From: Bacteroidales bacterium
GTDB taxonomy: Bacteria; Bacteroidota; Bacteroidia; Bacteroidales; UBA932
DNA length: 64,000 bases
Direction: 5' to 3'
Assembly: GCA_021371955.1 (NCBI GenBank)
Contig: JAJFVD010000015.1
Location: 1-64,000, forward strand
Shown: positions 1 through 64,000 of the stretch, piece by piece
Layout: each line of letters opens with the position of its first letter
Numbering within the stretch: position 1 is the stretch's first letter
Position numbers and translations under genes: made by a program
Notes under the pieces: model-generated
Database searches by the model: none
What the model saw: the letters and a program-made list of their open reading frames with translations, nothing else
Told to the model about the DNA's origin: nothing

Positions 1-1
1 G

Positions 2-169
2 CCAAAGGTGGAGTTTCTTCCATACCACGATATTGCAAAAGGGAAACACACCAAACTGGGCAGCATATACAACCCCAATAATGTTCCTATGGAAAAACCG
101 TCCGAAGAGGTAATCAATAGATGCGTTAAAATATTTAAATCTGCCGGTGTAGAAGCTATTGTAAAATAG
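2..169 (+). CDS. Glycyl-radical enzyme activating protein, C-terminal fragment
   Basis: Only the last 55 codons lie in the window; the rest is cut by the left edge. The reading frame contains LPYHDIAKGKHTKLGSIYN followed by a short helix region ending in EAIVK. The LPYH-x-x-x-KxxxLG pattern is the conserved tail of pyruvate-formate-lyase-activating-type radical SAM enzymes, which install the glycyl radical on a partner enzyme using an Fe-S cluster and SAM. The partner gene would be expected upstream, outside the window. The CX3CX2C cluster is not visible, so the assignment rests on the tail alone. Confidence 0.7.
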   Translation, partial: PKVEFLPYHDIAKGKHTKLGSIYNPNNVPMEKPSEEVINRCVKIFKSAGVEAIVK

Positions 170-246
170 GGTTCTGTCCGTTGTGTAAAAAATTAATTAA
201 CTTTATATGGGTTAGGCAGAAATTGAAACCTTAAAGGATTTTCAAA

Positions 247-2208
247 ATGAAACAAATTAATTTCAAAATATCAAGCATAGCGAACTTGTGTGAGATATTA
301 AAGTCTAAAGAAATAGTTTCCTTTTGTAACTTTCAATCTCAGCTGGTTCAGATTTATTCTGCAAAAAACGACAGTAAATGGTATCAGTCAATCGGGATTG
401 AGATAAGAAAGATTTTTCCTTTATCAGTTATTATAGGAGCCTCCTCAGTAGGAGAAATTTGTGACGGCAAAATGTTCACCGACTCAACGGTGATTGTATT
501 CTCGTTTTTTGAAAGTTCATCGCTTAATATTTTCTCATATGAGTGTAAACCCGGAAGCGAGGAAGCAATCGGAAAAGCATTAGTTAAAGATGTTGAAAAA
601 TTGAATGCAGATGTTAAGGGAGTGCTTTTGCTTTCAACACCGGTCACCAGTGACGCCGGAAAATTATTTAACAGCATTACTGCATACAATTTGAGCTATC
701 CGGTTTTTGGCGGCGGAGCAGGAGATTACGCAAACAAGCGAAAAACGCTGGTCTTTGATGGTATGCACTGTTATGAGCAAGGTCTGATATCTGTCGTGTT
801 TTCAGGAAACAGCCTGCATATTGAGCCATTTACATATCTTGGCTGGCAACCGTTAAGCAAAGAAATGACCATAACTGAAATTGGTGAAATGTCTGTTAAG
901 TCTCTGGACGGGAAGCCTGCATTTTCGGTCTATGAAAAATATTTGGGTATAAAAGCCGACGATAGTTTTTTCCTGAACAGCCTTGAATTTCCATTTCTCT
1001 TTTATCGAAATGGTCAAATAATTGCCCGCACACCTTTCTTTGTCAATGAGAAAGATGGTTCAATCCAGTTGGTGGGGGATGTACAGGTTGGTGAAAAAAT
1101 AAGAATCGGATACGGAAATCCCCAGATGATTTTAGCTGAATCGGGGCATATTCAAAAACAGATGCAGGATTTTAATCCTGAGGCAATTTTTTTATATACC
1201 TGTATATGCAGAAGGTTCTTGCTGCAACAGGATGCCAATCTTGAAACATTGCCATTTAACAGCATCGCCCCAACTGCCGGCTTTTATACTTTTGGCGAAT
1301 TTTGTTCCAATGGCACTGTTAATTCATTACTTAATTCGACTATGGTTGCAGTGGGTATTCGTGAAGGCGCCAATGGTAAAGAGACAGAGCGTGATGAGTC
1401 GGTATTGGCAAAAAATGCTAAACCGAAATTTGATCCCTATACGAATCAGCACTCCAGAATCCTTTCACGTTTATTGTATTTTATTAATGTAACCACAAAA
1501 GAGCTTGAAGAACAGAATCAATTATTAAAATCCTTAAATGAACAAAAAAATGAATTTCGAGGGATAGCCGCCCATGATTTGAGAAATCCTATCGGAGTCA
1601 TTCAAGGTTTTTCAGAGCTACTTGAAGAAAATATAGACGATGAATTTAAGGATTATACGGGGGAGATAACAAAAATGAGTTCTAAAATGCTCAGTTTGCT
1701 TAACGACCTTCTGGATATTTCGAAAATAGAAGCGGGTAAGCTGGATCTCAAGAAAGATGAAATAGACTATAACGCATTTGTTGCGCAGAATATCCGGATG
1801 AATGAATTATTGGCCAAAAGTAAAGGAATTAAGATTGTTAGTGATTTGGAAGTACACGAACTAATTGTTTCTGTTGATGAGGAAAAAATAAATCAGGTAT
1901 TGAACAATCTTATCGGCAATGCCATAAAGTATTCTTACCCGGGCTCAACAATAACCGTAAAAGTATTCAAAGAAAAAAATCAACTTGTCACTCAGGTAAT
2001 CGATAATGGACAGGGCATTCCGGAAAAAGAAATTGACGGATTATTTTATCCGTTTAAACAAACAAGTGTAAAACCTACGAGTGGCGAAACGAGCCATGGA
2101 TTAGGTCTTGCAATAGTCAAGAAGATTATCGAAGGCCATAATGGGCATGTAGGAGTTACGAGCGAATTTGGAAAAGGGTCTGTTTTTTCCTTTATCCTGC
2201 CAATATAA
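247..2208 (+). CDS. FIST-domain sensor histidine kinase
   Basis: A 653-residue cytoplasmic kinase with no signal peptide or clear membrane span. Residues about 30-230 match a FIST N domain (IGASSVGEI, GGGAGDY) and about 230-385 a FIST C domain (F-Y-C-NGT-N near 360). A short coiled coil leads into the HisKA domain, with phospho-acceptor His443 in AAHDLRNPIG. The ATPase domain has the N box around Asn558 (NNLIGNAIKYS), DNGQGIP and GLGLAIVKKI. FIST domains are proposed ligand-binding sensors often found near amino-acid genes. An alanine racemase gene follows 57 bp downstream, which suggests an amino-acid ligand, but this is inference. No response regulator lies in the window, so the kinase is orphan here. 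Its DNA looks more AT-rich than the core genes further right. Confidence 0.9.
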   Translation: MKQINFKISSIANLCEILKSKEIVSFCNFQSQLVQIYSAKNDSKWYQSIGIEIRKIFPLSVIIGASSVGEICDGKMFTDSTVIVFSFFESSSLNIFSYECKPGSEEAIGKALVKDVEKLNADVKGVLLLSTPVTSDAGKLFNSITAYNLSYPVFGGGAGDYANKRKTLVFDGMHCYEQGLISVVFSGNSLHIEPFTYLGWQPLSKEMTITEIGEMSVKSLDGKPAFSVYEKYLGIKADDSFFLNSLEFPFLFYRNGQIIARTPFFVNEKDGSIQLVGDVQVGEKIRIGYGNPQMILAESGHIQKQMQDFNPEAIFLYTCICRRFLLQQDANLETLPFNSIAPTAGFYTFGEFCSNGTVNSLLNSTMVAVGIREGANGKETERDESVLAKNAKPKFDPYTNQHSRILSRLLYFINVTTKELEEQNQLLKSLNEQKNEFRGIAAHDLRNPIGVIQGFSELLEENIDDEFKDYTGEITKMSSKMLSLLNDLLDISKIEAGKLDLKKDEIDYNAFVAQNIRMNELLAKSKGIKIVSDLEVHELIVSVDEEKINQVLNNLIGNAIKYSYPGSTITVKVFKEKNQLVTQVIDNGQGIPEKEIDGLFYPFKQTSVKPTSGETSHGLGLAIVKKIIEGHNGHVGVTSEFGKGSVFSFILPI

Positions 2209-2265
2209 GATGCTTTAAGGGGTCTGACAGCTGATTAATAATTAATAATAACTGCAAGGATTGCA

Positions 2266-3459
2266 ATGGAAACTAATTTTAGAATTATTCCGGATGAAGC
2301 TTTTGGTTTTAAACCTATTGTCCGCATCAGAGATATTGATGCAGTAGTTCACAACTACCTTTTGTTTAAAGAGAGAGCCGATAAGACAGGTTCAATATGT
2401 GCTGCAGTCCTTAAGGCAGAAGTATACGGATTACAAATGAAATATGTTGCCCCCGAATTATATAAGGTTGGTGCAAGATACTTTTTTGTAGCCGAATTGT
2501 TTGAAGCCATAAACCTAAGAGAAATTTTACCATATACCGACGCAAAAATCTATACACTCGCTGGGATTCTGAAAAATGAGGAACCTTATTTTAAAAAATA
2601 CAATATTGTTCCCTGTGTTAATTGTTTAGAACAACTTGAACGATGGAATCTGTTTTGTGAGAAAAACGGAAAAGGTTCGGTGATAATACATCTCGATACT
2701 CAAATGAACCGTCTTGGACTACTTGATGATGAAGTTGATATTTTGAGTAAAAATTACAATAAACTCACATCAAACCTCAAAGTTGAGTTTTACATGAGTC
2801 ATTTATATGATATTAAAGGGGATGACTTTACAAACTGCAATAAGCAAATAAAGATATTAAAGGAGTATACCCATAAACTTCCGAAAGCTCCGATAACTTT
2901 AGCCTGTACAGATAGCGTTATTCTTCTGAATAATTCAGAGGCAAATTTTGATATGATCCGACCCGGAATAGGCTTAGTTGGAGGCGCTCCCAATGCCGGA
3001 CATCCAATAGGCCCCGATGCAAAACATACCTTAGAGATATATGCAAAAATATCTCAAATAAAAACGATTCCTAAAGGACAAACGGTAGGATACGGCGGCT
3101 CGTATACTACTAAAAGAGAAACTGTTATGGCATTGGTTCATATTGGTTACAAAGACGGATATTTAAGATTATTAAGTGAACTTGACAGCGCACCTAAAGG
3201 CGTATATATGTTTATAAATGGTTATCGCGCACCAATCATCGGGAAAATTTCTTTAGACGCCACAACTGTTGATGTTACAGATATCCCGGATAATGTTTTA
3301 AAAGAAGCAGCTTATGCCGAAGTTGTTGGACCAAATGTCGATATCCGAATTTTAGCCGATAAATCCGGTTGCTATGACATTATGGTTGCATTGGGCAGTG
3401 ATAACAAGAAAATAAACGATTACACACTTAAAGAATATAAACAGCTTTTTGAACACTGA
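2266..3459 (+). CDS. Stand-alone alanine racemase, alphaproteobacterial-like
   Basis: PLP-dependent racemase, 397 residues, fold-type III barrel followed by a beta domain. The PLP lysine is Lys50 in AAVLKAEVYG, the candidate catalytic tyrosine is Tyr276 in TVGYGGSY, and GYKDGYLR at about 294 matches the cofactor-contact segment. HLDTQMNRLGL and FDMIRPGIGLVGG are also family landmarks. Several blocks (FFVAELFEAINLR, MSHLYD, RPGIGLVGGAPNAG) resemble the alphaproteobacterial racemase subgroup more than the usual Bacteroidetes enzyme, which is fused to MurF. It is therefore probably an extra, transferred copy. The normal phosphate-contact NS motif reads TDS here, so substrate preference may differ. 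It probably shares a transcript with the FIST kinase. Racemase activity is likely; exclusive alanine specificity is not shown. Confidence 0.82.
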   Translation: METNFRIIPDEAFGFKPIVRIRDIDAVVHNYLLFKERADKTGSICAAVLKAEVYGLQMKYVAPELYKVGARYFFVAELFEAINLREILPYTDAKIYTLAGILKNEEPYFKKYNIVPCVNCLEQLERWNLFCEKNGKGSVIIHLDTQMNRLGLLDDEVDILSKNYNKLTSNLKVEFYMSHLYDIKGDDFTNCNKQIKILKEYTHKLPKAPITLACTDSVILLNNSEANFDMIRPGIGLVGGAPNAGHPIGPDAKHTLEIYAKISQIKTIPKGQTVGYGGSYTTKRETVMALVHIGYKDGYLRLLSELDSAPKGVYMFINGYRAPIIGKISLDATTVDVTDIPDNVLKEAAYAEVVGPNVDIRILADKSGCYDIMVALGSDNKKINDYTLKEYKQLFEH

Positions 3460-3472
3460 AAATGTGACTGCA

Positions 3473-3961
3473 TCAATTGTTGGACCGGCGGTCATATAAC
3501 ATTCTCTCTCTATCATCAACCGGTGCATATCCGTCAATTACCGGCAAATTGCGGCGTTTCTTAAATACCATCATCTCTGCGAGAAGGAAATTTACAATCC
3601 CGGAAATGAGGAGTGCCAGCAGATTACAGTAAACAACATTCCATTTAAGAATGCTCGCAAAGAGCAGCAGAAAACCCATCTTAATTGCAAAACCAAAAAT
3701 TGCTGATAAGTTGAACAGGCCGAGGCTGGTAAAAAACACCTTCGTACTTTTGACAGAGATGTCTTTGCTCCATATCCAGTAATAGGAGATTATAAAATTG
3801 AAGAACATAACAATCTCAAAAGAGATAGCCGGGGCGGCAATGTATTTTCCGGCATACGAAAAGAATACATAACCGGAAAGCACCCACAATACAACTGTCT
3901 CTACCAGGGTGCCCAGTAGCCTGCTAACTAAGAATTTAATGTATTTCGAAAACAATGACAT
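3473..3961 (-). CDS. GtrA-like small membrane protein
   Basis: A 162-residue protein with about four membrane spans and a basic C-terminal tail (VFKKRRN, then a polar end). The pattern F-VSRLLGTLVETVVLW, FNFIISYYWIW and NFLLAEMMVFKKR is typical of GtrA/DPMS family proteins, which help flip or position polyprenyl-linked sugars or glycolipids. The ATG at 3961 was chosen. A longer in-frame reading to 4069 would add a basic, membrane-unlike leader lying entirely inside the upstream gene. With the chosen start it begins 4 bp after the stop of the CDP-alcohol phosphatidyltransferase gene, so the two form a tight operon. The exact substrate is unknown. Confidence 0.82.
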   Translation of the reverse strand: MSLFSKYIKFLVSRLLGTLVETVVLWVLSGYVFFSYAGKYIAAPAISFEIVMFFNFIISYYWIWSKDISVKSTKVFFTSLGLFNLSAIFGFAIKMGFLLLFASILKWNVVYCNLLALLISGIVNFLLAEMMVFKKRRNLPVIDGYAPVDDRERMLYDRRSNN

Positions 3962-3965
3962 CTTA

Positions 3966-4643
3966 TCAGATTTTGGGATCCGTTTTTTCGAATTTTCTCT
4001 TTTCCGTAAAGAAATAATAAAAGTAAAGGGCGAAAAGAACCAATGCCACAAAAATTGCAATGAGGTCAAATATCTTTATTGATATGCCAAAAAGTGTTAC
4101 CGGCGGGTAATCGGTAGGCAGATATATGAACAGAGTGTTTATTAGGACTATGACAATTCTCAATTCTGTTGGCCCAAAACCGCCGTACGAAATTTTAAAC
4201 TCCCCTTTCAGATATGTATTGATATGTGTAAAAATGGTCAGGAGATAATATCCTGCAAGTATGAGCATTGCAACGGAAAAGGAGATGAACGGAGAGACTC
4301 CTGCGCCAATGCAGATTATCAATCCGGTTAAGCCGTCAATATTGTGATCCAGGAAAAAACCGTATACAGGGCGCTGTTTATTTCGTACACGCGCCAGAGT
4401 GCCATCAAGGCTGTCGCCATACCAGTTGACAAAAAAACCAAAAGAAGAAATCCATAAGAACTCTTTTCCCCAATTCGAGAGAAAGTACCCTCCACCGGCA
4501 ATAAAGGCTCCAAAAAGTCCCAGCCAGGATAAGTGGTCCGAGCTTATCCACCGGGGAAGCCGTTTCGCTATCCATATCAAAACTCTCTTTTCTGCTTTAC
4601 TTAAAATGGAGTTTTGAATCCTTACCGCATCCTTTTTATCCAT
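3966..4643 (-). CDS. CDP-alcohol phosphatidyltransferase family membrane enzyme
   Basis: A 225-residue membrane enzyme with about six spans. The signature of the family is complete: Asp77 and Asp80 in DSLDGTLAR, then Asp99 and Asp103 in GFFLDHNID, which bind metal ions and the CDP-activated donor. Such enzymes transfer a phospho-alcohol moiety to an alcohol acceptor, as in phosphatidylinositol or phosphatidylglycerol-phosphate synthesis. The C-terminal half (FGISIKIFDLIAIFVALVLFALYFYYF) is hydrophobic. The acceptor cannot be told from sequence. Pairing with a GtrA-like protein suggests an unusual membrane lipid or lipid-linked carrier. Confidence 0.88.
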   Translation of the reverse strand: MDKKDAVRIQNSILSKAEKRVLIWIAKRLPRWISSDHLSWLGLFGAFIAGGGYFLSNWGKEFLWISSFGFFVNWYGDSLDGTLARVRNKQRPVYGFFLDHNIDGLTGLIICIGAGVSPFISFSVAMLILAGYYLLTIFTHINTYLKGEFKISYGGFGPTELRIVIVLINTLFIYLPTDYPPVTLFGISIKIFDLIAIFVALVLFALYFYYFFTEKRKFEKTDPKI

Positions 4644-4731
4644 AATCTAAAATTGATTTCAGATTAGCTAAGCATTTAAAGTTAATAATTATATCTCCAT
4701 TCTCAATAAATAATCCTTCCCGCATTTTTTC

Positions 4732-4739
4732 TATATTTG
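4732..4739 (+). promoter_or_regulatory. -7 box upstream of the MscS gene
   Basis: TATATTTG fits the Bacteroidetes -7 consensus TAnnTTTG and ends 28 bp before the ATG at 4768. No TTTG lies at the expected 19-21 bp further upstream. Confidence 0.45.
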
Positions 4740-4767
4740 CACCTGAAGTATATATGAAATAGAGTTT

Positions 4768-6060
4768 ATGATTGAAAACGAAATAACAACCAAAGCCACT
4801 GCCCTTTTTGGAGTTGTGGACGGTATTTATCAAATGCTCATCGACTGGGGAATGTCTCCGGTTCTTGCCGGGTGGATGGACGAAATAATAAGCATGACGC
4901 TGCTGTTCATTCTGGTATATATCGTGGACCTAATTTCAAGATTTTTGGTACACAGGGTAATCGGGCACATTGCAAAATTTACAACCGCAATCTGGGATGA
5001 TATTTTTGTAGAATTTAAGGTGTTCAAGTATCTGGCACACATAATTCCCGGTATAGTTTTTTACCTGTCAACTCCAATTGCTTTAAAATCGGTTTTTTGG
5101 GTAAATCTTTTTGAAAAAGCAGCTCTCATTTTTGTCGTATACGCAGTAATACGCGCAATTCATGCGGCAACCAAGGCTTTGACAAAAATTTTCTCACAAA
5201 CCGGAGATTATTCAAACAAGCCTATTCAGATAATTTTTCAGATTGTTGCGGTAATCGCCTACTTCATAGGAGGCATCTCATTTTTGAGCATAATAATAGA
5301 TGTCTCTTTTGGAACTCTCATCGCAGGCATGGGTGCCTCAATGGCAATTCTGATACTCGTATTCAAGGATACAATTCTTGGCTTTGTTGCCGGGTGGCAG
5401 CTATCTTCAAACGACATGCTACGTCAGGGCGACTGGATCACTGTCCCAAAATACGGGGCCGATGGTGATGTCGAGGAGGTGAGTCTATATTCGGTGAAAG
5501 TGAGGAATTTCGACAATACAATCACAACAGTACCGCCTTATGCGCTGGTAAGCGACTCTTTCCAGAACTGGAGGGGTATGCAGGAATCTGGAGGAAGGCG
5601 CATCAAGCGTTCTATCATTATAGATATGACCAGCATCCGCTTTTGCACCCCTGAAATGCTTGACAGGTTCCGCAAGATAAGTTACCTGAAGGACTATATA
5701 GACCAGACAGAGGATACCATCCGCAAATACAACGAAGAGAACAAATTCGACAACTCTGTTCTTGCAAACGGCAGGCGCCAGACAAATATTGGCGTGTTCC
5801 GGGCATACATTCAGAAATATCTGGAAAGCCACCCGGAGGTGAACCACGATATGACAACCATGGTGCGTCAGCTTCAGCCTACAGAAAAGGGAATTTCAAT
5901 AGAACTTTACTTCTTCACAAAAGTCAAGAACTGGGTTTACTACGAGAATGTTCAGTCGGATATTTTCGACCATGTAATGGCAATTGTACCGCAGTTCGAT
6001 TTGCGTGTTTTCCAGTTCCCGTCAAGCAAAGAGGTAGTTTATCAGCCTTATGTGGATTAA
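4768..6060 (+). CDS. Mechanosensitive ion channel, MscS family (YbdG-like)
   Basis: A 430-residue inner-membrane channel. There are about five spans (roughly 30-55, 75-100, 110-130, 150-176) ending in the pore helix region 180-210 with GTLIAGMGASMAILILVFKDTILGFVAGWQ-type packing residues. The MscS beta domain follows: QGDWITVPKYGADGDVEEVSLYSVKVRNFDNT, then TTVPPYALVSDSFQNWRGM. A further soluble alpha-beta domain extends to the C terminus. These features and its length match the mini-conductance YbdG group rather than the smaller MscS proper. Its role would be release of solutes on hypo-osmotic shock. It is transcribed alone, divergent from the lipid pair. Confidence 0.93.
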   Translation: MIENEITTKATALFGVVDGIYQMLIDWGMSPVLAGWMDEIISMTLLFILVYIVDLISRFLVHRVIGHIAKFTTAIWDDIFVEFKVFKYLAHIIPGIVFYLSTPIALKSVFWVNLFEKAALIFVVYAVIRAIHAATKALTKIFSQTGDYSNKPIQIIFQIVAVIAYFIGGISFLSIIIDVSFGTLIAGMGASMAILILVFKDTILGFVAGWQLSSNDMLRQGDWITVPKYGADGDVEEVSLYSVKVRNFDNTITTVPPYALVSDSFQNWRGMQESGGRRIKRSIIIDMTSIRFCTPEMLDRFRKISYLKDYIDQTEDTIRKYNEENKFDNSVLANGRRQTNIGVFRAYIQKYLESHPEVNHDMTTMVRQLQPTEKGISIELYFFTKVKNWVYYENVQSDIFDHVMAIVPQFDLRVFQFPSSKEVVYQPYVD

Positions 6061-6076
6061 TTTCCCCGCGTATAGG

Positions 6077-7216
6077 TTACAGCACCTTCCTGAGGTGTTT
6101 GTACAACTCCTGCGAAAAGCGCAAAAATCCAAGGTCGGTAAAGTGGACTCCATCTACGGTTGGCTCATTGTCATTGCCTATGAGGCCGGCACCTTGCACA
6201 TAATGCAATTTTTTGTACCCCTCTTTACGGAGACCTTCATACACCTTTAACCACTCTGCATCCTCATCTTTGAGCTCTTTAGCCATCTTCATGTCAACTG
6301 CTGTTTGAGGAAATTCCGGGTTTTCAACCATAAATATTTCTGTGGCAGGCCTTTTATCAAGTATCATTTTAATGAAAACCCAGGCACTGTCCCGCACAAT
6401 TTTGTCGGTACAATTTGGAAGGCAATCCAGAACCACAATGCTTGCATTAATGTCACAAATTGTTTTTGCCATTGATTTGTCGAGGCGGCCGTTTCCGGAA
6501 AATCCCAAATTAAAGGTCTCTCTTCCTGTCATTCTTTCGAGAATTGCCGTATAGCCCATTCCCGGACGGGTAGCGCATCCTCCTTGTGTTATGCTGGTTC
6601 CGTAAAAAAGTATGGACCCTTTTTTCTCCGGCTGGCGGACAAGAACATTATTTTTAGGTTTAGATATTTGCGCAGTGGAGTCTATTCCAATTTCCACACT
6701 CGTTACTCCGTCGTAAAGAGGAAAATAGGCGATGTATTCTCTTTGTTCCGGCTTCATGCCCTTTATGAAAAACGAGTTGTTCTCAATCTTTGCGGAGGGA
6801 CGGGCAGTTCCTATGTATATCCATTTATCTCCGTCAAGGGTATAAAGGTCCATCCCTTTTATGCCGGTAGATGGCATGTGGCCCATTGAAGCGTTTTGGA
6901 CAAGTGTCCATCTTGCAGCTATTGACGTGCTGTTGGACGAGAATCTTACGGCCATTCCGGCAGAACTCCTTCCAATATCCCAAAGGTCTTTTCTAAACTC
7001 GCTCTTCCTTTCAATTGGCAATCTGCTAAAACGGGCAGCATAACTTAAACTGTCTGTTTTCGAAACAGACGAATCCGGAATGTCATACCCTCTGCCAAGA
7101 ATCATTAAGGTTCCGGCATCATAATATTTCTGAGACTGGTTATTTTGAGCGGGGAGGAAATTTGTGTTCAACAAGAACAGAAATGGCAATAGAATTAAGA
7201 TGTTTAATTTTCTCAT
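6077..7216 (-). CDS. Secreted SGNH/GDSL-type hydrolase with GxDLY N-terminal domain
   Basis: A 379-residue exported hydrolase. It opens with a clear signal peptide (MRKLNILILLPFLFLL, cleavage near AQ). The N-terminal beta-sandwich carries GMDLYTLDGDKW, the GxDLY motif. The catalytic SGNH domain has Ser208 in FYGTSITQGG, the block III Asn242 in GFSGNG, and Asp355/His358 in DGVHFTDLG. Such proteins usually deacetylate or de-esterify polysaccharides. ATG 7216 was chosen because an upstream start would put 18 polar residues before the signal peptide. With that start the gene overlaps the end of cstA by 77 bp in another frame. The substrate is unknown. Confidence 0.85.
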   Translation of the reverse strand: MRKLNILILLPFLFLLNTNFLPAQNNQSQKYYDAGTLMILGRGYDIPDSSVSKTDSLSYAARFSRLPIERKSEFRKDLWDIGRSSAGMAVRFSSNSTSIAARWTLVQNASMGHMPSTGIKGMDLYTLDGDKWIYIGTARPSAKIENNSFFIKGMKPEQREYIAYFPLYDGVTSVEIGIDSTAQISKPKNNVLVRQPEKKGSILFYGTSITQGGCATRPGMGYTAILERMTGRETFNLGFSGNGRLDKSMAKTICDINASIVVLDCLPNCTDKIVRDSAWVFIKMILDKRPATEIFMVENPEFPQTAVDMKMAKELKDEDAEWLKVYEGLRKEGYKKLHYVQGAGLIGNDNEPTVDGVHFTDLGFLRFSQELYKHLRKVL

Positions 7217-8639
7217 ATCGTTTTGTATAAATAAAAAGCATAAAGGCCCCAAAGGCGGCAATTGTTCCAACTATGTAACCGATAACTGGATTAAGGCTAA
7301 GCCCTCCTGCGCTATAAGGGGCAACCATAAAATAAGAGGCGCATATCATAGTCATAAATGTTGCAGGTACAGACAACATCCAGTGGGGTTTTTTAACACT
7401 CACCAGATATGCCGACCCTGTCCATAACATTATAGAAGTGAGTACCTGATTGCCTATTCCTACATATTTCCAGATTGTAGAAAAGTCTACTTTACAAAAA
7501 AAGTATGCCATGGCAAATATCGGTACTGATATTATCAATCTGTTCCTGATTGGCTTTTGTCCAAAATGAAGCGCGTCTGCCAAAAGCAGTCTTAATCCCC
7601 TGAAAGCAGTATCTCCCGTAGTAATGGGGCAAACCACCACTCCTACTACTGCAATAATTGCACCTGCACGTCCAAGCCAGGAATTGCATATTTCATTCAC
7701 GATTATTGCAGGGGACTTGCCTCCGTCGATAGCAATGTTCAGCCCGTCTGCTCCGCCGAAATAGGCGATGGCTACTGTTGCCCATATTAATGTCACTATT
7801 CCTTCGCATATCATAGCGCCATAGAAGGATGGCCGGCCGTATTTTTCGTCGGACATGCACCTTGCCATCATAGGAGACTGCGTTGCGTGGAATCCCGAAA
7901 CCGCACCGCACGACATCACAATAAACATCATGGGAAAGAGAATATTCGACCCCGGGTTTGAATGAAAGTTTTTGAAAGAGCCCAGACTTAGTTCCGGAAT
8001 TATAAGGTCCCCGGTAAATCCTTTAAACACAAGTGCCCCTCCAATGGCAACGGCCATAAAAATAAGAGTGGCACCCATAAAAGGGTATATTTTCCCAATA
8101 ATTTTATTAATTGGCAAAAGCGTAGCAAGTATGTAGTATGCGAAAATTATATATAACCAAAACGAGGCGCTCATACCGGAAAGTTTTGAGATGAGATCTG
8201 CCGGTCCGGTAACAAACGCAACGCCTACAGCCATTAGAAGAAGTCCGGTAAAAACAGCTAATATATTTTTTATGCTTCCTCCAAGATATTTTGCCACAAT
8301 GTCCGGCAAGCTTTTTCCATCGTTTCTTATTGAGAGCATTCCTGAGAAATAGTCATGTGTTGCCCCCATAAAAATACAGCCTAAAACAATCCAGATATAT
8401 GCCATTGGACCATATGCCGCTCCAAGGATTGCTCCAAAAATAGGCCCGAGCCCGGCAATGTTTAAAAATTGAATTACAAAAATTTTCCAGGGTTTAATTT
8501 CCTGATAGTCCACGCCATCGCCCATCCTTTTCAATGGCGTTTGTATCGACGACGACGCACCGAAAAATTTCTCTACAAATTTTCCATAAATGAAGTAACC
8601 TCCTATCAGGAGGAGAATTGATAATCCGAAAGTTATCAT
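7140..8639 (-). CDS. cstA: Carbon starvation protein A family transporter
   Basis: A 499-residue polytopic membrane protein with about 13 hydrophobic segments. The N-terminal CstA core is well kept: RMGDGVDYQEIKPWKIFVIQ, NIAGLGPIFGAILGA, FMGATHDYFSGMLSIRNDG and VVVCPITTGDTAFRG. Family members import pyruvate or peptides when carbon is short. The hydrophobic core ends near KRYEKIKHLN. A polar tail of about 20 residues then reads into the signal-peptide region of the SGNH hydrolase gene. That tail may result from loss of the original stop codon. Substrate assignment to pyruvate is by analogy. Confidence 0.92.
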   Translation of the reverse strand: MITFGLSILLLIGGYFIYGKFVEKFFGASSSIQTPLKRMGDGVDYQEIKPWKIFVIQFLNIAGLGPIFGAILGAAYGPMAYIWIVLGCIFMGATHDYFSGMLSIRNDGKSLPDIVAKYLGGSIKNILAVFTGLLLMAVGVAFVTGPADLISKLSGMSASFWLYIIFAYYILATLLPINKIIGKIYPFMGATLIFMAVAIGGALVFKGFTGDLIIPELSLGSFKNFHSNPGSNILFPMMFIVMSCGAVSGFHATQSPMMARCMSDEKYGRPSFYGAMICEGIVTLIWATVAIAYFGGADGLNIAIDGGKSPAIIVNEICNSWLGRAGAIIAVVGVVVCPITTGDTAFRGLRLLLADALHFGQKPIRNRLIISVPIFAMAYFFCKVDFSTIWKYVGIGNQVLTSIMLWTGSAYLVSVKKPHWMLSVPATFMTMICASYFMVAPYSAGGLSLNPVIGYIVGTIAAFGAFMLFIYTKRYEKIKHLNSIAISVLVEHKFPPRSK

Positions 8640-8668
8640 AATAAAAGGTTAAGTTACATTTGTAATCA

Positions 8669-9532
8669 TCAACTTTCTACCCACTCAATATTAATTCCTC
8701 TTCGCTCCATTCCCCGGAACCATGTCATCTGTCTTTTTGCAAACTGATGTATTGCTGTTGCAAGCTGGAACTCCATCTCCACATACGTAAGCTTCCCTGT
8801 AAGGTAAAGAGTTACAAATTTATATTCGAGTCCGTAGTAAATTAAATCTTCGGGGGTAATTCCTGAGGCAATAAGACGCTCAACCTCTTCTATCATCCCG
8901 TTTTGCAGCCTTTCCTTAAGCCGTTGGTCTATCCTTGCATTTCTCTCTTCCCGGCTGACAGATATTCCTATATATTTTGTTTTAACAGCAAATGGTTCTT
9001 CCCGTATCACGGGGTTCTTACTCTCAAAAACGGCAATTTCAAGTGCACGGATAACACGCTTTTTACTATCCAGGTCGGATACATTGTGAAGCGGTTTCAT
9101 TGACGCAAGGCGTGCCGACAACTCTTCCATCGGAAGTTTTTCAAGCTCATTTCTAAGCTCCGTATCCGGCGGCACTTCCGGAAGTGCATAACCTCTTGTT
9201 GCTGCCTCAATATAGAGGCCGGAGCCTCCGCACAGAATCGGCTGCTTCCCTCTTGCAACAATGTCTTTATAAGCGTTTATAAAATCGCGCCGGTACCGGA
9301 AGATGTTGTATTTTTCTCCGGCCTCCACAATATCTATAAGGTGATAAGGAACGGAGATGCCATCGGCTGAGTAGCAGGCAAGATCCTTTCCTGTTCCTAT
9401 ATCCATTCCTCTGTATACCTGACGGGAGTCTGCGGAGATAATTTCTCCGCCTGTTTCCAGGGCCAGTTTTACAGCATATTTTGTTTTGCCGGAGGCCGTT
9501 GGACCTAAAATGCAAATCAAATCTTCGTTCAT
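8669..9532 (-). CDS. miaA: tRNA dimethylallyltransferase
   Basis: A 287-residue cytosolic enzyme that transfers a dimethylallyl group to N6 of A37 in tRNAs reading UNN codons. The P-loop GPTASGKT is at residues 10-17. [18 protein letters not shown] is the family substrate-binding segment, and [11 protein letters not shown] near the C terminus is also typical. Length is slightly shorter than the usual 300-310 residues. It starts 30 bp from the divergent smpB start, and its -7 box almost touches the ATG, so its mRNA may lack a leader. Confidence 0.96.
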
Positions 9533-9536
9533 TCCA

Positions 9537-9555
9537 CAAATTTACACTATTTTTG
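9537..9555. promoter_or_regulatory. Back-to-back -7 boxes of miaA and smpB
   Basis: On the minus strand TAAATTTG (9537-9544) ends 4 bp before the miaA ATG. On the plus strand TATTTTTG (9548-9555) ends 7 bp before the smpB ATG. Both match TAnnTTTG. Because this box normally lies just upstream of the start site, both transcripts would start at or within a few bases of the start codon. Confidence 0.5.
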
Positions 9556-9562
9556 CACTCCC

Positions 9563-10015
9563 ATGACTAAAGGAAAGAGTAAAATAGAGATTAAAAACAA
9601 GCGTGCATCTTTTGAATATGAGTATATCGAGAGTTTCACCGCTGGTATTATCCTCACCGGAACAGAGATTAAATCTATCCGTGCGGGTAAGGCCTCTCTT
9701 TCGGATTCCTATTGCTATTTCGTGAATAAAGAGTTGTATGTGAAAAACATGCACATTGCCGACTATTGGTGGGGTACCTTCAATGCACACGATCCAAGAC
9801 GCGACCGTAAACTTTTGCTAAACAAAAAAGAGCTTAACCGTCTTTTTCGCGGCTCCCGGGAAAAGGGGCTCACAATTATTGCCACACGCCTCTTTATTGC
9901 CGAAAACGGATTTGCCAAACTTAATATTTCTCTGGCAAAAGGGAAGAGAGAGTACGACAAGAGGCACACAATCAAAGAGAATGACCTGCGTCGCGAATCG
10001 GACCGTAATCTCTAA
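9563..10015 (+). CDS. smpB: SsrA-binding protein SmpB
   Basis: A 150-residue OB-fold protein that carries tmRNA to stalled ribosomes. Landmarks are [36 protein letters not shown], the [11 protein letters not shown] segment and [16 protein letters not shown] near the C terminus, which includes the conserved DKR. Length is standard. No tmRNA gene was recognised in the window. The ATG lies 7 bp after a -7 box, so the mRNA is probably nearly leaderless. Confidence 0.97.
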
Positions 10016-10043
10016 CCGGTCGCATCAATAATATATACCTGAA

Positions 10044-10904
10044 TTATTTTTTGCCGCGTGACCCTGTTTGGGTCCCTTTTGTTCCGGTCTCAATCATTGC
10101 CGGTTTCCCCTTATAAATACTGTAGATTAAGAGAAGAATTCCTCCCACAATAAACGGAATACTCATCCACTGTCCCATATTGAGCGACATGCCTTGTTCG
10201 AATGCAACCTGAGGTTCTTTAACGAATTCGATAAAGAAGCGTGCAGAGAACATGCTTATAAGAAAGAGTGCAAACAGGGTTCCCCTTTTGAGTTTCGGAA
10301 GAAAATTCTTGTATATGAGTATCAGAACTATAAATATTGCAAAATATGCAATTGCTTCATAAAGCTGAGTAGGATGTTTAGGAACGGTTTCCCCTCTGAG
10401 TGTAAAGATAAACCCCCATGGCGAGTCGGTAGGGTTTCCGTAAATCTCGGAGTTCATGAGGTTTCCGAGTCGTATCAGCATCGCAGCAAGTGCAGTTGGA
10501 ATCATAATACGGTCCATCAGCCACAGAAAATCAAATTTAAATTGCTTTCCGTATTTTGCTACAAACCACCACATTGCCAAAATAATTGCAATTGCCCCTC
10601 CGTGGCTTGCGAGTCCGCCTTCCCAAACCTTTAGAATTTCTATCGGGTGGGCAAGATAGTAATCGGGTTCGTAAAAGAGACAGTGGCCGAGCCTTGCGCC
10701 AACCAAAGTAGCTCCAAGGAGTACATACAATAAAGTGTCAAGGATGTTTGTCGGTAAATTTTCTCTTTTGAAGAACCATGAAACAATATAGTATCCGATT
10801 ATAAAACCCGATACAAATAAAATGCTGTAATATCTGAGGTGGATTGGTCCAATCGAAAAAATTTCGGGTGATGGAGCCCAGGTTATTGCCAGAAAATTTA
10901 TCAT
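10044..10904 (-). CDS. lgt: Prolipoprotein diacylglyceryl transferase
   Basis: A 286-residue inner-membrane enzyme that moves diacylglycerol from phosphatidylglycerol to the lipobox cysteine of prolipoproteins. About seven spans are visible. Conserved parts are LRYYSILFVSGF, GARLGHCLFYEPDYY, GGLASHGGAIAI with the catalytic-site histidine, and RLGNLMNSEIYG. It acts on the many lipoproteins in this window (DUF4403, GldH, LptE, RND adaptor, M16). It sits 4 bp downstream of the methyltransferase gene, so the two are co-transcribed. Confidence 0.96.
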   Translation of the reverse strand: MINFLAITWAPSPEIFSIGPIHLRYYSILFVSGFIIGYYIVSWFFKRENLPTNILDTLLYVLLGATLVGARLGHCLFYEPDYYLAHPIEILKVWEGGLASHGGAIAIILAMWWFVAKYGKQFKFDFLWLMDRIMIPTALAAMLIRLGNLMNSEIYGNPTDSPWGFIFTLRGETVPKHPTQLYEAIAYFAIFIVLILIYKNFLPKLKRGTLFALFLISMFSARFFIEFVKEPQVAFEQGMSLNMGQWMSIPFIVGGILLLIYSIYKGKPAMIETGTKGTQTGSRGKK

Positions 10905-10908
10905 AATC

Positions 10909-11853
10909 TTATCTGCTTAGTCGTACAAAAACACTTAAAGGAAGTGCTTTATTGAATTTATCGTTTAACATGAGCTCGCCAAAAGAGAGTTCATAGCTTT
11001 TGCCCTTCTCCTCTTTTTTTAGCCCAAAAGAGGTATTGACAAGCGTTTCGGCCAAAACTGCCGAGTAGCCGTTTGAATAAAGGTTGAGAACTACGAAGCT
11101 CTCTTTAGGAGCAGTAATAGCAGAAACCTCCTGCAGAAATTCAAACAATAGTTCGTCAAGTTTCCATTTTTCGCCCTCCGGTCCGTGTCCGTAAGCAGGC
11201 GGGTCCATTATTATTCCCTGATATATATTTCCTCTTTTAGCTTCGCGCTTAACAAACTTAAGAGCATCCTCTATCACCCAGCGGATATTATCAAGGCGGC
11301 TTAGTTCCATATTTGTCTTTGCCCAGGTCACAACCTGGCGGACAGAATCGAGGTGAGTAACATCGGCCCCGGCACAGTTTGCGGCAAGAGATGCAGCACC
11401 CGTATATGCAAAAAGGTTTAGAACTTTTGGTCTGATGCCTGTATGAAGTCCAATGAGTCTTTTAGTTTCTTTAAAAATATAGTCCCAGTTTGGAGCCTGT
11501 TCCGGAAAAACACCTACATGTTTAAACGATGTTAATCCCATTCTGAGATTAAACTTAAGGCCTCCTGTTTTTATGTAACTAATCTGCCACTGATCCGGCA
11601 TTTTTTTAAGCTGAGTCCAGGTTCCGGCATCTTCCTTTCCCGACTTTCCGAAGCCTGCGCCCTGAGAAAATCTGGTATGCGCCATTGACAGCCACTCCTT
11701 GTTGGACAGGCTTTTTTGCCACAGGGCTTTTGGCTCAGGTCTTATTAAAATATAAGATCCAAACCTCTCTAATTTTTCGAAATCACCGGAATCTAACAAT
11801 TCGTAATCATTCCAACTTTTTGGGGATTCAAGTAATATCACGTTATTCAACAA
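10909..11853 (-). CDS. Class I SAM-dependent methyltransferase, RlmI-like
   Basis: A 314-residue protein with a Rossmann methyltransferase core in its second half: VLNLFAYTGAASLAANCAGADVTHLD binds SAM, and IIMDPPAYGHG is the DPPxY catalytic segment. The N-terminal part (DYELLDSGDFEKLERFGSYILIRPEP) is typical of the Methyltrans_SAM family related to 23S rRNA methylases such as RlmI and RlmK. The target base is not known. There is no ATG in the N-terminal region. The start is likely TTG at 11853, with a GTG at 11841 as the alternative. Confidence 0.85.
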   Translation of the reverse strand: MLNNVILLESPKSWNDYELLDSGDFEKLERFGSYILIRPEPKALWQKSLSNKEWLSMAHTRFSQGAGFGKSGKEDAGTWTQLKKMPDQWQISYIKTGGLKFNLRMGLTSFKHVGVFPEQAPNWDYIFKETKRLIGLHTGIRPKVLNLFAYTGAASLAANCAGADVTHLDSVRQVVTWAKTNMELSRLDNIRWVIEDALKFVKREAKRGNIYQGIIMDPPAYGHGPEGEKWKLDELLFEFLQEVSAITAPKESFVVLNLYSNGYSAVLAETLVNTSFGLKKEEKGKSYELSFGELMLNDKFNKALPLSVFVRLSR

Positions 11854-11904
11854 TTTTAGAAATTATTATAGGGCCGAAGGTAACTATTTTTGTAATAATA
11901 TTTC

Positions 11905-11912
11905 TAAATTTG
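11905..11912 (+). promoter_or_regulatory. -7 box upstream of pgk
   Basis: TAAATTTG matches TAnnTTTG, 35 bp before the pgk ATG. The nearest TTTG is only 12 bp upstream, so the -33 element is poor. Confidence 0.4.
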
Positions 11913-11947
11913 CCCCCTGATAGTATATATATTTAAAACATACCGAC

Positions 11948-13207
11948 ATGCAAAAGATTGACAGTTATGATTTTTCGGGAAAAAGGGCAATTGTAAGGGT
12001 AGACTTCAATGTGCCGCTCAATGAGAATTTTCAGATAACAGACGATACAAGAATACGGGCTGCCATTCCAACGCTCAAGAAAGTACTGGAGAAAGGCGGA
12101 TCTCTTATAATAATGTCTCACCTTGGAAGGCCAAAAGGACCTACAGGCAAGTACTCTTTAAAGCATATTATTGGAGCGATTGAGGAGAAACTCGGAACAA
12201 AAATTAAGTTTGCTCCGGACTGTATGGGAGCAGAGGCTGTTGAGCTTTCAAAAAACCTGAAACCAGGTGAAGTTCTTCTTCTTGAAAACCTGAGGTTCTA
12301 TGCCGAGGAAGAGGGAAAACCACGCGACCTTGCTGAGGATGCTTCTGATGATGTTAAAAAGGCTGCCAAGGCAGAGATGAAAGAAAAGCAAAAAGAGTTT
12401 ACAAAAAAACTTGCTTCTTATGCCGACTGCTATATTAACGATGCTTTTGGCACCGCACACCGTGCCCACGCATCTACAGCCCTTATAGCCAAATATTTCC
12501 CCAACGACAAAATGTTCGGTTATGTAATGGAAGGCGAAATTGTTGCCATTGACAAAGTTCTCAAATCTCCGGTACACCCGGTTACTGCAATAATCGGTGG
12601 CGCCAAGGTGTCTTCAAAGATTGCTATTATTGAAAAACTGTTCGATGTTGTAGACAATATGATTATCGGCGGCGGAATGGTATTCACATTCATCAAGGCT
12701 CAGGGCGGCAAGATTGGCAAATCACTTTGCGAAGACGATCAGATGGAACTGGCTCTTTCAATAATTGAAAAGGCAAAACAAAAGAACGTTAAATTATATT
12801 TTTCGGGAGATGTGATTATTGCTGATGCTTTCAGCAACGATGCAAATACACAGATTTGCGCCGACAACAAAATTCCTGACGGATGGATGGGTATGGATGT
12901 TGCCCCTGCAACTCTAAAAGAGTGGGAAGCAGTTCTCAGAGCTTCAAAAACAGTTCTTTGGAACGGCCCTGTGGGAGTATTTGAAATGCCAAAATTTGCA
13001 AATGGAACAACCGGAATTGCAAAGATACTTGCAGATATTACCTCAACTGGCGTGTTCACACTTGTCGGAGGTGGAGATTCTGTTGCAGCGGTAACCCAGA
13101 TGGGCTTTGCCGACAAGGTAAGCTATGTATCAACCGGAGGCGGAGCAATGCTTGAATATCTTGAAGGCATCGAACTCCCCGGTATCAAGGCTATACGCGA
13201 AGCTTAG
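11948..13207 (+). CDS. pgk: Phosphoglycerate kinase
   Basis: A 419-residue glycolytic enzyme that makes ATP from 1,3-bisphosphoglycerate. The N-terminal substrate segment ([20 protein letters not shown]), SHLGRPKG, the hinge region, WNGPVGVFE and the nucleotide loop [11 protein letters not shown] are all present. An acidic-basic insertion of about 20 residues ([20 protein letters not shown]) precedes [21 protein letters not shown] and makes it slightly longer than the usual 390-400. It is a single-gene unit with its own terminator. Confidence 0.97.
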
Positions 13208-13242
13208 CGACTGATATACAGACGCGACAAAGAGAAAGAGTA

Positions 13243-13277
13243 CGCTGGGGTTCGGTAGCGCACCCCGGCGTTTTTCT
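13243..13277 (+). terminator. Rho-independent terminator of pgk
   Basis: A 9-bp stem (CGCTGGGGT pairing with ACCCCGGCG, one G-U) around a 10-nt loop is followed at once by TTTTTCTT. It lies 36 bp after the pgk stop. Confidence 0.8.
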
Positions 13278-13288
13278 TGACAGCTAAC

Positions 13289-13348
13289 CCTTCGGTTTTC
13301 GTGTTAAGTTTCACAGTTAATCCTTCGGTTTTCGTGTTAAGTTTCACA
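13289..13348 (+). repeat. Tandem 33-bp direct repeat with an inverted copy in the next gene
   Basis: A 27-bp block beginning CCTTCGGTTTTCGTGTTAAG is present twice without change, at 13289-13315 and 13322-13348. An imperfect inverted copy (TTAACGCGAAAACCGAGGG, 17 of 19 positions) lies at 13405-13423 inside the first codons of the DUF4403 gene. Upstream RNA could therefore pair with the start region of that gene. Confidence 0.85.
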
Positions 13349-13377
13349 TTTTAAACGCATTATAAAATTTTGCCAAT

Positions 13378-14805
13378 ATGTATAACGCTCAATCATTCAG
13401 CTCATTAACGCGAAAACCGAGGGATTGGTTCTTCGTTGTGAGTCTATTTTTGTTCCTGGCAACCGGGTGCGGAAGTGCACTCAATATAGAGGCGCCAAGG
13501 GAATCATATATTCCTTCTTCGCTCGCTCCGTCAATGTCTGAGCTTCCGCTGGATGCGGAAATTGATGTAAGAGCAATGGAGAATCTGATTAACACTAAAT
13601 TCACCGGATTGCTTTACGAGGGGCAGAATATCTCTGGCAAAAACATATCTGTTAAAGTTTGGAAAGCTGATAACTTTTCGGTTTTTGTAAACAACAACGA
13701 AATAACATACCGTGTTCCTCTTAAGATTTGGGCCAATCTTGCATGGAAAGTTGAAAAATTCGGTTTTTCCGTTTCGGATGAATATGAAGCTACGGGAACA
13801 ATTGCATTGGTATATAAAACCAAAATTGAGATTGACAACAACTGGAAGGTGGTATCTAAAACTACATCTTCCGGATATACCTGGATTGAGACTCCAAAAT
13901 TCAATGTTGCAGGGTTTACTATTCCTGTTAAACCTATTGCCGATTTTGCCCTTTCCCGCACAGAAAAAATGATTACCGAACAAATTGACAAATCTCTTTC
14001 CGAATCGGTTGACCTTAAGGCAGAATTATCCAAAACATGGACAGACATTCAGAAACCGTTTATTATAAATCCCGATTATAATCTATGGCTGAGGGTCACT
14101 CCAAAAGAGGTTTTACTCTCTCCTTTTACAACAAAAGGGGCAAAACTTCACATCCCCGTTGCATTTAATGCACAAATTGAAACATTTATGGGTGCAGAAC
14201 CGCCTCGGAATTTTCCAACCCCTCTGCCTGCTCTTAAAATAATAGAGCGACAGCCTAAAGAGTTTAGTTTAAATGTAGCTGCCGATATAACATACGACCA
14301 GATTTCAAAAGTAGCAAAGGAACAATTGTCCGGATTTACATTTAACGAAGGCGGTAAATCGGTAACAATTAAAGACATTCAGGTATACAGCAGCAATGGC
14401 AAGGCAGTTTTTATACTTGATGTATTAGGGTCGCTTAAGGGGAAAATTTATTTTTCAGGGAATATGAGATATAATCCGGACAGTACTTCAATAGAGATTA
14501 CCGAACCCGAATTTGATATCAAGACCCGCAACGCTCTGGTAAAATCGGCCAACTGGCTTCTTCACGGAGTGATTCTTAAAAAAATCGCACCATACCTATC
14601 CTATAAAGTTGCCAAAGACCTTGAAAACGCTAGGCTCGAAGCAAACAAGATGATGACAAAATACTCTCTTCTTGAAGGAATCGACCTAGAAGGTTCGCTC
14701 TCTGCCATTACCGTTACAAACCTGAACATGGTTCCGGGAGCCGTACGGCTTCAGGTAAACCTGAAGGGCAATGTCGGAATCAAAGTGAATACTATTAAGA
14801 TGTAG
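13378..14805 (+). CDS. DUF4403 family lipoprotein
   Basis: A 475-residue predicted lipoprotein. A hydrophobic stretch ends in the lipobox LATGC with Cys31 as the acylated residue. The mature part is rich in beta strands, with two similar halves (about 50-250 and 260-470). Both contain hydrophobic-polar alternation like lipid-binding BPI/SMP-type folds, as known for DUF4403. Function is unknown; an envelope lipid-binding role is only a structural guess. The N region before the signal helix (residues 1-17, with KPRD) is encoded by the inverted copy of the upstream tandem repeat. A near-consensus -7 box (AAATTTTG) ends 5 bp before the ATG. Confidence 0.85.
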   Translation: MYNAQSFSSLTRKPRDWFFVVSLFLFLATGCGSALNIEAPRESYIPSSLAPSMSELPLDAEIDVRAMENLINTKFTGLLYEGQNISGKNISVKVWKADNFSVFVNNNEITYRVPLKIWANLAWKVEKFGFSVSDEYEATGTIALVYKTKIEIDNNWKVVSKTTSSGYTWIETPKFNVAGFTIPVKPIADFALSRTEKMITEQIDKSLSESVDLKAELSKTWTDIQKPFIINPDYNLWLRVTPKEVLLSPFTTKGAKLHIPVAFNAQIETFMGAEPPRNFPTPLPALKIIERQPKEFSLNVAADITYDQISKVAKEQLSGFTFNEGGKSVTIKDIQVYSSNGKAVFILDVLGSLKGKIYFSGNMRYNPDSTSIEITEPEFDIKTRNALVKSANWLLHGVILKKIAPYLSYKVAKDLENARLEANKMMTKYSLLEGIDLEGSLSAITVTNLNMVPGAVRLQVNLKGNVGIKVNTIKM

Positions 14806-14806
14806 T

Positions 14807-14857
14807 TTCGGGCTTGTGCGTCCTCGCTCCATTTCATTCCGTTCCGGCCGAATCGCC
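14807..14857 (+). repeat. Type A core repeat, copy A1
   Basis: A 51-bp sequence identical to copy A2 exactly 102 bp downstream, starting TTCGGGCTTGTGCG and ending GGCCGAATCGCC. It begins directly after the DUF4403 stop codon and lacks the flanking inverted arms seen at A2. Confidence 0.9.
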
Positions 14858-15026
14858 GGCGTCGGGTTGCGTTTTATCTCTGACATCTATACACTGCCAA
14901 CTAATCTCTTCGGGCTTGTGCGTCCTCGCTCCATTTCATTCCGTTCCGGCCGAATCGCCCTCATCAATTAGTTGGCAATGTAGAAAATTGTTCAGAAATG
15001 TTATAACCCACCGCCGGAGACGACTA
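14858..15026 (+). repeat. Type A element, complete copy A2
   Basis: The 51-bp core (14909-14959) is bounded by inverted arms TGCCAACTAAT (14895-14905) and ATTAGTTGGCA (14967-14977). A left flank beginning GTCGGGTTGCG and a right flank ending CCGCCGGAGACGAC complete the unit. Copy A3 near 50.1 kb has the same plan in reverse orientation but different arm sequences that again pair. The element can fold into a long stem with the core as terminal domain. Confidence 0.8.
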
Positions 15027-15082
15027 AAATCTGCAAAAACAGCTGAACCAAGACGCCATAATAGGTAGATAATCAATTAGTT

Positions 15083-15121
15083 GCTAAAAACAAACAGATA
15101 TTATGTCTGTTTGTTTTTAGC
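15083..15121 (+). repeat. 7-nt-loop hairpin H1
   Basis: A perfect 16-bp stem with left arm GCTAAAAACAAACAGA, loop TATTATG and a fully complementary right arm. No T-tract follows. It belongs to the five-member H family. Confidence 0.9.
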
Positions 15122-15177
15122 ATGTTGCATATAATAAGGCGATTAGCCCTGATCGTGGCGGTTGGATGGAGCCGGTA

Positions 15178-15270
15178 AGGTGCTCCTGCGTCGCAGGTCT
15201 ACGCCTTCGGCGGGATGGTTTGCCGCCGCATGGCTTAAAAACCGCGGCAAAGCCGCACCATATCTTTTAT
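15178..15270 (+). repeat. REP-like module B1-C1
   Basis: The first 38 bp (15178-15215) are identical to 49236-49273. On the minus strand they read GTAG followed by the palindrome CCTGC-GAC-GCAGG, preceded by CGCC-GAA-GGCG, as in repetitive extragenic palindromes. The adjoining C part (15225-15270) carries GCGGC-AAA-GCCGC and matches 49940-49985. From 15271 to 15336 nothing else was recognised. Confidence 0.8.
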
Positions 15271-15336
15271 AAGGAGGATAGACTTGCCCGGTGTAATAGT
15301 TTTGCAAGTGATATCACGATGGGAGTACATATTAAC

Positions 15337-15370
15337 AAAAAAATGCCCGACCTTCCGGCGGGCACTTTTT
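15337..15370 (-). terminator. Terminator of the pyrH-frr operon
   Basis: On the minus strand the stem TGCCCG/CGGGCA with a 9-nt loop is followed by seven T. The plus strand also has a T-rich tail, so it may work in both directions. It lies about 30 bp after the frr stop. Confidence 0.8.
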
Positions 15371-15392
15371 TATTTTTGAATAAGAAGACAAC

Positions 15393-15959
15393 TCACACTG
15401 TCATTATTTCTCTCTCCTTGATTGCGAGAATTTCCTCAATCTTCTTGTTGTAGCTGTCGGTCTCTTTCTGAAGTGCGTCTTCACCGTCTTTTACAACATC
15501 CTCGGGAAGGCCCTCTTTCTGAAATTTCTTCAGAAGGTCCACTCCGTCTCTGCGGATATTCCGGACACTGATTTTAGCAGTTTCTCCTTCGGATTTAACT
15601 TTCTTAACCAGCTCTTTACGTCTCTCTTCGGTGAGAGGAGGTACGTTGATTCTGATATGCTCTCCGTTATTCTGAGGTGTGAAACCTATGTTTGCAACCA
15701 TGATTGCCTTTTCTATAACAGGAATCATTTTTTTGTCCCATGGCTGTATTAGCATTGTTTTGGCATCGGGAGTGGTGATGCTTGCTACTTGTGGTACTGG
15801 TGTGGGATTACCGAAATAATCCACCATCACATTGTTGAAGACAGCAGGATTGGCTTTTCCGGCTCTGTAGGTCTTGAGTTCTTCCTCAAGGTGCAGCATA
15901 GCCTTTTGCATTTTTTCTTTTGCAGAGGTGAGAACCTCTTTTTGCTTGCTTATATCCAT
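15393..15959 (-). CDS. frr: Ribosome recycling factor
   Basis: A 188-residue protein of the standard RRF length. It works with EF-G to split post-termination ribosomes. Typical segments are LEEELKTYRAGKANPAVFNNVMVDYFG, TTPDAKTMLIQPWD, INVPPLTEERRKELVK and VRNIRRDGVD. It lies 53 bp downstream of pyrH, the usual gene order, and ends in a strong terminator. Confidence 0.97.
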   Translation of the reverse strand: MDISKQKEVLTSAKEKMQKAMLHLEEELKTYRAGKANPAVFNNVMVDYFGNPTPVPQVASITTPDAKTMLIQPWDKKMIPVIEKAIMVANIGFTPQNNGEHIRINVPPLTEERRKELVKKVKSEGETAKISVRNIRRDGVDLLKKFQKEGLPEDVVKDGEDALQKETDSYNKKIEEILAIKEREIMTV

Positions 15960-16012
15960 ATGTTATTCAATTAATAAGTATTTGCAGTTATTGTTTTTAC
16001 AAAGGTACGATG

Positions 16013-16720
16013 TTACTTTGAAACAACCGTTCCAATCTGTTCCCCTTTAACAATTTTCAATAAGTTTCCGGGAGTGTTCATGTCAAAAACGACAATAGGA
16101 ACATTATTCTCCTTGCAAAGGGCAAAAGCCGTGAGATCCATTATTTTAAGGTTGTCGGCAAGTGCTTTGTCAAAAGTGAGGGACGAATATTTAACCGCTT
16201 TGGGATCCTTTTCGGGATCGGCATTGTATACGCCATCGACCCTGGTTCCTTTAAGCAGAGCCTCTGCTCCTATTTCCGCAGCTCTGAGTGCCGATGCAGA
16301 ATCCGTAGTAAAGAAAGGGTTTCCTGTGCCTCCTGCGATTATGGCAACTCCGCCTTTTTGCATAAATTCTACAGCCTTATCCCTTACATAATACCTTGCA
16401 TATGGCTCCATTGCGGTTGAGGTAAAGAGCTCGGCATCTATTCCGGCACTTTTAAGTGCCATTGAAAGTGCAAGGCTGTTTATAACAGTTGCAAGCATTC
16501 CCATCTGGTCTCCTTTCACTCTGTCAAACCCCATTCCAACACCGGAAAGACCCCTGAAAATATTGCCTCCGCCAACAACAATCGCCACCTCAACTCCCGC
16601 AGAAACAATCTGCTTAATATCCGAAGAGTAGCGAGCCAACATGCTCACTTCTATGCCTTTGCCGTCTATGCCCCCTAAGCTCTCACCGCTTAGTTTGAGC
16701 AAAACTCTTTTGTATTTCAT
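16013..16720 (-). CDS. pyrH: UMP kinase
   Basis: A 235-residue bacterial-type UMP kinase of the amino-acid-kinase fold, making UDP from UMP. KYKRVLLKLSGESLGG at the N terminus, VVGGGNIFRG, GDQMGMLATVINSLAL, and AGGTGNPFFTTDSASALRAAEIGA are all conserved. GVYNADPEKDP binds nucleotide. It leads the pyrH-frr operon. Confidence 0.97.
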   Translation of the reverse strand: MKYKRVLLKLSGESLGGIDGKGIEVSMLARYSSDIKQIVSAGVEVAIVVGGGNIFRGLSGVGMGFDRVKGDQMGMLATVINSLALSMALKSAGIDAELFTSTAMEPYARYYVRDKAVEFMQKGGVAIIAGGTGNPFFTTDSASALRAAEIGAEALLKGTRVDGVYNADPEKDPKAVKYSSLTFDKALADNLKIMDLTAFALCKENNVPIVVFDMNTPGNLLKIVKGEQIGTVVSK

Positions 16721-16777
16721 TTTCCAGGTTTATCTAACAAAAGTAGCCAAATATTATGAAAATACCAAGTTAGAGAT

Positions 16778-16785
16778 TATCTTTG
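16778..16785 (+). promoter_or_regulatory. -7 box upstream of sdhC
   Basis: TATCTTTG matches TAnnTTTG and ends 40 bp before the sdhC ATG. A second TTTG-containing stretch follows but has no preceding TA. Confidence 0.45.
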
Positions 16786-16825
16786 CGCAACTTTGAAAAG
16801 AGCAGAAAATTAATTAAAAGATATC

Positions 16826-17491
16826 ATGGGAAACATTTTCACCTCATCCATTGGCAAGAAGCTTATAATGAGCATCTCGGGTTTATTTCTAATCCTATTT
16901 TTACTGGTTCACCTATTTGCAAACTCTGCTTATTTATTTGGACCTGAGGCTTTTGACCTCATAATAGAAATCATGGGATCTCCAGTTGTAGTTGCAATGG
17001 TTCCAATTTTGGCTTTTGGATTCATTATCCATATATTTTATGCATCTTATCTTACTCTTACAAACATGAAGGCCCGCGGTAAAGAGAGATATGCTGTTTC
17101 CAACAAAGGGGAAACCGACTCTTGGTCTTCAAAAAACATGTACGTTCTTGGAGTAATTGTACTTGGATTTCTTGTTTTCCACCTGACACACTTCTGGGCA
17201 AAAATGCAGCTTCCGGAGTTTACAGGAGGTGAGGCAGAAAACGTAAACGACCTGATGCCTCTTATCTTTGGGAACATCTACATTCTTATTGCATACATAA
17301 TTTGGTTCTGTGCATTGTGGCTACACCTTACACACGGTTTCTGGAGTGCTCTTCAAACAGTTGGGATGAATAACCAAAAATGGCTTTCCCGCTGGAAAGC
17401 AGTGTCTTATGTATATGCAACAGTTGTTGTTCTTGGATTCATTGGCATTGCAGTAACAGCATACCTAAAAGCAAACGGAATAATAGGCTAA
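16826..17491 (+). CDS. sdhC: Succinate dehydrogenase/fumarate reductase cytochrome b subunit
   Basis: A 221-residue di-haem membrane anchor of the Bacteroidetes/Bacillus b558 type, with five spans. Candidate haem ligands are His in FLLVHLFANS, FIIHIFYA, FLVFHLTHFW and LWLHLTHGFW. It anchors SdhA and SdhB and passes electrons to or from menaquinone. Normally sdhA and sdhB follow immediately. Here the next gene, hemW, lies 12 bp away on the opposite strand, so the catalytic subunits must be elsewhere or missing. The reading frame itself looks intact. Confidence 0.93.
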   Translation: MGNIFTSSIGKKLIMSISGLFLILFLLVHLFANSAYLFGPEAFDLIIEIMGSPVVVAMVPILAFGFIIHIFYASYLTLTNMKARGKERYAVSNKGETDSWSSKNMYVLGVIVLGFLVFHLTHFWAKMQLPEFTGGEAENVNDLMPLIFGNIYILIAYIIWFCALWLHLTHGFWSALQTVGMNNQKWLSRWKAVSYVYATVVVLGFIGIAVTAYLKANGIIG

Positions 17492-17503
17492 CGAGAGTAG
17501 TGC

Positions 17504-18703
17504 CTACAAAATAAGGTCTCTAATGATCCCGTCCGAGAGAAACAATAATCCGGACGGGATTCTTATTTTATCTCCATCCATAATAAGATTGCCCTTTTTC
17601 AGTTGTACGGCAACCGATTTTTCGAACTCCGAACACATTTCTTCGGAAAAAGCGGCCCTAAGCTCATTCGGGTTAATCCCATCTGCCCTTCTTAGGGATA
17701 GCATTATTGTCTCGTTAAAGTGGTCTTTCTTTTTCAGAATTTCCGAATGGACTACTTTAACTACTGTACCCGATTGTCCGGGAGTCTCATTTGTCACGAC
17801 ATCTCCATGCTCTTTGCCGTCGCCCTGCTGATATGCTCTTAAGTATTTCGTAAGGGATGGTTCGTTCCAGAATCTTTTTACTCCGTCAAACGAGTGGGCC
17901 GATGGCCCAAGCCCAAGATATGGCGTTCTGTTCCAGTATGAACTATTGTGTTTTGCCTCTCTCCCCGGAAGGCAAAAACTTGATATTTCATATTGTTCGT
18001 ATCCGGCGTTTGCCAGTTTTTTCTGAAGAGTTGAATACTGCCTCAGCGAAACTTCGTCGGAGAGAGCATTGTATACCCCCTTTTCGTATTGCCGGCCAAG
18101 TTTGGTTTTTGGCTCTATGCTAAGCTGATAGGATGAAATATGTTCCGGCCGGAGCCCAATTGCCCTGTCAAGATTATAATTCCACTCCTCGTCCGAGAGT
18201 CCGTCAAATCCAAAAATAAGGTCTATGCTGATGTTGTCAAACCCTGCCTCTCTTGCTGTATTAAAGGCTTCGACTGCTTTTGAAGAGTCATGCCTGCGGT
18301 TCATCCATACAAGATGGCTGTCAATAAAAGACTGAACCCCCATGCTAATCCTCGTCACCCCAAGCTCTCTAAGCGAATGCAGGTATGAAGGCGTTACATC
18401 GTCGGGGTTTACCTCCATTGTCACCTCATCAAGAGATTCAATACTCTCTATCGAAAACGTATCCTTCAATTCCCGGAAAACAACAGAAAGCGAACCGGCC
18501 GGCATAAGAGAAGGCGTCCCGCCACCAACATAAAGTGTGGTAACGGGAACGCCCAATTTTTTAAAAAAATCGCTTCTGACTTTTATCTCTCCGCAAAGTG
18601 CATCTGCAAACTGAGATATCTCTCCTGTGCGCTTTGTTGAGTAGAAGTCACAATAGATGCAAAACCGGGCACAAAAGGGAAAGTGAATATAAATTCCTGC
18701 CAA
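17504..18703 (-). CDS. hemW: Radical SAM family haem chaperone HemW
   Basis: A 399-residue protein often misnamed oxygen-independent coproporphyrinogen oxidase. The Fe-S cysteines are Cys11, Cys15 and Cys18 in CARFCIYC. LYVGGGTPSLM, TMEVNPDD and GVTRISMGVQSF are conserved HemN/HemW blocks, followed by a C-terminal HemN_C domain. HemW-type proteins hand haem to respiratory enzymes. The start is TTG at 18703: MAGIYIHFPFC is the exact family N terminus and no ATG is nearby. Confidence 0.92.
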   Translation of the reverse strand: MAGIYIHFPFCARFCIYCDFYSTKRTGEISQFADALCGEIKVRSDFFKKLGVPVTTLYVGGGTPSLMPAGSLSVVFRELKDTFSIESIESLDEVTMEVNPDDVTPSYLHSLRELGVTRISMGVQSFIDSHLVWMNRRHDSSKAVEAFNTAREAGFDNISIDLIFGFDGLSDEEWNYNLDRAIGLRPEHISSYQLSIEPKTKLGRQYEKGVYNALSDEVSLRQYSTLQKKLANAGYEQYEISSFCLPGREAKHNSSYWNRTPYLGLGPSAHSFDGVKRFWNEPSLTKYLRAYQQGDGKEHGDVVTNETPGQSGTVVKVVHSEILKKKDHFNETIMLSLRRADGINPNELRAAFSEEMCSEFEKSVAVQLKKGNLIMDGDKIRIPSGLLFLSDGIIRDLIL

Positions 18704-18718
18704 GTTGTATAAACAGTT

Positions 18719-19585
18719 CTATTTCAATAGCATGTCGGCCGAACCAAGTTTTGATTCTTCGGTATATACGTCAACTGTATAAACTCCTTTTACAAAACTC
18801 TGGCTTCCTCCGAAGAATATGCAGATTTCTATTTCGGAACCCTGATAGTCCACCTCTCTCGATGCTGAATAAATCATCTGCTCCCCGTTTAATGTAAAAA
18901 TCTGCTGCTGTCCGGATGTGAGCAAAATTCCATCTGGACCCTTAACTCTTATGAAAATTCTTCTCGGACCTTTTACTGCAATTGAATTCTCTACAAGACT
19001 GAGGCAGGTACGAAATTTAGAAACCCGGCTGCTTCTGTCGGTATCTTTATTGGAAGAGTTGATAGCTGTGAGCATTACGCCTCTGCCTTTAAGTACAGAT
19101 CCAATCTGAACCTGTTTTGCATATTCGTCGGTAGTCGTTTGAAGTTCAGTTAATTTTGTACGGCTGTCTCTTGCTTCTGTCCTTGCGACAGTGGCATCTT
19201 CCCTAAGCTGTATGTTTAATGTATTAAGCGAATCCAGTTGTTTGATATACCCTCTCATTATACCTCTGAGGGTTCCCAGTTCCTTCTCGTATTCCCGGAT
19301 TTTTGTCCTGTTCTTGACATCTGTCTGCTGTACTCTTTCGATAAGCTGAACAACCTTCTCTCTCTCAACCGAGAGCTGTGCATTGAGCGTATCGTTATTG
19401 GACGAAAGTCCGTCATAGTCCGATTTCAGCTGAAGCATCTGACCGGTCAGCTCTTCCTTCTCAACTTTAAGGCTCCCTATCATTCCGTTTCTGTCTACCC
19501 ATATCCACGCCAGAATGCCTGCCAGCACAACTGCAACGGCAGCCAGTACTATTACAAGGGTCTTCATTTTTTTCTCATTTTCCAT
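18719..19585 (-). CDS. Conserved membrane-anchored coiled-coil protein
   Basis: A 288-residue protein of unknown function. Residues 8-30 form one membrane span, and about 35-165 are a long coiled coil (heptads with VEKEELTGQM, LSSNNDTLNAQLSVEREKVV, LRGIMRGYIKQLDSLN). A C-terminal globular part of about 120 residues is rich in beta strand (KGPRRIFIRVKGPDGILL, YQGSEIEICIFF, VYTVDVYTE). The topology suggests a periplasmic protein tethered to the inner membrane. Proteins of this layout are common in Bacteroidetes and uncharacterised. It is 15 bp upstream of hemW on the same strand. An upstream TATTTTTG box may drive both. Confidence 0.8.
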   Translation of the reverse strand: MENEKKMKTLVIVLAAVAVVLAGILAWIWVDRNGMIGSLKVEKEELTGQMLQLKSDYDGLSSNNDTLNAQLSVEREKVVQLIERVQQTDVKNRTKIREYEKELGTLRGIMRGYIKQLDSLNTLNIQLREDATVARTEARDSRTKLTELQTTTDEYAKQVQIGSVLKGRGVMLTAINSSNKDTDRSSRVSKFRTCLSLVENSIAVKGPRRIFIRVKGPDGILLTSGQQQIFTLNGEQMIYSASREVDYQGSEIEICIFFGGSQSFVKGVYTVDVYTEESKLGSADMLLK

Positions 19586-19640
19586 ACCGTTGAATTTATG
19601 TGTTATTATTAGCTCTAATTACAAAAATAGAAAAATTTGT

Positions 19641-19648
19641 TAGCTTTG
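19641..19648 (+). promoter_or_regulatory. -7 box for the 19680 gene
   Basis: TAGCTTTG fits TAnnTTTG, 31 bp before the ATG at 19680. A divergent TATTTTTG lies nearby on the other strand for the 19585 gene. Confidence 0.4.
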
Positions 19649-19679
19649 CGGCATAAGTTATAAATAAAAGAATTTTATT

Positions 19680-20165
19680 ATGTCAGGATTTAATTTTCAG
19701 AAGTATCTTATCAGAGTTGCAAAGTACATGGTCTATCTGGCAATTATTTTTGTCCTTATAGTTTCAATCTTCTCTCTTACTTCCTCTAACGGATTTAACT
19801 ATGAGAATCTTTTCCGTCCGGGGACAGGAATTCAGATGATAATCTTTTTTGTTGTAATCTCGCTCATTTATCCACTTTTTGGATTTATTAAAAAGCGTGT
19901 TTACCTAAACAAACCGTTCAGCGAAGAACGTGAGAAAATTGTCGAAATATTCACAAACAGCCGTTACAAACAGATTTCCGAAACCGAAACAACTGTAACT
20001 TTCAGGCACACTTCTCCATTTGTACGTGCAATGAGAATGTTTGAAGACGACGTTACCGTAAACTTCTCCGACAACCCTATTATTCTTGAGGGGCAAAGGA
20101 AAGATGTCTATCGTATCGCCCGCACAATTGAGTGGTTCACAAGAGAAAACAACAAGGAAGAGTAA
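19680..20165 (+). CDS. Conserved two-span membrane protein of unknown function
   Basis: A 161-residue protein with two hydrophobic helices (about 14-33 and 50-68) and a soluble C-terminal domain of about 85 residues. The domain starts with a basic segment (IKKRVYLNKPFSEEREKIVEIF) and contains alternating strands (ETETTVTFRHTS, VTVNFSDNPIILEGQ). It resembles uncharacterised proteins common in Bacteroidales. No catalytic motif is apparent. It is a single-gene unit convergent with trmB, with 15 bp between the stops. Confidence 0.8.
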   Translation: MSGFNFQKYLIRVAKYMVYLAIIFVLIVSIFSLTSSNGFNYENLFRPGTGIQMIIFFVVISLIYPLFGFIKKRVYLNKPFSEEREKIVEIFTNSRYKQISETETTVTFRHTSPFVRAMRMFEDDVTVNFSDNPIILEGQRKDVYRIARTIEWFTRENNKEE

Positions 20166-20180
20166 TCAGTAATTATCCCG

Positions 20181-20918
20181 TTATCTTTCGTACCGGTCGT
20201 GATCCCATACCGGTGGTTCAATTGCACCCTGAGACGGCAAACGAAAGCAAAGGTAGGTTATTGGATGCCCTTGTGACAGGAATTGCTCTTCGTAGTGAGT
20301 TTTAATTGAAAGCAGCTCTGCTGTATGAGTGTCAAAATGCTCATTAGCTGCTATTGACTTATATATATCCTTATTCTCGGTTAAGATTTCAAATGAGTTC
20401 CTGCGTACCAGAGCACAACTGTACTCGTGCAGGTACGGACTGTCTGTCTTAAGATGAATGAGCCCGTTGGGCTTTAGAAACTTTCTATATCTGTCAAGAA
20501 AAACAGGAGCCGTTAGTCTCTTGTTATCCCTGCGGATTTGAGGATCGGCAAATGTTATCCATATTTCGGAAACCTCGCCGGAGCCGAAAAGCCACTCGAT
20601 AAATTCAATCCTTGTTCTTACGAATGCCACATTCTTCAAACCCTCTTCAACTGCAGTTTTTGCCCCTCTCCATAGCCTTGCGCCTTTAATGTCGAGTCCC
20701 AAAAAATTTGTATCAGGAAATTTCCTGGCCAGTTCAACAGCATATTCTCCCCTTCCGCATCCAAGCTCAAGAACAATTGGGTTGTCATTTCCAAAATAAT
20801 CGCTGTTCCACTTCCCCTTCATTATATAGTCTTTTCTGAAGACCTCCTCAAAATCCGGTTGAAACAGGCAGCTGAAATTTTTATTTTCTTCGAATCTTTT
20901 AAGCTTATCTTTTCCCAT
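20181..20918 (-). CDS. trmB: tRNA (guanine-N7-)-methyltransferase
   Basis: A 245-residue SAM enzyme that forms m7G46 in tRNA. VLELGCGRGEYAVELA binds SAM, LGLDIKGARLWRG follows, and ITFADPQIRRDNKRL is the Bacteroidetes version of the usual FPDPWPKxRH segment. HLKTDSPYLHEY is also typical. Its start overlaps the gldH stop by 14 bp. In many Bacteroidetes a penicillin-binding protein gene follows gldH instead. Confidence 0.93.
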   Translation of the reverse strand: MGKDKLKRFEENKNFSCLFQPDFEEVFRKDYIMKGKWNSDYFGNDNPIVLELGCGRGEYAVELARKFPDTNFLGLDIKGARLWRGAKTAVEEGLKNVAFVRTRIEFIEWLFGSGEVSEIWITFADPQIRRDNKRLTAPVFLDRYRKFLKPNGLIHLKTDSPYLHEYSCALVRRNSFEILTENKDIYKSIAANEHFDTHTAELLSIKTHYEEQFLSQGHPITYLCFRLPSQGAIEPPVWDHDRYER

Positions 20919-21375
20919 TAGAATCTTTCAATATAAAACTTATCTCCCCAATCCCTTTTATTTCGCTATTTGAAGCATTCCCCACAAGGACAAACCAATT
21001 TCCGCTTCGTGGAAAAGTCACCTTGTTTCTGTATTTCCATTTGTAGTCCTTCCACATTCCCGATCTCTGATAATTTTTGGACGGGTCCGTCTTAAATTCC
21101 AGACTATCTCTGTACTTGTGTCCATCGGGAGAAAACAATGTAATGCAGAGAGGAAGTGCCTGCCCTTCGAAATCATGAGAAAACCGCATAAATACATCTA
21201 TGTCATATAGCTGTAAAGTATCGTCAATCTTAAACCGGTATTCCAGTTTATCGGTGACAGACAGAACATTGTCCTCAATTTTGGCTGAGTATGTCTCGAA
21301 TTGTTCCTGCCTCCCGCAGGAAAATAAAAAAAGAGAAAACAGAAGAAGCAGTTTAGTTTTGCTTTTGATTGCCAT
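20905..21375 (-). CDS. gldH: GldH-like gliding-motility-associated lipoprotein
   Basis: A 156-residue lipoprotein with signal MAIKSKTKLLLLFSLFLFSC and acylation at Cys20. The mature region is beta-rich with YRFKIDDTLQLYDIDVFMRFSHDF and a C-terminal KGIGEISFILK strand like the GI-x-IGL end of GldH. The primary evidence for the name is position: it follows holB and ricT, as gldH does across Bacteroidetes. In non-gliding species the protein persists with unknown role. ATG 21375 was chosen; an upstream ATG at 21384 is possible. The gene overlaps the end of ricT by 23 bp. Confidence 0.62.
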   Translation of the reverse strand: MAIKSKTKLLLLFSLFLFSCGRQEQFETYSAKIEDNVLSVTDKLEYRFKIDDTLQLYDIDVFMRFSHDFEGQALPLCITLFSPDGHKYRDSLEFKTDPSKNYQRSGMWKDYKWKYRNKVTFPRSGNWFVLVGNASNSEIKGIGEISFILKDSNGKR

Positions 21376-22534
21376 TGTTGCCATTTCCGTTTTTGACAAT
21401 TTTTTGCGGTTTTTTTGGACCCTTGTGTTTATTGTTGGGAACCCTGCTTTTTTCGTCAAACCTTGAAATGCTGTCGTCGCCCACCGATGTAACAAATTCC
21501 GGAGATTTGTCCTTTGCTGTTGGAAGCAGGCTCTCTACTTTAATCCCTTTCGAATTAAGTTTGAGAATCTCTCTGACCTTATCGGCCGGAACCGGGAACA
21601 TGTTTGCCATGCTGTTCTGCTCATACGAGAACCACATCACACCCCTTAGAATATCTGTCTTTATCAGAAAAACAGGTCCGTCTATTGTTTCGAGCGGTTC
21701 CCTGACAAAAGGAATCTTTGACTGAGCATCTATATAAGTTGCTGCTTCATAATTGATACAACACTTAAGCTTGCTGCACTGGCCTGCAAGTTTTTGCGGA
21801 TTAAGCGACAAATCCTGACTGCGGGCAGCCTGAGTTGTAATTGACTGAAAGGTTGACATGTACCTCGAACAGCAAAGTTCCTGGCCACAAACACCAACTC
21901 CTCCTATAAGGCCGGCTTCCTGTCTCGCCCCAATCTGGCGCATCTCAATCCGGATTTTAAACTCTTCTGCAAATAACCGGATCAGTTGCCTGAAGTCCAC
22001 TCTCTCGTCTGCAATGTAATAAAAGATGGCTTTTGTTCCGTCTCCCTGAAATTCCACATCGCCAATCTTCATGTTAAGGTTCAAAGACAAAGCTACCTGC
22101 CTTGCACGAATCATTGTCTTATGCTCCCTTGCAATGGCTTCCTGCCACCGCTCAATATCAAGTGACCTTGCTTTGCGGTATATTTTCTTAAACTCGTAAG
22201 TTGCCGGTTCTACATCGTTCCTTTTAAGCTGATGACGGATAATTGGCCCGTTTGCAGTAACTATTCCTACATCGTGCCCGTTTGCAGCCTCAACCACCAC
22301 AAGATCTCCAACCACCAGCAATACACCCGATTCGTTTCGGAAATATAGTTTTCTTGTATTTTTAAACCTTACCTCAAAGAGATTTTTCGTCTCTTCGTCC
22401 GGAATTCCTTCAAGCCAGTCATAAACAGTAAGTTTGCAACATCCGTTTTTGAACTTGCAGGTTAGTTCGCCGTCGTCGGCTCTTAAAGTAGAGCAGCCGC
22501 GTGAACAATCATATTTAATATTTTGTGTATCCAT
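21353..22534 (-). CDS. PSP1/RicT (YaaT)-family protein with Fe-S cysteines
   Basis: A 393-residue cytosolic protein. The PSP1 core spans about 60-270. The C-terminal cysteines C216, C221, C222, C253, C258 and C259 (GGVGVCGQELCCSRY and AGQCSKLKCC) match those that bind an Fe-S cluster in the Bacillus Ric complex. An extra N-terminal Cys group (C10, C14, C26, C32, C33) is not part of the basic PSP1 fold and could bind a second metal. The tail is Lys/Asn/Gly-rich and disordered. It sits between holB and gldH, a conserved neighbourhood. Function in Bacteroidetes is not established. Confidence 0.88.
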   Translation of the reverse strand: MDTQNIKYDCSRGCSTLRADDGELTCKFKNGCCKLTVYDWLEGIPDEETKNLFEVRFKNTRKLYFRNESGVLLVVGDLVVVEAANGHDVGIVTANGPIIRHQLKRNDVEPATYEFKKIYRKARSLDIERWQEAIAREHKTMIRARQVALSLNLNMKIGDVEFQGDGTKAIFYYIADERVDFRQLIRLFAEEFKIRIEMRQIGARQEAGLIGGVGVCGQELCCSRYMSTFQSITTQAARSQDLSLNPQKLAGQCSKLKCCINYEAATYIDAQSKIPFVREPLETIDGPVFLIKTDILRGVMWFSYEQNSMANMFPVPADKVREILKLNSKGIKVESLLPTAKDKSPEFVTSVGDDSISRFDEKSRVPNNKHKGPKKPQKIVKNGNGNNGNQKQN

Positions 22535-22539
22535 AATTT

Positions 22540-23661
22540 TTACAAAGATAGAAAAAAGCGGTTACTTAGGTCGGCAAAGATATACTTGGAGTTTACGCTC
22601 CTCTCTATATCAGTTATCGCCTTGTTCACCACATCAAAACCCTTCTCATAAAAAGCCGGTTTAATTCTTTTTGACCACCCGGCAAAAAGCGTCCTTTGAG
22701 ATTCCGGTATATAGGAAAGCTCTTCGGAACCAAGGCTCAGGATATATGTTCTTCTTATATATTCTATAAGCTTGTAGCAAAAGTCGCGCTGCTTCTCTCT
22801 GGTGAGCAGGGCCACCTCTTCCCATACGGAAATTACATTCATAAGCTCTCTGGAAAGGCATCCGTTTATTAGATCTGCTATGAGGTTGTCAAACGCAGAT
22901 GTTTCCTGAGATTCGGAAATGGCTCTTCTTGCACGGCTCAGGCTTCCTCCCGAAATCTTTGCCCACAGGGTGGCATCGGCCTCAGAAATACCAAATTCAA
23001 TCATAAGTCTTTCCGAGAGAAGGCGCCGGTCTATTGGGGAAAGCTTTATTATTCGGCATCTTGACAGGATAGTGGGGAGAATGCGATCCACGGACTGGCT
23101 TATAAGAAAGAGATAAGTATCTTTTGGCGGTTCTTCCAGCAATTTGAGAAGTTTGTTGGATGCCTCCTGATTCATTCTCTCGGCAAGCCAAATGACCATA
23201 TATTTGTTTCCCCCTTCAAAAGCAGTCATACTAAGCTTACGGAATATAAGAGAGGCTTCGGCAACACCAATATTTCCCAGCTTGTTTTCCGCTCCCATTT
23301 CGTCATAGAGTTCCTGTTCTCCCATATACGGATTGGCTCGAACCACTTTGCGCCAGGAGTCTATAAAATTGTCACTCACCGGTTTGCTTGTGATTTTTTT
23401 TGTCGTACTCACAGGGAATGCAAAATGGAGGTCGGGGTGTATTAGTTTTTCAAACTTATTGCAACTGGGACAACTTCCGCAGGAGTCTGTTTCAGTTCTG
23501 TTGGGGCATGAGAGATACTGGGCAAATGCAAGCGACAAAGGGAGTGCACCATATCCAGGCTCCTCGCCAAAAAGGATAGCATGCGGAACTCTGCCGTCCT
23601 TTCCGAGTTTTATCAACTGCCTTTTTGTGTCATTATGCCCTACAACCGAAGAGAACTGCAT
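22540..23661 (-). CDS. holB: DNA polymerase III delta-prime subunit
   Basis: A 373-residue clamp-loader subunit of the AAA+ fold. The P-loop position reads GEEPGYGALPLS, which lacks the GKT and fits the ATPase-inactive delta-prime subunit. Zinc cysteines C52, C61, C64 and C67 are present. KLLKLLEEPPKDTYLFLIS and ILPTILSRCRI (SRC motif) are conserved. It follows the U32 gene by 11 bp and precedes ricT by 5 bp. Confidence 0.92.
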   Translation of the reverse strand: MQFSSVVGHNDTKRQLIKLGKDGRVPHAILFGEEPGYGALPLSLAFAQYLSCPNRTETDSCGSCPSCNKFEKLIHPDLHFAFPVSTTKKITSKPVSDNFIDSWRKVVRANPYMGEQELYDEMGAENKLGNIGVAEASLIFRKLSMTAFEGGNKYMVIWLAERMNQEASNKLLKLLEEPPKDTYLFLISQSVDRILPTILSRCRIIKLSPIDRRLLSERLMIEFGISEADATLWAKISGGSLSRARRAISESQETSAFDNLIADLINGCLSRELMNVISVWEEVALLTREKQRDFCYKLIEYIRRTYILSLGSEELSYIPESQRTLFAGWSKRIKPAFYEKGFDVVNKAITDIERSVNSKYIFADLSNRFFLSL

Positions 23662-23672
23662 ATTTTATAAAT

Positions 23673-25523
23673 TTAACCAAAGATAACCATTTCACAGTTT
23701 TTACAATCAAATCCCAGACGAAACTCTCTGCCACCGTTTGTAAGATAAAGCGGCTCATTTAGCCCTTTTCCCCCGCCCTCTCTGGGGCAAAGGCCAAGTT
23801 CATATTTAATGCAATATTTGCAGCGCATAAGCTCCGCTTCTGCCGGAGGGGCAATCTCAAATGCCGGTTTAGAAGAGGCCGCTCCAAGTTCTTTGTACAA
23901 CTCTTCCGAAAGCCTGTTTGATATGTTTGCCCTGTAGTCTGCCGGTTTTCCTTCAAGAGGATGCCGGTTTGCAAATATTGACAACGACTCTTTAGATTTC
24001 TTTACGCCGGATATTATTTCCTGTTTACCTCTTTTTTCATTAAGCAACATTGCCAGAGTGCGTCTCATCTCGTTTAGCAGGGAGAGCGGATAGAATGGAA
24101 TCTCTTCTCCCTCTATGTCTGTCAGCTTAAAAATATATATATCCGATCTTTTGCTAAGTTGATTTCTGATATTTTTTTCTGCAAGTTCCCTGTTTTTTGC
24201 AGTTTCATGCCTTTCATCTGTTTGAAATAAAACCTCAGTCCCGTCTTCACATATTCCTGTCAGCCGGGTAATTCCTTCCCTGCAGGAAAATTTAAGCGTG
24301 ACTTCGATGAGCCTTTTTGGCATATTATACTCAAGTTCCCTTTCAAAGTTATGGTCATAGTTGCGGTAAACTTTTGTACCGGGAATGATTTCCGGCTGGT
24401 CGTTAATTACTACAACACCCGGCTCGGTAACATTTGCCCTTGCTCCTTCAACTTCTCCTTCCGGCGTAATAAAACACAGGCCGTCTCCGTTTTCTATCCG
24501 CAAGTGAGATTCGTATTTTATGCGGAGTTTGCCACCTTTCTCCTTTACAATTGAGCTTACCTTTCCAACATATTCTCCCACTGCTTTTGCCGCCTCTTTG
24601 CTCTGCCATTCCCCTCTTTCCCCGTTTATAAACAGATGGGTGTATCCGCGGTTAAAGGTCTTCTCCGGCCTTGGAGTGAACCCCCCGAATAACCTGCCGG
24701 AAGAGGAGGGGCGGTAGCCACCGTCTTTTTCTGTGAAATTGTCAATAAGCGACCTGTAGAATCTTACTACATTTTTTATATATGAAATATTTTTGAGCCG
24801 CCCCTCCACCTTAAAGGACGATATCCCTGCGTTTGCAAGCTGTGGAATAAAATCGCCAAGGTTGAGATCGCGAAGCGAAAGCAAGGCCTTGTCTCTGAGC
24901 AGTATTTTCCCGGAACTGTCTTTCAGGTCGTATTTAGACCTGCATGCCTGAACACACGCGCCTCTGTTTGCACTTCTCCCGGCAACCTTTTCGCTCATGT
25001 AGCACTGCCCGCTGTATGATACGCAAAGGGCTCCGTGAATAAAGCTCTCCAGTTCAACTGTTGTGGCTTTGCGAATTTCTGCTATTTGCTCAAGAGACAG
25101 TTCTCTTGCCAGAATGAGACGTTCAAACCCGAGTGATTCGAGAAACATTGCCTGCTCTGCTGTTCTGATATTGGTTTGGGTAGATGCAAAGAGTGGCAAT
25201 GGGGGTAATCCTGCCTTAAGAAGGCCAAGATCCTGGATAATGAGGGCAGAGCATCCGGCATCGTATGCCTGATGTGCAAGCTTCACTGCCTTTTCTATTT
25301 CATTATCATACAGAATCGTATTGATTACCATGTACACCTTCGCTCCGAATTTGCGGCCATAGGCTGCAAGTTGGGCTACATCGGAAACAGAGTTGCCTGC
25401 TGCTTCCCTTGCCCCAAAAGAAGGGCCTGCAATATAGAGAGAATCGGCACCGCAATCAATTGCTGCAATGCCGATATCCCTGTTTTTGGCCGGAGCCAGA
25501 AGTTCTAATTCTCTTAGTTGCAC
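23673..25523 (-). CDS. Peptidase U32 family protein, RlhA-like
   Basis: A 616-residue protein. The N-terminal barrel has ELLAPAKNRDIGIAAIDCGADSLYIAG, FASTQTNIRT and ELESFIHGALCVSYSGQC. Cys167, Cys174, Cys190 and Cys194 are the four cysteines typical of the U32 Fe-S site. The middle and C-terminal parts form the DUF3656-type extension. Relatives such as RlhA and TrhP hydroxylate rRNA or tRNA bases rather than cleave protein, so the peptidase label is historical. Extra cysteines near the C terminus (CKYCIKYELGLCP, CKNC) may bind another metal. The start is GTG at 25523, overlapping the TPR gene by 10 bp. Confidence 0.88.
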   Translation of the reverse strand: MQLRELELLAPAKNRDIGIAAIDCGADSLYIAGPSFGAREAAGNSVSDVAQLAAYGRKFGAKVYMVINTILYDNEIEKAVKLAHQAYDAGCSALIIQDLGLLKAGLPPLPLFASTQTNIRTAEQAMFLESLGFERLILARELSLEQIAEIRKATTVELESFIHGALCVSYSGQCYMSEKVAGRSANRGACVQACRSKYDLKDSSGKILLRDKALLSLRDLNLGDFIPQLANAGISSFKVEGRLKNISYIKNVVRFYRSLIDNFTEKDGGYRPSSSGRLFGGFTPRPEKTFNRGYTHLFINGERGEWQSKEAAKAVGEYVGKVSSIVKEKGGKLRIKYESHLRIENGDGLCFITPEGEVEGARANVTEPGVVVINDQPEIIPGTKVYRNYDHNFERELEYNMPKRLIEVTLKFSCREGITRLTGICEDGTEVLFQTDERHETAKNRELAEKNIRNQLSKRSDIYIFKLTDIEGEEIPFYPLSLLNEMRRTLAMLLNEKRGKQEIISGVKKSKESLSIFANRHPLEGKPADYRANISNRLSEELYKELGAASSKPAFEIAPPAEAELMRCKYCIKYELGLCPREGGGKGLNEPLYLTNGGREFRLGFDCKNCEMVIFG

Positions 25524-26464
25524 TTAAGCTGGGTTTTCACCTTGTACTCAGCAGCAGCCTTGTATGTTGCATCGTTGAGCAGCTGCTTGTAGTATCCGCA
25601 TGCTTTGGCATTGTTTCCTTTGCCTTCGTATGCTGTTGCTAAATTGTAAAGAGTACTGCTCTTGTCTTTTGCGTTTGTATCTTCGGCATAGTAGCTTTCC
25701 AGAGCAGCTATCGCCTTGTCAAATTTCTTCAGCTGAACTGCAGAAAGTCCGATAAGCTTTTTAGCCTGACCCGACTCAAGATAGGTATTTGATTTTTCTG
25801 CTGATTCAAGAACTGCGGCCCAGTTTTTAACCTTAAGCGCAGCTGCTGATTTTTTAAGATAAAGGGTTGAAAGTTGCTTTGAAGCATCGTCTTTTTGTCC
25901 GAGCGTAATTGCTTTTTCAAAAGCAGCTACTGCTCCGGCCTCATTATCCAGACGCGCCTCCGACATACCTATTCTCAAATATGCCATCCCGTTGGCAGGG
26001 TCTGCAGCAACAACCTTATTGTACTCAGCAATTGCCTCAGCATATTTACCTTCGTTTAAAAGATTATTTCCATCGGCCATAAGTACCTGAGGAAGAAGTT
26101 CGGTAGCCTCTTTTACAACATCTGTCGCAGAATAGGCGGTACCTGTTTCAATAGCTTTCTTAATCTGAAGAACGGCATTGTCAATATCATTTGCCGATGC
26201 AAACTGCTTTCCGTAGCGAAGGTGAATCTGCGGAATAATCGCTTTTGTTTCTGCAAGCATAGTTGCTCCCTGTTCGCCCAAACCCTCAAGCATTTTAAGC
26301 GCTTTGTTAAAAGATTCGATTGCAACCGGATAATTGCTCTCGTTTAGTGCAGCTCCACCGGCATTGAATGCATCGGTAGCGGCAGTTAGGTCCTGCCCGT
26401 AAACTGTACCCATCGAGAGGATTGAAAGTACACAAATAGCTAAAAATGTCCTGAATTGTTTCAT
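25514..26464 (-). CDS. Secreted tetratricopeptide repeat protein
   Basis: A 316-residue exported protein with signal MKQFRTFLAICVLSILSMG cut near YGQ. The mature part is Ala-rich and made of about six TPR units (NLLNEGKYAEAIAEYNKVVAADP, AYLRIGMSEARLDNEAGAVAAFEKAI). TPRs hold protein partners, probably in the periplasm or at the outer membrane. No enzymatic motif. It is the first gene of a long minus-strand run with U32, holB, ricT, gldH and trmB. Confidence 0.87.
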   Translation of the reverse strand: MKQFRTFLAICVLSILSMGTVYGQDLTAATDAFNAGGAALNESNYPVAIESFNKALKMLEGLGEQGATMLAETKAIIPQIHLRYGKQFASANDIDNAVLQIKKAIETGTAYSATDVVKEATELLPQVLMADGNNLLNEGKYAEAIAEYNKVVAADPANGMAYLRIGMSEARLDNEAGAVAAFEKAITLGQKDDASKQLSTLYLKKSAAALKVKNWAAVLESAEKSNTYLESGQAKKLIGLSAVQLKKFDKAIAALESYYAEDTNAKDKSSTLYNLATAYEGKGNNAKACGYYKQLLNDATYKAAAEYKVKTQLKCN

Positions 26465-26553
26465 TTTATATAAATATTATGTATTAATTGACTTTTTTTA
26501 ACCCCGCGGTCTTTGCAAAAATAAAAAAAAGTAAATTATCATGCAAATTTGGC

Positions 26554-26561
26554 TACTTTTG
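26554..26561 (+). promoter_or_regulatory. -7 box for the first M16 protease gene
   Basis: TACTTTTG fits TAnnTTTG, 31 bp before the ATG at 26593. Confidence 0.45.
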
Positions 26562-26592
26562 TTATAGGTAATAACAAAACTGAATAAAAAGC

Positions 26593-29415
26593 ATGAAACG
26601 TATTTTAATGGTAGTAGTTACCATGGCAATTTTTATGAGCGCCATGGCACAAATGCCCCAAAAGCTTCCTCTTGACCCAAAGGTAAGAACGGGAGTGTTA
26701 GAGAACGGCCTAACCTATTTTGTAGTTCAGAACGCTGAACCAAAAGGACAGGCAGAATTTTACATAGCCCAGAAAGTAGGCTCAATCCTGGAAGATGACA
26801 ACCAGAGAGGACTTGCACACTTTCTTGAACATATGGCTTTCAATGGATCCAAGAATTTCCCCGGAAACGGGATTATCTCATATCTGGAAAAAATAGGCGT
26901 TAAGTTTGGTGCAAACCTAAACGCTGGAACCTCATTTGACCAGACAATTTATAACATTTCCAGCGTACCAGTTAAGAGACAGGGTATAATTGACTCTTGT
27001 CTTCTTATTCTTCACGACTGGTCTTGCGCAATTTCTCTTACCACAGAAGATATTGAAAAAGAGAGAGGAGTTATCCGTGAGGAATTCCGCACAAGCAGCA
27101 GCGCAATGCTTAGAATGATTGAGAAAATTATGCCGGAAATTATGCCGGGAAGCAGATATGCATACAGGCTTCCTATTGGTACACTTAATGTTATTAATAA
27201 TTTTACTCCTCAGGAGATACGAGATTATTACAACAAATGGTACCGTCCGGATTTGCAGGGGATTATTGTTGTTGGAGATATTGATGCTGCAGCAGTTGAA
27301 GCACAAATTAAAACCATGTTTGGCTCAATCCCTAAACCTGTAAATCCTGCACCAAGAATTGAACTTCCGGTTCCTGATACTAAAGATGCCCTTATCTCTG
27401 TTGCAACAGACCCAGAGGCAAGCACAACAAGTTTACAGGTGATGTACAAGCATGATGTCCTTCCTAAGGAAATGAGGGCTACTGCCGCTTCCATCGTTAT
27501 GGACTACATGAACTCTATGGTTACAGGAATGCTTAATTCCCGCTTCCAGGATCTCGGACAAAAACCTGATGCACCTTTTACATATGCTCAGGCAAGTTAT
27601 GGCAATTTCTGCTTTGGCATTACTCAGACCAAAGATGCATTTACTCTTGGCGCAGGCGTTAAAGAGGGTAAAATGAACGAAACCCTCAAAGCGTTGATTA
27701 ACGAGGCAGAAAAGGTTAGAAGATTCGGCTTTACCCCTTCGGAATACGATCGTGCAAAAGCAAATTATATGAGCCGTCTGGAACAAATCTACAAAGAGAA
27801 AGAGAAACAGAAAAACTCATTCTATGTAAACCAGATTGTGGACCATTTCATAACAAACAACGCTTATGCCGGCATTGAAACCGAGTATGCGTTGATGCAG
27901 CAGGTTGCTCCGGCTATAACTGTAGAACAGATTAACGAATATGCAAAATCACTTCCTGTAGATCAGAATCTTGCAATTGCTGTCATGATGCCTAAGAAAG
28001 AGGGGCTCAAAGTTCCTTCAAATGAGGAGTTGATGACTGTTTATCAAAATGCACTTAAAGAGCAGGTAGAACCATATAAAGAAACCCTTTCAAAAGAACC
28101 GCTGGTACCTGTTGCACCAAAAGCAGGCAAGGTTGTTTCCGAAGTGAAAGAGCCAATGAGCGGGGCTACTGTATGGAACATGTCTAACGGGGCCACTGTT
28201 GTTGTTATGAAAACTGACTTCAAAGACGACCAGATTATGTTCAGCGCCACAAGCAAGGGAGGATACTCTCTGCTGGACAAATCGGATATTGTTGCTACAA
28301 AGGTAATCAATGACGTGGCTGCTATTGGCGGTCTTGGAAACTTCAGTACAACCGACCTTAAAAAGGTTCTTGCTGGTAAAAATGTATCTGTTCGCTCTAA
28401 TATCGGCATGATGAGTGAAGGTCTGTCCGGAAGCAGTACACCAAAGGATATCGAAACCTTTATGCAACTTGTTTATCTTAGCTTTACATCAATCAGGCAG
28501 GACAATGAGGCTTTCCAGTCTTATTTAGGCAAAATGAAAGCACAGCTTGAAAACATGGCTGCACAGCCAATGGTTGCATTTTCGGATACAGTTCAGAAGG
28601 TTCTCTACAATAGCAATCCTTACGCAAAAAGACTGGATTTGGATATGCTGGCAAAAGTCAATTATGAAAAGACCCTGCAACTTGCAAGAGCCCGTTTTGA
28701 AAATGCCGCAGACTTTACTTTTATCTTCGTTGGTAATGTAGACCCTGCTGTTTTAAAACCACTTGCAGAAACCTATATAGGTTCGCTTCCTGCCAACAAG
28801 ACAAAAAAAGAGAACTGGAAAAACACAGACATGATTCCTGTAAAGGGAAAGGTTGTTAACCATTTCGACAAAGATATGCAAACACCTAAGGCTACGGTTT
28901 ACACTTTCTTCTCCGGTAAGGTTCCTTATACCCTGGAGAATGTAATTCTTGCAAGCATGACCAAACAGGTATTCGACATGGTGTTTACAAGAACTATCCG
29001 TGAGGAAGAAGGCGGAACATACGGTGTTGGTGTAGCAATGAATATGACTTACTTCCCTCAGGAGTACTTTACATTCATGTTTGGTTTCGACACAGATGTT
29101 GCACTTAAGGAAAGACTTCTTAAGAGGGCACACCTTGAAATCAACAATGTTATTGAAAAAGGCGTATCTCCTGCAGACTTCTCAAAGATTATCGAGTATA
29201 TGCAAAAGACAAACACTCAAAACCTCAGGGAAAACAGCTACTGGTTAGGCGCTATCAGCAACCGCTATCTTATTGGCAAGGACATGCATACAGAAATGGA
29301 TGCAATTCTTAAGTCTCTGACAAAAGAGAAGCTTCAAAAATTCATTAAAGAAACCCTGTCACAGGGCAACCAGGTTGAAGTAATAATGAGCGGAAAAGCT
29401 CCTGTAGCAAAGTAA
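26593..29415 (+). CDS. M16 family zinc metalloprotease (two-domain, secreted)
   Basis: A 940-residue exported insulinase-type protease. A signal peptide covers about residues 1-19. The inverted zinc motif HxxEH is His76-Glu79-His80 in GLAHFLEHMAF, and the distal glutamate lies in the EDIEKERGVIREEF helix near 160. The second half (about 500-930) is the inactive partner domain with the GGTYGVGV-like substrate-binding strand near 812. The two halves close round short peptides. It is followed 7 bp later by a DUF3109 gene. A second M16 protease is encoded at 50.2-53.1 kb with only general similarity. Confidence 0.93.
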   Translation: MKRILMVVVTMAIFMSAMAQMPQKLPLDPKVRTGVLENGLTYFVVQNAEPKGQAEFYIAQKVGSILEDDNQRGLAHFLEHMAFNGSKNFPGNGIISYLEKIGVKFGANLNAGTSFDQTIYNISSVPVKRQGIIDSCLLILHDWSCAISLTTEDIEKERGVIREEFRTSSSAMLRMIEKIMPEIMPGSRYAYRLPIGTLNVINNFTPQEIRDYYNKWYRPDLQGIIVVGDIDAAAVEAQIKTMFGSIPKPVNPAPRIELPVPDTKDALISVATDPEASTTSLQVMYKHDVLPKEMRATAASIVMDYMNSMVTGMLNSRFQDLGQKPDAPFTYAQASYGNFCFGITQTKDAFTLGAGVKEGKMNETLKALINEAEKVRRFGFTPSEYDRAKANYMSRLEQIYKEKEKQKNSFYVNQIVDHFITNNAYAGIETEYALMQQVAPAITVEQINEYAKSLPVDQNLAIAVMMPKKEGLKVPSNEELMTVYQNALKEQVEPYKETLSKEPLVPVAPKAGKVVSEVKEPMSGATVWNMSNGATVVVMKTDFKDDQIMFSATSKGGYSLLDKSDIVATKVINDVAAIGGLGNFSTTDLKKVLAGKNVSVRSNIGMMSEGLSGSSTPKDIETFMQLVYLSFTSIRQDNEAFQSYLGKMKAQLENMAAQPMVAFSDTVQKVLYNSNPYAKRLDLDMLAKVNYEKTLQLARARFENAADFTFIFVGNVDPAVLKPLAETYIGSLPANKTKKENWKNTDMIPVKGKVVNHFDKDMQTPKATVYTFFSGKVPYTLENVILASMTKQVFDMVFTRTIREEEGGTYGVGVAMNMTYFPQEYFTFMFGFDTDVALKERLLKRAHLEINNVIEKGVSPADFSKIIEYMQKTNTQNLRENSYWLGAISNRYLIGKDMHTEMDAILKSLTKEKLQKFIKETLSQGNQVEVIMSGKAPVAK

Positions 29416-29422
29416 CACCTCT

Positions 29423-30019
29423 ATGAGCTCCATCATTGAAATCGACAATATACTTGTTTCTTCTGCAATTTTGACAGAATCTTTTGTTTGTGATTATGCA
29501 AAATGCCATGGTGTATGTTGCGTCATAGGTGACAGTGGTGCACCTCTCGAGGAGAGTGAGTGCTCGCTGCTTGGGAGCGAAAAAGATAAAATATTTAAAT
29601 ATCTCAGGCCGGAAGGGATCCTCTCCATCAAGGAGCAGGGTCCTTTTGTCCGGGATACCGACGGAGATCTTGTTACTCCATTGGTAAACGGAGAAGAGTG
29701 CGCTTATGCGCTTTTCGACGATAATAATAATTGCTTTTGCGGGATTGAAGTAGCATACGGCAAGGGCAACAGTGAATTAAAAAAGCCTGTCTCCTGCTGG
29801 CTTTATCCAATAAGAGTTTCAAAGCTTTCAAATGGCATGATTGCCCTCAACTTACACGAGTGGCACATATGCCTTGATGCTTTTGCTAAAGGTAAAAAAG
29901 AAGGAGTTCCCGTATATCAGTTTCTACGGGAACCCCTTATTTTTGCTTTTGGAAAAGAGTTTTATGAAAAACTGGAATATGCCCATAAAGAGCTTTTCCC
30001 TGCTAAAAACCCTATTTAG
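29423..30019 (+). CDS. DUF3109 family cysteine-rich protein
   Basis: A 198-residue cytosolic protein. Cysteines cluster at the N terminus (CDYAKCHGVCCVIGDSGAPL), in CFCGIEVAYG near 112, in VSCWLYPIR and in EWHICLDAF. This pattern is the DUF3109 signature, related to YkgJ-type metal-binding proteins. Function is unknown. It is 7 bp after the M16 gene and so probably co-transcribed. Its stop is only 2 bp from the stop of the convergent polyprenyl synthase gene. Confidence 0.88.
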   Translation: MSSIIEIDNILVSSAILTESFVCDYAKCHGVCCVIGDSGAPLEESECSLLGSEKDKIFKYLRPEGILSIKEQGPFVRDTDGDLVTPLVNGEECAYALFDDNNNCFCGIEVAYGKGNSELKKPVSCWLYPIRVSKLSNGMIALNLHEWHICLDAFAKGKKEGVPVYQFLREPLIFAFGKEFYEKLEYAHKELFPAKNPI

Positions 30020-30021
30020 GT

Positions 30022-30996
30022 TTAATTTTCTCTGCTCCCGACATAACGTGTGAGCTCAATCAAATGATTTTTATATATCGATTCGCTGAGTCCCGACAGG
30101 CTCTCTTCTGCCTTTCTGCAATGCTCTTCAAGTGCTTTTTGTGCAGATGCGGTTCCGGAGTATTTTTCCACCAGTGCAAAAGTATTTTCGACAAGACGTT
30201 CGTCCTCGGTTTCTGCAAAACGAATTTCTCTTAATAGATTTTCCCGTTCGTCTTTAGTTGCTGCTTTTAATGCCAGAATAAGAGGAAGGGTGAGTTTCTT
30301 CTCTTTTATGTCGCCGCCGGAAGGCTTTCCGGTATTGAGCTGTGGAGTATAGTCAAAAATATCGTCTCTTATTTGAAATGCAAGTCCCAGATTGTATGCA
30401 TAACATTCCATGTCGTCAAGTATCTTATCTGATGCACCGGTTGAATAAACCATGCTTTTTACAGATGCAATGAAGAGACTGGAAGTCTTGGCTGAAATTA
30501 TTTTATAGTAATCTTCTTCTGTTGTGTCCAGGGATGAAGCTTTCTGCATCTGAAAAATTTCTCCCTCAGAAAGTTCTTCAATTGTCTTTGTGAAATAATT
30601 CAGCACAGACATGTCCTTCTCTTTTAACAACAGGGTCAACGCTTTTGCCAGCCAGTAATCGCCGGTTAGAACCGAAGCGGCAGGGTTAAATTTATATTGG
30701 ACAGTATCTGCTCCGCGTCTCTGAGGCGCTTCGTCGGCAACATCGTCGTGCAACAGTGATGCGGTATGCAGCATTTCTGAAACGACTGCACATGTGATAG
30801 TGAAAGGGTTGATTGTGCCGCAACACTTTGCGGCAAGAAGCCCTAAAAGTGGCCTGATTTGTTTGCCCTTATTGTCAAAAAGATGTGAATTTATTTGATT
30901 TAAAAGGTCATAATCACTCCACAGGCTCTTTCTCATCAGCTCCTCAAATTGCGTCCACTCTGTTTTAATGTCGCTTTGAATTGCTTTTATGTTCAT
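30022..30996 (-). CDS. Polyprenyl diphosphate synthase
   Basis: A 324-residue trans-isoprenyl chain elongation enzyme. The first Asp-rich motif is DDVAD at 84-88, the second DDIFD at 211-215, with GKQIRPLLGLLAAK before them. Chain length is set by residues upstream of the first motif; without modelling it is not certain, though octaprenyl-type is usual for menaquinone side chains. It is the last gene in trxA-barrel-LOG-polyprenyl synthase. Confidence 0.92.
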   Translation of the reverse strand: MNIKAIQSDIKTEWTQFEELMRKSLWSDYDLLNQINSHLFDNKGKQIRPLLGLLAAKCCGTINPFTITCAVVSEMLHTASLLHDDVADEAPQRRGADTVQYKFNPAASVLTGDYWLAKALTLLLKEKDMSVLNYFTKTIEELSEGEIFQMQKASSLDTTEEDYYKIISAKTSSLFIASVKSMVYSTGASDKILDDMECYAYNLGLAFQIRDDIFDYTPQLNTGKPSGGDIKEKKLTLPLILALKAATKDERENLLREIRFAETEDERLVENTFALVEKYSGTASAQKALEEHCRKAEESLSGLSESIYKNHLIELTRYVGSREN

Positions 30997-31013
30997 ATAT
31001 ATTTGTTTGTAGG

Positions 31014-31595
31014 TTAGGCTGGTGCGTAATGTTTTGGCTCAAGAATTTTTCGTTCGCTTTTCTCTATTGCATCTATGAGCCCGGTCACATCTTCTACAAC
31101 AATCAAAGCATCGCTCCAGTTGTCGTTTAGCATATTATTTTTTGCAAGGTGCTTAAAAAGCTGGATAAGGGGTTCGTAAAATCCATCCTGATTGAACAGT
31201 ATTACAGCACCCGGATATACACCCAGTCTTTTTAATGTATAGGTTTCAATAAACTCTTCAATGGTTCCGATTCCTCCCGGAAACGCAATGACGGCATCTG
31301 TATCCTCCCTGAGCATGTCTTTTCTTTTGCTCATTGTGTCTACTACTTTAATCTTATCGAGTTTGGGATGGTGAAACTCGAGCTCCTTCATAAAGTCGGG
31401 GATTATACCCTCCACTTCTGTTCCGTATTGATTGATGGTATCAATCAGAACTCCCATCAAACCACGGCAGGACCCGCCACATACAATTGTGTAATCATGT
31501 AAAGAGGCCGCCTTAGCAAAACTAGCGGCGGCCTCTTTGTATCTGTCTTCCAGTATGTCACTTGATGAACAATATACACAAATGCGCTTGCCCAT
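31014..31595 (-). CDS. LOG family protein (TIGR00730)
   Basis: A 193-residue Rossmann-fold protein. YCSSSD near the N terminus, GGSCRGLMG, and FPGGIGTIEEFIE carry the PGGxGTxxE motif of cytokinin riboside 5'-monophosphate phosphoribohydrolases. Bacterial homologues cleave nucleoside monophosphates to base and ribose phosphate; the in vivo substrate is usually unknown. It is 17 bp upstream of the polyprenyl synthase gene and 14 bp downstream of the barrel protein. Confidence 0.9.
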   Translation of the reverse strand: MGKRICVYCSSSDILEDRYKEAAASFAKAASLHDYTIVCGGSCRGLMGVLIDTINQYGTEVEGIIPDFMKELEFHHPKLDKIKVVDTMSKRKDMLREDTDAVIAFPGGIGTIEEFIETYTLKRLGVYPGAVILFNQDGFYEPLIQLFKHLAKNNMLNDNWSDALIVVEDVTGLIDAIEKSERKILEPKHYAPA

Positions 31596-31609
31596 TTAAT
31601 AACTATAAT

Positions 31610-32269
31610 TTAAAAAAGGAATGCAACAGAAAGCTGGAATCCCTGAAGTTTTGCGTTTTCGTATTTCTCATTCCAGGTTGTATTGTTTGCCGATTTAAGC
31701 TTACCTAGACCCCAGTTGTATTTTCCCATTATCTGAAGTTTCCATAAGTCTAGTCCGACACCTAAGCCAAGACCGTAGTCAAATCGATTTATATCATCGA
31801 TTGGCTGACTTTCAAGCCTTGCTCCACTTTGTATTGCATATTGGATATATGGAGACACTACAACAAATGGCCTTAGAAGTACCAAGTCAATGCCAAATTG
31901 TAAATTAACCGGCAGCATAATATAATCCATCTGAACCTCATTCGTGGCTAATGCTACTGGTTGGCTTATCACTCCTCCATTGTAAAGCGGATTGTTTATC
32001 TGCAATAATGTAGGTGTGGTTGGTGATGATTTCACAGTATTATAAAGCAGTTCGGGCTGTACGGCAAGTCCCAGGAAAGGAACCTTGAACTGAACAGCAA
32101 GACCAACATGGTATCCCGTTTGTGAGTTCCAGATTTCATCTGTACTTCCGCCCTGAGTAACATCTGTCAACTTATTAAAATTGAGACCAGCCTTTACTCC
32201 GAATTTTGTCTGACCAAAAGAAGCACTTACAATAATAAGCGCTAATACAAGTGTGAATAATTTTTTCAT
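31610..32269 (-). CDS. Outer-membrane beta-barrel (porin family) protein
   Basis: A 219-residue protein with signal peptide MKKLFTLVLALIIVSASFG. Alternating amphipathic strands suggest an 8-strand barrel, as in PorT/OMP_b-brl_2 proteins: FGVKAGLNFNKLTD, GYHVGLAVQFKVP, LAVQPELLYNT, and a C-terminal FQLSVAFLF ending in Phe. Function is not known. It begins 4 bp after the thioredoxin stop. Confidence 0.88.
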   Translation of the reverse strand: MKKLFTLVLALIIVSASFGQTKFGVKAGLNFNKLTDVTQGGSTDEIWNSQTGYHVGLAVQFKVPFLGLAVQPELLYNTVKSSPTTPTLLQINNPLYNGGVISQPVALATNEVQMDYIMLPVNLQFGIDLVLLRPFVVVSPYIQYAIQSGARLESQPIDDINRFDYGLGLGVGLDLWKLQIMGKYNWGLGKLKSANNTTWNEKYENAKLQGFQLSVAFLF

Positions 32270-32273
32270 AATC

Positions 32274-32591
32274 TTAGATCAAAGAATTGATTTTAGCTAC
32301 AATGTTTGCCTTAGTTGTAGAGCCCACGATTTTATCCTTCAATTCGCCGTCTTTAAAAAACAGAATTGTTGGAATATTGCGGATTCCATATTTTACAGGT
32401 ACTTCCGAACTTGAATCAACATCACATTTTGCAATTACAGCTTTACCCTCGTACTCTGCTGCAAGTTCGTCCACTATGGGAGCTATCATCCTGCAGGGGC
32501 CGCACCATGGTGCCCAGAAGTCGACAAGAACGGGTTTGTCTGAATTAATTACTATCTCCTTGAAATTCGAATCGTTTACTGCTATAGCCAT
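32274..32591 (-). CDS. trxA: Thioredoxin
   Basis: A 105-residue cytosolic thioredoxin with the active site WCGPC (Cys30, Cys33), DFWAPWCGPCRMIAPIVDELA and the cis-proline loop RNIPTILFF. It reduces disulfides in cytosolic proteins. First gene of the minus-strand group running to the polyprenyl synthase. Confidence 0.97.
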   Translation of the reverse strand: MAIAVNDSNFKEIVINSDKPVLVDFWAPWCGPCRMIAPIVDELAAEYEGKAVIAKCDVDSSSEVPVKYGIRNIPTILFFKDGELKDKIVGSTTKANIVAKINSLI

Positions 32592-32666
32592 CGTTAAATA
32601 TTATTAATTTAGAAATGTATTTGTTCTGTAATTAAATGCTAAAATAATATCATTTTTTTAAATATC

Positions 32667-33866
32667 CTATATTTTGCCCATCAATCCTGCAAGACCCCCT
32701 TGTGCAGTCTCCTTATACAAATGCGGAAGATCATGCCCTGTACGCTTCATTGCTTCCACCACTGTATCAAAAGAAACAAGGTGTTTTCCGTCGGAAAGAA
32801 GTGCATACATATTTGCATCAACAGCCCTTGTTGCTCCAAAGGCATTTCTCTCAATACAAGGTATTTGCACCAATCCGCAAATTGGGTCACAAGTGAGCCC
32901 AAGGAAGTGTTCAATACCAATTGATGCGGCATATTCAATCTGTGCAGGGGTTCCCCCGAAGAGCTGAACACCGGCACCGGCAGCCATTGAGCAGGCAGAA
33001 CCTACTTCACCCTGACACCCGACTTCTGCCCCTGAAATTGAGGCATTTGTTTTAATAATATTGCCTATGATTCCTGCTGTTGCCAGCGACCTTATGATTC
33101 TCTTGTCCGAAAAATCATACGAGTGCTGGTTGAGGTACAACAATGCCGGTAAAACTCCGGACGAACCGCAGGTAGGAGCCGTAACTACAATCCCTCCGGA
33201 GGCATTTTCCTCTGCAACGGCAAGAGCAAAAGAGAATGTCATACTCCTTCTTTGCATTGACCCCTGATAACCCTTAGCCTTGATATAGAAAGATGCTGCT
33301 TTTCTTGAAAGATTGAGTCCTCCCGGAAGTACTCCTTCCGATTCCAGACCCCTCTCTACGGACTCTTTCATAACACTCCAGACCTGGGCAAGATAATCCC
33401 ATATTTCACTGTTTTCGTGCACATCCACATACTCCCAGAATGATCTTCCGCTGTTTTGGCACCATCCAAGTATTTCGGCCATTTTTGAATGAGGATAAAT
33501 ATCTGTGCGGGCCTCTCTCACTCCTGTATCACTCAAATCTCCCCCACCAATACTGAATGTTGTCCACTCTCCCATTTTTTTACCGAGAGGGTCGAATGCT
33601 TCGAATTTCATTCCATTTGAATGCTGAGGCAAAAAGGTATCTGGCTCCCAGACAATTTTTGTCCTCTCTTTGCCAAGTACTTCAAGAATTGCTATATCTG
33701 TCATGTGTCCTTTACCGGTTGCCGCAAGGCTTCCGTAAAGCGTTACAATAAATGAAGAGGCAGCAAGCTGCCTCTTCAAAAATATAACTGATGCTTTGGC
33801 AGGAGCCATTGTATGACTACTGGAAGGTCCTCTGCCAATTTTGAAAATTTCTTTTATGCTTTCCAT
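32667..33866 (-). CDS. sdaA: L-serine ammonia-lyase, iron-sulfur type
   Basis: A 399-residue single-chain L-serine dehydratase, converting serine to pyruvate and ammonia. The beta domain starts with IGRGPSSSHTMAP, and GGGDLSDTG follows. In the alpha domain PTCGSSGVLP, CQGEVGSACSMAAGAG and TCDPICGLVQIPCIERN supply cysteines for the oxygen-labile 4Fe-4S cluster. ATG 33866 was chosen over an upstream in-frame reading since it gives the family N terminus and a 5-bp gap from the preceding stop. It sits at the end of the efflux-pump operon, an odd place for a catabolic enzyme. Confidence 0.93.
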   Translation of the reverse strand: MESIKEIFKIGRGPSSSHTMAPAKASVIFLKRQLAASSFIVTLYGSLAATGKGHMTDIAILEVLGKERTKIVWEPDTFLPQHSNGMKFEAFDPLGKKMGEWTTFSIGGGDLSDTGVREARTDIYPHSKMAEILGWCQNSGRSFWEYVDVHENSEIWDYLAQVWSVMKESVERGLESEGVLPGGLNLSRKAASFYIKAKGYQGSMQRRSMTFSFALAVAEENASGGIVVTAPTCGSSGVLPALLYLNQHSYDFSDKRIIRSLATAGIIGNIIKTNASISGAEVGCQGEVGSACSMAAGAGVQLFGGTPAQIEYAASIGIEHFLGLTCDPICGLVQIPCIERNAFGATRAVDANMYALLSDGKHLVSFDTVVEAMKRTGHDLPHLYKETAQGGLAGLMGKI

Positions 33867-33871
33867 TCTTC

Positions 33872-34165
33872 TTATATTGCCGACTCTGCTTCCCAAACAA
33901 AGGCACGAAGCCCCTGTTTTTCGGCCGAAGAGTTTATTTCCTTTAATTCGGAAAGCAATATAGTCAATTTTTCCGGCTCTACAATCGCCATGACTGCCAT
34001 GTTTATCGAAGGCCAGGCATGAGTGCCATAGTGCGGCTCTCCCTTGTCGCTGCCACGACCCTGAACATCAACCCATTTAGTAAAGCCTCTCACATCGCAT
34101 TTATCGAGAGCCTGCTGAACAAGGGTGCTATGGGCCTGGTTATATATAATCATTATCGATTTCAT
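33872..34165 (-). CDS. PG0541-type transporter-associated small protein (PII-like fold)
   Basis: A 97-residue soluble protein that follows the RND permease gene by 2 bp. Similar small proteins accompany RND pumps in Bacteroidetes, named after Porphyromonas PG0541, and are thought to have a PII/ACT-like ferredoxin fold. Seen here are two beta-alpha-beta halves with MKSIMIIYNQAHSTLV and NMAVMAIVEPEKLTILLSEL. A regulatory, ligand-sensing role for the pump is inference. Confidence 0.7.
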   Translation of the reverse strand: MKSIMIIYNQAHSTLVQQALDKCDVRGFTKWVDVQGRGSDKGEPHYGTHAWPSINMAVMAIVEPEKLTILLSELKEINSSAEKQGLRAFVWEAESAI

Positions 34166-34167
34166 AA

Positions 34168-37100
34168 TTAAACTGCTTTAAGTTCGTTAATTTTTTTTGC
34201 CCATGCTTTTCTCTTGCGCTTGATATCGCCTGCATGGAATGATGTATATATTGTAGGGATAACAATTAGAGTAAGTAAGGTCGAAAGTGTAAGACCGCCA
34301 ATGATTGCTATACCCATAGGCTGCCAAATTTCAGATCCGGCTCCTATTCCCATTGCCATTGGGACCATACCAAGAATAGTTGTTGATGTAGTCATGATTA
34401 CCGGGCGTAAACGTGACTTGCCTCCGGATATTACAGACCGCTTAACTGAAGCTCCCCTTTCTTTGTTAAGATTGATATAGTCTATGAGCACAATTCCGTT
34501 CTTTACCACAATTCCCACAAGCATTACAGCACCAATGAGCGCGATAAGACTGAGTGTTGTTCCGGTGAGCCATAAAGCAATGAATACTCCTGTAAATGCA
34601 AATGGAAGAGAGAACATTATTATAAACGGATCGCGGAAAGATTCAAACTGCGATGCCATTACAATATATGTAAGGAGAATCACAAGCCCCAAAAGCGTGA
34701 ACATATCGGCAAACGACTCCTGTTGCTCCTCAACCGCACCTGATACACTTGCGGTAATGAGAGGCGGCATATCAATCTTGGCAACTGCTGCATTCACTTC
34801 TGTAGCAATATCTCCAAGCGAACGTTTGTAAACAGAACCGGTAACTTTTATAACCCTTTCCCTGTCGAGGTGTTCGATTGAAGGTGGTGCGAAGTTTTCG
34901 ACAACATTTCCCAGTTCACTTAATCTTACGGCCTTGCCTTGTGCATTGTAGATTAATATATTATTAATGTCATCAACTGTAGTACGATATTTTTGGTCAT
35001 TTCTCACTACTATATCATACTCCTCTCCCTCTTCCCTGAATTTTGTGGTAATAATCCCGTTTATCCGGTTTCTTACAACTGTTGCAGCAGAGGTCATGGT
35101 TATGCCGTTCATGGCAAGTTTATCACGGTCGAACTCAACCTTAAACTGAGGCATATAGTCTTCGCGGCTCAGCTTCACATCCCTGAGTCCTTCTGTTTTC
35201 TTCATGATGTCCGATACTTGTTTTGCAACTGACTCAGCATCTTCGAAGTTGTAACCAAGGATATCCATTTCAAGAGTTGTTCCTCCTGCACCCATGCCCA
35301 TTCCGTTTGAGCCGCCCGGAGTAACAGTATATCTGTATACTTCCGGAGTAGCACTCAGGTCTTTCCGCATTTCGTCCGATATGTCAAAAATATCTCTTTT
35401 TCTCTTATCGGGTTTTGAGAGTCTTGCTGTATATGTGATAATGTGGGTGCCTGATGTCCTTAACGACATGAATACATTTGAGCCGTCGGACTGACCCAGT
35501 GAAGTCTGCAGGATTTCAATTTCCGGATACTTCTTTTTCCACATTTCAAACAGGTAGGTATTCAGTTTTCTTGCCTGCTCCACTCTTGTGCCAACCGGCA
35601 ATTCAACTGTAACTCCAATTTGTGAGTTATCAGAAGCCGGGAAGAAGTCTGTACCAACTTTTGCAACCAGTACAAGGCTGGCCAAAAAGAGTACCAGAGC
35701 TCCGCCCATTACCTTAAACCTGTTATTTACACACCATTTTAATCCGGATGCATATACTCTGTCGAGTCCGTCAAGCATCCTTTCGATAGGTGCGTAGAAG
35801 TACTGGAATGCTTTCGATCTTTTAGGATCGGCCTTAAGCATTATTGACGAAAGCATTGGGGTGAGCGTAAGAGCTGCCAGTACGGATATTGAAATGATAA
35901 TTGTCACAATCCAGCCAAGTTGCTTAAACATTATACCTGCCAGCCCGGAAACCATTGTAAGAGGGAAGAATACAGAAATAATAGTTAAGGTGGAGGCAAT
36001 TACGGCAACGGCTACCTCATTGGTAGCATAAATTGCTGCATCTCTTGGTTTGCTTCCCCTCTCTATGTGCGTCGTTATATTCTCCAGAACAACTATTGCG
36101 TCGTCCACAACCATCCCGATGGCTATCGAGAGCGAACTCAGGGAAATTATATTAAGCGTATTTCCCGTAACCATAAGGTAAATGAAGGCTGCCACCAGAG
36201 ACACCGGAATTGTGAGGATAATAATAAATGTTGCCCTCCATCTTCCAAGGAAGAAGAGTACAACTATCATAACAAACAAACCCGCAAGAAGTACCGTCTC
36301 TGTAAGTGAGCTGATACTATCCTTTATAAATTCCGATGTATCCAGTACCATCTCGAGTTTTACATCGGGAGGGAGAGACTTTTGTATACCGGGCAGAGCT
36401 GCGTTAATCTTATCGGCAATTTCAACCACATTAGAGCCGGATTGTTTCTGAACAACTATTGTCGCACCCCTCTCCCCGTTTGTATAGATTTCGGTCGAGC
36501 GCTCCTTTAGAGTATCCTTAATGGTGGCAACATCCTTCATGTAAATGTTTTTGCCCATGTAGCTACCCACAATGAGATTCTGAATCTCTTCGCTCTCCTT
36601 GAACTCTCCGTCAACGCGAACAGAGTATGTATTGCTTCCTACGTCTATGCTACCGGCAGGAATGTTCCTGTTTTCCATGGATATCAGATTGGAAAGCTGC
36701 TCTATTGACAGCTTGTATGCCTCCATTTTCTGAGGGTCGGCAGATATCTGAATTTCCCTTTGCGGCGCTCCTGAAATTGATGTTGAAGCTACTCCGTCTA
36801 TTCTGTTCAGAGGATTTGCAACCTTTTCATCAAGAATCTTATACAGACCTTCCGAGCTCACGCCGGCGTGTGCAGATATGAATGCAATAGGCATCATATC
36901 GGAGCTGAATTTCAGAACAACCGGAGATTCGCAGTCGTCCGGAAGGAAGTTACGCTGCATGTCAAGTACCGCACGTATGTCATTTACCGCCTCATCCATG
37001 TTGGTTCCGTATTCAAACTCAACTGTTATGAGCGATACATTATCCTTGGATGTAGAGGTTATTCTTTTTAAGTCTGATACTGTACTAAGTGATGTTTCAA

Positions 37101-37299
37101 GCCTTTTTGTAACATTTTGCTCAATATCCATTGCACTTGCACCGGCGTATGTTGTCATTACAGTTGCCGCATTGAGCTCAATCTTTGGATAAAGGTCAAC
37201 CGAAAGCTTTGAAAACGAAAATAAACCAAGTACTACAATGGCCACAAAAATGAGGGCCGTTGTAACCGGTTTCTTTACTGAACTTTCATATATTTTCAT
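34168..37299 (-). CDS. RND efflux pump inner-membrane permease (HAE1/AcrB family)
   Basis: A 1043-residue proton-driven transporter with twelve spans and two large periplasmic loops. The proton-relay aspartates are in GMVVDDAIVVLENI in the fourth span. The N terminus (SSVKKPVTTALIFVAIVVLG) and the second-half PFAFTGVFIALWL and VGIVVKNGIVLIDY are standard. Substrates are likely lipophilic toxic compounds or drugs; heavy-metal signatures were not seen. It pairs with the adaptor (14 bp upstream) and the TolC homologue. Confidence 0.95.
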   Translation of the reverse strand: MKIYESSVKKPVTTALIFVAIVVLGLFSFSKLSVDLYPKIELNAATVMTTYAGASAMDIEQNVTKRLETSLSTVSDLKRITSTSKDNVSLITVEFEYGTNMDEAVNDIRAVLDMQRNFLPDDCESPVVLKFSSDMMPIAFISAHAGVSSEGLYKILDEKVANPLNRIDGVASTSISGAPQREIQISADPQKMEAYKLSIEQLSNLISMENRNIPAGSIDVGSNTYSVRVDGEFKESEEIQNLIVGSYMGKNIYMKDVATIKDTLKERSTEIYTNGERGATIVVQKQSGSNVVEIADKINAALPGIQKSLPPDVKLEMVLDTSEFIKDSISSLTETVLLAGLFVMIVVLFFLGRWRATFIIILTIPVSLVAAFIYLMVTGNTLNIISLSSLSIAIGMVVDDAIVVLENITTHIERGSKPRDAAIYATNEVAVAVIASTLTIISVFFPLTMVSGLAGIMFKQLGWIVTIIISISVLAALTLTPMLSSIMLKADPKRSKAFQYFYAPIERMLDGLDRVYASGLKWCVNNRFKVMGGALVLFLASLVLVAKVGTDFFPASDNSQIGVTVELPVGTRVEQARKLNTYLFEMWKKKYPEIEILQTSLGQSDGSNVFMSLRTSGTHIITYTARLSKPDKRKRDIFDISDEMRKDLSATPEVYRYTVTPGGSNGMGMGAGGTTLEMDILGYNFEDAESVAKQVSDIMKKTEGLRDVKLSREDYMPQFKVEFDRDKLAMNGITMTSAATVVRNRINGIITTKFREEGEEYDIVVRNDQKYRTTVDDINNILIYNAQGKAVRLSELGNVVENFAPPSIEHLDRERVIKVTGSVYKRSLGDIATEVNAAVAKIDMPPLITASVSGAVEEQQESFADMFTLLGLVILLTYIVMASQFESFRDPFIIMFSLPFAFTGVFIALWLTGTTLSLIALIGAVMLVGIVVKNGIVLIDYINLNKERGASVKRSVISGGKSRLRPVIMTTSTTILGMVPMAMGIGAGSEIWQPMGIAIIGGLTLSTLLTLIVIPTIYTSFHAGDIKRKRKAWAKKINELKAV

Positions 37300-37313
37300 G
37301 TGATACTACTATT

Positions 37314-38339
37314 TTAGAGTGACAGATCGGCACCTGATTCAGTTACCTCAACCTTTGCCTTATCTACGAGGTTATTCATTCCGGCAACAACAACCTTTTG
37401 GCCGTTTTCGATTCCGCTGAGAATCTCGTACTGTGCACCAACGCGGCGTCCGAGCTCAACTTTTGTAAATATTACGGTGTCTCCGTCCAAAACATAAATA
37501 TATTTATCGTTTGTTCCGTGTTGCTTGATTACTGCTTTATCCGGAACAACAACTCTGTTTTTTGCTCCTAACTCAACTTTTGCCCTTGCAAACATTCCGG
37601 GACGAATCTCCATTTTAGGATTGTTTATACTCACCTGAACCTGAAAAGTACGGGAAGCAGCATCAATAGTGGGATAGATGAGACTCACCTTGCCCGGGAA
37701 TTTCTGGCCCTCATAAATGTCGAGAGAAATCTCAACGGGAGTACCAATCTTTACCTTAGGGAAGAACTCCTCCGAGATGCTAATCATAATCTTCACAGGC
37801 TGGAGCTGCATAACAACAAGAATCGGCTGCCCCATTGTAAGGTCTCCGTTGTCGAAGTTCCTTTGGGTAACAACTCCGTCAATTGGAGAGAGCAGTTTAG
37901 TATTCTTGTCCAGGTTGCGGAGACTCTCTTCGGCCACCTTTACCTGTGTATGAATCTGGTCGGACTGTTGTTTTGACACACCGCCAGCAGCATAAAGAGC
38001 ATCAATGCGGGACATGTCTATTTTCAAATTTTCAATCTGAGTCTTGGCGTTGCCATAGTTAAGATTCTCCATCTGAACAAGAAGCTGACCTTTTCTTACC
38101 CTTGTACCAACCTCAACATAAATTTTTTCAATTCTCTGAGAAGCAGAACTTGAAATACTGTTCTTTGCATATGGCTCAATGTTGCCGGTAAACTCGGCAA
38201 TCTGGTTTACCATTTGTGCTTTAGCCTCGGCAACCTTCACCAAAGGAAGAGAAGAGGCCGCCTGATTACTCTCTTTTTTTGAAGTGCAGGCGCCTAAGAA
38301 TAATGCGCCAATTGCAAGAAGTAGTGTTACTTTTTTCAT
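37314..38339 (-). CDS. RND efflux periplasmic adaptor lipoprotein
   Basis: A 341-residue membrane-fusion protein, acylated at Cys18 (GALFLGAC). The lipoyl half-motifs are NIEPYAKNSISSSASQRIEKIYVEVGTRVRKGQLL and LLSPIDGVVTQRNFDNGDL, with a short helical hairpin between them. A beta-barrel (VEISLDIYEGQKFPGKVSLI) and a membrane-proximal domain follow. It links the RND permease with the outer-membrane channel. Confidence 0.95.
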   Translation of the reverse strand: MKKVTLLLAIGALFLGACTSKKESNQAASSLPLVKVAEAKAQMVNQIAEFTGNIEPYAKNSISSSASQRIEKIYVEVGTRVRKGQLLVQMENLNYGNAKTQIENLKIDMSRIDALYAAGGVSKQQSDQIHTQVKVAEESLRNLDKNTKLLSPIDGVVTQRNFDNGDLTMGQPILVVMQLQPVKIMISISEEFFPKVKIGTPVEISLDIYEGQKFPGKVSLIYPTIDAASRTFQVQVSINNPKMEIRPGMFARAKVELGAKNRVVVPDKAVIKQHGTNDKYIYVLDGDTVIFTKVELGRRVGAQYEILSGIENGQKVVVAGMNNLVDKAKVEVTESGADLSL

Positions 38340-38352
38340 ATTATTACAACTG

Positions 38353-39696
38353 TTATTTTTCTAAATTTTCCATTCCTGTAGACTTCTCAAACTCATTTTT
38401 GGCTTTAATGAAATCGAAAAGCGTTTGATTATAATTAAGTTTTGATCTTGTGAGTGCCACTTCCGAGTCGTTTAATTCAAGCACTGTTCCAACACCTGTG
38501 TTAAAGCGCACTTTTGATATTTCGTAACCCTTCTGAGCCTGCTGCACAGCCTCTTTGTCCGATAACAGCTGAACCCCGGCGCGTCTCATTTCATTTACCG
38601 AATTTTGTACAGCCAGCGAAAGGTTCTCCTTAATGAGGTCTCTCTGATATTCCAGCTTCTGAATCCCTGCTTTAGTTTGTTTCTCCTTAAGAGACACAGA
38701 TAATTTGTTAAAAATAGGAACCTGCAGAGACAAACCCACAGCAAACGAATTTGCCCATGGTTTGTTAAATTTGAACTCCTCATTTTGCATCTGCATCTGA
38801 TAGTTTGCAAATCCGGCCAGCACAGGAAGCCTTTGTGAACGAACCAGCTCATAGGTTTTGTTGAGCTTCTCCAGCTGAATGTCCATTGTTTTGAGAGTAC
38901 TGTTCTCATCGACATTTAACTCTCCGTTCCAGTTGTAGTTTGCTATCTGGTCGTTGTAGCCGTCAAAGTCGCCAACTATTTCTATCGGCTGATTTATATT
39001 AACAGACATCAGGACCTTAAGCTGCATCTTTGCAAGTTCAAGTCCGTTCCTTGCCTGGGTGAGGGAAGGGGATATGTTTCTTGCTGCAACATCGGAACGA
39101 ATCTTGTCATATTCACTTGCCATTCCCTGCTCATACATTTTCTTGATATTATCTGCGCTCTCTCTGGCATTTTTGAAACTCTGCTCAAGAACCTCAATCG
39201 ATTTTTGCAGCATTACAACTCCGTAAAAGCTGTTTTTCACCTGCTGAATCAAGTCCAGCTTTGTTGTCCTTGCCGACTCAAGTGCCGATTTTATCTCAAT
39301 TTCCGAGAGCTGTATGTTTTTATACAGGGCCATTGAAAATACAGGCACCTGCAAAGTTCCTGTTATTGAATAACTATTGGTAGAACCAACCTCCATCTTG
39401 CCACCCGGAAAAAAGTCCGAGAAGAAAACAGGTTTCATAATGTTATTTGTGTATTGTGCCGAGGCATTTACTGCCGGCAACAAAGCGTTCCAATTTTCCT
39501 GTTTAAGGTAGTCTACTCTCTGTAACTCAGAGTTGGCCATTTTGATGTTCAGGTTTTCGTTTAGTGCAATTTCGAGTGCATCCCCGATTGTGATCTTAAG
39601 CGTGTCGCCTGCCGGAGCCTGACCTCTGAGCGATGCCGCTGACAATGTGAGACTCAGAATGAGAGCTCCTGTTTTTACGATTCCTAATATTTTCAT
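38353..39696 (-). CDS. TolC family outer-membrane efflux channel
   Basis: A 447-residue outer-membrane factor with signal peptide (MKILGIVKTGALILSLTLS). Two long helical repeats typical of TolC proteins are visible: ALEIALNENLNIKMANSELQ and a second from about 290, with FNTGVGTVLELNDSEVALTRSKLNYNQTLFDFI near the end. Order in the operon is regulator, channel, adaptor, permease, small partner. Confidence 0.94.
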   Translation of the reverse strand: MKILGIVKTGALILSLTLSAASLRGQAPAGDTLKITIGDALEIALNENLNIKMANSELQRVDYLKQENWNALLPAVNASAQYTNNIMKPVFFSDFFPGGKMEVGSTNSYSITGTLQVPVFSMALYKNIQLSEIEIKSALESARTTKLDLIQQVKNSFYGVVMLQKSIEVLEQSFKNARESADNIKKMYEQGMASEYDKIRSDVAARNISPSLTQARNGLELAKMQLKVLMSVNINQPIEIVGDFDGYNDQIANYNWNGELNVDENSTLKTMDIQLEKLNKTYELVRSQRLPVLAGFANYQMQMQNEEFKFNKPWANSFAVGLSLQVPIFNKLSVSLKEKQTKAGIQKLEYQRDLIKENLSLAVQNSVNEMRRAGVQLLSDKEAVQQAQKGYEISKVRFNTGVGTVLELNDSEVALTRSKLNYNQTLFDFIKAKNEFEKSTGMENLEK

Positions 39697-39716
39697 ATGT
39701 AAAATTAATATGTACC

Positions 39717-40331
39717 TTACTTATTATCTTCTTTATTCATATAGCTGTCTATTAGCTCAATACCCTTCTGAGTGGAAATGCCTCTGAAATAAAATACAAC
39801 CGACTCCCGGAACATATCCTTTCTTGGAACATCTTTCGTCGGAAAAATTTCAGAATTTTCTAAGGCACTTGACACTTCAATTAAAATTTTCGCAACAAGC
39901 TCTTTGTTTATATCCTTTAGAAAAAATCCTTCTTTTTGTCCTCTTGCAAGGAATTCAGTTGTCTTTTCCTTGTGAAACTCAACAAATCTTCCGTATGTTT
40001 TCTTATAAATTTCCGGATAGAATTTTTTTAGTTCAAAAAAGAAATTGATTCTGAGATTTACCATCATATCGGACTGATTTTCATGGAAAAACCTAACCAT
40101 TTCCATTACATTCTCCGATTCTTCGATTGCTTTTTGGGTGCAATATCTCATTTTGTTCTCCAGAAAAACCAGGCACTCTTCCAGTAAAGTTGACTTATCA
40201 CTGAACTGTTCGTATAAAGTTCTCTTGGATATGCCATTTTCCGAAGCAATCTCATCCATGGTAACGGATTTGAAGCCACGGTGAAAAAACATATCCATTG
40301 AATTTTCTATTATTCTCTCTCTAAGCTCCAT
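39717..40331 (-). CDS. TetR family transcriptional repressor
   Basis: A 204-residue regulator. The N-terminal helix-turn-helix is MFFHRGFKSVTMDEIASENGISKRTLYEQF, followed by a helical ligand domain. It is the first gene of the efflux operon and probably represses it from the promoter just upstream, being released by a pump substrate. The effector is not known. Confidence 0.92.
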   Translation of the reverse strand: MELRERIIENSMDMFFHRGFKSVTMDEIASENGISKRTLYEQFSDKSTLLEECLVFLENKMRYCTQKAIEESENVMEMVRFFHENQSDMMVNLRINFFFELKKFYPEIYKKTYGRFVEFHKEKTTEFLARGQKEGFFLKDINKELVAKILIEVSSALENSEIFPTKDVPRKDMFRESVVFYFRGISTQKGIELIDSYMNKEDNK

Positions 40332-40356
40332 CTGTTTTTTATATTCTTTAGGGCGG

Positions 40357-40388
40357 CAAAAGTAATTATAGAAAACTTAAAAAACAAA
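40357..40388 (-). promoter_or_regulatory. Promoter of the TetR-efflux operon
   Basis: On the minus strand TTTG (40385-40388), a 20-bp spacer and TACTTTTG (40357-40364) fit the Bacteroidetes TTTG-N19/21-TAnnTTTG promoter exactly. The -7 box ends 25 bp before the tetR ATG. Confidence 0.75.
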
Positions 40389-40430
40389 AAAAGTTTTTAT
40401 ATTTTTATTATCCGATTAATAATTACTTGT

Positions 40431-40438
40431 TAAATTTG
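40431..40438 (+). promoter_or_regulatory. -7 box for kbl
   Basis: TAAATTTG fits TAnnTTTG, 39 bp before the kbl ATG, back-to-back with the efflux operon promoter. No good -33 element. Confidence 0.4.
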
Positions 40439-40477
40439 TAATCAGGCAGTAATAAGTCTAACTAATCAAATACATAT

Positions 40478-41671
40478 ATGTACAATAATTTTAAGGATTT
40501 TCTCCAGACGGAGCTTGGCAGCATTGAGTCTGCAGGCCTTTTTAAGAGAGAGAGGGTAATAACAACGGCACAACAGGCTGCCATTAAAGTGAGCACAGGA
40601 CAAGAAGTACTTAATTTTTGCGCAAACAACTATCTCGGACTTTCCAACAGCCCTGTATTAATCAAGGCTGCAAAGGAGGCTCTGGATACAAGAGGCTTTG
40701 GTATGTCAAGCGTAAGATTCATTTGCGGAACTCAGGATTTGCATCTGGAACTGGAAAAGAAAATTTCCGAATTTTTCGGGACAGAGGATGCTATTCTTTA
40801 CGCAGCATGCTTTGATGCAAACGGAGGAGTTTTTGAACCGCTTCTTGGCGAAGAGGACGCAATCATTTCCGATGCCCTCAACCACGCATCAATTATAGAT
40901 GGCGTGAGACTATGCAAGGCTCAGAGATACCGTTATGCCAATGCAAACATGGATGAACTGGAAAACTGCCTTAAACTTGCTCAGGCGCAAAGATTCCGTC
41001 TTATTGTTACAGACGGAGTGTTCTCAATGGACGGCAACGTCCCTCCTCTTGACAGGATTTATGAACTCGCCTCTAAATACAACGCAATGATTATGGTGGA
41101 CGAGTCGCACTCCGCAGGTGTTGTGGGAAACACAGGAAGAGGTGCCACAGAACTCTACAACCTTAAGGGTAAAATTGAAATTATAACCGGTACGCTTGGT
41201 AAAGCATTTGGAGGAGCAATCGGAGGATTTACAACCGGTAAAAAAGAGATTATTGCCATGCTTCGCCAGAGATCAAGGCCATACCTGTTCTCCAATTCTA
41301 TCCCGCCAATGGTTGCCGCATCGGGGATTGCAATGTTTGATATGATGTCAAAGACCAATGAGCTACAGGATAAACTTCATGCCAATACAGCATATTTCAC
41401 AAAGAAAATGTTAGCTGCCGGGTTTGACATAAAGCCAACACAGTCGGCTATTTGCGCAGTTATGCTCTATGATGCAAAACTTTCGCAGGAGTTTGCAGCA
41501 AAAATGCTGGAAGAGGGAATTTATGTTACAGGATTCTATTTCCCTGTGGTGCCAAAAGATCAGGCCCGGATCCGGGTTCAAATAAGCGCCGGTCACGAGC
41601 CTGAACATCTTGATAAAGCTGTTGCCGCATTTATAAAAGTTGGCAAAGAGCTTGGGGTAATCAAAGGTTAA
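40478..41671 (+). CDS. kbl: Glycine C-acetyltransferase (2-amino-3-ketobutyrate CoA ligase)
   Basis: A 397-residue PLP enzyme of the alpha-oxoamine synthase family, splitting 2-amino-3-oxobutyrate into glycine and acetyl-CoA in threonine breakdown. The Schiff-base lysine is Lys242 in GTLGKAFGGAIGG. NNYLGLSN, GFGMSSVRFICGTQ, ALNHASIIDGVRLCKA and MVDESHSAG are diagnostic for Kbl. Threonine dehydrogenase, its usual partner, is not adjacent. Confidence 0.95.
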   Translation: MYNNFKDFLQTELGSIESAGLFKRERVITTAQQAAIKVSTGQEVLNFCANNYLGLSNSPVLIKAAKEALDTRGFGMSSVRFICGTQDLHLELEKKISEFFGTEDAILYAACFDANGGVFEPLLGEEDAIISDALNHASIIDGVRLCKAQRYRYANANMDELENCLKLAQAQRFRLIVTDGVFSMDGNVPPLDRIYELASKYNAMIMVDESHSAGVVGNTGRGATELYNLKGKIEIITGTLGKAFGGAIGGFTTGKKEIIAMLRQRSRPYLFSNSIPPMVAASGIAMFDMMSKTNELQDKLHANTAYFTKKMLAAGFDIKPTQSAICAVMLYDAKLSQEFAAKMLEEGIYVTGFYFPVVPKDQARIRVQISAGHEPEHLDKAVAAFIKVGKELGVIKG

Positions 41672-43269
41672 TCATTATCCGAGTCGTGGTACCACCCGCG
41701 GTTCCAATTCCAGTTCCGCCTGTGGTTCCTGTTCCAGTCGTCTTCATTGCCCCAGCACCAGTCCCATCCGCTGTGTATGCGCATGTTGGCATCAAAGGCA
41801 AATTTTACAGGCTCCTGAACGATAACCTTTACACTGTCCGGAATATAAAGCGCAATCGTTTTATTGGTTCCATCCCATTTGTTGGTTTTATTATACACAT
41901 CGGGGTGAATTGTTAAAAGAGAATCTGTCAGCTCAAAAGCAGGCAGATTTTTTTGTGCCTTAATCATAGCCTCTCCGCTTGTATATGCAAAAGCCTGGGT
42001 TCTCAAATTGAGGGACCTTGCCTCATCGCCACTCTGTCTTACAATTCTCACTTTTGGGAAAGCCACGAATTTCCTGTCGGCTCCGCTTTCGTCCACCCAG
42101 AAAAGAGTCATATCCGATTCGTCTCCTTCCATCATTACCTTGGTTTGAGGCATTGCTGTTGCAGAAGCAAGTTTTATATATATAGTATCGCTTTTGCTAA
42201 GCATAGGAACGTCTGAAACCTCGCGGCCCTGCTGGAAGTATGGTCTTGCAGCCTTAACCGATAGTGTTGCAGCAGCAAAACCTGAAATAATCCAAAGTAT
42301 AACTATAATTAAACCAGGGCGGAATTTTGATTTTTTAAAATCAAACAGCATCTGAATACCTCCATACAGCATACCAATGAGAGGAAGAAAGAAGAATGCG
42401 AGTGCCGATATTTTAAGCCAGATAGTACTGTTGATTCCAAGTTGTACATAATCAAGAATATCCAGAGGAATAAAGCCCTTAAATATTTCTGCTCCAAGGA
42501 ACATGAAGGATAGCATAAGTATTCCCGATACCGAAAATATGATAAAGAATATCGCTATTATTTTTACAATTACCCTGAAAAAATCATTTAATACGGGAGC
42601 TGAATTTCTCCCGGCACTTCTGATGTTTCGTCCCATATTATTCATTCCGTTTTCTACATTTCGCTGGATATTTGACAAATCCGGTTTTTGACCGCGCATT
42701 GCAAATTTTTGCTCCATTGTTTTAGCTTCAGGTATGGCAATCCATAAAATAATATAGACTATTGTTATAAACGAACCGCCAAAGAAGTGGAGATTTACGA
42801 AAGGAGGTATGAACAGATGGGGAATTGCCGAGAAGAACAGCAATACAAGGAAAATTATACGCACGATGGCAATGTCGATATTGAAATACGAAGCCAGCCC
42901 CGAGCATACTCCGCCAATCATTTTATGATCCGGATCCCTGTAGACTCTCTTTGGAGCCGAACTCTGCTGAGCAGATGCCGAAGAGTACGATCCGGTTGCC
43001 GAATCGGCCTCCTGATCTATATCGTCCGGTCTTCCTAAAATACCAATTACCTCTTTGACAACCGGTAATGTAACCATTGCATCTTTGCCTGCTTTTTCAA
43101 TAAAAAGCTCAGACATTCTCTCTTCGATGCCTTCGATTATTTCATTGCCGTTTTGTTTTGCCCTGTAATGGTCGTTCAGTTCTTCCAGATAACCCTTAAG
43201 AACCAGATACCCATCCTCTTCAATTGTGAAGGCGATGTTGCCAATACTTACTTTAACAACCTTTTTCAT
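41668..43269 (-). CDS. Large PspC-domain membrane protein
   Basis: A 533-residue membrane protein. Residues 1-80 form a small helical domain (VKVSIGNIAFTIEEDGYLVLKGYLEELN, IEGIEERMSELF) shared with the smaller PspC protein upstream. The PspC domain at about 108-180 has RVYRDPDHKMIGGVCSGLASYFNID. Four or so further spans follow, then an extracytoplasmic beta-rich tail ending in an Asn/Trp/Arg-rich stretch. PspC proteins signal membrane stress in proteobacteria; here, with PadR, a stress-sensing role is inferred. The stop overlaps the kbl end by 4 bp. Confidence 0.85.
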   Translation of the reverse strand: MKKVVKVSIGNIAFTIEEDGYLVLKGYLEELNDHYRAKQNGNEIIEGIEERMSELFIEKAGKDAMVTLPVVKEVIGILGRPDDIDQEADSATGSYSSASAQQSSAPKRVYRDPDHKMIGGVCSGLASYFNIDIAIVRIIFLVLLFFSAIPHLFIPPFVNLHFFGGSFITIVYIILWIAIPEAKTMEQKFAMRGQKPDLSNIQRNVENGMNNMGRNIRSAGRNSAPVLNDFFRVIVKIIAIFFIIFSVSGILMLSFMFLGAEIFKGFIPLDILDYVQLGINSTIWLKISALAFFFLPLIGMLYGGIQMLFDFKKSKFRPGLIIVILWIISGFAAATLSVKAARPYFQQGREVSDVPMLSKSDTIYIKLASATAMPQTKVMMEGDESDMTLFWVDESGADRKFVAFPKVRIVRQSGDEARSLNLRTQAFAYTSGEAMIKAQKNLPAFELTDSLLTIHPDVYNKTNKWDGTNKTIALYIPDSVKVIVQEPVKFAFDANMRIHSGWDWCWGNEDDWNRNHRRNWNWNRGWYHDSDND

Positions 43270-43273
43270 ATTA

Positions 43274-43615
43274 TTATAACTTATTATTTCTAATCAGATC
43301 GATTGTTTGTACAAGCTCTTTCCAGGCACTGTCCATTTCGGCAAGCAGTTCCTTTCCTTTGTCTGTAATTGAATAGTACTTTCTTGGCGGCCCCTGTGGA
43401 GACTCCTCCCAGCGGTAGCTCAAGAGACCCTGGTTTTTCTGTCTGGTTAAAAGGGGATAAAGTGTACCCTCGACCACTATCATTTTTGCATTCTTCAACT
43501 CCTCAATGAGGGAAGAAGCGTATGCGTCGTTGTTGTTGAGTATGCTCAGTATGCAATACTCAAGAACACCCTTGCGCATTTGTGATTTTACATTATCTGT
43601 ATTAATATCTGTCAT
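43274..43615 (-). CDS. PadR family transcriptional regulator
   Basis: A 113-residue winged-helix regulator. QMRKGVLEYCILSILNNND, YASSLIEELKNA, VVEGTLYPLLTRQKNQGLLSYRW and GPPRKYYSITDKGKELL are the classic PadR pattern, followed by a short dimerisation helix. It lies between two PspC genes with gaps of 4 and 8 bp, so it very likely regulates them. Confidence 0.93.
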   Translation of the reverse strand: MTDINTDNVKSQMRKGVLEYCILSILNNNDAYASSLIEELKNAKMIVVEGTLYPLLTRQKNQGLLSYRWEESPQGPPRKYYSITDKGKELLAEMDSAWKELVQTIDLIRNNKL

Positions 43616-43623
43616 GGCTGTTT

Positions 43624-44199
43624 CTATTTAATCGTTGAAAACTTCCTGAGGTTCTCTGCTGTTACCGGAATACCTCTCATTTCGCATTTTTGTGCTGCAG
43701 TATATGCAGCAGGGGCTATAATCCAGAATATGATATATGCCCAAAAACCAATACCTCCCATAAATAATGTAAGTATAAATATTATTCTCATTAAAGTAAC
43801 GTCCAGATTGAGGTAGAGTGCAAACCCGCTGCAAACGCCCCCGATTATTTTATTATCCGGATCTCTGAAAAGTTTCTTAGCAAGAGGTTGCGTATTTGCC
43901 TCTGCAGATGCTGCCCCGGCCGAAGTGAAGTTTTCGTCCATTGTTCCGCCGTCCGGCATTCCCAATTGTGAAATGATTTTGTTTACAATTGTAATATTAA
44001 CCACATCGCCCCTGCTGCCAAGAGCTTCCGTGAATAGCTCGGCGATTCTCTGTTCGAGATCGTCCATAATGTCTCCGGTTTCGAAACCGAGACCGGTTTT
44101 CTCCCTGAACCTTACCAGGTACTGATCCAGTTTTTGATAGGCATCTTCATCAATTACGAATGTTCTTCCGCCTATACCTACATTTACAACTTTTTTCAT
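43624..44199 (-). CDS. Small PspC-domain protein
   Basis: A 191-residue protein with the same N-terminal helical domain as the larger PspC protein (VNVGIGGRTFVIDEDAYQKLDQYLVRF, DLEQRIAELFTEALG) and a PspC domain from about 108 (KLFRDPDNKIIGGVCSGFALYLNLD) with two spans. It ends soon after, without the beta-rich tail of its relative. The shared N-terminal domain suggests duplication. First gene of the PspC-PadR-PspC unit; TATATTTG upstream may be its -7 box. Confidence 0.87.
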   Translation of the reverse strand: MKKVVNVGIGGRTFVIDEDAYQKLDQYLVRFREKTGLGFETGDIMDDLEQRIAELFTEALGSRGDVVNITIVNKIISQLGMPDGGTMDENFTSAGAASAEANTQPLAKKLFRDPDNKIIGGVCSGFALYLNLDVTLMRIIFILTLFMGGIGFWAYIIFWIIAPAAYTAAQKCEMRGIPVTAENLRKFSTIK

Positions 44200-44291
44200 T
44201 TTAAAAATACTTAATATTGTTTAGAATTTGGTATTGCAAATATATGTATAAATATTTATACCTTGTATCACATAGTAGTAAATATTTTCAC

Positions 44292-44321
44292 AAAAAAAGC
44301 CCGTTACTTTCGTAACGAGCT
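44292..44321 (-). terminator. Terminator after secG
   Basis: On the minus strand a 10-bp stem (AGCTCGTTAC with GTAACGGGCT, one G-U) and GAAA loop are followed by seven T. It lies 26 bp after the secG stop. Confidence 0.85.
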
Positions 44322-44346
44322 GATATATTGCTAAATAATTTTTAAA

Positions 44347-44784
44347 TTATTTTTTTGTTTCTTGTTTGGAAGTTACCGGAGCGGCCTGCTGAGGTGTTGT
44401 TTTTGCCCCTTGTTGAGTTGTTGTCTGGGCAGGAGCCGGAGTTGTCTGAGCAGGAGCGGCTGTAGTTTGAGCAGGAGTTGTGGTTGGAAATTCCGGTTGT
44501 CCCTGAACAGGTGCAGTCTTTTCAATCCTTTCCTGAATAGAATTTTGTTTCATAGTGTTGCCAGTAGAAACAAAAGATGTTGCCAAAACGCAAAGAACAA
44601 TTATTGTTATGGCCAGAGTCCATGTAGCCTTTTCAAGGAAGTCAGCTGTCTGACGAACGCCGAAAGTCTGATTGCCGGATGCGAAGTTAGCAGCGAGTCC
44701 GCCACCCTTCGAATTTTGCACTAATACTACTATTGTCAGTAAAATACTTGCAATTACAATGAGAATGGATATTGCGATATACAT
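44347..44784 (-). CDS. secG: Preprotein translocase subunit SecG
   Basis: A 145-residue translocon subunit with two spans: about 2-22 and 51-72. The linker VQNSKGGGLAANFASGNQTFGVRQTADFLEKATW is the conserved SecG loop. A Pro/Gln/Thr/Ala-rich tail of about 55 residues (repeats of PAQTT) extends beyond the usual length and is probably disordered. It is the last gene of the sigma-54 activator-lptE-TPR-secG cluster. Confidence 0.93.
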   Translation of the reverse strand: MYIAISILIVIASILLTIVVLVQNSKGGGLAANFASGNQTFGVRQTADFLEKATWTLAITIIVLCVLATSFVSTGNTMKQNSIQERIEKTAPVQGQPEFPTTTPAQTTAAPAQTTPAPAQTTTQQGAKTTPQQAAPVTSKQETKK

Positions 44785-44789
44785 ATTAA

Positions 44790-45539
44790 TTATGTGTTGT
44801 GTTTGGTCTTTAACTCTTTAACAAGGGTCGCAAAGTAAGCACTTTTTTCCGGATATAACAAAATAAGTTTTGCATAAACATCTAATGCTCTTTTGTAAAA
44901 CCCTTGACTGGTATATATTTTAGCAAGCGTTTCGGTATAAAAGCCCGAATCGTCAAAAAGTTCCGATGCATCTATTTCTGCCGGATCAAACGTCACCGGA
45001 CACTCTCTTGATGTTATTGAAGCGCGGAGGAGGGATGGCTTTTCTACAATAAATCTGTCCAGCGGCATCTCACTGTCCAGTTCAATTGTCTCAAAATCAT
45101 TTCTGGAGAAATAATCTCCACCTGCAATTATTACTTTGTGCGGCTGCTCTTTCGAGTCATCAATGTCAAAAATAAATTCAAAGTCGTTTTCATCTGCAAC
45201 TGAAAAACTCTCCGCATCATCTTTTGCGGGAGAATCCTGTAAATCATCAATGCGATTTAATTCATCTGATGGTTTTTCATCAATTTGCAGGTTATCGTCT
45301 TCTTCCCGAAAGGCAACTCCTCTCTCAAATTTAAAGACACTCTTTTTGGGTACAGCAGGAAATGCAATGTCGTAGAGCCTGCTGCGGGAATAGAGATATG
45401 CAGCGGCCTTATTAAGGTATGCATCCCTCTGCTCTTCTCCCAGCTCCGAAAGCCCTTTGAAAAGTTCAAGGTGCGCATGAGAGTACCATGGATACTTCTC
45501 AATTGTCTGTTCTATTGCTGAAAGGTCAATGTCTTTCAT
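44790..45539 (-). CDS. Conserved acidic protein with C-terminal TPR-like helices
   Basis: A 249-residue cytosolic protein of unknown function. The N-terminal 60 residues are helical (IEQTIEKYPWYSHAHLELFKGLSELG). An acidic, disordered middle (about 75-190, rich in Asp and Glu) and a C-terminal helix pair (YTETLAKIYTSQGFYKRALDVYAKLILLYPEKSAYF) resembling one TPR unit follow. Its place between lptE and secG is kept in many Bacteroidetes, but no role is established. Confidence 0.8.
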   Translation of the reverse strand: MKDIDLSAIEQTIEKYPWYSHAHLELFKGLSELGEEQRDAYLNKAAAYLYSRSRLYDIAFPAVPKKSVFKFERGVAFREEDDNLQIDEKPSDELNRIDDLQDSPAKDDAESFSVADENDFEFIFDIDDSKEQPHKVIIAGGDYFSRNDFETIELDSEMPLDRFIVEKPSLLRASITSRECPVTFDPAEIDASELFDDSGFYTETLAKIYTSQGFYKRALDVYAKLILLYPEKSAYFATLVKELKTKHNT

Positions 45540-45540
45540 T

Positions 45541-46041
45541 TTACCAGTTTGCTACGGTTGCATTAAAAATAGACTCTGTCATTTTTTCAATTATAGAATC
45601 AATCAGACCTGCCTCAACCTGATCCAGAGTTGAAGTAGACGGATAATCTTCATATTCGGCAAAGGAGCGTTCAAAATCCTCTTTGGGATATTTTTTGTTT
45701 GTAAACCTTATCTTGACTGTTACAGTCAGCCGGTTTATCGAAGCTACTTCATTTGCTGTTACGGCAAGGGACGTTGTTTCGTACGAAGTAATCTCGCCTT
45801 CGACAATAAGGTCTCCGTCGTTGGGCTCAACCGAAAGCTTTGTGAGTTTTCTGTATTTGTCTTTGATGGCCTCCGTAAGCTGATTGCTTAGTGCCGGATT
45901 TATCCTCATGGCCTTGTTATCTATCTTTGCAACCATTACAGATTTCACGTCTTCCTTTATTGAGGTGCCGGAAAACGTGTATGAAACCTTGCAGGAGTTA
46001 AGAACAAGAGCTGCAAACAGTAAAAGTATTATATTTCTCAT
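45541..46041 (-). CDS. lptE: LptE family LPS-assembly lipoprotein
   Basis: A 166-residue outer-membrane lipoprotein, acylated at Cys17 (LVLNSC). The beta-alpha-beta layout with YTFSGTSI, the VMVAKIDN strand, LSNQLTEAIKDKYRKLTKL and VEGEITSYETTSLAV fits the Bacteroidetes LptE group. LptE plugs the LptD barrel that inserts lipopolysaccharide. LptD is not in the window. Its start overlaps the regulator gene stop by 4 bp. Confidence 0.85.
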   Translation of the reverse strand: MRNIILLLFAALVLNSCKVSYTFSGTSIKEDVKSVMVAKIDNKAMRINPALSNQLTEAIKDKYRKLTKLSVEPNDGDLIVEGEITSYETTSLAVTANEVASINRLTVTVKIRFTNKKYPKEDFERSFAEYEDYPSTSTLDQVEAGLIDSIIEKMTESIFNATVANW

Positions 46042-47240
46042 AAATCCAAATTGAGATCCTTGATTTTCCGGTAGAGAGTACGTTCGGAGATTCCAAGCTC
46101 CGCGGCAGCAAGCTTCCGCTTTCCTCCGTGTTTCTCTAGGGCCTTTTTTATTAATTCTGCACTCACATCCTGTATTGACAGGGAGATATCCTGGTCTTCC
46201 GTTTCTGTTCCCTCTACTGCCGAATCCTCCTCATAATCCACAACAGCTGCGCTATCAGAAATATTCCTGTTTATCTCACGGCCGGGTGCAAAACGAGGTG
46301 TTGCAACCGGGGCTGTTTCTCCTGTGTCCTTCTTTGCTAGACCGGATTTAAGCTCTTCCACTTCGTGTCTGAGCTGATAAAGAATTTTAAAGATTATATC
46401 TCTGTCCGTAAGATAGTCCGTACCATGACCCTCTGTCTTTACAGGAAGGTATTCCGGACCGTCCGCAGGCAGATACTTTTTAATAACCTCTGCACTAATT
46501 TCTCTGTTGTGTTCAATAACGGAAATTTGCTCTGCAAGACTCTTAAGCTGGCGGATATTGCCCGGCCACCTGTATGCTTCAAGTAATATCCTGGCCTGTT
46601 CGTTTAGCTTTATTGAAGGCATCTTGTACCTCTCGGCAAAGTCGGAGGCAAATTTTCTGAAAAGCGTATGTATGTCTTCTCTTCTCTCCCTTAGCGAAGG
46701 TATTGTAATTGGAACGGTATTAAGCCTGTAGTATAAGTCTTCCCGGAATTTCCCGAGTTCTATTGCTTTCAGAAGGTTTTTATTTGTTGCGGCAACTACC
46801 CTCACATCTGTCTTTTCCACTTTTGACGAGCCCACCTTAATGAACTCGCCGGTTTGAATAACCCTAAGCAACCTCACCTGAGTAGACAAAGGAAGTTCCG
46901 CAACTTCGTCAAGGAAGAGCGTACCTTCATTTGCAACCTCAAAATAGCCTTTTCTTGTTTCAACCGCACCGGTAAATGCACCTTTTTCGTGCCCGAACAG
47001 TTCGGAATCTATCGTTCCTTCCGGGATTGCGCCACAGTTTACTGCAATATATTTTTTGTGTTTTCTTGGACTGTTGGTGTGGATTATCTGAGGAATAACC
47101 TCTTTTCCCACACCGCTCTCCCCGGTTATAAGAACAGAAAGATCCGTTCCGGCAACCTGAACGGCGATCTCAAGGGCCCTGTCAAGAGACGGGTTAACCC
47201 CTATGATATCGAACCTCTGTTTTAATATTCTCAAATCCAT
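46038..47240 (-). CDS. Sigma-54-dependent transcriptional activator without a sensor domain
   Basis: A 400-residue bacterial enhancer-binding protein. It starts almost at once with the AAA+ domain: Walker A GESGVGKE (40-47), the sigma-54 contact loop GAFTGA (87-92), and Walker B LFLDEVAEL. The C terminus is a Fis-type helix-turn-helix (KRKLAAAELGISERTLYRKIKDL). No receiver, PAS or GAF domain precedes the ATPase. Control must come through another protein or expression level. ATG 47240 was chosen; the frame extends upstream only through a TTG at 47258. Confidence 0.9.
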   Translation of the reverse strand: MDLRILKQRFDIIGVNPSLDRALEIAVQVAGTDLSVLITGESGVGKEVIPQIIHTNSPRKHKKYIAVNCGAIPEGTIDSELFGHEKGAFTGAVETRKGYFEVANEGTLFLDEVAELPLSTQVRLLRVIQTGEFIKVGSSKVEKTDVRVVAATNKNLLKAIELGKFREDLYYRLNTVPITIPSLRERREDIHTLFRKFASDFAERYKMPSIKLNEQARILLEAYRWPGNIRQLKSLAEQISVIEHNREISAEVIKKYLPADGPEYLPVKTEGHGTDYLTDRDIIFKILYQLRHEVEELKSGLAKKDTGETAPVATPRFAPGREINRNISDSAAVVDYEEDSAVEGTETEDQDISLSIQDVSAELIKKALEKHGGKRKLAAAELGISERTLYRKIKDLNLDL

Positions 47241-47245
47241 AAGTG

Positions 47246-47274
47246 CAAAAATAGACAAAATATAATTATCTTTG
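47246..47274. promoter_or_regulatory. Divergent -7 boxes of the sigma-54 activator and 47314 genes
   Basis: Minus strand TATTTTTG (47246-47253) ends 5 bp from the activator ATG, predicting a leaderless mRNA. Plus strand TATCTTTG (47267-47274) serves the lipoprotein gene at 47314. Confidence 0.5.
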
Positions 47275-47313
47275 TTGATTCCGAAATGAATTTAATAACA
47301 AAACAGATCAATA

Positions 47314-48966
47314 ATGAAAAAGAACTTTTTTAAACTTTTTTCTCTTGCTGTATTGGGTTTTGCAATGGTTTCCTGCAGTAACCCGTCTAAAATGGCAAAA
47401 GAAGCTATGCTCATCGGCGTAGATGGCAACCCAAAAGTACTGGAGGTTGTAGCTGACGAAATTACAGCATCTTACTCAATTACTTTCCCCGAGGGTTATT
47501 TTCATCCAAAGGCAATCCTGGAAGTTGTTCCCGTACTGGTATATGAAGGTGGAGAACAAGCTGCCCCTACATTTAAACTTCAGGGAGAAAAGGTTACTGA
47601 CAACTTTACCGTTATCCCTGCAATGGGCGGCAAAGCCAGCAACACAATTAAATTTGCCTATGTTCCCGGAATGGAAAAATCGCGTCTTGAGCTTAGAATT
47701 TCTGTATGGAATAAGCTTAAAAAGATTGACTTCCCTGCACCATTTAAGGTAGCCGACGGAGCTAACATTACATACAAGCTCGTACATCAGACAGGCCTTA
47801 CCGCTCTTGCAACCGATAATTACAAGAAGGTTCTTACAGAAAAGAAAGAGACACAAATTCTTTATAAGATAAACAGCTCGGATGTTCGTACAAAAGAGCT
47901 CAGCAAACAAGAGATTAAAGATTTCGAAAAATTCCTTGCCGACATCAAAAAAGACGAGAAGAGAGAAATCACAAATACTCAAATTGTAGCTTATGCATCT
48001 CCGGATGGTCCCGAAACTCTCAACAACAAGCTTTCGGATAAAAGAAGTGAAAGTGCTAAAAAAGCATTTGACAAAATGACTAAAAACAATCCTGTTGACG
48101 GAACCGTAGATGTTAAAACAGTAGCCGAAGACTGGGAAGGTTTCCAGGAGCTGGTTGCCGGATCTTCAATTCAGGACAAGGAGCTTATTCTCCGTGTACT
48201 TTCTATGTATAGTGACCCTATCGTTCGTGAAAGGGAAATCAAAAATATGTCTAAGGTATTTAAAACCCTTTCGGACAAAATCCTTCCTGAACTTCGCAGA
48301 GCCAGGTTCATTGCCAATATCGATTACACAAACTTCAACGATCAGGAACTTGTTGAGCTTACAAAATCAAATATCGAGATAATGGATATTGAGTCTCTTC
48401 TTTATGCCGCAACTCTTGTAAACGATTTCGATTCAAAAGTTAAGATTTACACAAAAGCAGGCGAGAAATTCAATTGCGACCGTGCCTACAATAATCTTAC
48501 TGCAACATATCTTGAAAACGGCAAGCTTGCCGAAGCAAAGGCTTCTATTGCAAAGGTTACCAACAAAACAAGCAAATTCTATTATAACAATGCCGGTGTA
48601 ATTGCTCTTCGCGAGAAGAACTACAAACTGGCAGGCGATATGTTTGCAAAATCGGATCTGCAAGTTGCCAGGCAAAACTCTGCTATTCTTGACATCCTTA
48701 ACGGACGTTATAATGACGCAGTTGCAAAACTTGCCGGAACAGGCGACTCAAACGAAGGTCTTGCATACATCCTTACAAACAAGTTAGACAAAGCGCTTCC
48801 GCTTATAACTCACGACTGCCCTCACGGAGCATATATGAGAGCAATCATTGCCGCCCGCCAGGGTAACATGAGCGAAGTTGCAAAACAACTTAAGAGAGTT
48901 TACGATAGCGAAGCTCTTAAAACCCGTTCTGAGAAGGATATCGAATTTGCAAAATTCAGAGAATAA
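47314..48966 (+). CDS. Lipoprotein with OmpA-like and tetratricopeptide regions
   Basis: A 550-residue lipoprotein (acylated Cys21 in FAMVSC). The N-terminal part (about 30-170) is beta-rich. The middle has an OmpA-like pattern (IVAYASPDGPETLNNKLSDKRSESAKKAF) that could bind peptidoglycan, and about 370-550 is helical with TPR-like repeats (RAYNNLTATYLENGKLAEAKASI). Proteins of this layout are frequent in Bacteroidetes. A cell-envelope scaffold role is likely; nothing more precise is supported. It ends with a strong terminator. Confidence 0.85.
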   Translation: MKKNFFKLFSLAVLGFAMVSCSNPSKMAKEAMLIGVDGNPKVLEVVADEITASYSITFPEGYFHPKAILEVVPVLVYEGGEQAAPTFKLQGEKVTDNFTVIPAMGGKASNTIKFAYVPGMEKSRLELRISVWNKLKKIDFPAPFKVADGANITYKLVHQTGLTALATDNYKKVLTEKKETQILYKINSSDVRTKELSKQEIKDFEKFLADIKKDEKREITNTQIVAYASPDGPETLNNKLSDKRSESAKKAFDKMTKNNPVDGTVDVKTVAEDWEGFQELVAGSSIQDKELILRVLSMYSDPIVREREIKNMSKVFKTLSDKILPELRRARFIANIDYTNFNDQELVELTKSNIEIMDIESLLYAATLVNDFDSKVKIYTKAGEKFNCDRAYNNLTATYLENGKLAEAKASIAKVTNKTSKFYYNNAGVIALREKNYKLAGDMFAKSDLQVARQNSAILDILNGRYNDAVAKLAGTGDSNEGLAYILTNKLDKALPLITHDCPHGAYMRAIIAARQGNMSEVAKQLKRVYDSEALKTRSEKDIEFAKFRE

Positions 48967-48985
48967 CATCTGAACCTATAATCTT

Positions 48986-49024
48986 AAGAGGCCGGCTAAA
49001 ATGATTTTAGCCGGCCTCTTTTTT
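48986..49024 (+). terminator. Terminator of the 47314 gene
   Basis: A 17-bp inverted repeat (AAGAGGCCGGCTAAAAT and its complement, with nearly no unpaired loop) is followed by TTTTTT-type tail, 19 bp after the stop codon. Confidence 0.88.
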
Positions 49025-49077
49025 CGTCCCGTTGGAGAGCTTGTTTCCCTGGAGGTCTAACACATATGATATCAAGC

Positions 49078-49124
49078 AGTTACTCAGAACAAAGAGACAT
49101 AATGTCTCTTTGTTCTGAGTAACT
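49078..49124 (+). repeat. 7-nt-loop hairpin H2
   Basis: Perfect 20-bp stem, left arm AGTTACTCAGAACAAAGAGA, loop CATAATG. Second member of the H family, with compensatory differences from H1 at several pairs. Confidence 0.9.
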
Positions 49125-49235
49125 ATTAGATTATTTGTGACTTAAGTTAGTAAATTCCGCCGCTCCGTCCTGAAACAGGATGACTAAAATCGTAGCCCGC
49201 ATTGGCAAATTATCTCTTCCCAGTGGAGACAAGTT

Positions 49236-49273
49236 AGGTGCTCCTGCGTCGCAGGTCTACGCCTTCGGCGGGA
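49236..49273 (+). repeat. REP-like module B2
   Basis: 38 bp identical to 15178-15215, with the same two short palindromes and GTAG on the minus strand. A degenerate C-like part (TTCCGCATG and GGCGGATC) follows to about 49320. From there to 49461 the DNA is AT-rich and no site was recognised. Confidence 0.85.
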
Positions 49274-49461
49274 ATTCCTGCTAGTTCCGCATGTTGTATG
49301 TCCTAAGGCGGATCAAAACATTCTCTTATAATCTAGATTGATTGCCCGTAAATAGATTGTATTCTTTCTGCGTTTTGTATGCAAATTACTGAATTTAAGT
49401 TAATGGTTTTGAAATCAGAATTATATGTGATAACTTTACTTACTCCAAAAAATAAAATGCT

Positions 49462-49824
49462 ATGATTGCTTTTCTTATAATTCTTATATACTTTGCCATT
49501 GAATATTTGGCAATTCGTAATATAAAAATGGAGAATAACTCCGATTTCCCAAAACATATTGCTACGTCTTTATTTTTTATAACATGGCCATGGTGGCTCT
49601 TTTTTGTAAGTGCTACTTATAGCGGTAACAGAAGGAGAATCTTTTATTCGTCTCTTATTGGTATAATCCACAGTTTATCGCAAACAATAGTACTTATCCT
49701 TTGCTGGAATTCGGAAGTTTTTCCGCTTGGAGAAGTGCTTGCAATCCCTGGGGCGATAGCACTTCTACTCTCTGTCTTATATTTCTTCTGGAATAAGAGA
49801 GAGATTCGGAGGTCAAATATTTAA
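49462..49824 (+). CDS. Small hydrophobic membrane protein, unknown
   Basis: A 120-residue protein with four predicted membrane spans (about 2-18, 32-48, 60-80, 88-110), a basic loop (SGNRRRIFY) and a basic end (NKREIRRSNI). It has no recognised family or motif. It is alone between two repeat clusters (H2-B2 on the left, H3-C2-H4-A3 on the right) and is AT-rich. Codon structure and the regular pattern of spans argue that it is real. It could be a passenger of a mobile or repeat-driven segment. Confidence 0.6.
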   Translation: MIAFLIILIYFAIEYLAIRNIKMENNSDFPKHIATSLFFITWPWWLFFVSATYSGNRRRIFYSSLIGIIHSLSQTIVLILCWNSEVFPLGEVLAIPGAIALLLSVLYFFWNKREIRRSNI

Positions 49825-49835
49825 ATGTTCTATCC

Positions 49836-49896
49836 ATAAACATATTGCTAAGAACAAAAAGAAATACAATCTTTTTGTTCTTAGCAATATGTTTAT
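49836..49896 (+). repeat. 7-nt-loop hairpin H3
   Basis: The longest stem of the family, 27 bp without mismatch, inner 16 bp GCTAAGAACAAAAAGA, loop AATACAA. It starts 12 bp after the stop of the small membrane protein gene. No T-tract follows. Confidence 0.9.
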
Positions 49897-49939
49897 TACG
49901 AATTTGTTAATCGAATAATTTTAGCCGAAAGGTTTGCTG

Positions 49940-49985
49940 GCCGCATGGTTCATAAATCGCGGCGCAGCCGCACCATATCTTTTTA
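49940..49985 (+). repeat. REP-like module C2
   Basis: Matches 15225-15270 at most positions. The short stem GCGGC/GCCGC is kept while its loop changes from AAA to GCA. The preceding GGTTTGC is also shared, but the B part is missing. Confidence 0.75.
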
Positions 49986-50008
49986 ATTATAACATTGTGA
50001 GGTATCTG

Positions 50009-50045
50009 CTAAGAACGCGCAGACATTATGTCTGCGCGTTCTTAG
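50009..50045 (+). repeat. 7-nt-loop hairpin H4
   Basis: Stem of 15 bp plus an outer G-U, inner arm GCTAAGAACGCGCAGA, loop CATTATG. Three successive A-T pairs of the other copies are replaced by paired GCG/CGC. Confidence 0.9.
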
Positions 50046-50065
50046 TACAAAATTGATTTAATGGC

Positions 50066-50238
50066 GATTACGGGCTGTCGGTTGCGAGTTGAACTTTTTT
50101 ATGCATCGTCTTTCGTTGTCTGCTAATCGATGAGGGCGATTCGGCCGGAACGAAGCGCAGCTGAGCGAGGACGCACAAGCCCTCAGTGATTAGCAGACAA
50201 TGTATAAACGGTATAGATAAAACGCAACTCGCCGCCGG
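50066..50238 (-). repeat. Type A element, inverted copy A3
   Basis: Reverse-orientation relative of 14858-15026. Core ends GGCGATTCGGCCGGAACG and AGGACGCACAAGCCC are kept, with a variable 15-nt middle. Inner arms TTGTCTGCTAATC (50116-50128) and GATTAGCAGACAA (50188-50200) pair perfectly, as do outer arms GCGAGTTG and CAACTCGC, although their sequences differ from those at A2. Confidence 0.8.
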
Positions 50239-50243
50239 AAAGC

Positions 50244-53060
50244 TTATTTCACCAGAATCGGTTTCCCAAACCCAATCTTTTCCAGTTGCTTCATTTGTGT
50301 TGCAGCGTCTCCAACCACTACATAATACATTTTGTCGGGAACGATGTATTTGTTTGTGATTGCCTTGTGCTCTTCAATGGTAATGTTCTTTATAATTTCT
50401 CCCTCTTTCTTTATATAATCTTCCGGAAAGCCGTATTTGCTCATCGTAAACAACATACCGGCCAGTGAGCCGTTTGTCTCGAAGCGCAAAGCATTGGAAC
50501 GGAGCATACAGTTTTTAATAAACTGAAGGTCTTCCTGAGATACGCCGTTCCGGTATTTTTCCATCTCCTCCTTAAAAATCTTTAGGGTTTCAAAGGTAGC
50601 ATCGGAACGAACGCTTGTTGCAGCAATAAACGGTGCGATAATTTTCTGTTCCATAAAGTAGCTTGAAGCACCGTAAGTAAATCCTTTTTCTTCACGGAGA
50701 ATCTGATTAAAGATACTTGTAAACGCACCGCCAAGCCTGTAGTTTACAAAATCTGCCTTAACATAATCGGGATTATCTCTTGAAAGAGCAAGGTTGCCTA
50801 TGTATATAACGGATTGGCGCGAACCCGGGATATCTACAAAATAAATTGCCGACTTCTCCGGACCTGCAGGCACAGGGTAGCTGTTGAAAGCCACCTCTTT
50901 TGCCTTCCATTCTTTTTCAAGAGGCTCAAGAGCTTTAAGAACCTGCTCTTTTGACACATTGCCGACAACCTGAATTTTTGTAACAGATGGCGAGAAGTTC
51001 TTTTCATAAAATGCCTTAAGGTCGTCCAGTTTAATCTTATCCAGCGATTCTTTGGTTCCTAAAGTATTAAATCCAAAAATATTATCTGTTCCGTACAGTA
51101 ATTTAAAGAATAAATCATTGGCAACGCTCCTTGGCTGCGCCTGTGACTGAATTATCCTGTTTTTTGTCCGGGATTGAGCCATTGCGAACTCAGTTGAGTC
51201 CCATCTTGGTTCCAGAAGCATCTCTTTCATGAGAGAGAGAGTTTTTTCAAAATTTCTGGACAGAGTACCTGCATACATCGATATCTCTTCCCTGTCTGCA
51301 TACATTCTGATATTTGAACCAAGAAGCTCGATTTGCTCTTCCAGTTCCTCCGGAGTCCTGTTTTTTGTTCCCTGAGGAAGTACACTTGCAACCATTCCGG
51401 TAACTCCCGGCAACAGAATATTATCCTGCGAAATCCCGCCATTGATTACAAAGCTGATATCCACAAGAGGCAGTTCCTTATTCTGAATTCCATAAACTTC
51501 TATGCCATTTGCAAGTTTTGCTTTCCAGATTTCAGGAACATTCACATCCGGATCTTTTCCAATAGCCGGCTCAACAGTCCTGTCCATAGAAGATGCGGTC
51601 TTTGTTATTTTCTCATCTCCGGCCTTAGCTATCTCTACCTGACTGGCTTCTGATATATTCTCTTCTTTCACACCTGCTGGAACAGAGTTTTCTGCAATCA
51701 TCTCAGGCTTGCCCTTGGGAACAAAGCTTGTGACAACATGAGGTTTTCCTTTAATGTACTTTTCATATACCGCTTTAACATCGTTAAGTGTTACCGCTTT
51801 AATGTTTTCAATGTCCTTTTCAATATATCCCGGGTCGTTGAGGAAAGTATTATAGAATGCCAGCTGAAGCGACTTGCTCAAAACACTTGTAATTCCCTCG
51901 TAGAAATTCTTTTCGCTGGAAGCCTTAACTCTCTCTATGTCATTTTCTGTGATTCCCTCTTTCTCGAAACGCAGGAAAGCTTCGGAAACGGCATCTTCAA
52001 TTTCTTTGAGAGACTTGCCTTCGTTGGCTCTTATTGAAATTGCAAATTCGCCTGTCAGTTCGCCAGGATTGTTATAGGCCGACGTTCTTGATGTAAGTTG
52101 TTTCTCTTTTACCAACACTTTATACAGAGGCGCTTTCTTTCCATCGGCAAGAATTTTTGCAAGGAAATCAAGTGCGTATGCATCCTTGGTATAAGCTGCA
52201 GTAGCGGGCCATACCATATTTATTTCCGGCACATTGGCGAAATTGTCTTCGTGAAACAATTTTACTGTTTTGTCCAGAGAAGCCGGCATTGCAGTACGTT
52301 TTGCCACTTCCCCGTGAGACTTAATCTCACCGAAATATTTATTAATCAAAACTTTTACAGAATCGGGATTAAAATCGCCTGCAAGAACAAGAGTTGCATT
52401 ATTTGGCCCATAGAAATTATCATAATAACTCTTTACGTCGTTTAAGGTGGCACCTTTAAGGTCTTCCATTTCTCCTATTACCTCCCAGCTGTACGGGTGA
52501 CCTGCAGGATAAAGATTCTTGTTTATTACATAGTCTGTAAAGCCATACGGAGAGTTGTCTTCTCCCTGTCTTTTTTCATTCTGAACTACATTCTGCTGAA
52601 TTGCAAGCGAGCGCTGGGTAACAGAGTTTATGAAAAATCCCATACGATCGGATTCGAGCCATAATACTTTTTCAAGAGCATTCTTTGGGAAAGATTCAAA
52701 GTAAGTTGTAACATCCCTTGATGTAAATCCGTTATTTGACCCTCCCACGCCCTCAATAATCTTGTCAAAAGTTCCTGTTGGTACATTTTCCGAACCTCCG
52801 AAAAGCAAATGTTCGAAAAGATGGGCAAAACCGGTTTTCCCGGGAACCTCTCTGCTGGAACCAACATGATACATGATGGTGTATGATATCACCGGATCGG
52901 AATGGTCGGTGTGCAGTATCACCTGCAAGCCATTTGGCATAACATACTTCTCGTAATTTACGGTCAGCTTGTTACTGTCAGAAGTATTTTTACAGGCCGT
53001 TACGGCCAGAACTACTGCCACAATGAGCAGTATGTTACTGAAAAAACGAAACTTGTTCAT
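50244..53060 (-). CDS. M16 family zinc metalloprotease lipoprotein
   Basis: A 938-residue two-domain insulinase-type protease. Lipobox at Cys23 (AVTACKN), so it is probably held in the envelope. The zinc motif is His80-Glu83-His84 in GFAHLFEHLLFGG, with distal glutamate in NVVQNEKRQG near 157. A Lys/Glu-rich linker around 455-510 joins the catalytic half to an inactive second half. It is a second M16 enzyme beside the 26.6 kb one, with different anchoring. It stands alone, next to the A3 repeat at its 3' end. Confidence 0.93.
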   Translation of the reverse strand: MNKFRFFSNILLIVAVVLAVTACKNTSDSNKLTVNYEKYVMPNGLQVILHTDHSDPVISYTIMYHVGSSREVPGKTGFAHLFEHLLFGGSENVPTGTFDKIIEGVGGSNNGFTSRDVTTYFESFPKNALEKVLWLESDRMGFFINSVTQRSLAIQQNVVQNEKRQGEDNSPYGFTDYVINKNLYPAGHPYSWEVIGEMEDLKGATLNDVKSYYDNFYGPNNATLVLAGDFNPDSVKVLINKYFGEIKSHGEVAKRTAMPASLDKTVKLFHEDNFANVPEINMVWPATAAYTKDAYALDFLAKILADGKKAPLYKVLVKEKQLTSRTSAYNNPGELTGEFAISIRANEGKSLKEIEDAVSEAFLRFEKEGITENDIERVKASSEKNFYEGITSVLSKSLQLAFYNTFLNDPGYIEKDIENIKAVTLNDVKAVYEKYIKGKPHVVTSFVPKGKPEMIAENSVPAGVKEENISEASQVEIAKAGDEKITKTASSMDRTVEPAIGKDPDVNVPEIWKAKLANGIEVYGIQNKELPLVDISFVINGGISQDNILLPGVTGMVASVLPQGTKNRTPEELEEQIELLGSNIRMYADREEISMYAGTLSRNFEKTLSLMKEMLLEPRWDSTEFAMAQSRTKNRIIQSQAQPRSVANDLFFKLLYGTDNIFGFNTLGTKESLDKIKLDDLKAFYEKNFSPSVTKIQVVGNVSKEQVLKALEPLEKEWKAKEVAFNSYPVPAGPEKSAIYFVDIPGSRQSVIYIGNLALSRDNPDYVKADFVNYRLGGAFTSIFNQILREEKGFTYGASSYFMEQKIIAPFIAATSVRSDATFETLKIFKEEMEKYRNGVSQEDLQFIKNCMLRSNALRFETNGSLAGMLFTMSKYGFPEDYIKKEGEIIKNITIEEHKAITNKYIVPDKMYYVVVGDAATQMKQLEKIGFGKPILVK

Positions 53061-53163
53061 CGTTTAAATTTTAAGATAATAAATTGTATTGGGGTAAATA
53101 ATAATTAAAAGTAACTTTTTTTATTGAAAAAGCATACTTTATATAGCTGATAACTAACGATAT

Positions 53164-53202
53164 GCTAAAAACAAAGAGATATAATATCTCTTTGTTTTTG
53201 GT
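53164..53202 (+). repeat. 7-nt-loop hairpin H5
   Basis: A 16-bp stem with two G-U pairs, left arm GCTAAAAACAAAGAGA, loop TATAATA. It is followed by TGGCAATGTGTA, which resembles the right flank of A2. It lies between divergently transcribed genes. Confidence 0.85.
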
Positions 53203-53261
53203 AACTCTTTGGCAATGTGTAATTTATACCAAACCGACCCTGCTGGAAAAAATTGTAACAA

Positions 53262-53292
53262 GTTGGCTCCTATTCATTAATTCTTATATTTG
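53262..53292 (+). promoter_or_regulatory. Promoter of the MG2/plug protein gene
   Basis: GTTG at 53262-53265, a 19-bp spacer and TATATTTG at 53285-53292 resemble the Bacteroidetes promoter, 26 bp before the ATG at 53319. Confidence 0.55.
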
Positions 53293-53318
53293 TCTTCGCT
53301 AAAAATAATTATGTGTTT

Positions 53319-55814
53319 ATGCGTAATATGGGTTGCCCGGTGGCTGTTTCGGCCTGTCTTTTTCTGTCGTTTTTCTTCTCTTTAGGTTTATCGGCTCAAA
53401 CGGTTGTTGATTCAGCCAGGCCCGGCATTAAGTCCTTTGAAGAGGTTGCTGCTCCGTTTATTGATGAGCCCGAAAAATTGTATTTTCATACCGACAGGGA
53501 GACCTATCTGCCCGGCGACAAAATATGGCTAAAAGGATATCTGTCAAACAGCTCATATATTTCTGAAACACCTCTCAGCAGCTATGTATATGCAGAGCTA
53601 TACAAAGATTCGCTTATATCCCGGGTAAAGCTGAAAATGTCCGACAAGGGATATGCAGGAGTTATTCAGCTTCCCGAGAAAATGGATCCGGGTACATATA
53701 TTCTTAGGGGGTATACTCAAAATATGAGAAATTATCCAAAGGAGAATATGTTTACAAAGCGGATAGAAATCCTCAACCTCGGCACAGGAGAATTATCGAT
53801 AAATGCATCCTTCAAAAAGCCGGAAGAGACAGCTTCGGGCAATGATGCTGAAAAACGCAAAACAGAAGCAGCGAATACAAATAAAAAAGAGGAGGCTGTT
53901 GTGAAGGATATTGACATTCAGTTCCTTCCGGAGAGCGGAAGATATATTGCAGACAGGCCGTCAAAGGTTGCGTTCAAAGCTCTTGGAACAGACGGGCACC
54001 CGGTTAACGTGCACCTTCTTTTATTCAATTCCGCAGGTAAAATGCTTGGAGAATATTCTTCCAAACATCTTGGGATGGGGCTTATAAGCCTTCTCTCTGC
54101 AGACCCGGGAGGATATTATGCTCTGGTAACTGATGAATCTGGATTCACAAAACGGGCAGAACTTCCAGTAGTCGAACAAAGCGGAGCAACAATTTCAGTA
54201 AACAGGATTAAAGACAGGATAAACATTGTCGCTCAGATATCTGCACCATTGAAAGGCAATACTAAGCTTATTATTAAAAACGGATCCGAAGAGTTTTATA
54301 TGAAACCTCTGGAAAAGGAAGAGATTAGTGAAACTGTTCATTCCGGCTCTATGCCGTATGGTCTAAACTCTGTCCAGATAAGGAATTCCGCCGGAGATAT
54401 ACTAGCGGAAAGATTAATTTTCATAAACCGCAAATACCGGCCGGTAATAAAAATTGAGCCACAGAAACCTTCTTATGGAAAACGGGAAAAAGTAGAGCTA
54501 AACATATCACTTACTGATACTATTGGCAGCCCTGTTTTGGGTGAGTTTTCAATATCGGTTACCGACAGCGCACTGGCTCCATCTGTTCCGTACAGGGAAA
54601 ACCTCCTCAGCTACATGGAGCTCACAAGCGAACTGAGCGGTGAGGTTGAGGATCCGGGTTATTATTTTGAAAACCCATCGGCCGAAACCGAAAGATACCT
54701 CGATTTACTTATGATGACTCAAGGCTGGAGGTACCACTCAAAAAGTCTCAAAAAATATAAGCGAGAATATTACCAGGAAATCTCAGGCTCTGTTGCCGGA
54801 TTGTTCCGCAAAGAGGCTAAGAACACTACACTTATGATATTTGCCCCTTCAATAAAACTTCAACAGGCTTTCTACCTTGAGAAGAAGAGCACATTCCTGC
54901 TCGAGGGGCTCTCCTTTCCGGACAGCACTAAATTTCTGTTTGGGGTTGTCGGTAAGCAGGGCGGTCAGCTTTACGGATTGAAAATAGATGCCGAGGTTTT
55001 CCCTCCACTCACATTTGCATCAAACTATACAATTCCGCAAGTCAAAAAGAACGTTATTGAGAGTGCAGTAAAAGAGCAACGTTCAATTTCAACCGGAGAA
55101 GAGATGAGAACCCTGAAGGAAATTGTGGTTGTTGCCCCTATTAAGGAGATTTTTAAACCAAAATTCAACCCTTCACCATTCCTTCATACCTTCCGGAAGG
55201 AAGATATAAGAGAGCGGGACCAGCTTTCCGAATTTGACAACATGATGCTTCAGGACTATATAATTTCGGCATTTCCGGGATTATACAAGGAGAATGGGAA
55301 ATTAATATCTCCAAGGGCAGTGACATTTAATGGCCCGGGCGAACCTCTTCTCTATGTAGACGGCTTGCAGTGGAACAGTACGGAAATGCTTGAACAGTAC
55401 GGGATGACCGTTATGGACATCGAGAATGTAACTTTTCTGAGAGGAACAGCCGGTGCTGCATTCAATACGATTAACGGAGTTATCCTTATTACTTCCAGAA
55501 GGGCTGGGTCGGGAATCCTGGAAAACAAGGCTTCAACGAATTTTGCCAGGGTTACGCCTCTGGGATACCAGAAGAACGTAGATTTTTACTCTCCAAAATA
55601 CGAGGTTGCAAAAGAGGTTAACTCTCCTGTAAAAGATTTGCGTACAACCCTTTACTGGAACCCATGTGTCAAAACAGACGAAAAGGGAACAGCAAAAGTG
55701 GTCTTCTATACCGGAGACAGAGATTCAAAGATGGATATAAGAATCGAAGGACTCACAAAATGGGGTGAGGCATTTGTCAAAAAAGGAACCGCTAACAGGG
55801 AGAAAACAAAATAG
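53319..55814 (+). CDS. MG2-domain protein ending in a TonB-receptor plug-like domain
   Basis: An 831-residue exported protein with a signal peptide ending near SAQ. An alpha-2-macroglobulin MG2-like domain opens the mature part (DEPEKLYFHTDRETYLPGDKIWLKGY), followed by more beta-sandwich repeats to about 600. From about 620 a plug-like domain appears (VVVAPIKEIFKP, FDNMMLQDYIISAFPGLY, LLYVDGLQWNSTEMLEQYGMTVMDIENVTFLRG, INGVILITSRR). The barrel of a TonB receptor is absent: only about 85 residues follow. Similar orphan proteins are known in Bacteroidetes without clear function. A GTG at 53313 would add two residues; ATG 53319 fits the signal peptide. Confidence 0.85.
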   Translation: MRNMGCPVAVSACLFLSFFFSLGLSAQTVVDSARPGIKSFEEVAAPFIDEPEKLYFHTDRETYLPGDKIWLKGYLSNSSYISETPLSSYVYAELYKDSLISRVKLKMSDKGYAGVIQLPEKMDPGTYILRGYTQNMRNYPKENMFTKRIEILNLGTGELSINASFKKPEETASGNDAEKRKTEAANTNKKEEAVVKDIDIQFLPESGRYIADRPSKVAFKALGTDGHPVNVHLLLFNSAGKMLGEYSSKHLGMGLISLLSADPGGYYALVTDESGFTKRAELPVVEQSGATISVNRIKDRINIVAQISAPLKGNTKLIIKNGSEEFYMKPLEKEEISETVHSGSMPYGLNSVQIRNSAGDILAERLIFINRKYRPVIKIEPQKPSYGKREKVELNISLTDTIGSPVLGEFSISVTDSALAPSVPYRENLLSYMELTSELSGEVEDPGYYFENPSAETERYLDLLMMTQGWRYHSKSLKKYKREYYQEISGSVAGLFRKEAKNTTLMIFAPSIKLQQAFYLEKKSTFLLEGLSFPDSTKFLFGVVGKQGGQLYGLKIDAEVFPPLTFASNYTIPQVKKNVIESAVKEQRSISTGEEMRTLKEIVVVAPIKEIFKPKFNPSPFLHTFRKEDIRERDQLSEFDNMMLQDYIISAFPGLYKENGKLISPRAVTFNGPGEPLLYVDGLQWNSTEMLEQYGMTVMDIENVTFLRGTAGAAFNTINGVILITSRRAGSGILENKASTNFARVTPLGYQKNVDFYSPKYEVAKEVNSPVKDLRTTLYWNPCVKTDEKGTAKVVFYTGDRDSKMDIRIEGLTKWGEAFVKKGTANREKTK

Positions 55815-55821
55815 CCGGATA

Positions 55822-57609
55822 CTAATCAAGCTTAAGAACGGCCATAAATGCACTTTGAGGAACCTCAACATTTCCTACCTGACGCATCCTTCTTTTGCCT
55901 TTTTTCTGCTTGTCCAGAAGTTTTCGCTTACGGGAGATATCTCCGCCGTAACATTTGGCAGTCACGTCTTTCCTCACTGCTTTTACAGTTTCCCTTGCAA
56001 TGATTTTTGCACCAATGGCTGCCTGAATGGCAATATCGAACTGCTGTCTCGGAATAAGTTCCTTAAGCTTTTCGCACATCTTTCTTCCAAAATCGTATGC
56101 GTGATCTTTGTGAATAAGGCTCGAGAGAGCATCAACCGGTTCTGCATTAAGAAGTATATCCAGCTTAACCAGATCGGCCTCCTTATAATCTACCACATGA
56201 TAGTCGAACGAAGCATACCCGCGGGAAACCGATTTTAGTTTATCGTAAAAGTCAAAAACAATTTCTGCCAGAGGCATTTCGAAATTAAGCTCTACCCTCT
56301 CGCTTGTGAGAAAATGCTGGCTAAGGAGGACACCCCTCTTATCCAGGCAAAGCTTCATTATAACTCCAAAATAGTCCGATTTTGAAATAATCTGGGCACG
56401 AATGTATGGTTCCTCGATGTAGTCAATTAATGTAGGAGCAGGAAGTCCGGAAGGGTTGTGAACATCTGTCATCTCTCCCTGAGTTGTGTATACCTTGTAA
56501 GACACATTGGGAACAGTGGTAATCACATCCATATCAAATTCACGGAAGAGACGCTCCTGAACAATTTCAAGATGAAGCAACCCAAGGAATCCGCAACGGA
56601 AACCAAACCCCAGTGCTAGCGAAGACTCCGGTTCAAAAACCAGAGAGGCATCATTAAGCTGAAGTTTTTCAAGAGACGCACGAAGGTCTTCATATTCATC
56701 GGCCTCCACAGGATAAACCCCGGCAAATACCATAGGTTTAACCTCTTCGAATCCGGCTATGTGATCTGTACAAGGCCTGTTAATGTGGGTAATAGTGTCA
56801 CCCACTTTTACTTCACTGGCAGTTTTTATTCCGGAGATAATGTAGCCCACATCTCCTGTGCGCACCTCTCCCGTAGGAATCATTTTTAACCTTAGCAGAC
56901 CTACTTCGTCTGCTTCATACTCCTTGCCGGTGTGGAAAAACTTTACCTTATCCCCCTTGCGGAGCACTCCGTTTTCTACCTTGAAATATGCTATGATTCC
57001 CCTGAAAGAGTTAAAAACCGAGTCAAATATGAGTGCCTGAAGAGGAGCGTTTTCATCTCCCTTCGGATGCGGTATTCTATTAATAATTGCACTGAGAATT
57101 GCCTCAACGCCTTCGCCTGTTTTGCCGCTTGCAAGAAGAATATCTTCGTCCTTACAGCCTATAAGGTCAATAATCTGATCCTTTACAGAATCAATCATTG
57201 CTGCCTCCATGTCAATCTTGTTGAGAACAGGGATTATTTCAAGGTCGTGATTCAGTGCCAGATACAGGTTTGAAATTGTTTGAGCCTGAATGCCCTGGGT
57301 AGCATCAACAACCAGCAGGGCCCCTTCGCAGGAGGCAATTGCACGTGATACTTCGTAAGAAAAATCCACATGGCCGGGAGTGTCAATAAGATTGAGCGTA
57401 TAGCTCTGCCCGTCATGGATATAATCCATTTGAATCGCGTGACTTTTTATGGTTATTCCCTTCTCCCTCTCCAGATCCATCGAATCCAGCACCTGAGCAT
57501 CCATCTCTCTGGAAGTGAGAGTGTGGGTAAACTCAAGCAGCCTGTCGGCCAGTGTACTTTTTCCGTGGTCTATGTGTGCTATTATGCAAAAGTTTCTTAT
57601 TTGCTTCAT
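55822..57609 (-). CDS. lepA: Elongation factor 4 (LepA)
   Basis: A 595-residue translational GTPase that acts on stalled or back-tracked ribosomes. P-loop AHIDHGKST at 11-19, DTPGHVDF, and NKID in the G domain. The C-terminal LepA-specific domain has [34 protein letters not shown] and ends [14 protein letters not shown]. The ATG at 57609 was chosen because [18 protein letters not shown] is the family start; an upstream reading adds 17 hydrophobic residues. A plus-strand gene starts 104 bp away. Confidence 0.97.
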
Positions 57610-57638
57610 CTTCTTTTTTAACAGGCTTATGCCGGCTG

Positions 57639-57685
57639 CAAAGATAAAAATAATTACCAAATTCGTGAGATTGGTGTTATCTTTG
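57639..57685. promoter_or_regulatory. Divergent -7 boxes of lepA and transketolase
   Basis: Minus-strand TATCTTTG (57639-57646) is 29 bp from lepA, and plus-strand TATCTTTG (57678-57685) is 27 bp from the transketolase ATG. Both fit TAnnTTTG. Confidence 0.5.
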
Positions 57686-57712
57686 TGCCAATCATATATA
57701 AATCAATTAATA

Positions 57713-58558
57713 ATGGAACAAAAACCAACTTTACGCGAAATATCTTCCCAGATAAGGAGAGATATTGTCCGTATGGTCAACATGGCTGGTTCCGGGCATC
57801 CGGGAGGCTCCCTGAGCAGCACCGATCTGCTCACGGTTCTCTTTTTTGACCAGCTTAATCATAGTCCAAAGTCATGGAGAAGAGACGGAAAGGGAAAGGA
57901 TATGTTTTTCCTTTCGGCAGGTCACCTCTCCCCCGTTTTTTACAGTGTTCTTGCAAGATCGGGCTATTTTCCGGTGAGCGAACTGGCAACTTTCCGCAAA
58001 CTCGGGTCAAGGCTTCAGGGTCACCCTTCAATTGAAAGAGGCCTTCCGGGAGTACATGTGGCTTCGGGTTCGCTTGGACAGGGATTGTCTGTTGCATGCG
58101 GAGCAGCAATAACCAAAATGCTTAACGGAGAAAAGAACTTTATCTATGTTCTCATGGGCGACGGCGAAAGCGAAGAGGGTCAGGTTTGGGAAGCAGCAAT
58201 GTTTGCAGCACATCACAAACTGGACAGAATAATTGCAGTTACAGACTGGAACGGGCAGCAAATAGACGGGCCGGTGAGCAAAATAATGAACCTTGGCAAT
58301 CTTGAGGCAAAGTGGAATGCATTTGGATGGGAGACATCCGTTGTAGACGGACACAACCTCGAAGCCATAGCAGAAGCATACAGGAGCGCAAAAGCAAATA
58401 GCGGAAACGGAAAACCTAAAATGCTCCTGATGAAGACAGAAATGGGTCAGGATGTAGATTTTATGCAGGGTACACACCAATGGCACGGGAAGGCTCCAAA
58501 TAAAGAGCAAACCGAAGTTGCGCTTAAACAGCTTAAGGAAACACTTGGTGATTTTTAA
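57713..58558 (+). CDS. Transketolase, N-terminal subunit
   Basis: A 281-residue protein carrying the thiamine-diphosphate pyrophosphate domain of transketolase. SGHPGGSLSSTDLLTVLFFD and LMGDGESEEGQVWEAAM (the GDG ThDP motif, with the Asn in TDWNGQ) are present. Two-subunit transketolases are common in Bacteroidetes and archaea. Together with the next gene it exchanges two-carbon units in the pentose phosphate pathway. ATG 57713 was selected because a longer reading overlaps lepA and carries no transketolase sequence. Confidence 0.94.
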   Translation: MEQKPTLREISSQIRRDIVRMVNMAGSGHPGGSLSSTDLLTVLFFDQLNHSPKSWRRDGKGKDMFFLSAGHLSPVFYSVLARSGYFPVSELATFRKLGSRLQGHPSIERGLPGVHVASGSLGQGLSVACGAAITKMLNGEKNFIYVLMGDGESEEGQVWEAAMFAAHHKLDRIIAVTDWNGQQIDGPVSKIMNLGNLEAKWNAFGWETSVVDGHNLEAIAEAYRSAKANSGNGKPKMLLMKTEMGQDVDFMQGTHQWHGKAPNKEQTEVALKQLKETLGDF

Positions 58559-58579
58559 CCACTTAAAATTTGCATAATC

Positions 58580-59536
58580 ATGAACGAGAAATATATAAAC
58601 ACAGGAAATAAGGATACCCGTTCGGGGTTTGGAGCAGGCCTTCTTGAGGCAGGTCGTAAGAACCCGGAAATTGTGGCGCTTTGTGCGGATCTCACCGGAT
58701 CTCTTAAAATGGATGCTTTTGCGGCAGAATTTCCCGAAAGATTTATTCAGTGCGGAATTGCTGAGGCAAATATGATTGGCACGGCTGCCGGTCTTGCTGT
58801 TTCGGGAAAAATCCCTTTTGCCGGCTCTTTTGCAGAATTTGTAACTGGAAGAGTATACGATCAGGTCAGACAGGTTGTTGCATACTCGCATACAAACGTT
58901 AAAATATGCGCCTCACACGCGGGCATCACTCTTGGAGAAGACGGAGCCACCCACCAGACCATGGAAGACACCGGCCTGATGAGAATGCTTCCAAACCTTA
59001 CCGTGATAAACCCGTGCGACTATAATCAGACTATGGCTGCAACTCTTGCGATAGCCGAGTATGAGTGTCCGGTTTATCTGCGCTTTGGACGGCCATCTGT
59101 TCCAAACTTCACTCCTGCCGGTCAGAAATTTGAAATAGGCAAAGCTCTAACTCTCATTGAGGGAAGTGATGTTACAATTTTTGCAACGGGCCACTTGGTG
59201 TGGGAAGCAATAGTAGCTGCAGAGATTCTTGAAAAAGAGGGAATATCGGCAGAGCTTATAAATATTCACACCATTAAACCTTTGGACAAAAAAGCAGTCT
59301 TAGAATCAGCAGCTAAAACAGGAGCAGTTGTTACAGCCGAGGAACACCTTATTGCCGGAGGAATGGGAGAGCTCATTGCAGGGCTACTGGCCCGCGAACT
59401 TCCAAAACCGGTGGAGTTTGTTGCTGTTGACGACCTTTTCGGGCAGAGCGGTGAACCTTCGGAACTTATGAAGGTATACGGGCTCGATGCAGAGAACATT
59501 GTGAAGGCTGCTAAAAAAGCAATCGGAAGAAAATAG
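58580..59536 (+). CDS. Transketolase, C-terminal subunit
   Basis: A 318-residue partner with the pyrimidine-binding and C-terminal domains. The catalytic glutamate is in QCGIAEANMIGTAAGLA. GITLGEDGATHQTMEDTGLMRMLPNLTVINP and YLRFGRPSVP are conserved. It starts 21 bp after the N-terminal subunit gene. A sigma factor gene follows after 13 bp. Confidence 0.95.
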   Translation: MNEKYINTGNKDTRSGFGAGLLEAGRKNPEIVALCADLTGSLKMDAFAAEFPERFIQCGIAEANMIGTAAGLAVSGKIPFAGSFAEFVTGRVYDQVRQVVAYSHTNVKICASHAGITLGEDGATHQTMEDTGLMRMLPNLTVINPCDYNQTMAATLAIAEYECPVYLRFGRPSVPNFTPAGQKFEIGKALTLIEGSDVTIFATGHLVWEAIVAAEILEKEGISAELINIHTIKPLDKKAVLESAAKTGAVVTAEEHLIAGGMGELIAGLLARELPKPVEFVAVDDLFGQSGEPSELMKVYGLDAENIVKAAKKAIGRK

Positions 59537-59549
59537 TAGTAGAAGAAAG

Positions 59550-60092
59550 ATGGACGATAAAGAACTCCTGGCATTATACCGAGAGAACGGGAAAGAGCAC
59601 TATGCCTTTAACCTTATCGTCAAAGCATATAGCGAGAGGCTATACTGGCATATCCGAAAGCTTGTGGAATCGCACGACGACGCAAACGATCTTTTACAAA
59701 ATACATTCATAAAAGCATGGGCAGCTCTTCCCGAATTCCGGGAAGAGTCCCGTCTTTTTACATGGCTCTACCGTATTGCAACCAATGAAACTTTAACTTT
59801 TTTAAAAAGGAAAAAAATAAGGTCCTTTCTCTCATTGACCGACTATTCAAAGCAGCTTGAAAACAAAATTGAATCCGATGTCTACTTCGACGGAGATGCT
59901 ACTCAAAAAGCTCTTCACAAAGCCATCCTCAAGCTTCCGAATAAACAAAGGGTAGTCTTTAATTTGCGATATTTCGATGAGATGAAATATGAAGAAATGT
60001 CCGAGATTCTGGGCACATCCGTAGGTGCATTAAAGGCTTCGTACCATCATGCCTCTCAAAAAGTTCAGAATTCTTTGGAGTCATTACTTTAA
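59550..60092 (+). CDS. ECF-type RNA polymerase sigma factor
   Basis: A 180-residue sigma-70 family protein. Region 2 contains DANDLLQNTFIKAWAALPEFREESRLFTWLYRIATNETL. Region 4 is LPNKQRVVFNLRYFDEMKYEEMSEILGTSVGALKASYHHASQKV. It is just downstream of transketolase and upstream of a one-span protein likely to be its partner. The stimulus is unknown. Confidence 0.93.
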   Translation: MDDKELLALYRENGKEHYAFNLIVKAYSERLYWHIRKLVESHDDANDLLQNTFIKAWAALPEFREESRLFTWLYRIATNETLTFLKRKKIRSFLSLTDYSKQLENKIESDVYFDGDATQKALHKAILKLPNKQRVVFNLRYFDEMKYEEMSEILGTSVGALKASYHHASQKVQNSLESLL

Positions 60093-60116
60093 TCCTTTTA
60101 CATTTTAAATAGTCAA

Positions 60117-60542
60117 ATGTATATGAAAGAAAAATTTAATATCGACCAGCCACATCTCAGAGAGAATCCCTACACTGTACCTCAGGGATACTTCAACTCT
60201 TTGCAGGATGCTGTTTCCGAAAAAATATCTTCGGAGAAAAAACAACCCGGCACATGGTCTGTAGTTAAACCTCAGCTCGCTCTTGTATCTTCTTTTGCTG
60301 TTATTTTTCTTATGGGCTATGTTGCTGTACGATTATTCACCCCCAATTTAACAGTAACCCCAGATAAAAACATTTCTGCAGAGTCGGAATATTTTGAAGG
60401 GAACTTTATGGAAACATCCTTTATTGATTTCTATGATTCGGCAAAAGATTCTCTGTTAAAAGAGGAACAGGTTGACCCAAATGAAATTGTTGAGTACCTT
60501 AACACAAATGCAAGTTCGGTATATATTGCTTCACTTGAATAA
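60117..60542 (+). CDS. Single-span membrane protein, possible sigma regulator
   Basis: A 141-residue protein with a cytosolic N-terminal segment (NPYTVPQGYFNSLQDAVSEKI), one span at about 57-73, and an acidic outer tail ending in VEYLNTNASSVYIASLE. Its location after an ECF sigma gene (24 bp gap) and the one-span layout suggest an anti-sigma or membrane sensor, but no zinc anti-sigma motif is seen. An ATG two codons in (60123) is an alternative start. Confidence 0.75.
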   Translation: MYMKEKFNIDQPHLRENPYTVPQGYFNSLQDAVSEKISSEKKQPGTWSVVKPQLALVSSFAVIFLMGYVAVRLFTPNLTVTPDKNISAESEYFEGNFMETSFIDFYDSAKDSLLKEEQVDPNEIVEYLNTNASSVYIASLE

Positions 60543-60552
60543 ATTATTGGTT

Positions 60553-61044
60553 ATGAAAAAGATATTATTATTAACAGTTGTTCTCTTCTACGCTTCGGGG
60601 CTCTTTGCTCAGGACGGAGGCCCCCAAATGCAGAATAACGGCCAATCCCGTTACGAACAAATTCAGAGTGCAAAAATTGCATTTTTTACTTCGGAGCTTG
60701 AACTCACACCAAAAGAGGCCGCAGAGTTCTGGCCTGTATACAATAAATTGTGGAAAGCCCGGGAAATTGCACACAGGAGAATACAGAGCAACATGCGCAC
60801 AATGTGCAAAGCTTTGTCTGAAGACTCAAAAACATCTGACAGCGAGCTTAAGGCCATGGTGGAAAATTATGTGAATGGTTTTAACGACGATGGACTTATC
60901 CAGAGAGATTACCTGGATCAGTTCTACAAAATTCTGCCAATAAAAAAGATTGCCAAGCTATACAAGGCTGAAGAAGACTTTCGGATAAGGATGATTCATC
61001 AGTTGCGAAAAGGTGGCGGAATGGGAGAGAGGTTGGAGAAATAA
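60553..61044 (+). CDS. Secreted Spy/CpxP-like helical protein
   Basis: A 163-residue exported protein with signal MKKILLLTVVLFYASGLFAQ. The mature part is helical with KIAFFTSELELTPKEAAEFWPVYNKLWKAREIAHRRIQ, resembling the LTxxEAxxFxPxY pattern of periplasmic Spy/CpxP-type stress proteins or heavy-metal resistor domains. It is 10 bp after the one-span gene. With the sigma factor it may form an envelope-stress unit; the link is inference. ATG 60553 was chosen because it starts the signal peptide. Confidence 0.8.
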   Translation: MKKILLLTVVLFYASGLFAQDGGPQMQNNGQSRYEQIQSAKIAFFTSELELTPKEAAEFWPVYNKLWKAREIAHRRIQSNMRTMCKALSEDSKTSDSELKAMVENYVNGFNDDGLIQRDYLDQFYKILPIKKIAKLYKAEEDFRIRMIHQLRKGGGMGERLEK

Positions 61045-61056
61045 AAGCAAATGTTA

Positions 61057-61827
61057 TCAAAAATTGAGATAGAGATCGCCGGTTAGCCGGCGATACTCAT
61101 TTGTATATGGCCCGTCTCCCCTCTCCTGTATCGTGAGAAGCTCCTCTGCCGGAATATCTTTCTGAATTATGCTATCTTCTTTGCAACTCTTTTTGAATTC
61201 CATGAGCACTCTTTTAACTTTACCGGCTGAGACGGTTTTTACCCTGCATATTCTCACAGGCACAAGGCCCTCTTCCCGGGCAAGGAATATAAACTCTTCA
61301 AAAGCCTCTGCAGGGAGCACCACAGAAAAAATACTCTTCTCTTTTAACATTTTTGCAACAGAAGAGATGAGGGTGTCGTATGAAAGATTGTCATTATGCC
61401 TCGCAGACGAGCGTCGTACTGATGGGGCTTTTAAGGAATCTTTGAAGTAGGGAGGGTTTGATGTAATTAAATCGAATCTGTTTTCGAAAGCGTTGTCCAT
61501 TGCCATCTCCTGAAGGGTGAGATGTCTTGCTTCGAGCATCGCGGGCCATGGCGAATCAGAAAAATTATCCTGAGCCTCGGTTGCCGAAGGACCATCCGAG
61601 TCAATTGCAAATATTGAAGATTGAGTCGAAATGCTTTGTAATCTTTGGGCAATAATGAGAGAAATAACGCCTGTTCCTGTACCGATGTCAAGAATTTCCA
61701 GCTTTTTACCGGAGGTCGTGAGGGAGGGTAACGTAAGCCAGGCACCAAGAAGCACACCATCGGTGTTAACTTTCATTGCCGAACGGCCATGCATTACCTT
61801 AAATTGTTTAAAGCAGAAACTCTCCAT
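61057..61827 (-). CDS. trmN6: tRNA1(Val) (adenine37-N6)-methyltransferase
   Basis: A 256-residue class I methyltransferase. [19 protein letters not shown] is the family start, [17 protein letters not shown] binds SAM, and NPPY at 124-127 is the amino-methylase active site. YfiC-type enzymes make m6A37 in tRNA1(Val). Its start overlaps the LolD gene end by 20 bp. Confidence 0.93.
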
Positions 61828-62461
61828 CTTTCATTTCAAGACATCTGTCGCTCATTGAAGCGAGCTCTCTGTCGTGTGTAACTATAATAATGGTTTGGCC
61901 GTACTTTTCACGCAAATCAAAAAATAGTTTATGTATCTCCTTTTTAGTGTGGGTATCCAGATTTCCCGAGGGTTCGTCTGCCAGCAGAACAGAAGGACGG
62001 TTGATGAGAGCTCTTGCAATGGCTACTCTTTGCTGCTCTCCGCCGCTTAGTTCTCCCGGTTTATGCGTAAGTCTTTCTCCCAGGCCCAAAAAGGTGAGAA
62101 GTTCTTTTGCCCGATCTTTTGCTTCCCCCATTCTCTCATTTGCAATGAGAGCAGGTATGGCTACATTTTCCAGAGCTGTAAACTCGGGGAGCAGGTGGTG
62201 AAACTGAAAAACAAAACCAATCTTTTTATTTCTAAAATCGGCAAGAGCATTGGAGCTAAGAGCAAAGATGTCCGTTCCGTCAATTATAACCCTTCCCGAA
62301 TCTGGACGGGAAAGACTACCAAGCACTTGGAGCAAGCTGGACTTTCCTGCCCCGCTTGCTCCAACTATACTTAGTACTTCGGCTGCCTTTGCCTGAAAAT
62401 TTATTCCTTTTAAGACCAACAGGCTGCCATATGATTTTTTGATATCGTATGCCTCTATCAT
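61808..62461 (-). CDS. LolD-type ABC transporter ATPase
   Basis: A 217-residue ATP-binding subunit. Walker A GASGAGKS at 34-41, signature LSGGEQQ at 138-144 and Walker B with [12 protein letters not shown]. The sequence fits the LolD/MacB group, which takes lipoproteins or substrates from the inner membrane. No permease gene is adjacent, so it must work with one encoded elsewhere. It begins 8 bp after the EF-G-like gene stop. Confidence 0.9.
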
Positions 62462-62469
62462 TAAAATCG

Positions 62470-63999
62470 TTACTCGTCCTTATCGTTAGATTCGTAATCC
62501 TTGAGCAATTTCTCCTGAACCTCGGCAGGAACCTGCTGGTACTCTGCAAAAGTCATTGTAAATGTTGCCCTGCCGGAAGTAAGAGAGCTTAGTGTTGTCG
62601 AGTATTTATTCAGCTCTGCAAGAGGAACCCTGGCTTTTAAAACTTCAAATCCCTTTTCGCTGCTCATTCCTTCAATCATGGCCCTGCGGTTCTGAAGATC
62701 GCTCATTACGTCTCCCATACAATCGCTTGGTACTAGTACCTCAACATTGTAAATTGGCTCCATAATTTTCGGGCCCGCTTTTTTGAAGGCCTCTTTGAAC
62801 GCATTACGTCCTGCAAGTTTGAAAGAGATTTCGTTTGAGTCAACCGGGTGCATCTTGCCGTCATAAACGAATACACGGATATCACGAGCGTATGAACCAG
62901 TGAGAGGGCCCTCTTCCATCTTTTCCATTATACCTTTAAGGATTGCCGGCATAAAACGGGCATCAATAGCGCCGCCCACAATACAGTTGTAGTATTCAAG
63001 CTTGCCACCCCAGTCCATTTTGTATTCTTCCTTGCTCTTAAGGTTAAGAACAAGCTCCTTGCCTTCAACTTTAAACCTGTTGTTTGCAGCAACGCCTTCA
63101 ACAACCGGTTCGATGAGAATGTGAACCTCTCCGAACTGACCTGCTCCGCCGGATTGTTTTCTGTGACGATAGTCTGCAAGAGCTACTTTGGTAATTGTTT
63201 CCCTGTATGGAATCTTAGGCGGGAAAAGATCTACCTCAATTTTATGGGTATTTGTGAGGTGCCACTTCAAAATGTTGATGTGGTGCTCACCCTGTCCGCT
63301 GAGGATTGTTTGTTTGAGCTCTTTTGAATACTCAATAACAATTGTAGGGTCTTCGGCATGTGCCTTGTTAAGAATTTCTCCGAGTTTCTCTTCGTCTTTC
63401 TCAACCTTGGCCTTAATTGCTGTTCTGTATTTAGAAGGAGGGAAAACCATGGGTTCGAAAACCCACTCTTTGTTGCCTCCGTTAAGAGTCTGATTTGTTT
63501 TAACAGTTTTAAGCTTAACTGTACATCCTATATCGCCGGCAACCATTTCTGTAAGTTTTTCTTTTTTCTTACCGGCTACGGCATAAATTGCAGTAAGTCT
63601 CTCTTTTGCTCCGTTTTCCGGATTTACAAGATCGCAACCTTCAACAATTTTTCCCGACATTACCCTAAAGAAGGATACGTCGCCCAGGTGGGGTTCAACG
63701 GATGTTTTGTATATAAAAATTGACGGCTGGGCTGAAGAATCGCAAGGAACCACAGTTCCGTCCTTAAGTTTCTGAATTGTTTTGTCAGGAGCAGGAGCAA
63801 CATTTATTATGAACTCCATAAGTCTCTTAACACCCATGTCTTTTTTGCCGGAAAGGCAGAAAAGTGGAAAAACCTCAGATTTTGCAAGTCCGATTCTGAG
63901 CCCTACGCGGATTTCCTCTTCCGAAAGAACTCCTTTGTCAAAAAAGAGCTCCATGAGTGACTCGTCATTTTCTGCTGCAACTTCTGCAAGTATCTGATG
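62470..63999 (-). CDS. EF-G-like translation GTPase, N-terminus outside window
   Basis: At least 509 residues are visible; the frame is open to the right edge, so the first 200 or so residues with the GTPase motifs are missing. An internal Met at 63954 is not the real start, since the preceding codons ([16 protein letters not shown]) match the EF-G G-domain end. [17 protein letters not shown] is the domain IV start, and [18 protein letters not shown] the domain V end. This seems to be the second, FusA2-type EF-G-like paralogue common in Bacteroidetes. Its role is unclear. Confidence 0.88.
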
Positions 64000-64000
64000 C

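Follow-up and report, generated by a model that had tools for sequence, protein, structure and literature searches.

A probable REP/MITE mosaic with a membrane-protein gene as passenger between two convergent genes of a Bacteroidales genome

The 64,000-nt stretch of DNA from an uncultured Bacteroidales bacterium analysed here (the window) contains a block, positions 48986-50243, in which a lone gene for a 120-aa membrane protein lies among dispersed repeats. This arrangement raises the question of whether the gene and the repeats form one cassette or whether the gene is a passenger in a repeat island. Our analysis makes it probable that the block is a mosaic of REP and MITE elements in a convergent intergenic region, with the 120-aa gene as a passenger. 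The block is the whole gap between two convergent genes, namely a 550-aa TPR/OmpA-like gene on the left (stop at 48966), for which only weak Pfam matches were obtained, and, on the right and on the opposite strand, a gene for an M16 peptidase (stop at 50244).

From left to right, the block holds a terminator-like palindrome, an H palindrome, a B arm, the gene, a second H palindrome, a C arm, a third H palindrome, and an A element. A preliminary description had named the repeats and the gene; all of these were present, and the H, A, and B families exceeded chance. The palindrome at 48986-49020 (plus strand) is of the intrinsic-terminator type, lies directly 3' of the 550-aa gene, and is separate from the repeats. 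The first long H palindrome belongs to subfamily Pd (CTCAGAACAAAGAGACATNATGTCTCTTTGTTCTGAG; 49078-49124, arms 23, loop 1) and is followed on the plus strand by a degenerate GTCCTGAAATAGGTTGAC end with 2 mismatches (49167-49184), of a kind that precedes many B copies, and by the B core (49233-49275). A possible promoter (TTTTG ... TAACTTTA; 49407-49438, plus strand) was read from the sequence only, by what we take to be the Bacteroides consensus. The gene itself, with four predicted helices, occupies 49462-49824 on the plus strand. An H palindrome of subfamily Pf (49836-49896, arms 28, loop 5) begins 12 nt past its stop codon and is terminator-like on both strands. C (49931-49983, plus strand), an H palindrome of subfamily Pe (50007-50047, arms 20, loop 1), and the A element (50094-50243, minus strand) complete the block. 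The A element has a covarying stem, a conserved core, and, beyond 50116-50238, inverted outer ends that reach almost to the M16 stop codon. The reported AT-richness holds for the gene half (GC 0.346-0.352 at 49250-49999; surroundings mostly 0.38-0.44) but not for the rest of the block. An Rfam scan of the whole window gave zero matches. A 74-aa open frame on the minus strand (49333-49557), antisense to the gene start, had no support as a gene.

Comparison of the gene with its homologue in Bacteroidales bacterium CF gave a dN of 0.25, a dS of 1.94, which is near saturation, and a dN/dS of 0.128; these values indicate that the 120-aa gene is real and under purifying selection. The structure model of the protein was weak (mean pLDDT 59.8, 2 sequences). 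The gene is present in four of the 25 genomes of the genus and absent from 21, and at family scope it occurs in at most 5 of 299 genomes, the fifth being a doubtful match. A pattern-based search of a genome collection of 84,980 species returned three loci, two on MAG contigs that are probably those of G204 and G209 and one in CF. A match in G242 (31% identity, E 6e-4, in a 305-aa frame) was weak and was left out of the homologue count. Pfam, NCBIfam, PHROGs, and PADLOC yielded nothing significant for the protein, no relative was found on plasmids or in phages, and viral contigs held none. Within the island, no second sense ORF of at least 60 aa was present as a candidate toxin-antitoxin partner. 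For the suggestion of a toxin-like peptide there was no evidence; the protein matched neither a known family nor a defence profile.

G204 and G209 match the window over the left half of its island at about 97%; the contigs of both stop inside the gene, and therefore the right half is known only from the window genome (G000). The three genomes with the site all carry the gene. The left neighbour is present in 25 of 25 genus genomes, and the gene follows it only in these three; in the other 22, the stretch behind it (up to 1.5 kb, less at contig ends) showed no 120-aa gene and no M16 gene. The relatives thus do not share the gene in one core context free of repeats.

CF (G010, L113:3704-4913) holds the sole diverged homologue, at a different genomic place and without 17 internal residues. 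It lies 10 nt before a HAD hydrolase gene matching PDC-S34 of PADLOC (E 3e-125), which we call a defence candidate because of the library in which it stands; the neighbourhood lies between AbiE-like and HipA genes, with an HTH gene near. A-type hairpins stand before and after the homologue, and 4 kb away a third such hairpin adjoins another, truncated copy of the gene. Three of the 22 A-type matches of the CF genome fall within the 5.4 kb occupied by the homologue and its truncated copy. The expectation that homologues would lie between H-type hairpins failed, since the CF hairpins are A-like, not H-like. The passenger suggestion is supported by the absence of the gene from 21 of 25 genomes and by a homologue elsewhere that is again among A-type hairpins. 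We propose that the gene is a conserved, sporadic membrane-protein passenger, probably from a defence-type neighbourhood and presumably without a role in the repeats, which would have arrived either through insertion or through recombination of one island copy with another.

The repeats are far from confined to this block. In the window genome (2.5 Mb, 16 contigs), H, A, B, and C are spread over about 44 regions (44 inspected: 41 fetched and three from the window), and blastn matches numbered 38 with A, 26 with B, and 71 with the right-hand half of the island. In 41 islands the gene setting was judged (L050, L070, and L081 being left out), and 26 lie between convergent, 13 between tandem, and 2 between divergent genes. 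The baseline of about one convergent pair in four is an unmeasured expectation; the measured background of 3 convergent pairs in 48 is biased low because the neighbour of a convergent pair cannot itself be convergent. All six islands with A on both strands have the order A- ... A+, and in the 17 islands that combine A with other elements, every B, C, or H element (44/44) is placed inward of the A closest to it. From this order and the inner-side rule it follows that A borders the islands. Such a strict rule, with A outside and the rest inside, suggests that the mosaic grows by insertion in a bordered space. Thirteen regions hold A alone, and 14 are without A. At the four loci compared, G204 and G209 differed from the window genome in whether whole elements were present or absent, with no clear target-site duplication; at the block itself, neither a clear target-site duplication nor a clean empty site was seen. 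With as many as 3 mismatches allowed, the GTCCTGAAATAGGTTGAC end occurs at 19 sites; 17 are within or next to known islands, and the remaining two are C5:139616 and C6:492028. Elsewhere in the window, a second island (14803-15268) shows, after a stop codon, the A core in a tandem step of 102 nt (two identical 51-nt stretches), then H, B, and C. A lone H palindrome (53165-53201) lies between divergent genes, outside any island.

The A hairpin is 150-190 nt long. Across 27 sequences, of which 26 are copies from the window genome and one is a hairpin from CF, its stem of 22 pairs holds in 83% of cells, and 14 pairs are changed on both sides, as much as was reached in 0 of 500 shuffles. The structure was drawn from the same 27 sequences, and relatedness of the copies can inflate such covariation counts. 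Gene conversion between arms could likewise keep the stems paired. Most extended copies end, as judged by eye, in AGTCTCCGGCGGCGAGTTG / CAACTCGCCGCCGGAGACT-like terminal inverted repeats. With blastn, A was found in the window genome, G204, and G209 only; a model search detected A-type hairpins in 13 of 25 genus genomes; their outer stems are specific to the lineage, and their inner motif is conserved. No A was found on plasmids, and no A core in viral contigs. In the proposed mosaic, A is the hairpin element bordering islands as an inverted pair, of which only the right border is seen here.

B and C are, by predicted pairing, the arms of one hairpin element of about 84 nt, and a two-sided compensating change was found in 0 of 24 pairs over 8 copies. 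In these 8 copies (five from the window genome, three from close relatives) the arms are 82-104 nt apart; three longer copies span 155-224 nt and the window copy about 740 nt, with the 120-aa gene at its apex. This geometry could mean that the gene is true cargo, with the B and C arms as cassette ends and the short hairpins as internally deleted empty forms. The position of the gene is exactly between the two arms, B comes before C in each of the 11 islands in which both share orientation, and the other long forms hold only palindrome-bearing spacers at the apex. However, no second gene copy between B and C was found, no transposase gene was seen between any pair of arms, and beside the CF homologue there are A-like hairpins, with no B or C noticed. 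We therefore regard cargo status as decidedly unlikely. The cassette idea keeps some probability only in the form of a B-C apex that takes in DNA. It is very unlikely that islands serve in this way as gene-capture sites whose contents are carried between islands by RAYT-type single-strand transposases. In the preferred passenger reading, B-C would be a single element of about 84 nt that is split at its apex in the window copy.

The H palindromes, at 37-61 nt, are long and close to perfect. Their core pattern has 18 sites in the window genome as against 0 for a reversed-pattern control; G204 has 2 and G209 has 4, and the other 22 of 25 genus genomes have none. A PF01797 search gave a match in 22 of 25 genus genomes and identified five such RAYT (Y1/HUH) genes in the window genome, encoding 251-293 aa, with the HVH motif kept in all five. 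At G000:C5:10403-11200, a RAYT gene has one H palindrome about 118 nt upstream and another 35 nt downstream; both belong to the 18 sites and to subfamily Pa. The RAYT at C6:219697, 65% identical to it, is flanked on either side by a sister palindrome, TACTAAAAAGG..CCTTTTTAGTA, which shares the ends of the first but differs in the middle. Further copies of such sister palindromes are present in islands. Such sister RAYTs beside sister palindromes mean that RAYT-repeat specificity could be tested by swapping. A third RAYT (C9) lies between two copies of a 115-nt hairpin. Another palindrome occurs twice at the fourth (C6:275150), both times on the same side, and the fifth has no shared flanking palindrome. 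Among the loci, L049, L227, L226, and L224 of this genome have RAYT genes adjoining their own palindrome families. The two flanks resembled each other (E<1e-7) at 3 of the 5 RAYTs of the window genome and at 7 of 15 RAYT loci in the genus, as against 0 of 20 TPR control genes even at E<1e-3; 18 loci were tried, and L204, L187, and L199 were left out (L204 for a misread frame, L187 and L199 for too short a flank).

By these likenesses in sequence, H is a REP-like family, as closely related palindromes flank RAYT genes; REPs are a known sort of repeat, which domesticated transposases copy to new places in a genome. A cognate Y1/HUH gene flanked by copies exists for subfamilies Pa and Pb, in the layout called REPtron for which RAYTs are known; the RAYT flanks of the window genome held none for Pd, Pe, and Pf, the three subfamilies of the island. 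No RAYT was found beside A elements, and the GT[AG]G tetranucleotide of canonical REPs was not noticed at the foot of the H hairpins when flanks were read by eye. H would be copied and spread by RAYT-type Y1/HUH transposases, with C5:10403-11200 as the candidate enzyme for Pa, a palindrome closely related to H. One could go further and read H-gene-H as a REP-flanked unit moved in trans by a RAYT, in the manner of IS200/IS605-like single-strand transposition, given that RAYT genes are themselves flanked by H-type palindromes in this genome. RAYT flanks carry one subfamily on both sides, whereas the gene is flanked by two (Pd and Pf), each of which recurs elsewhere without the gene; the cassette bounded by H that had been proposed is, in that form, unsupported on the same grounds. 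Moreover, Quentin et al. 2018 (PMC6006769) describe that REPtrons do not seem to move as one unit. This makes movement of H-gene-H highly improbable.

The placement of islands mainly between convergent genes, the terminator-like form of Pf and of the palindrome at 48986, and the covarying A stem could also be understood if the hairpins were functional 3' ends, acting as terminators or mRNA stabilisers, with the gene a resident that has its own promoter and Pf as its terminator. In tandem-gene islands, however, A is not consistently sense to a gene, and perfect palindromes with changing arms, together with whole-element gain or loss between close relatives, suit mobile repeats better. As the full account of the block this is unlikely; a 3'-end role and the mobile-repeat reading are compatible, and both can be true.

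Several known systems resemble this mosaic. Among the RAYTs already described for Bacteroidetes is subclass 2.6 of Quentin et al. 2018 (PMC6006769), whose structures are atypical and lack the GTAG foot. The present genes are alike in being single Y1 HUH genes flanked by genome-recurrent palindromes with no GTAG foot noticed; the likeness is one of description, and the RAYTs of the window genome were compared by pairwise identities only. Unlike that subclass as described there, the palindromes here are 37-61 nt long, nearly perfect, and set in mixed islands with A and B-C. The BrickBuilt MITE of Porphyromonas gingivalis is likewise from Bacteroidales, modular, and intergenic, and the excerpt of PMC4596501 used here gives it a leader, a tail, inverted ends, and 19 copies in one strain. 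By comparison of descriptions, our islands differ from it in having hairpin modules and no 23-nt tandem repeat. The combination of several repeat types in intergenic regions recalls the BIME/REPIN mosaics of E. coli and Pseudomonas; in contrast to them, the sequences are other ones, a hairpin of its own kind (A, 150-190 nt) forms the borders, and a gene is present in one island. In contrast to REP/RAYT pairs, the palindromes next to this 120-aa gene were found without a RAYT. A gene in such an island, if shown to move, would be a step towards the carriage of cargo by REP systems.
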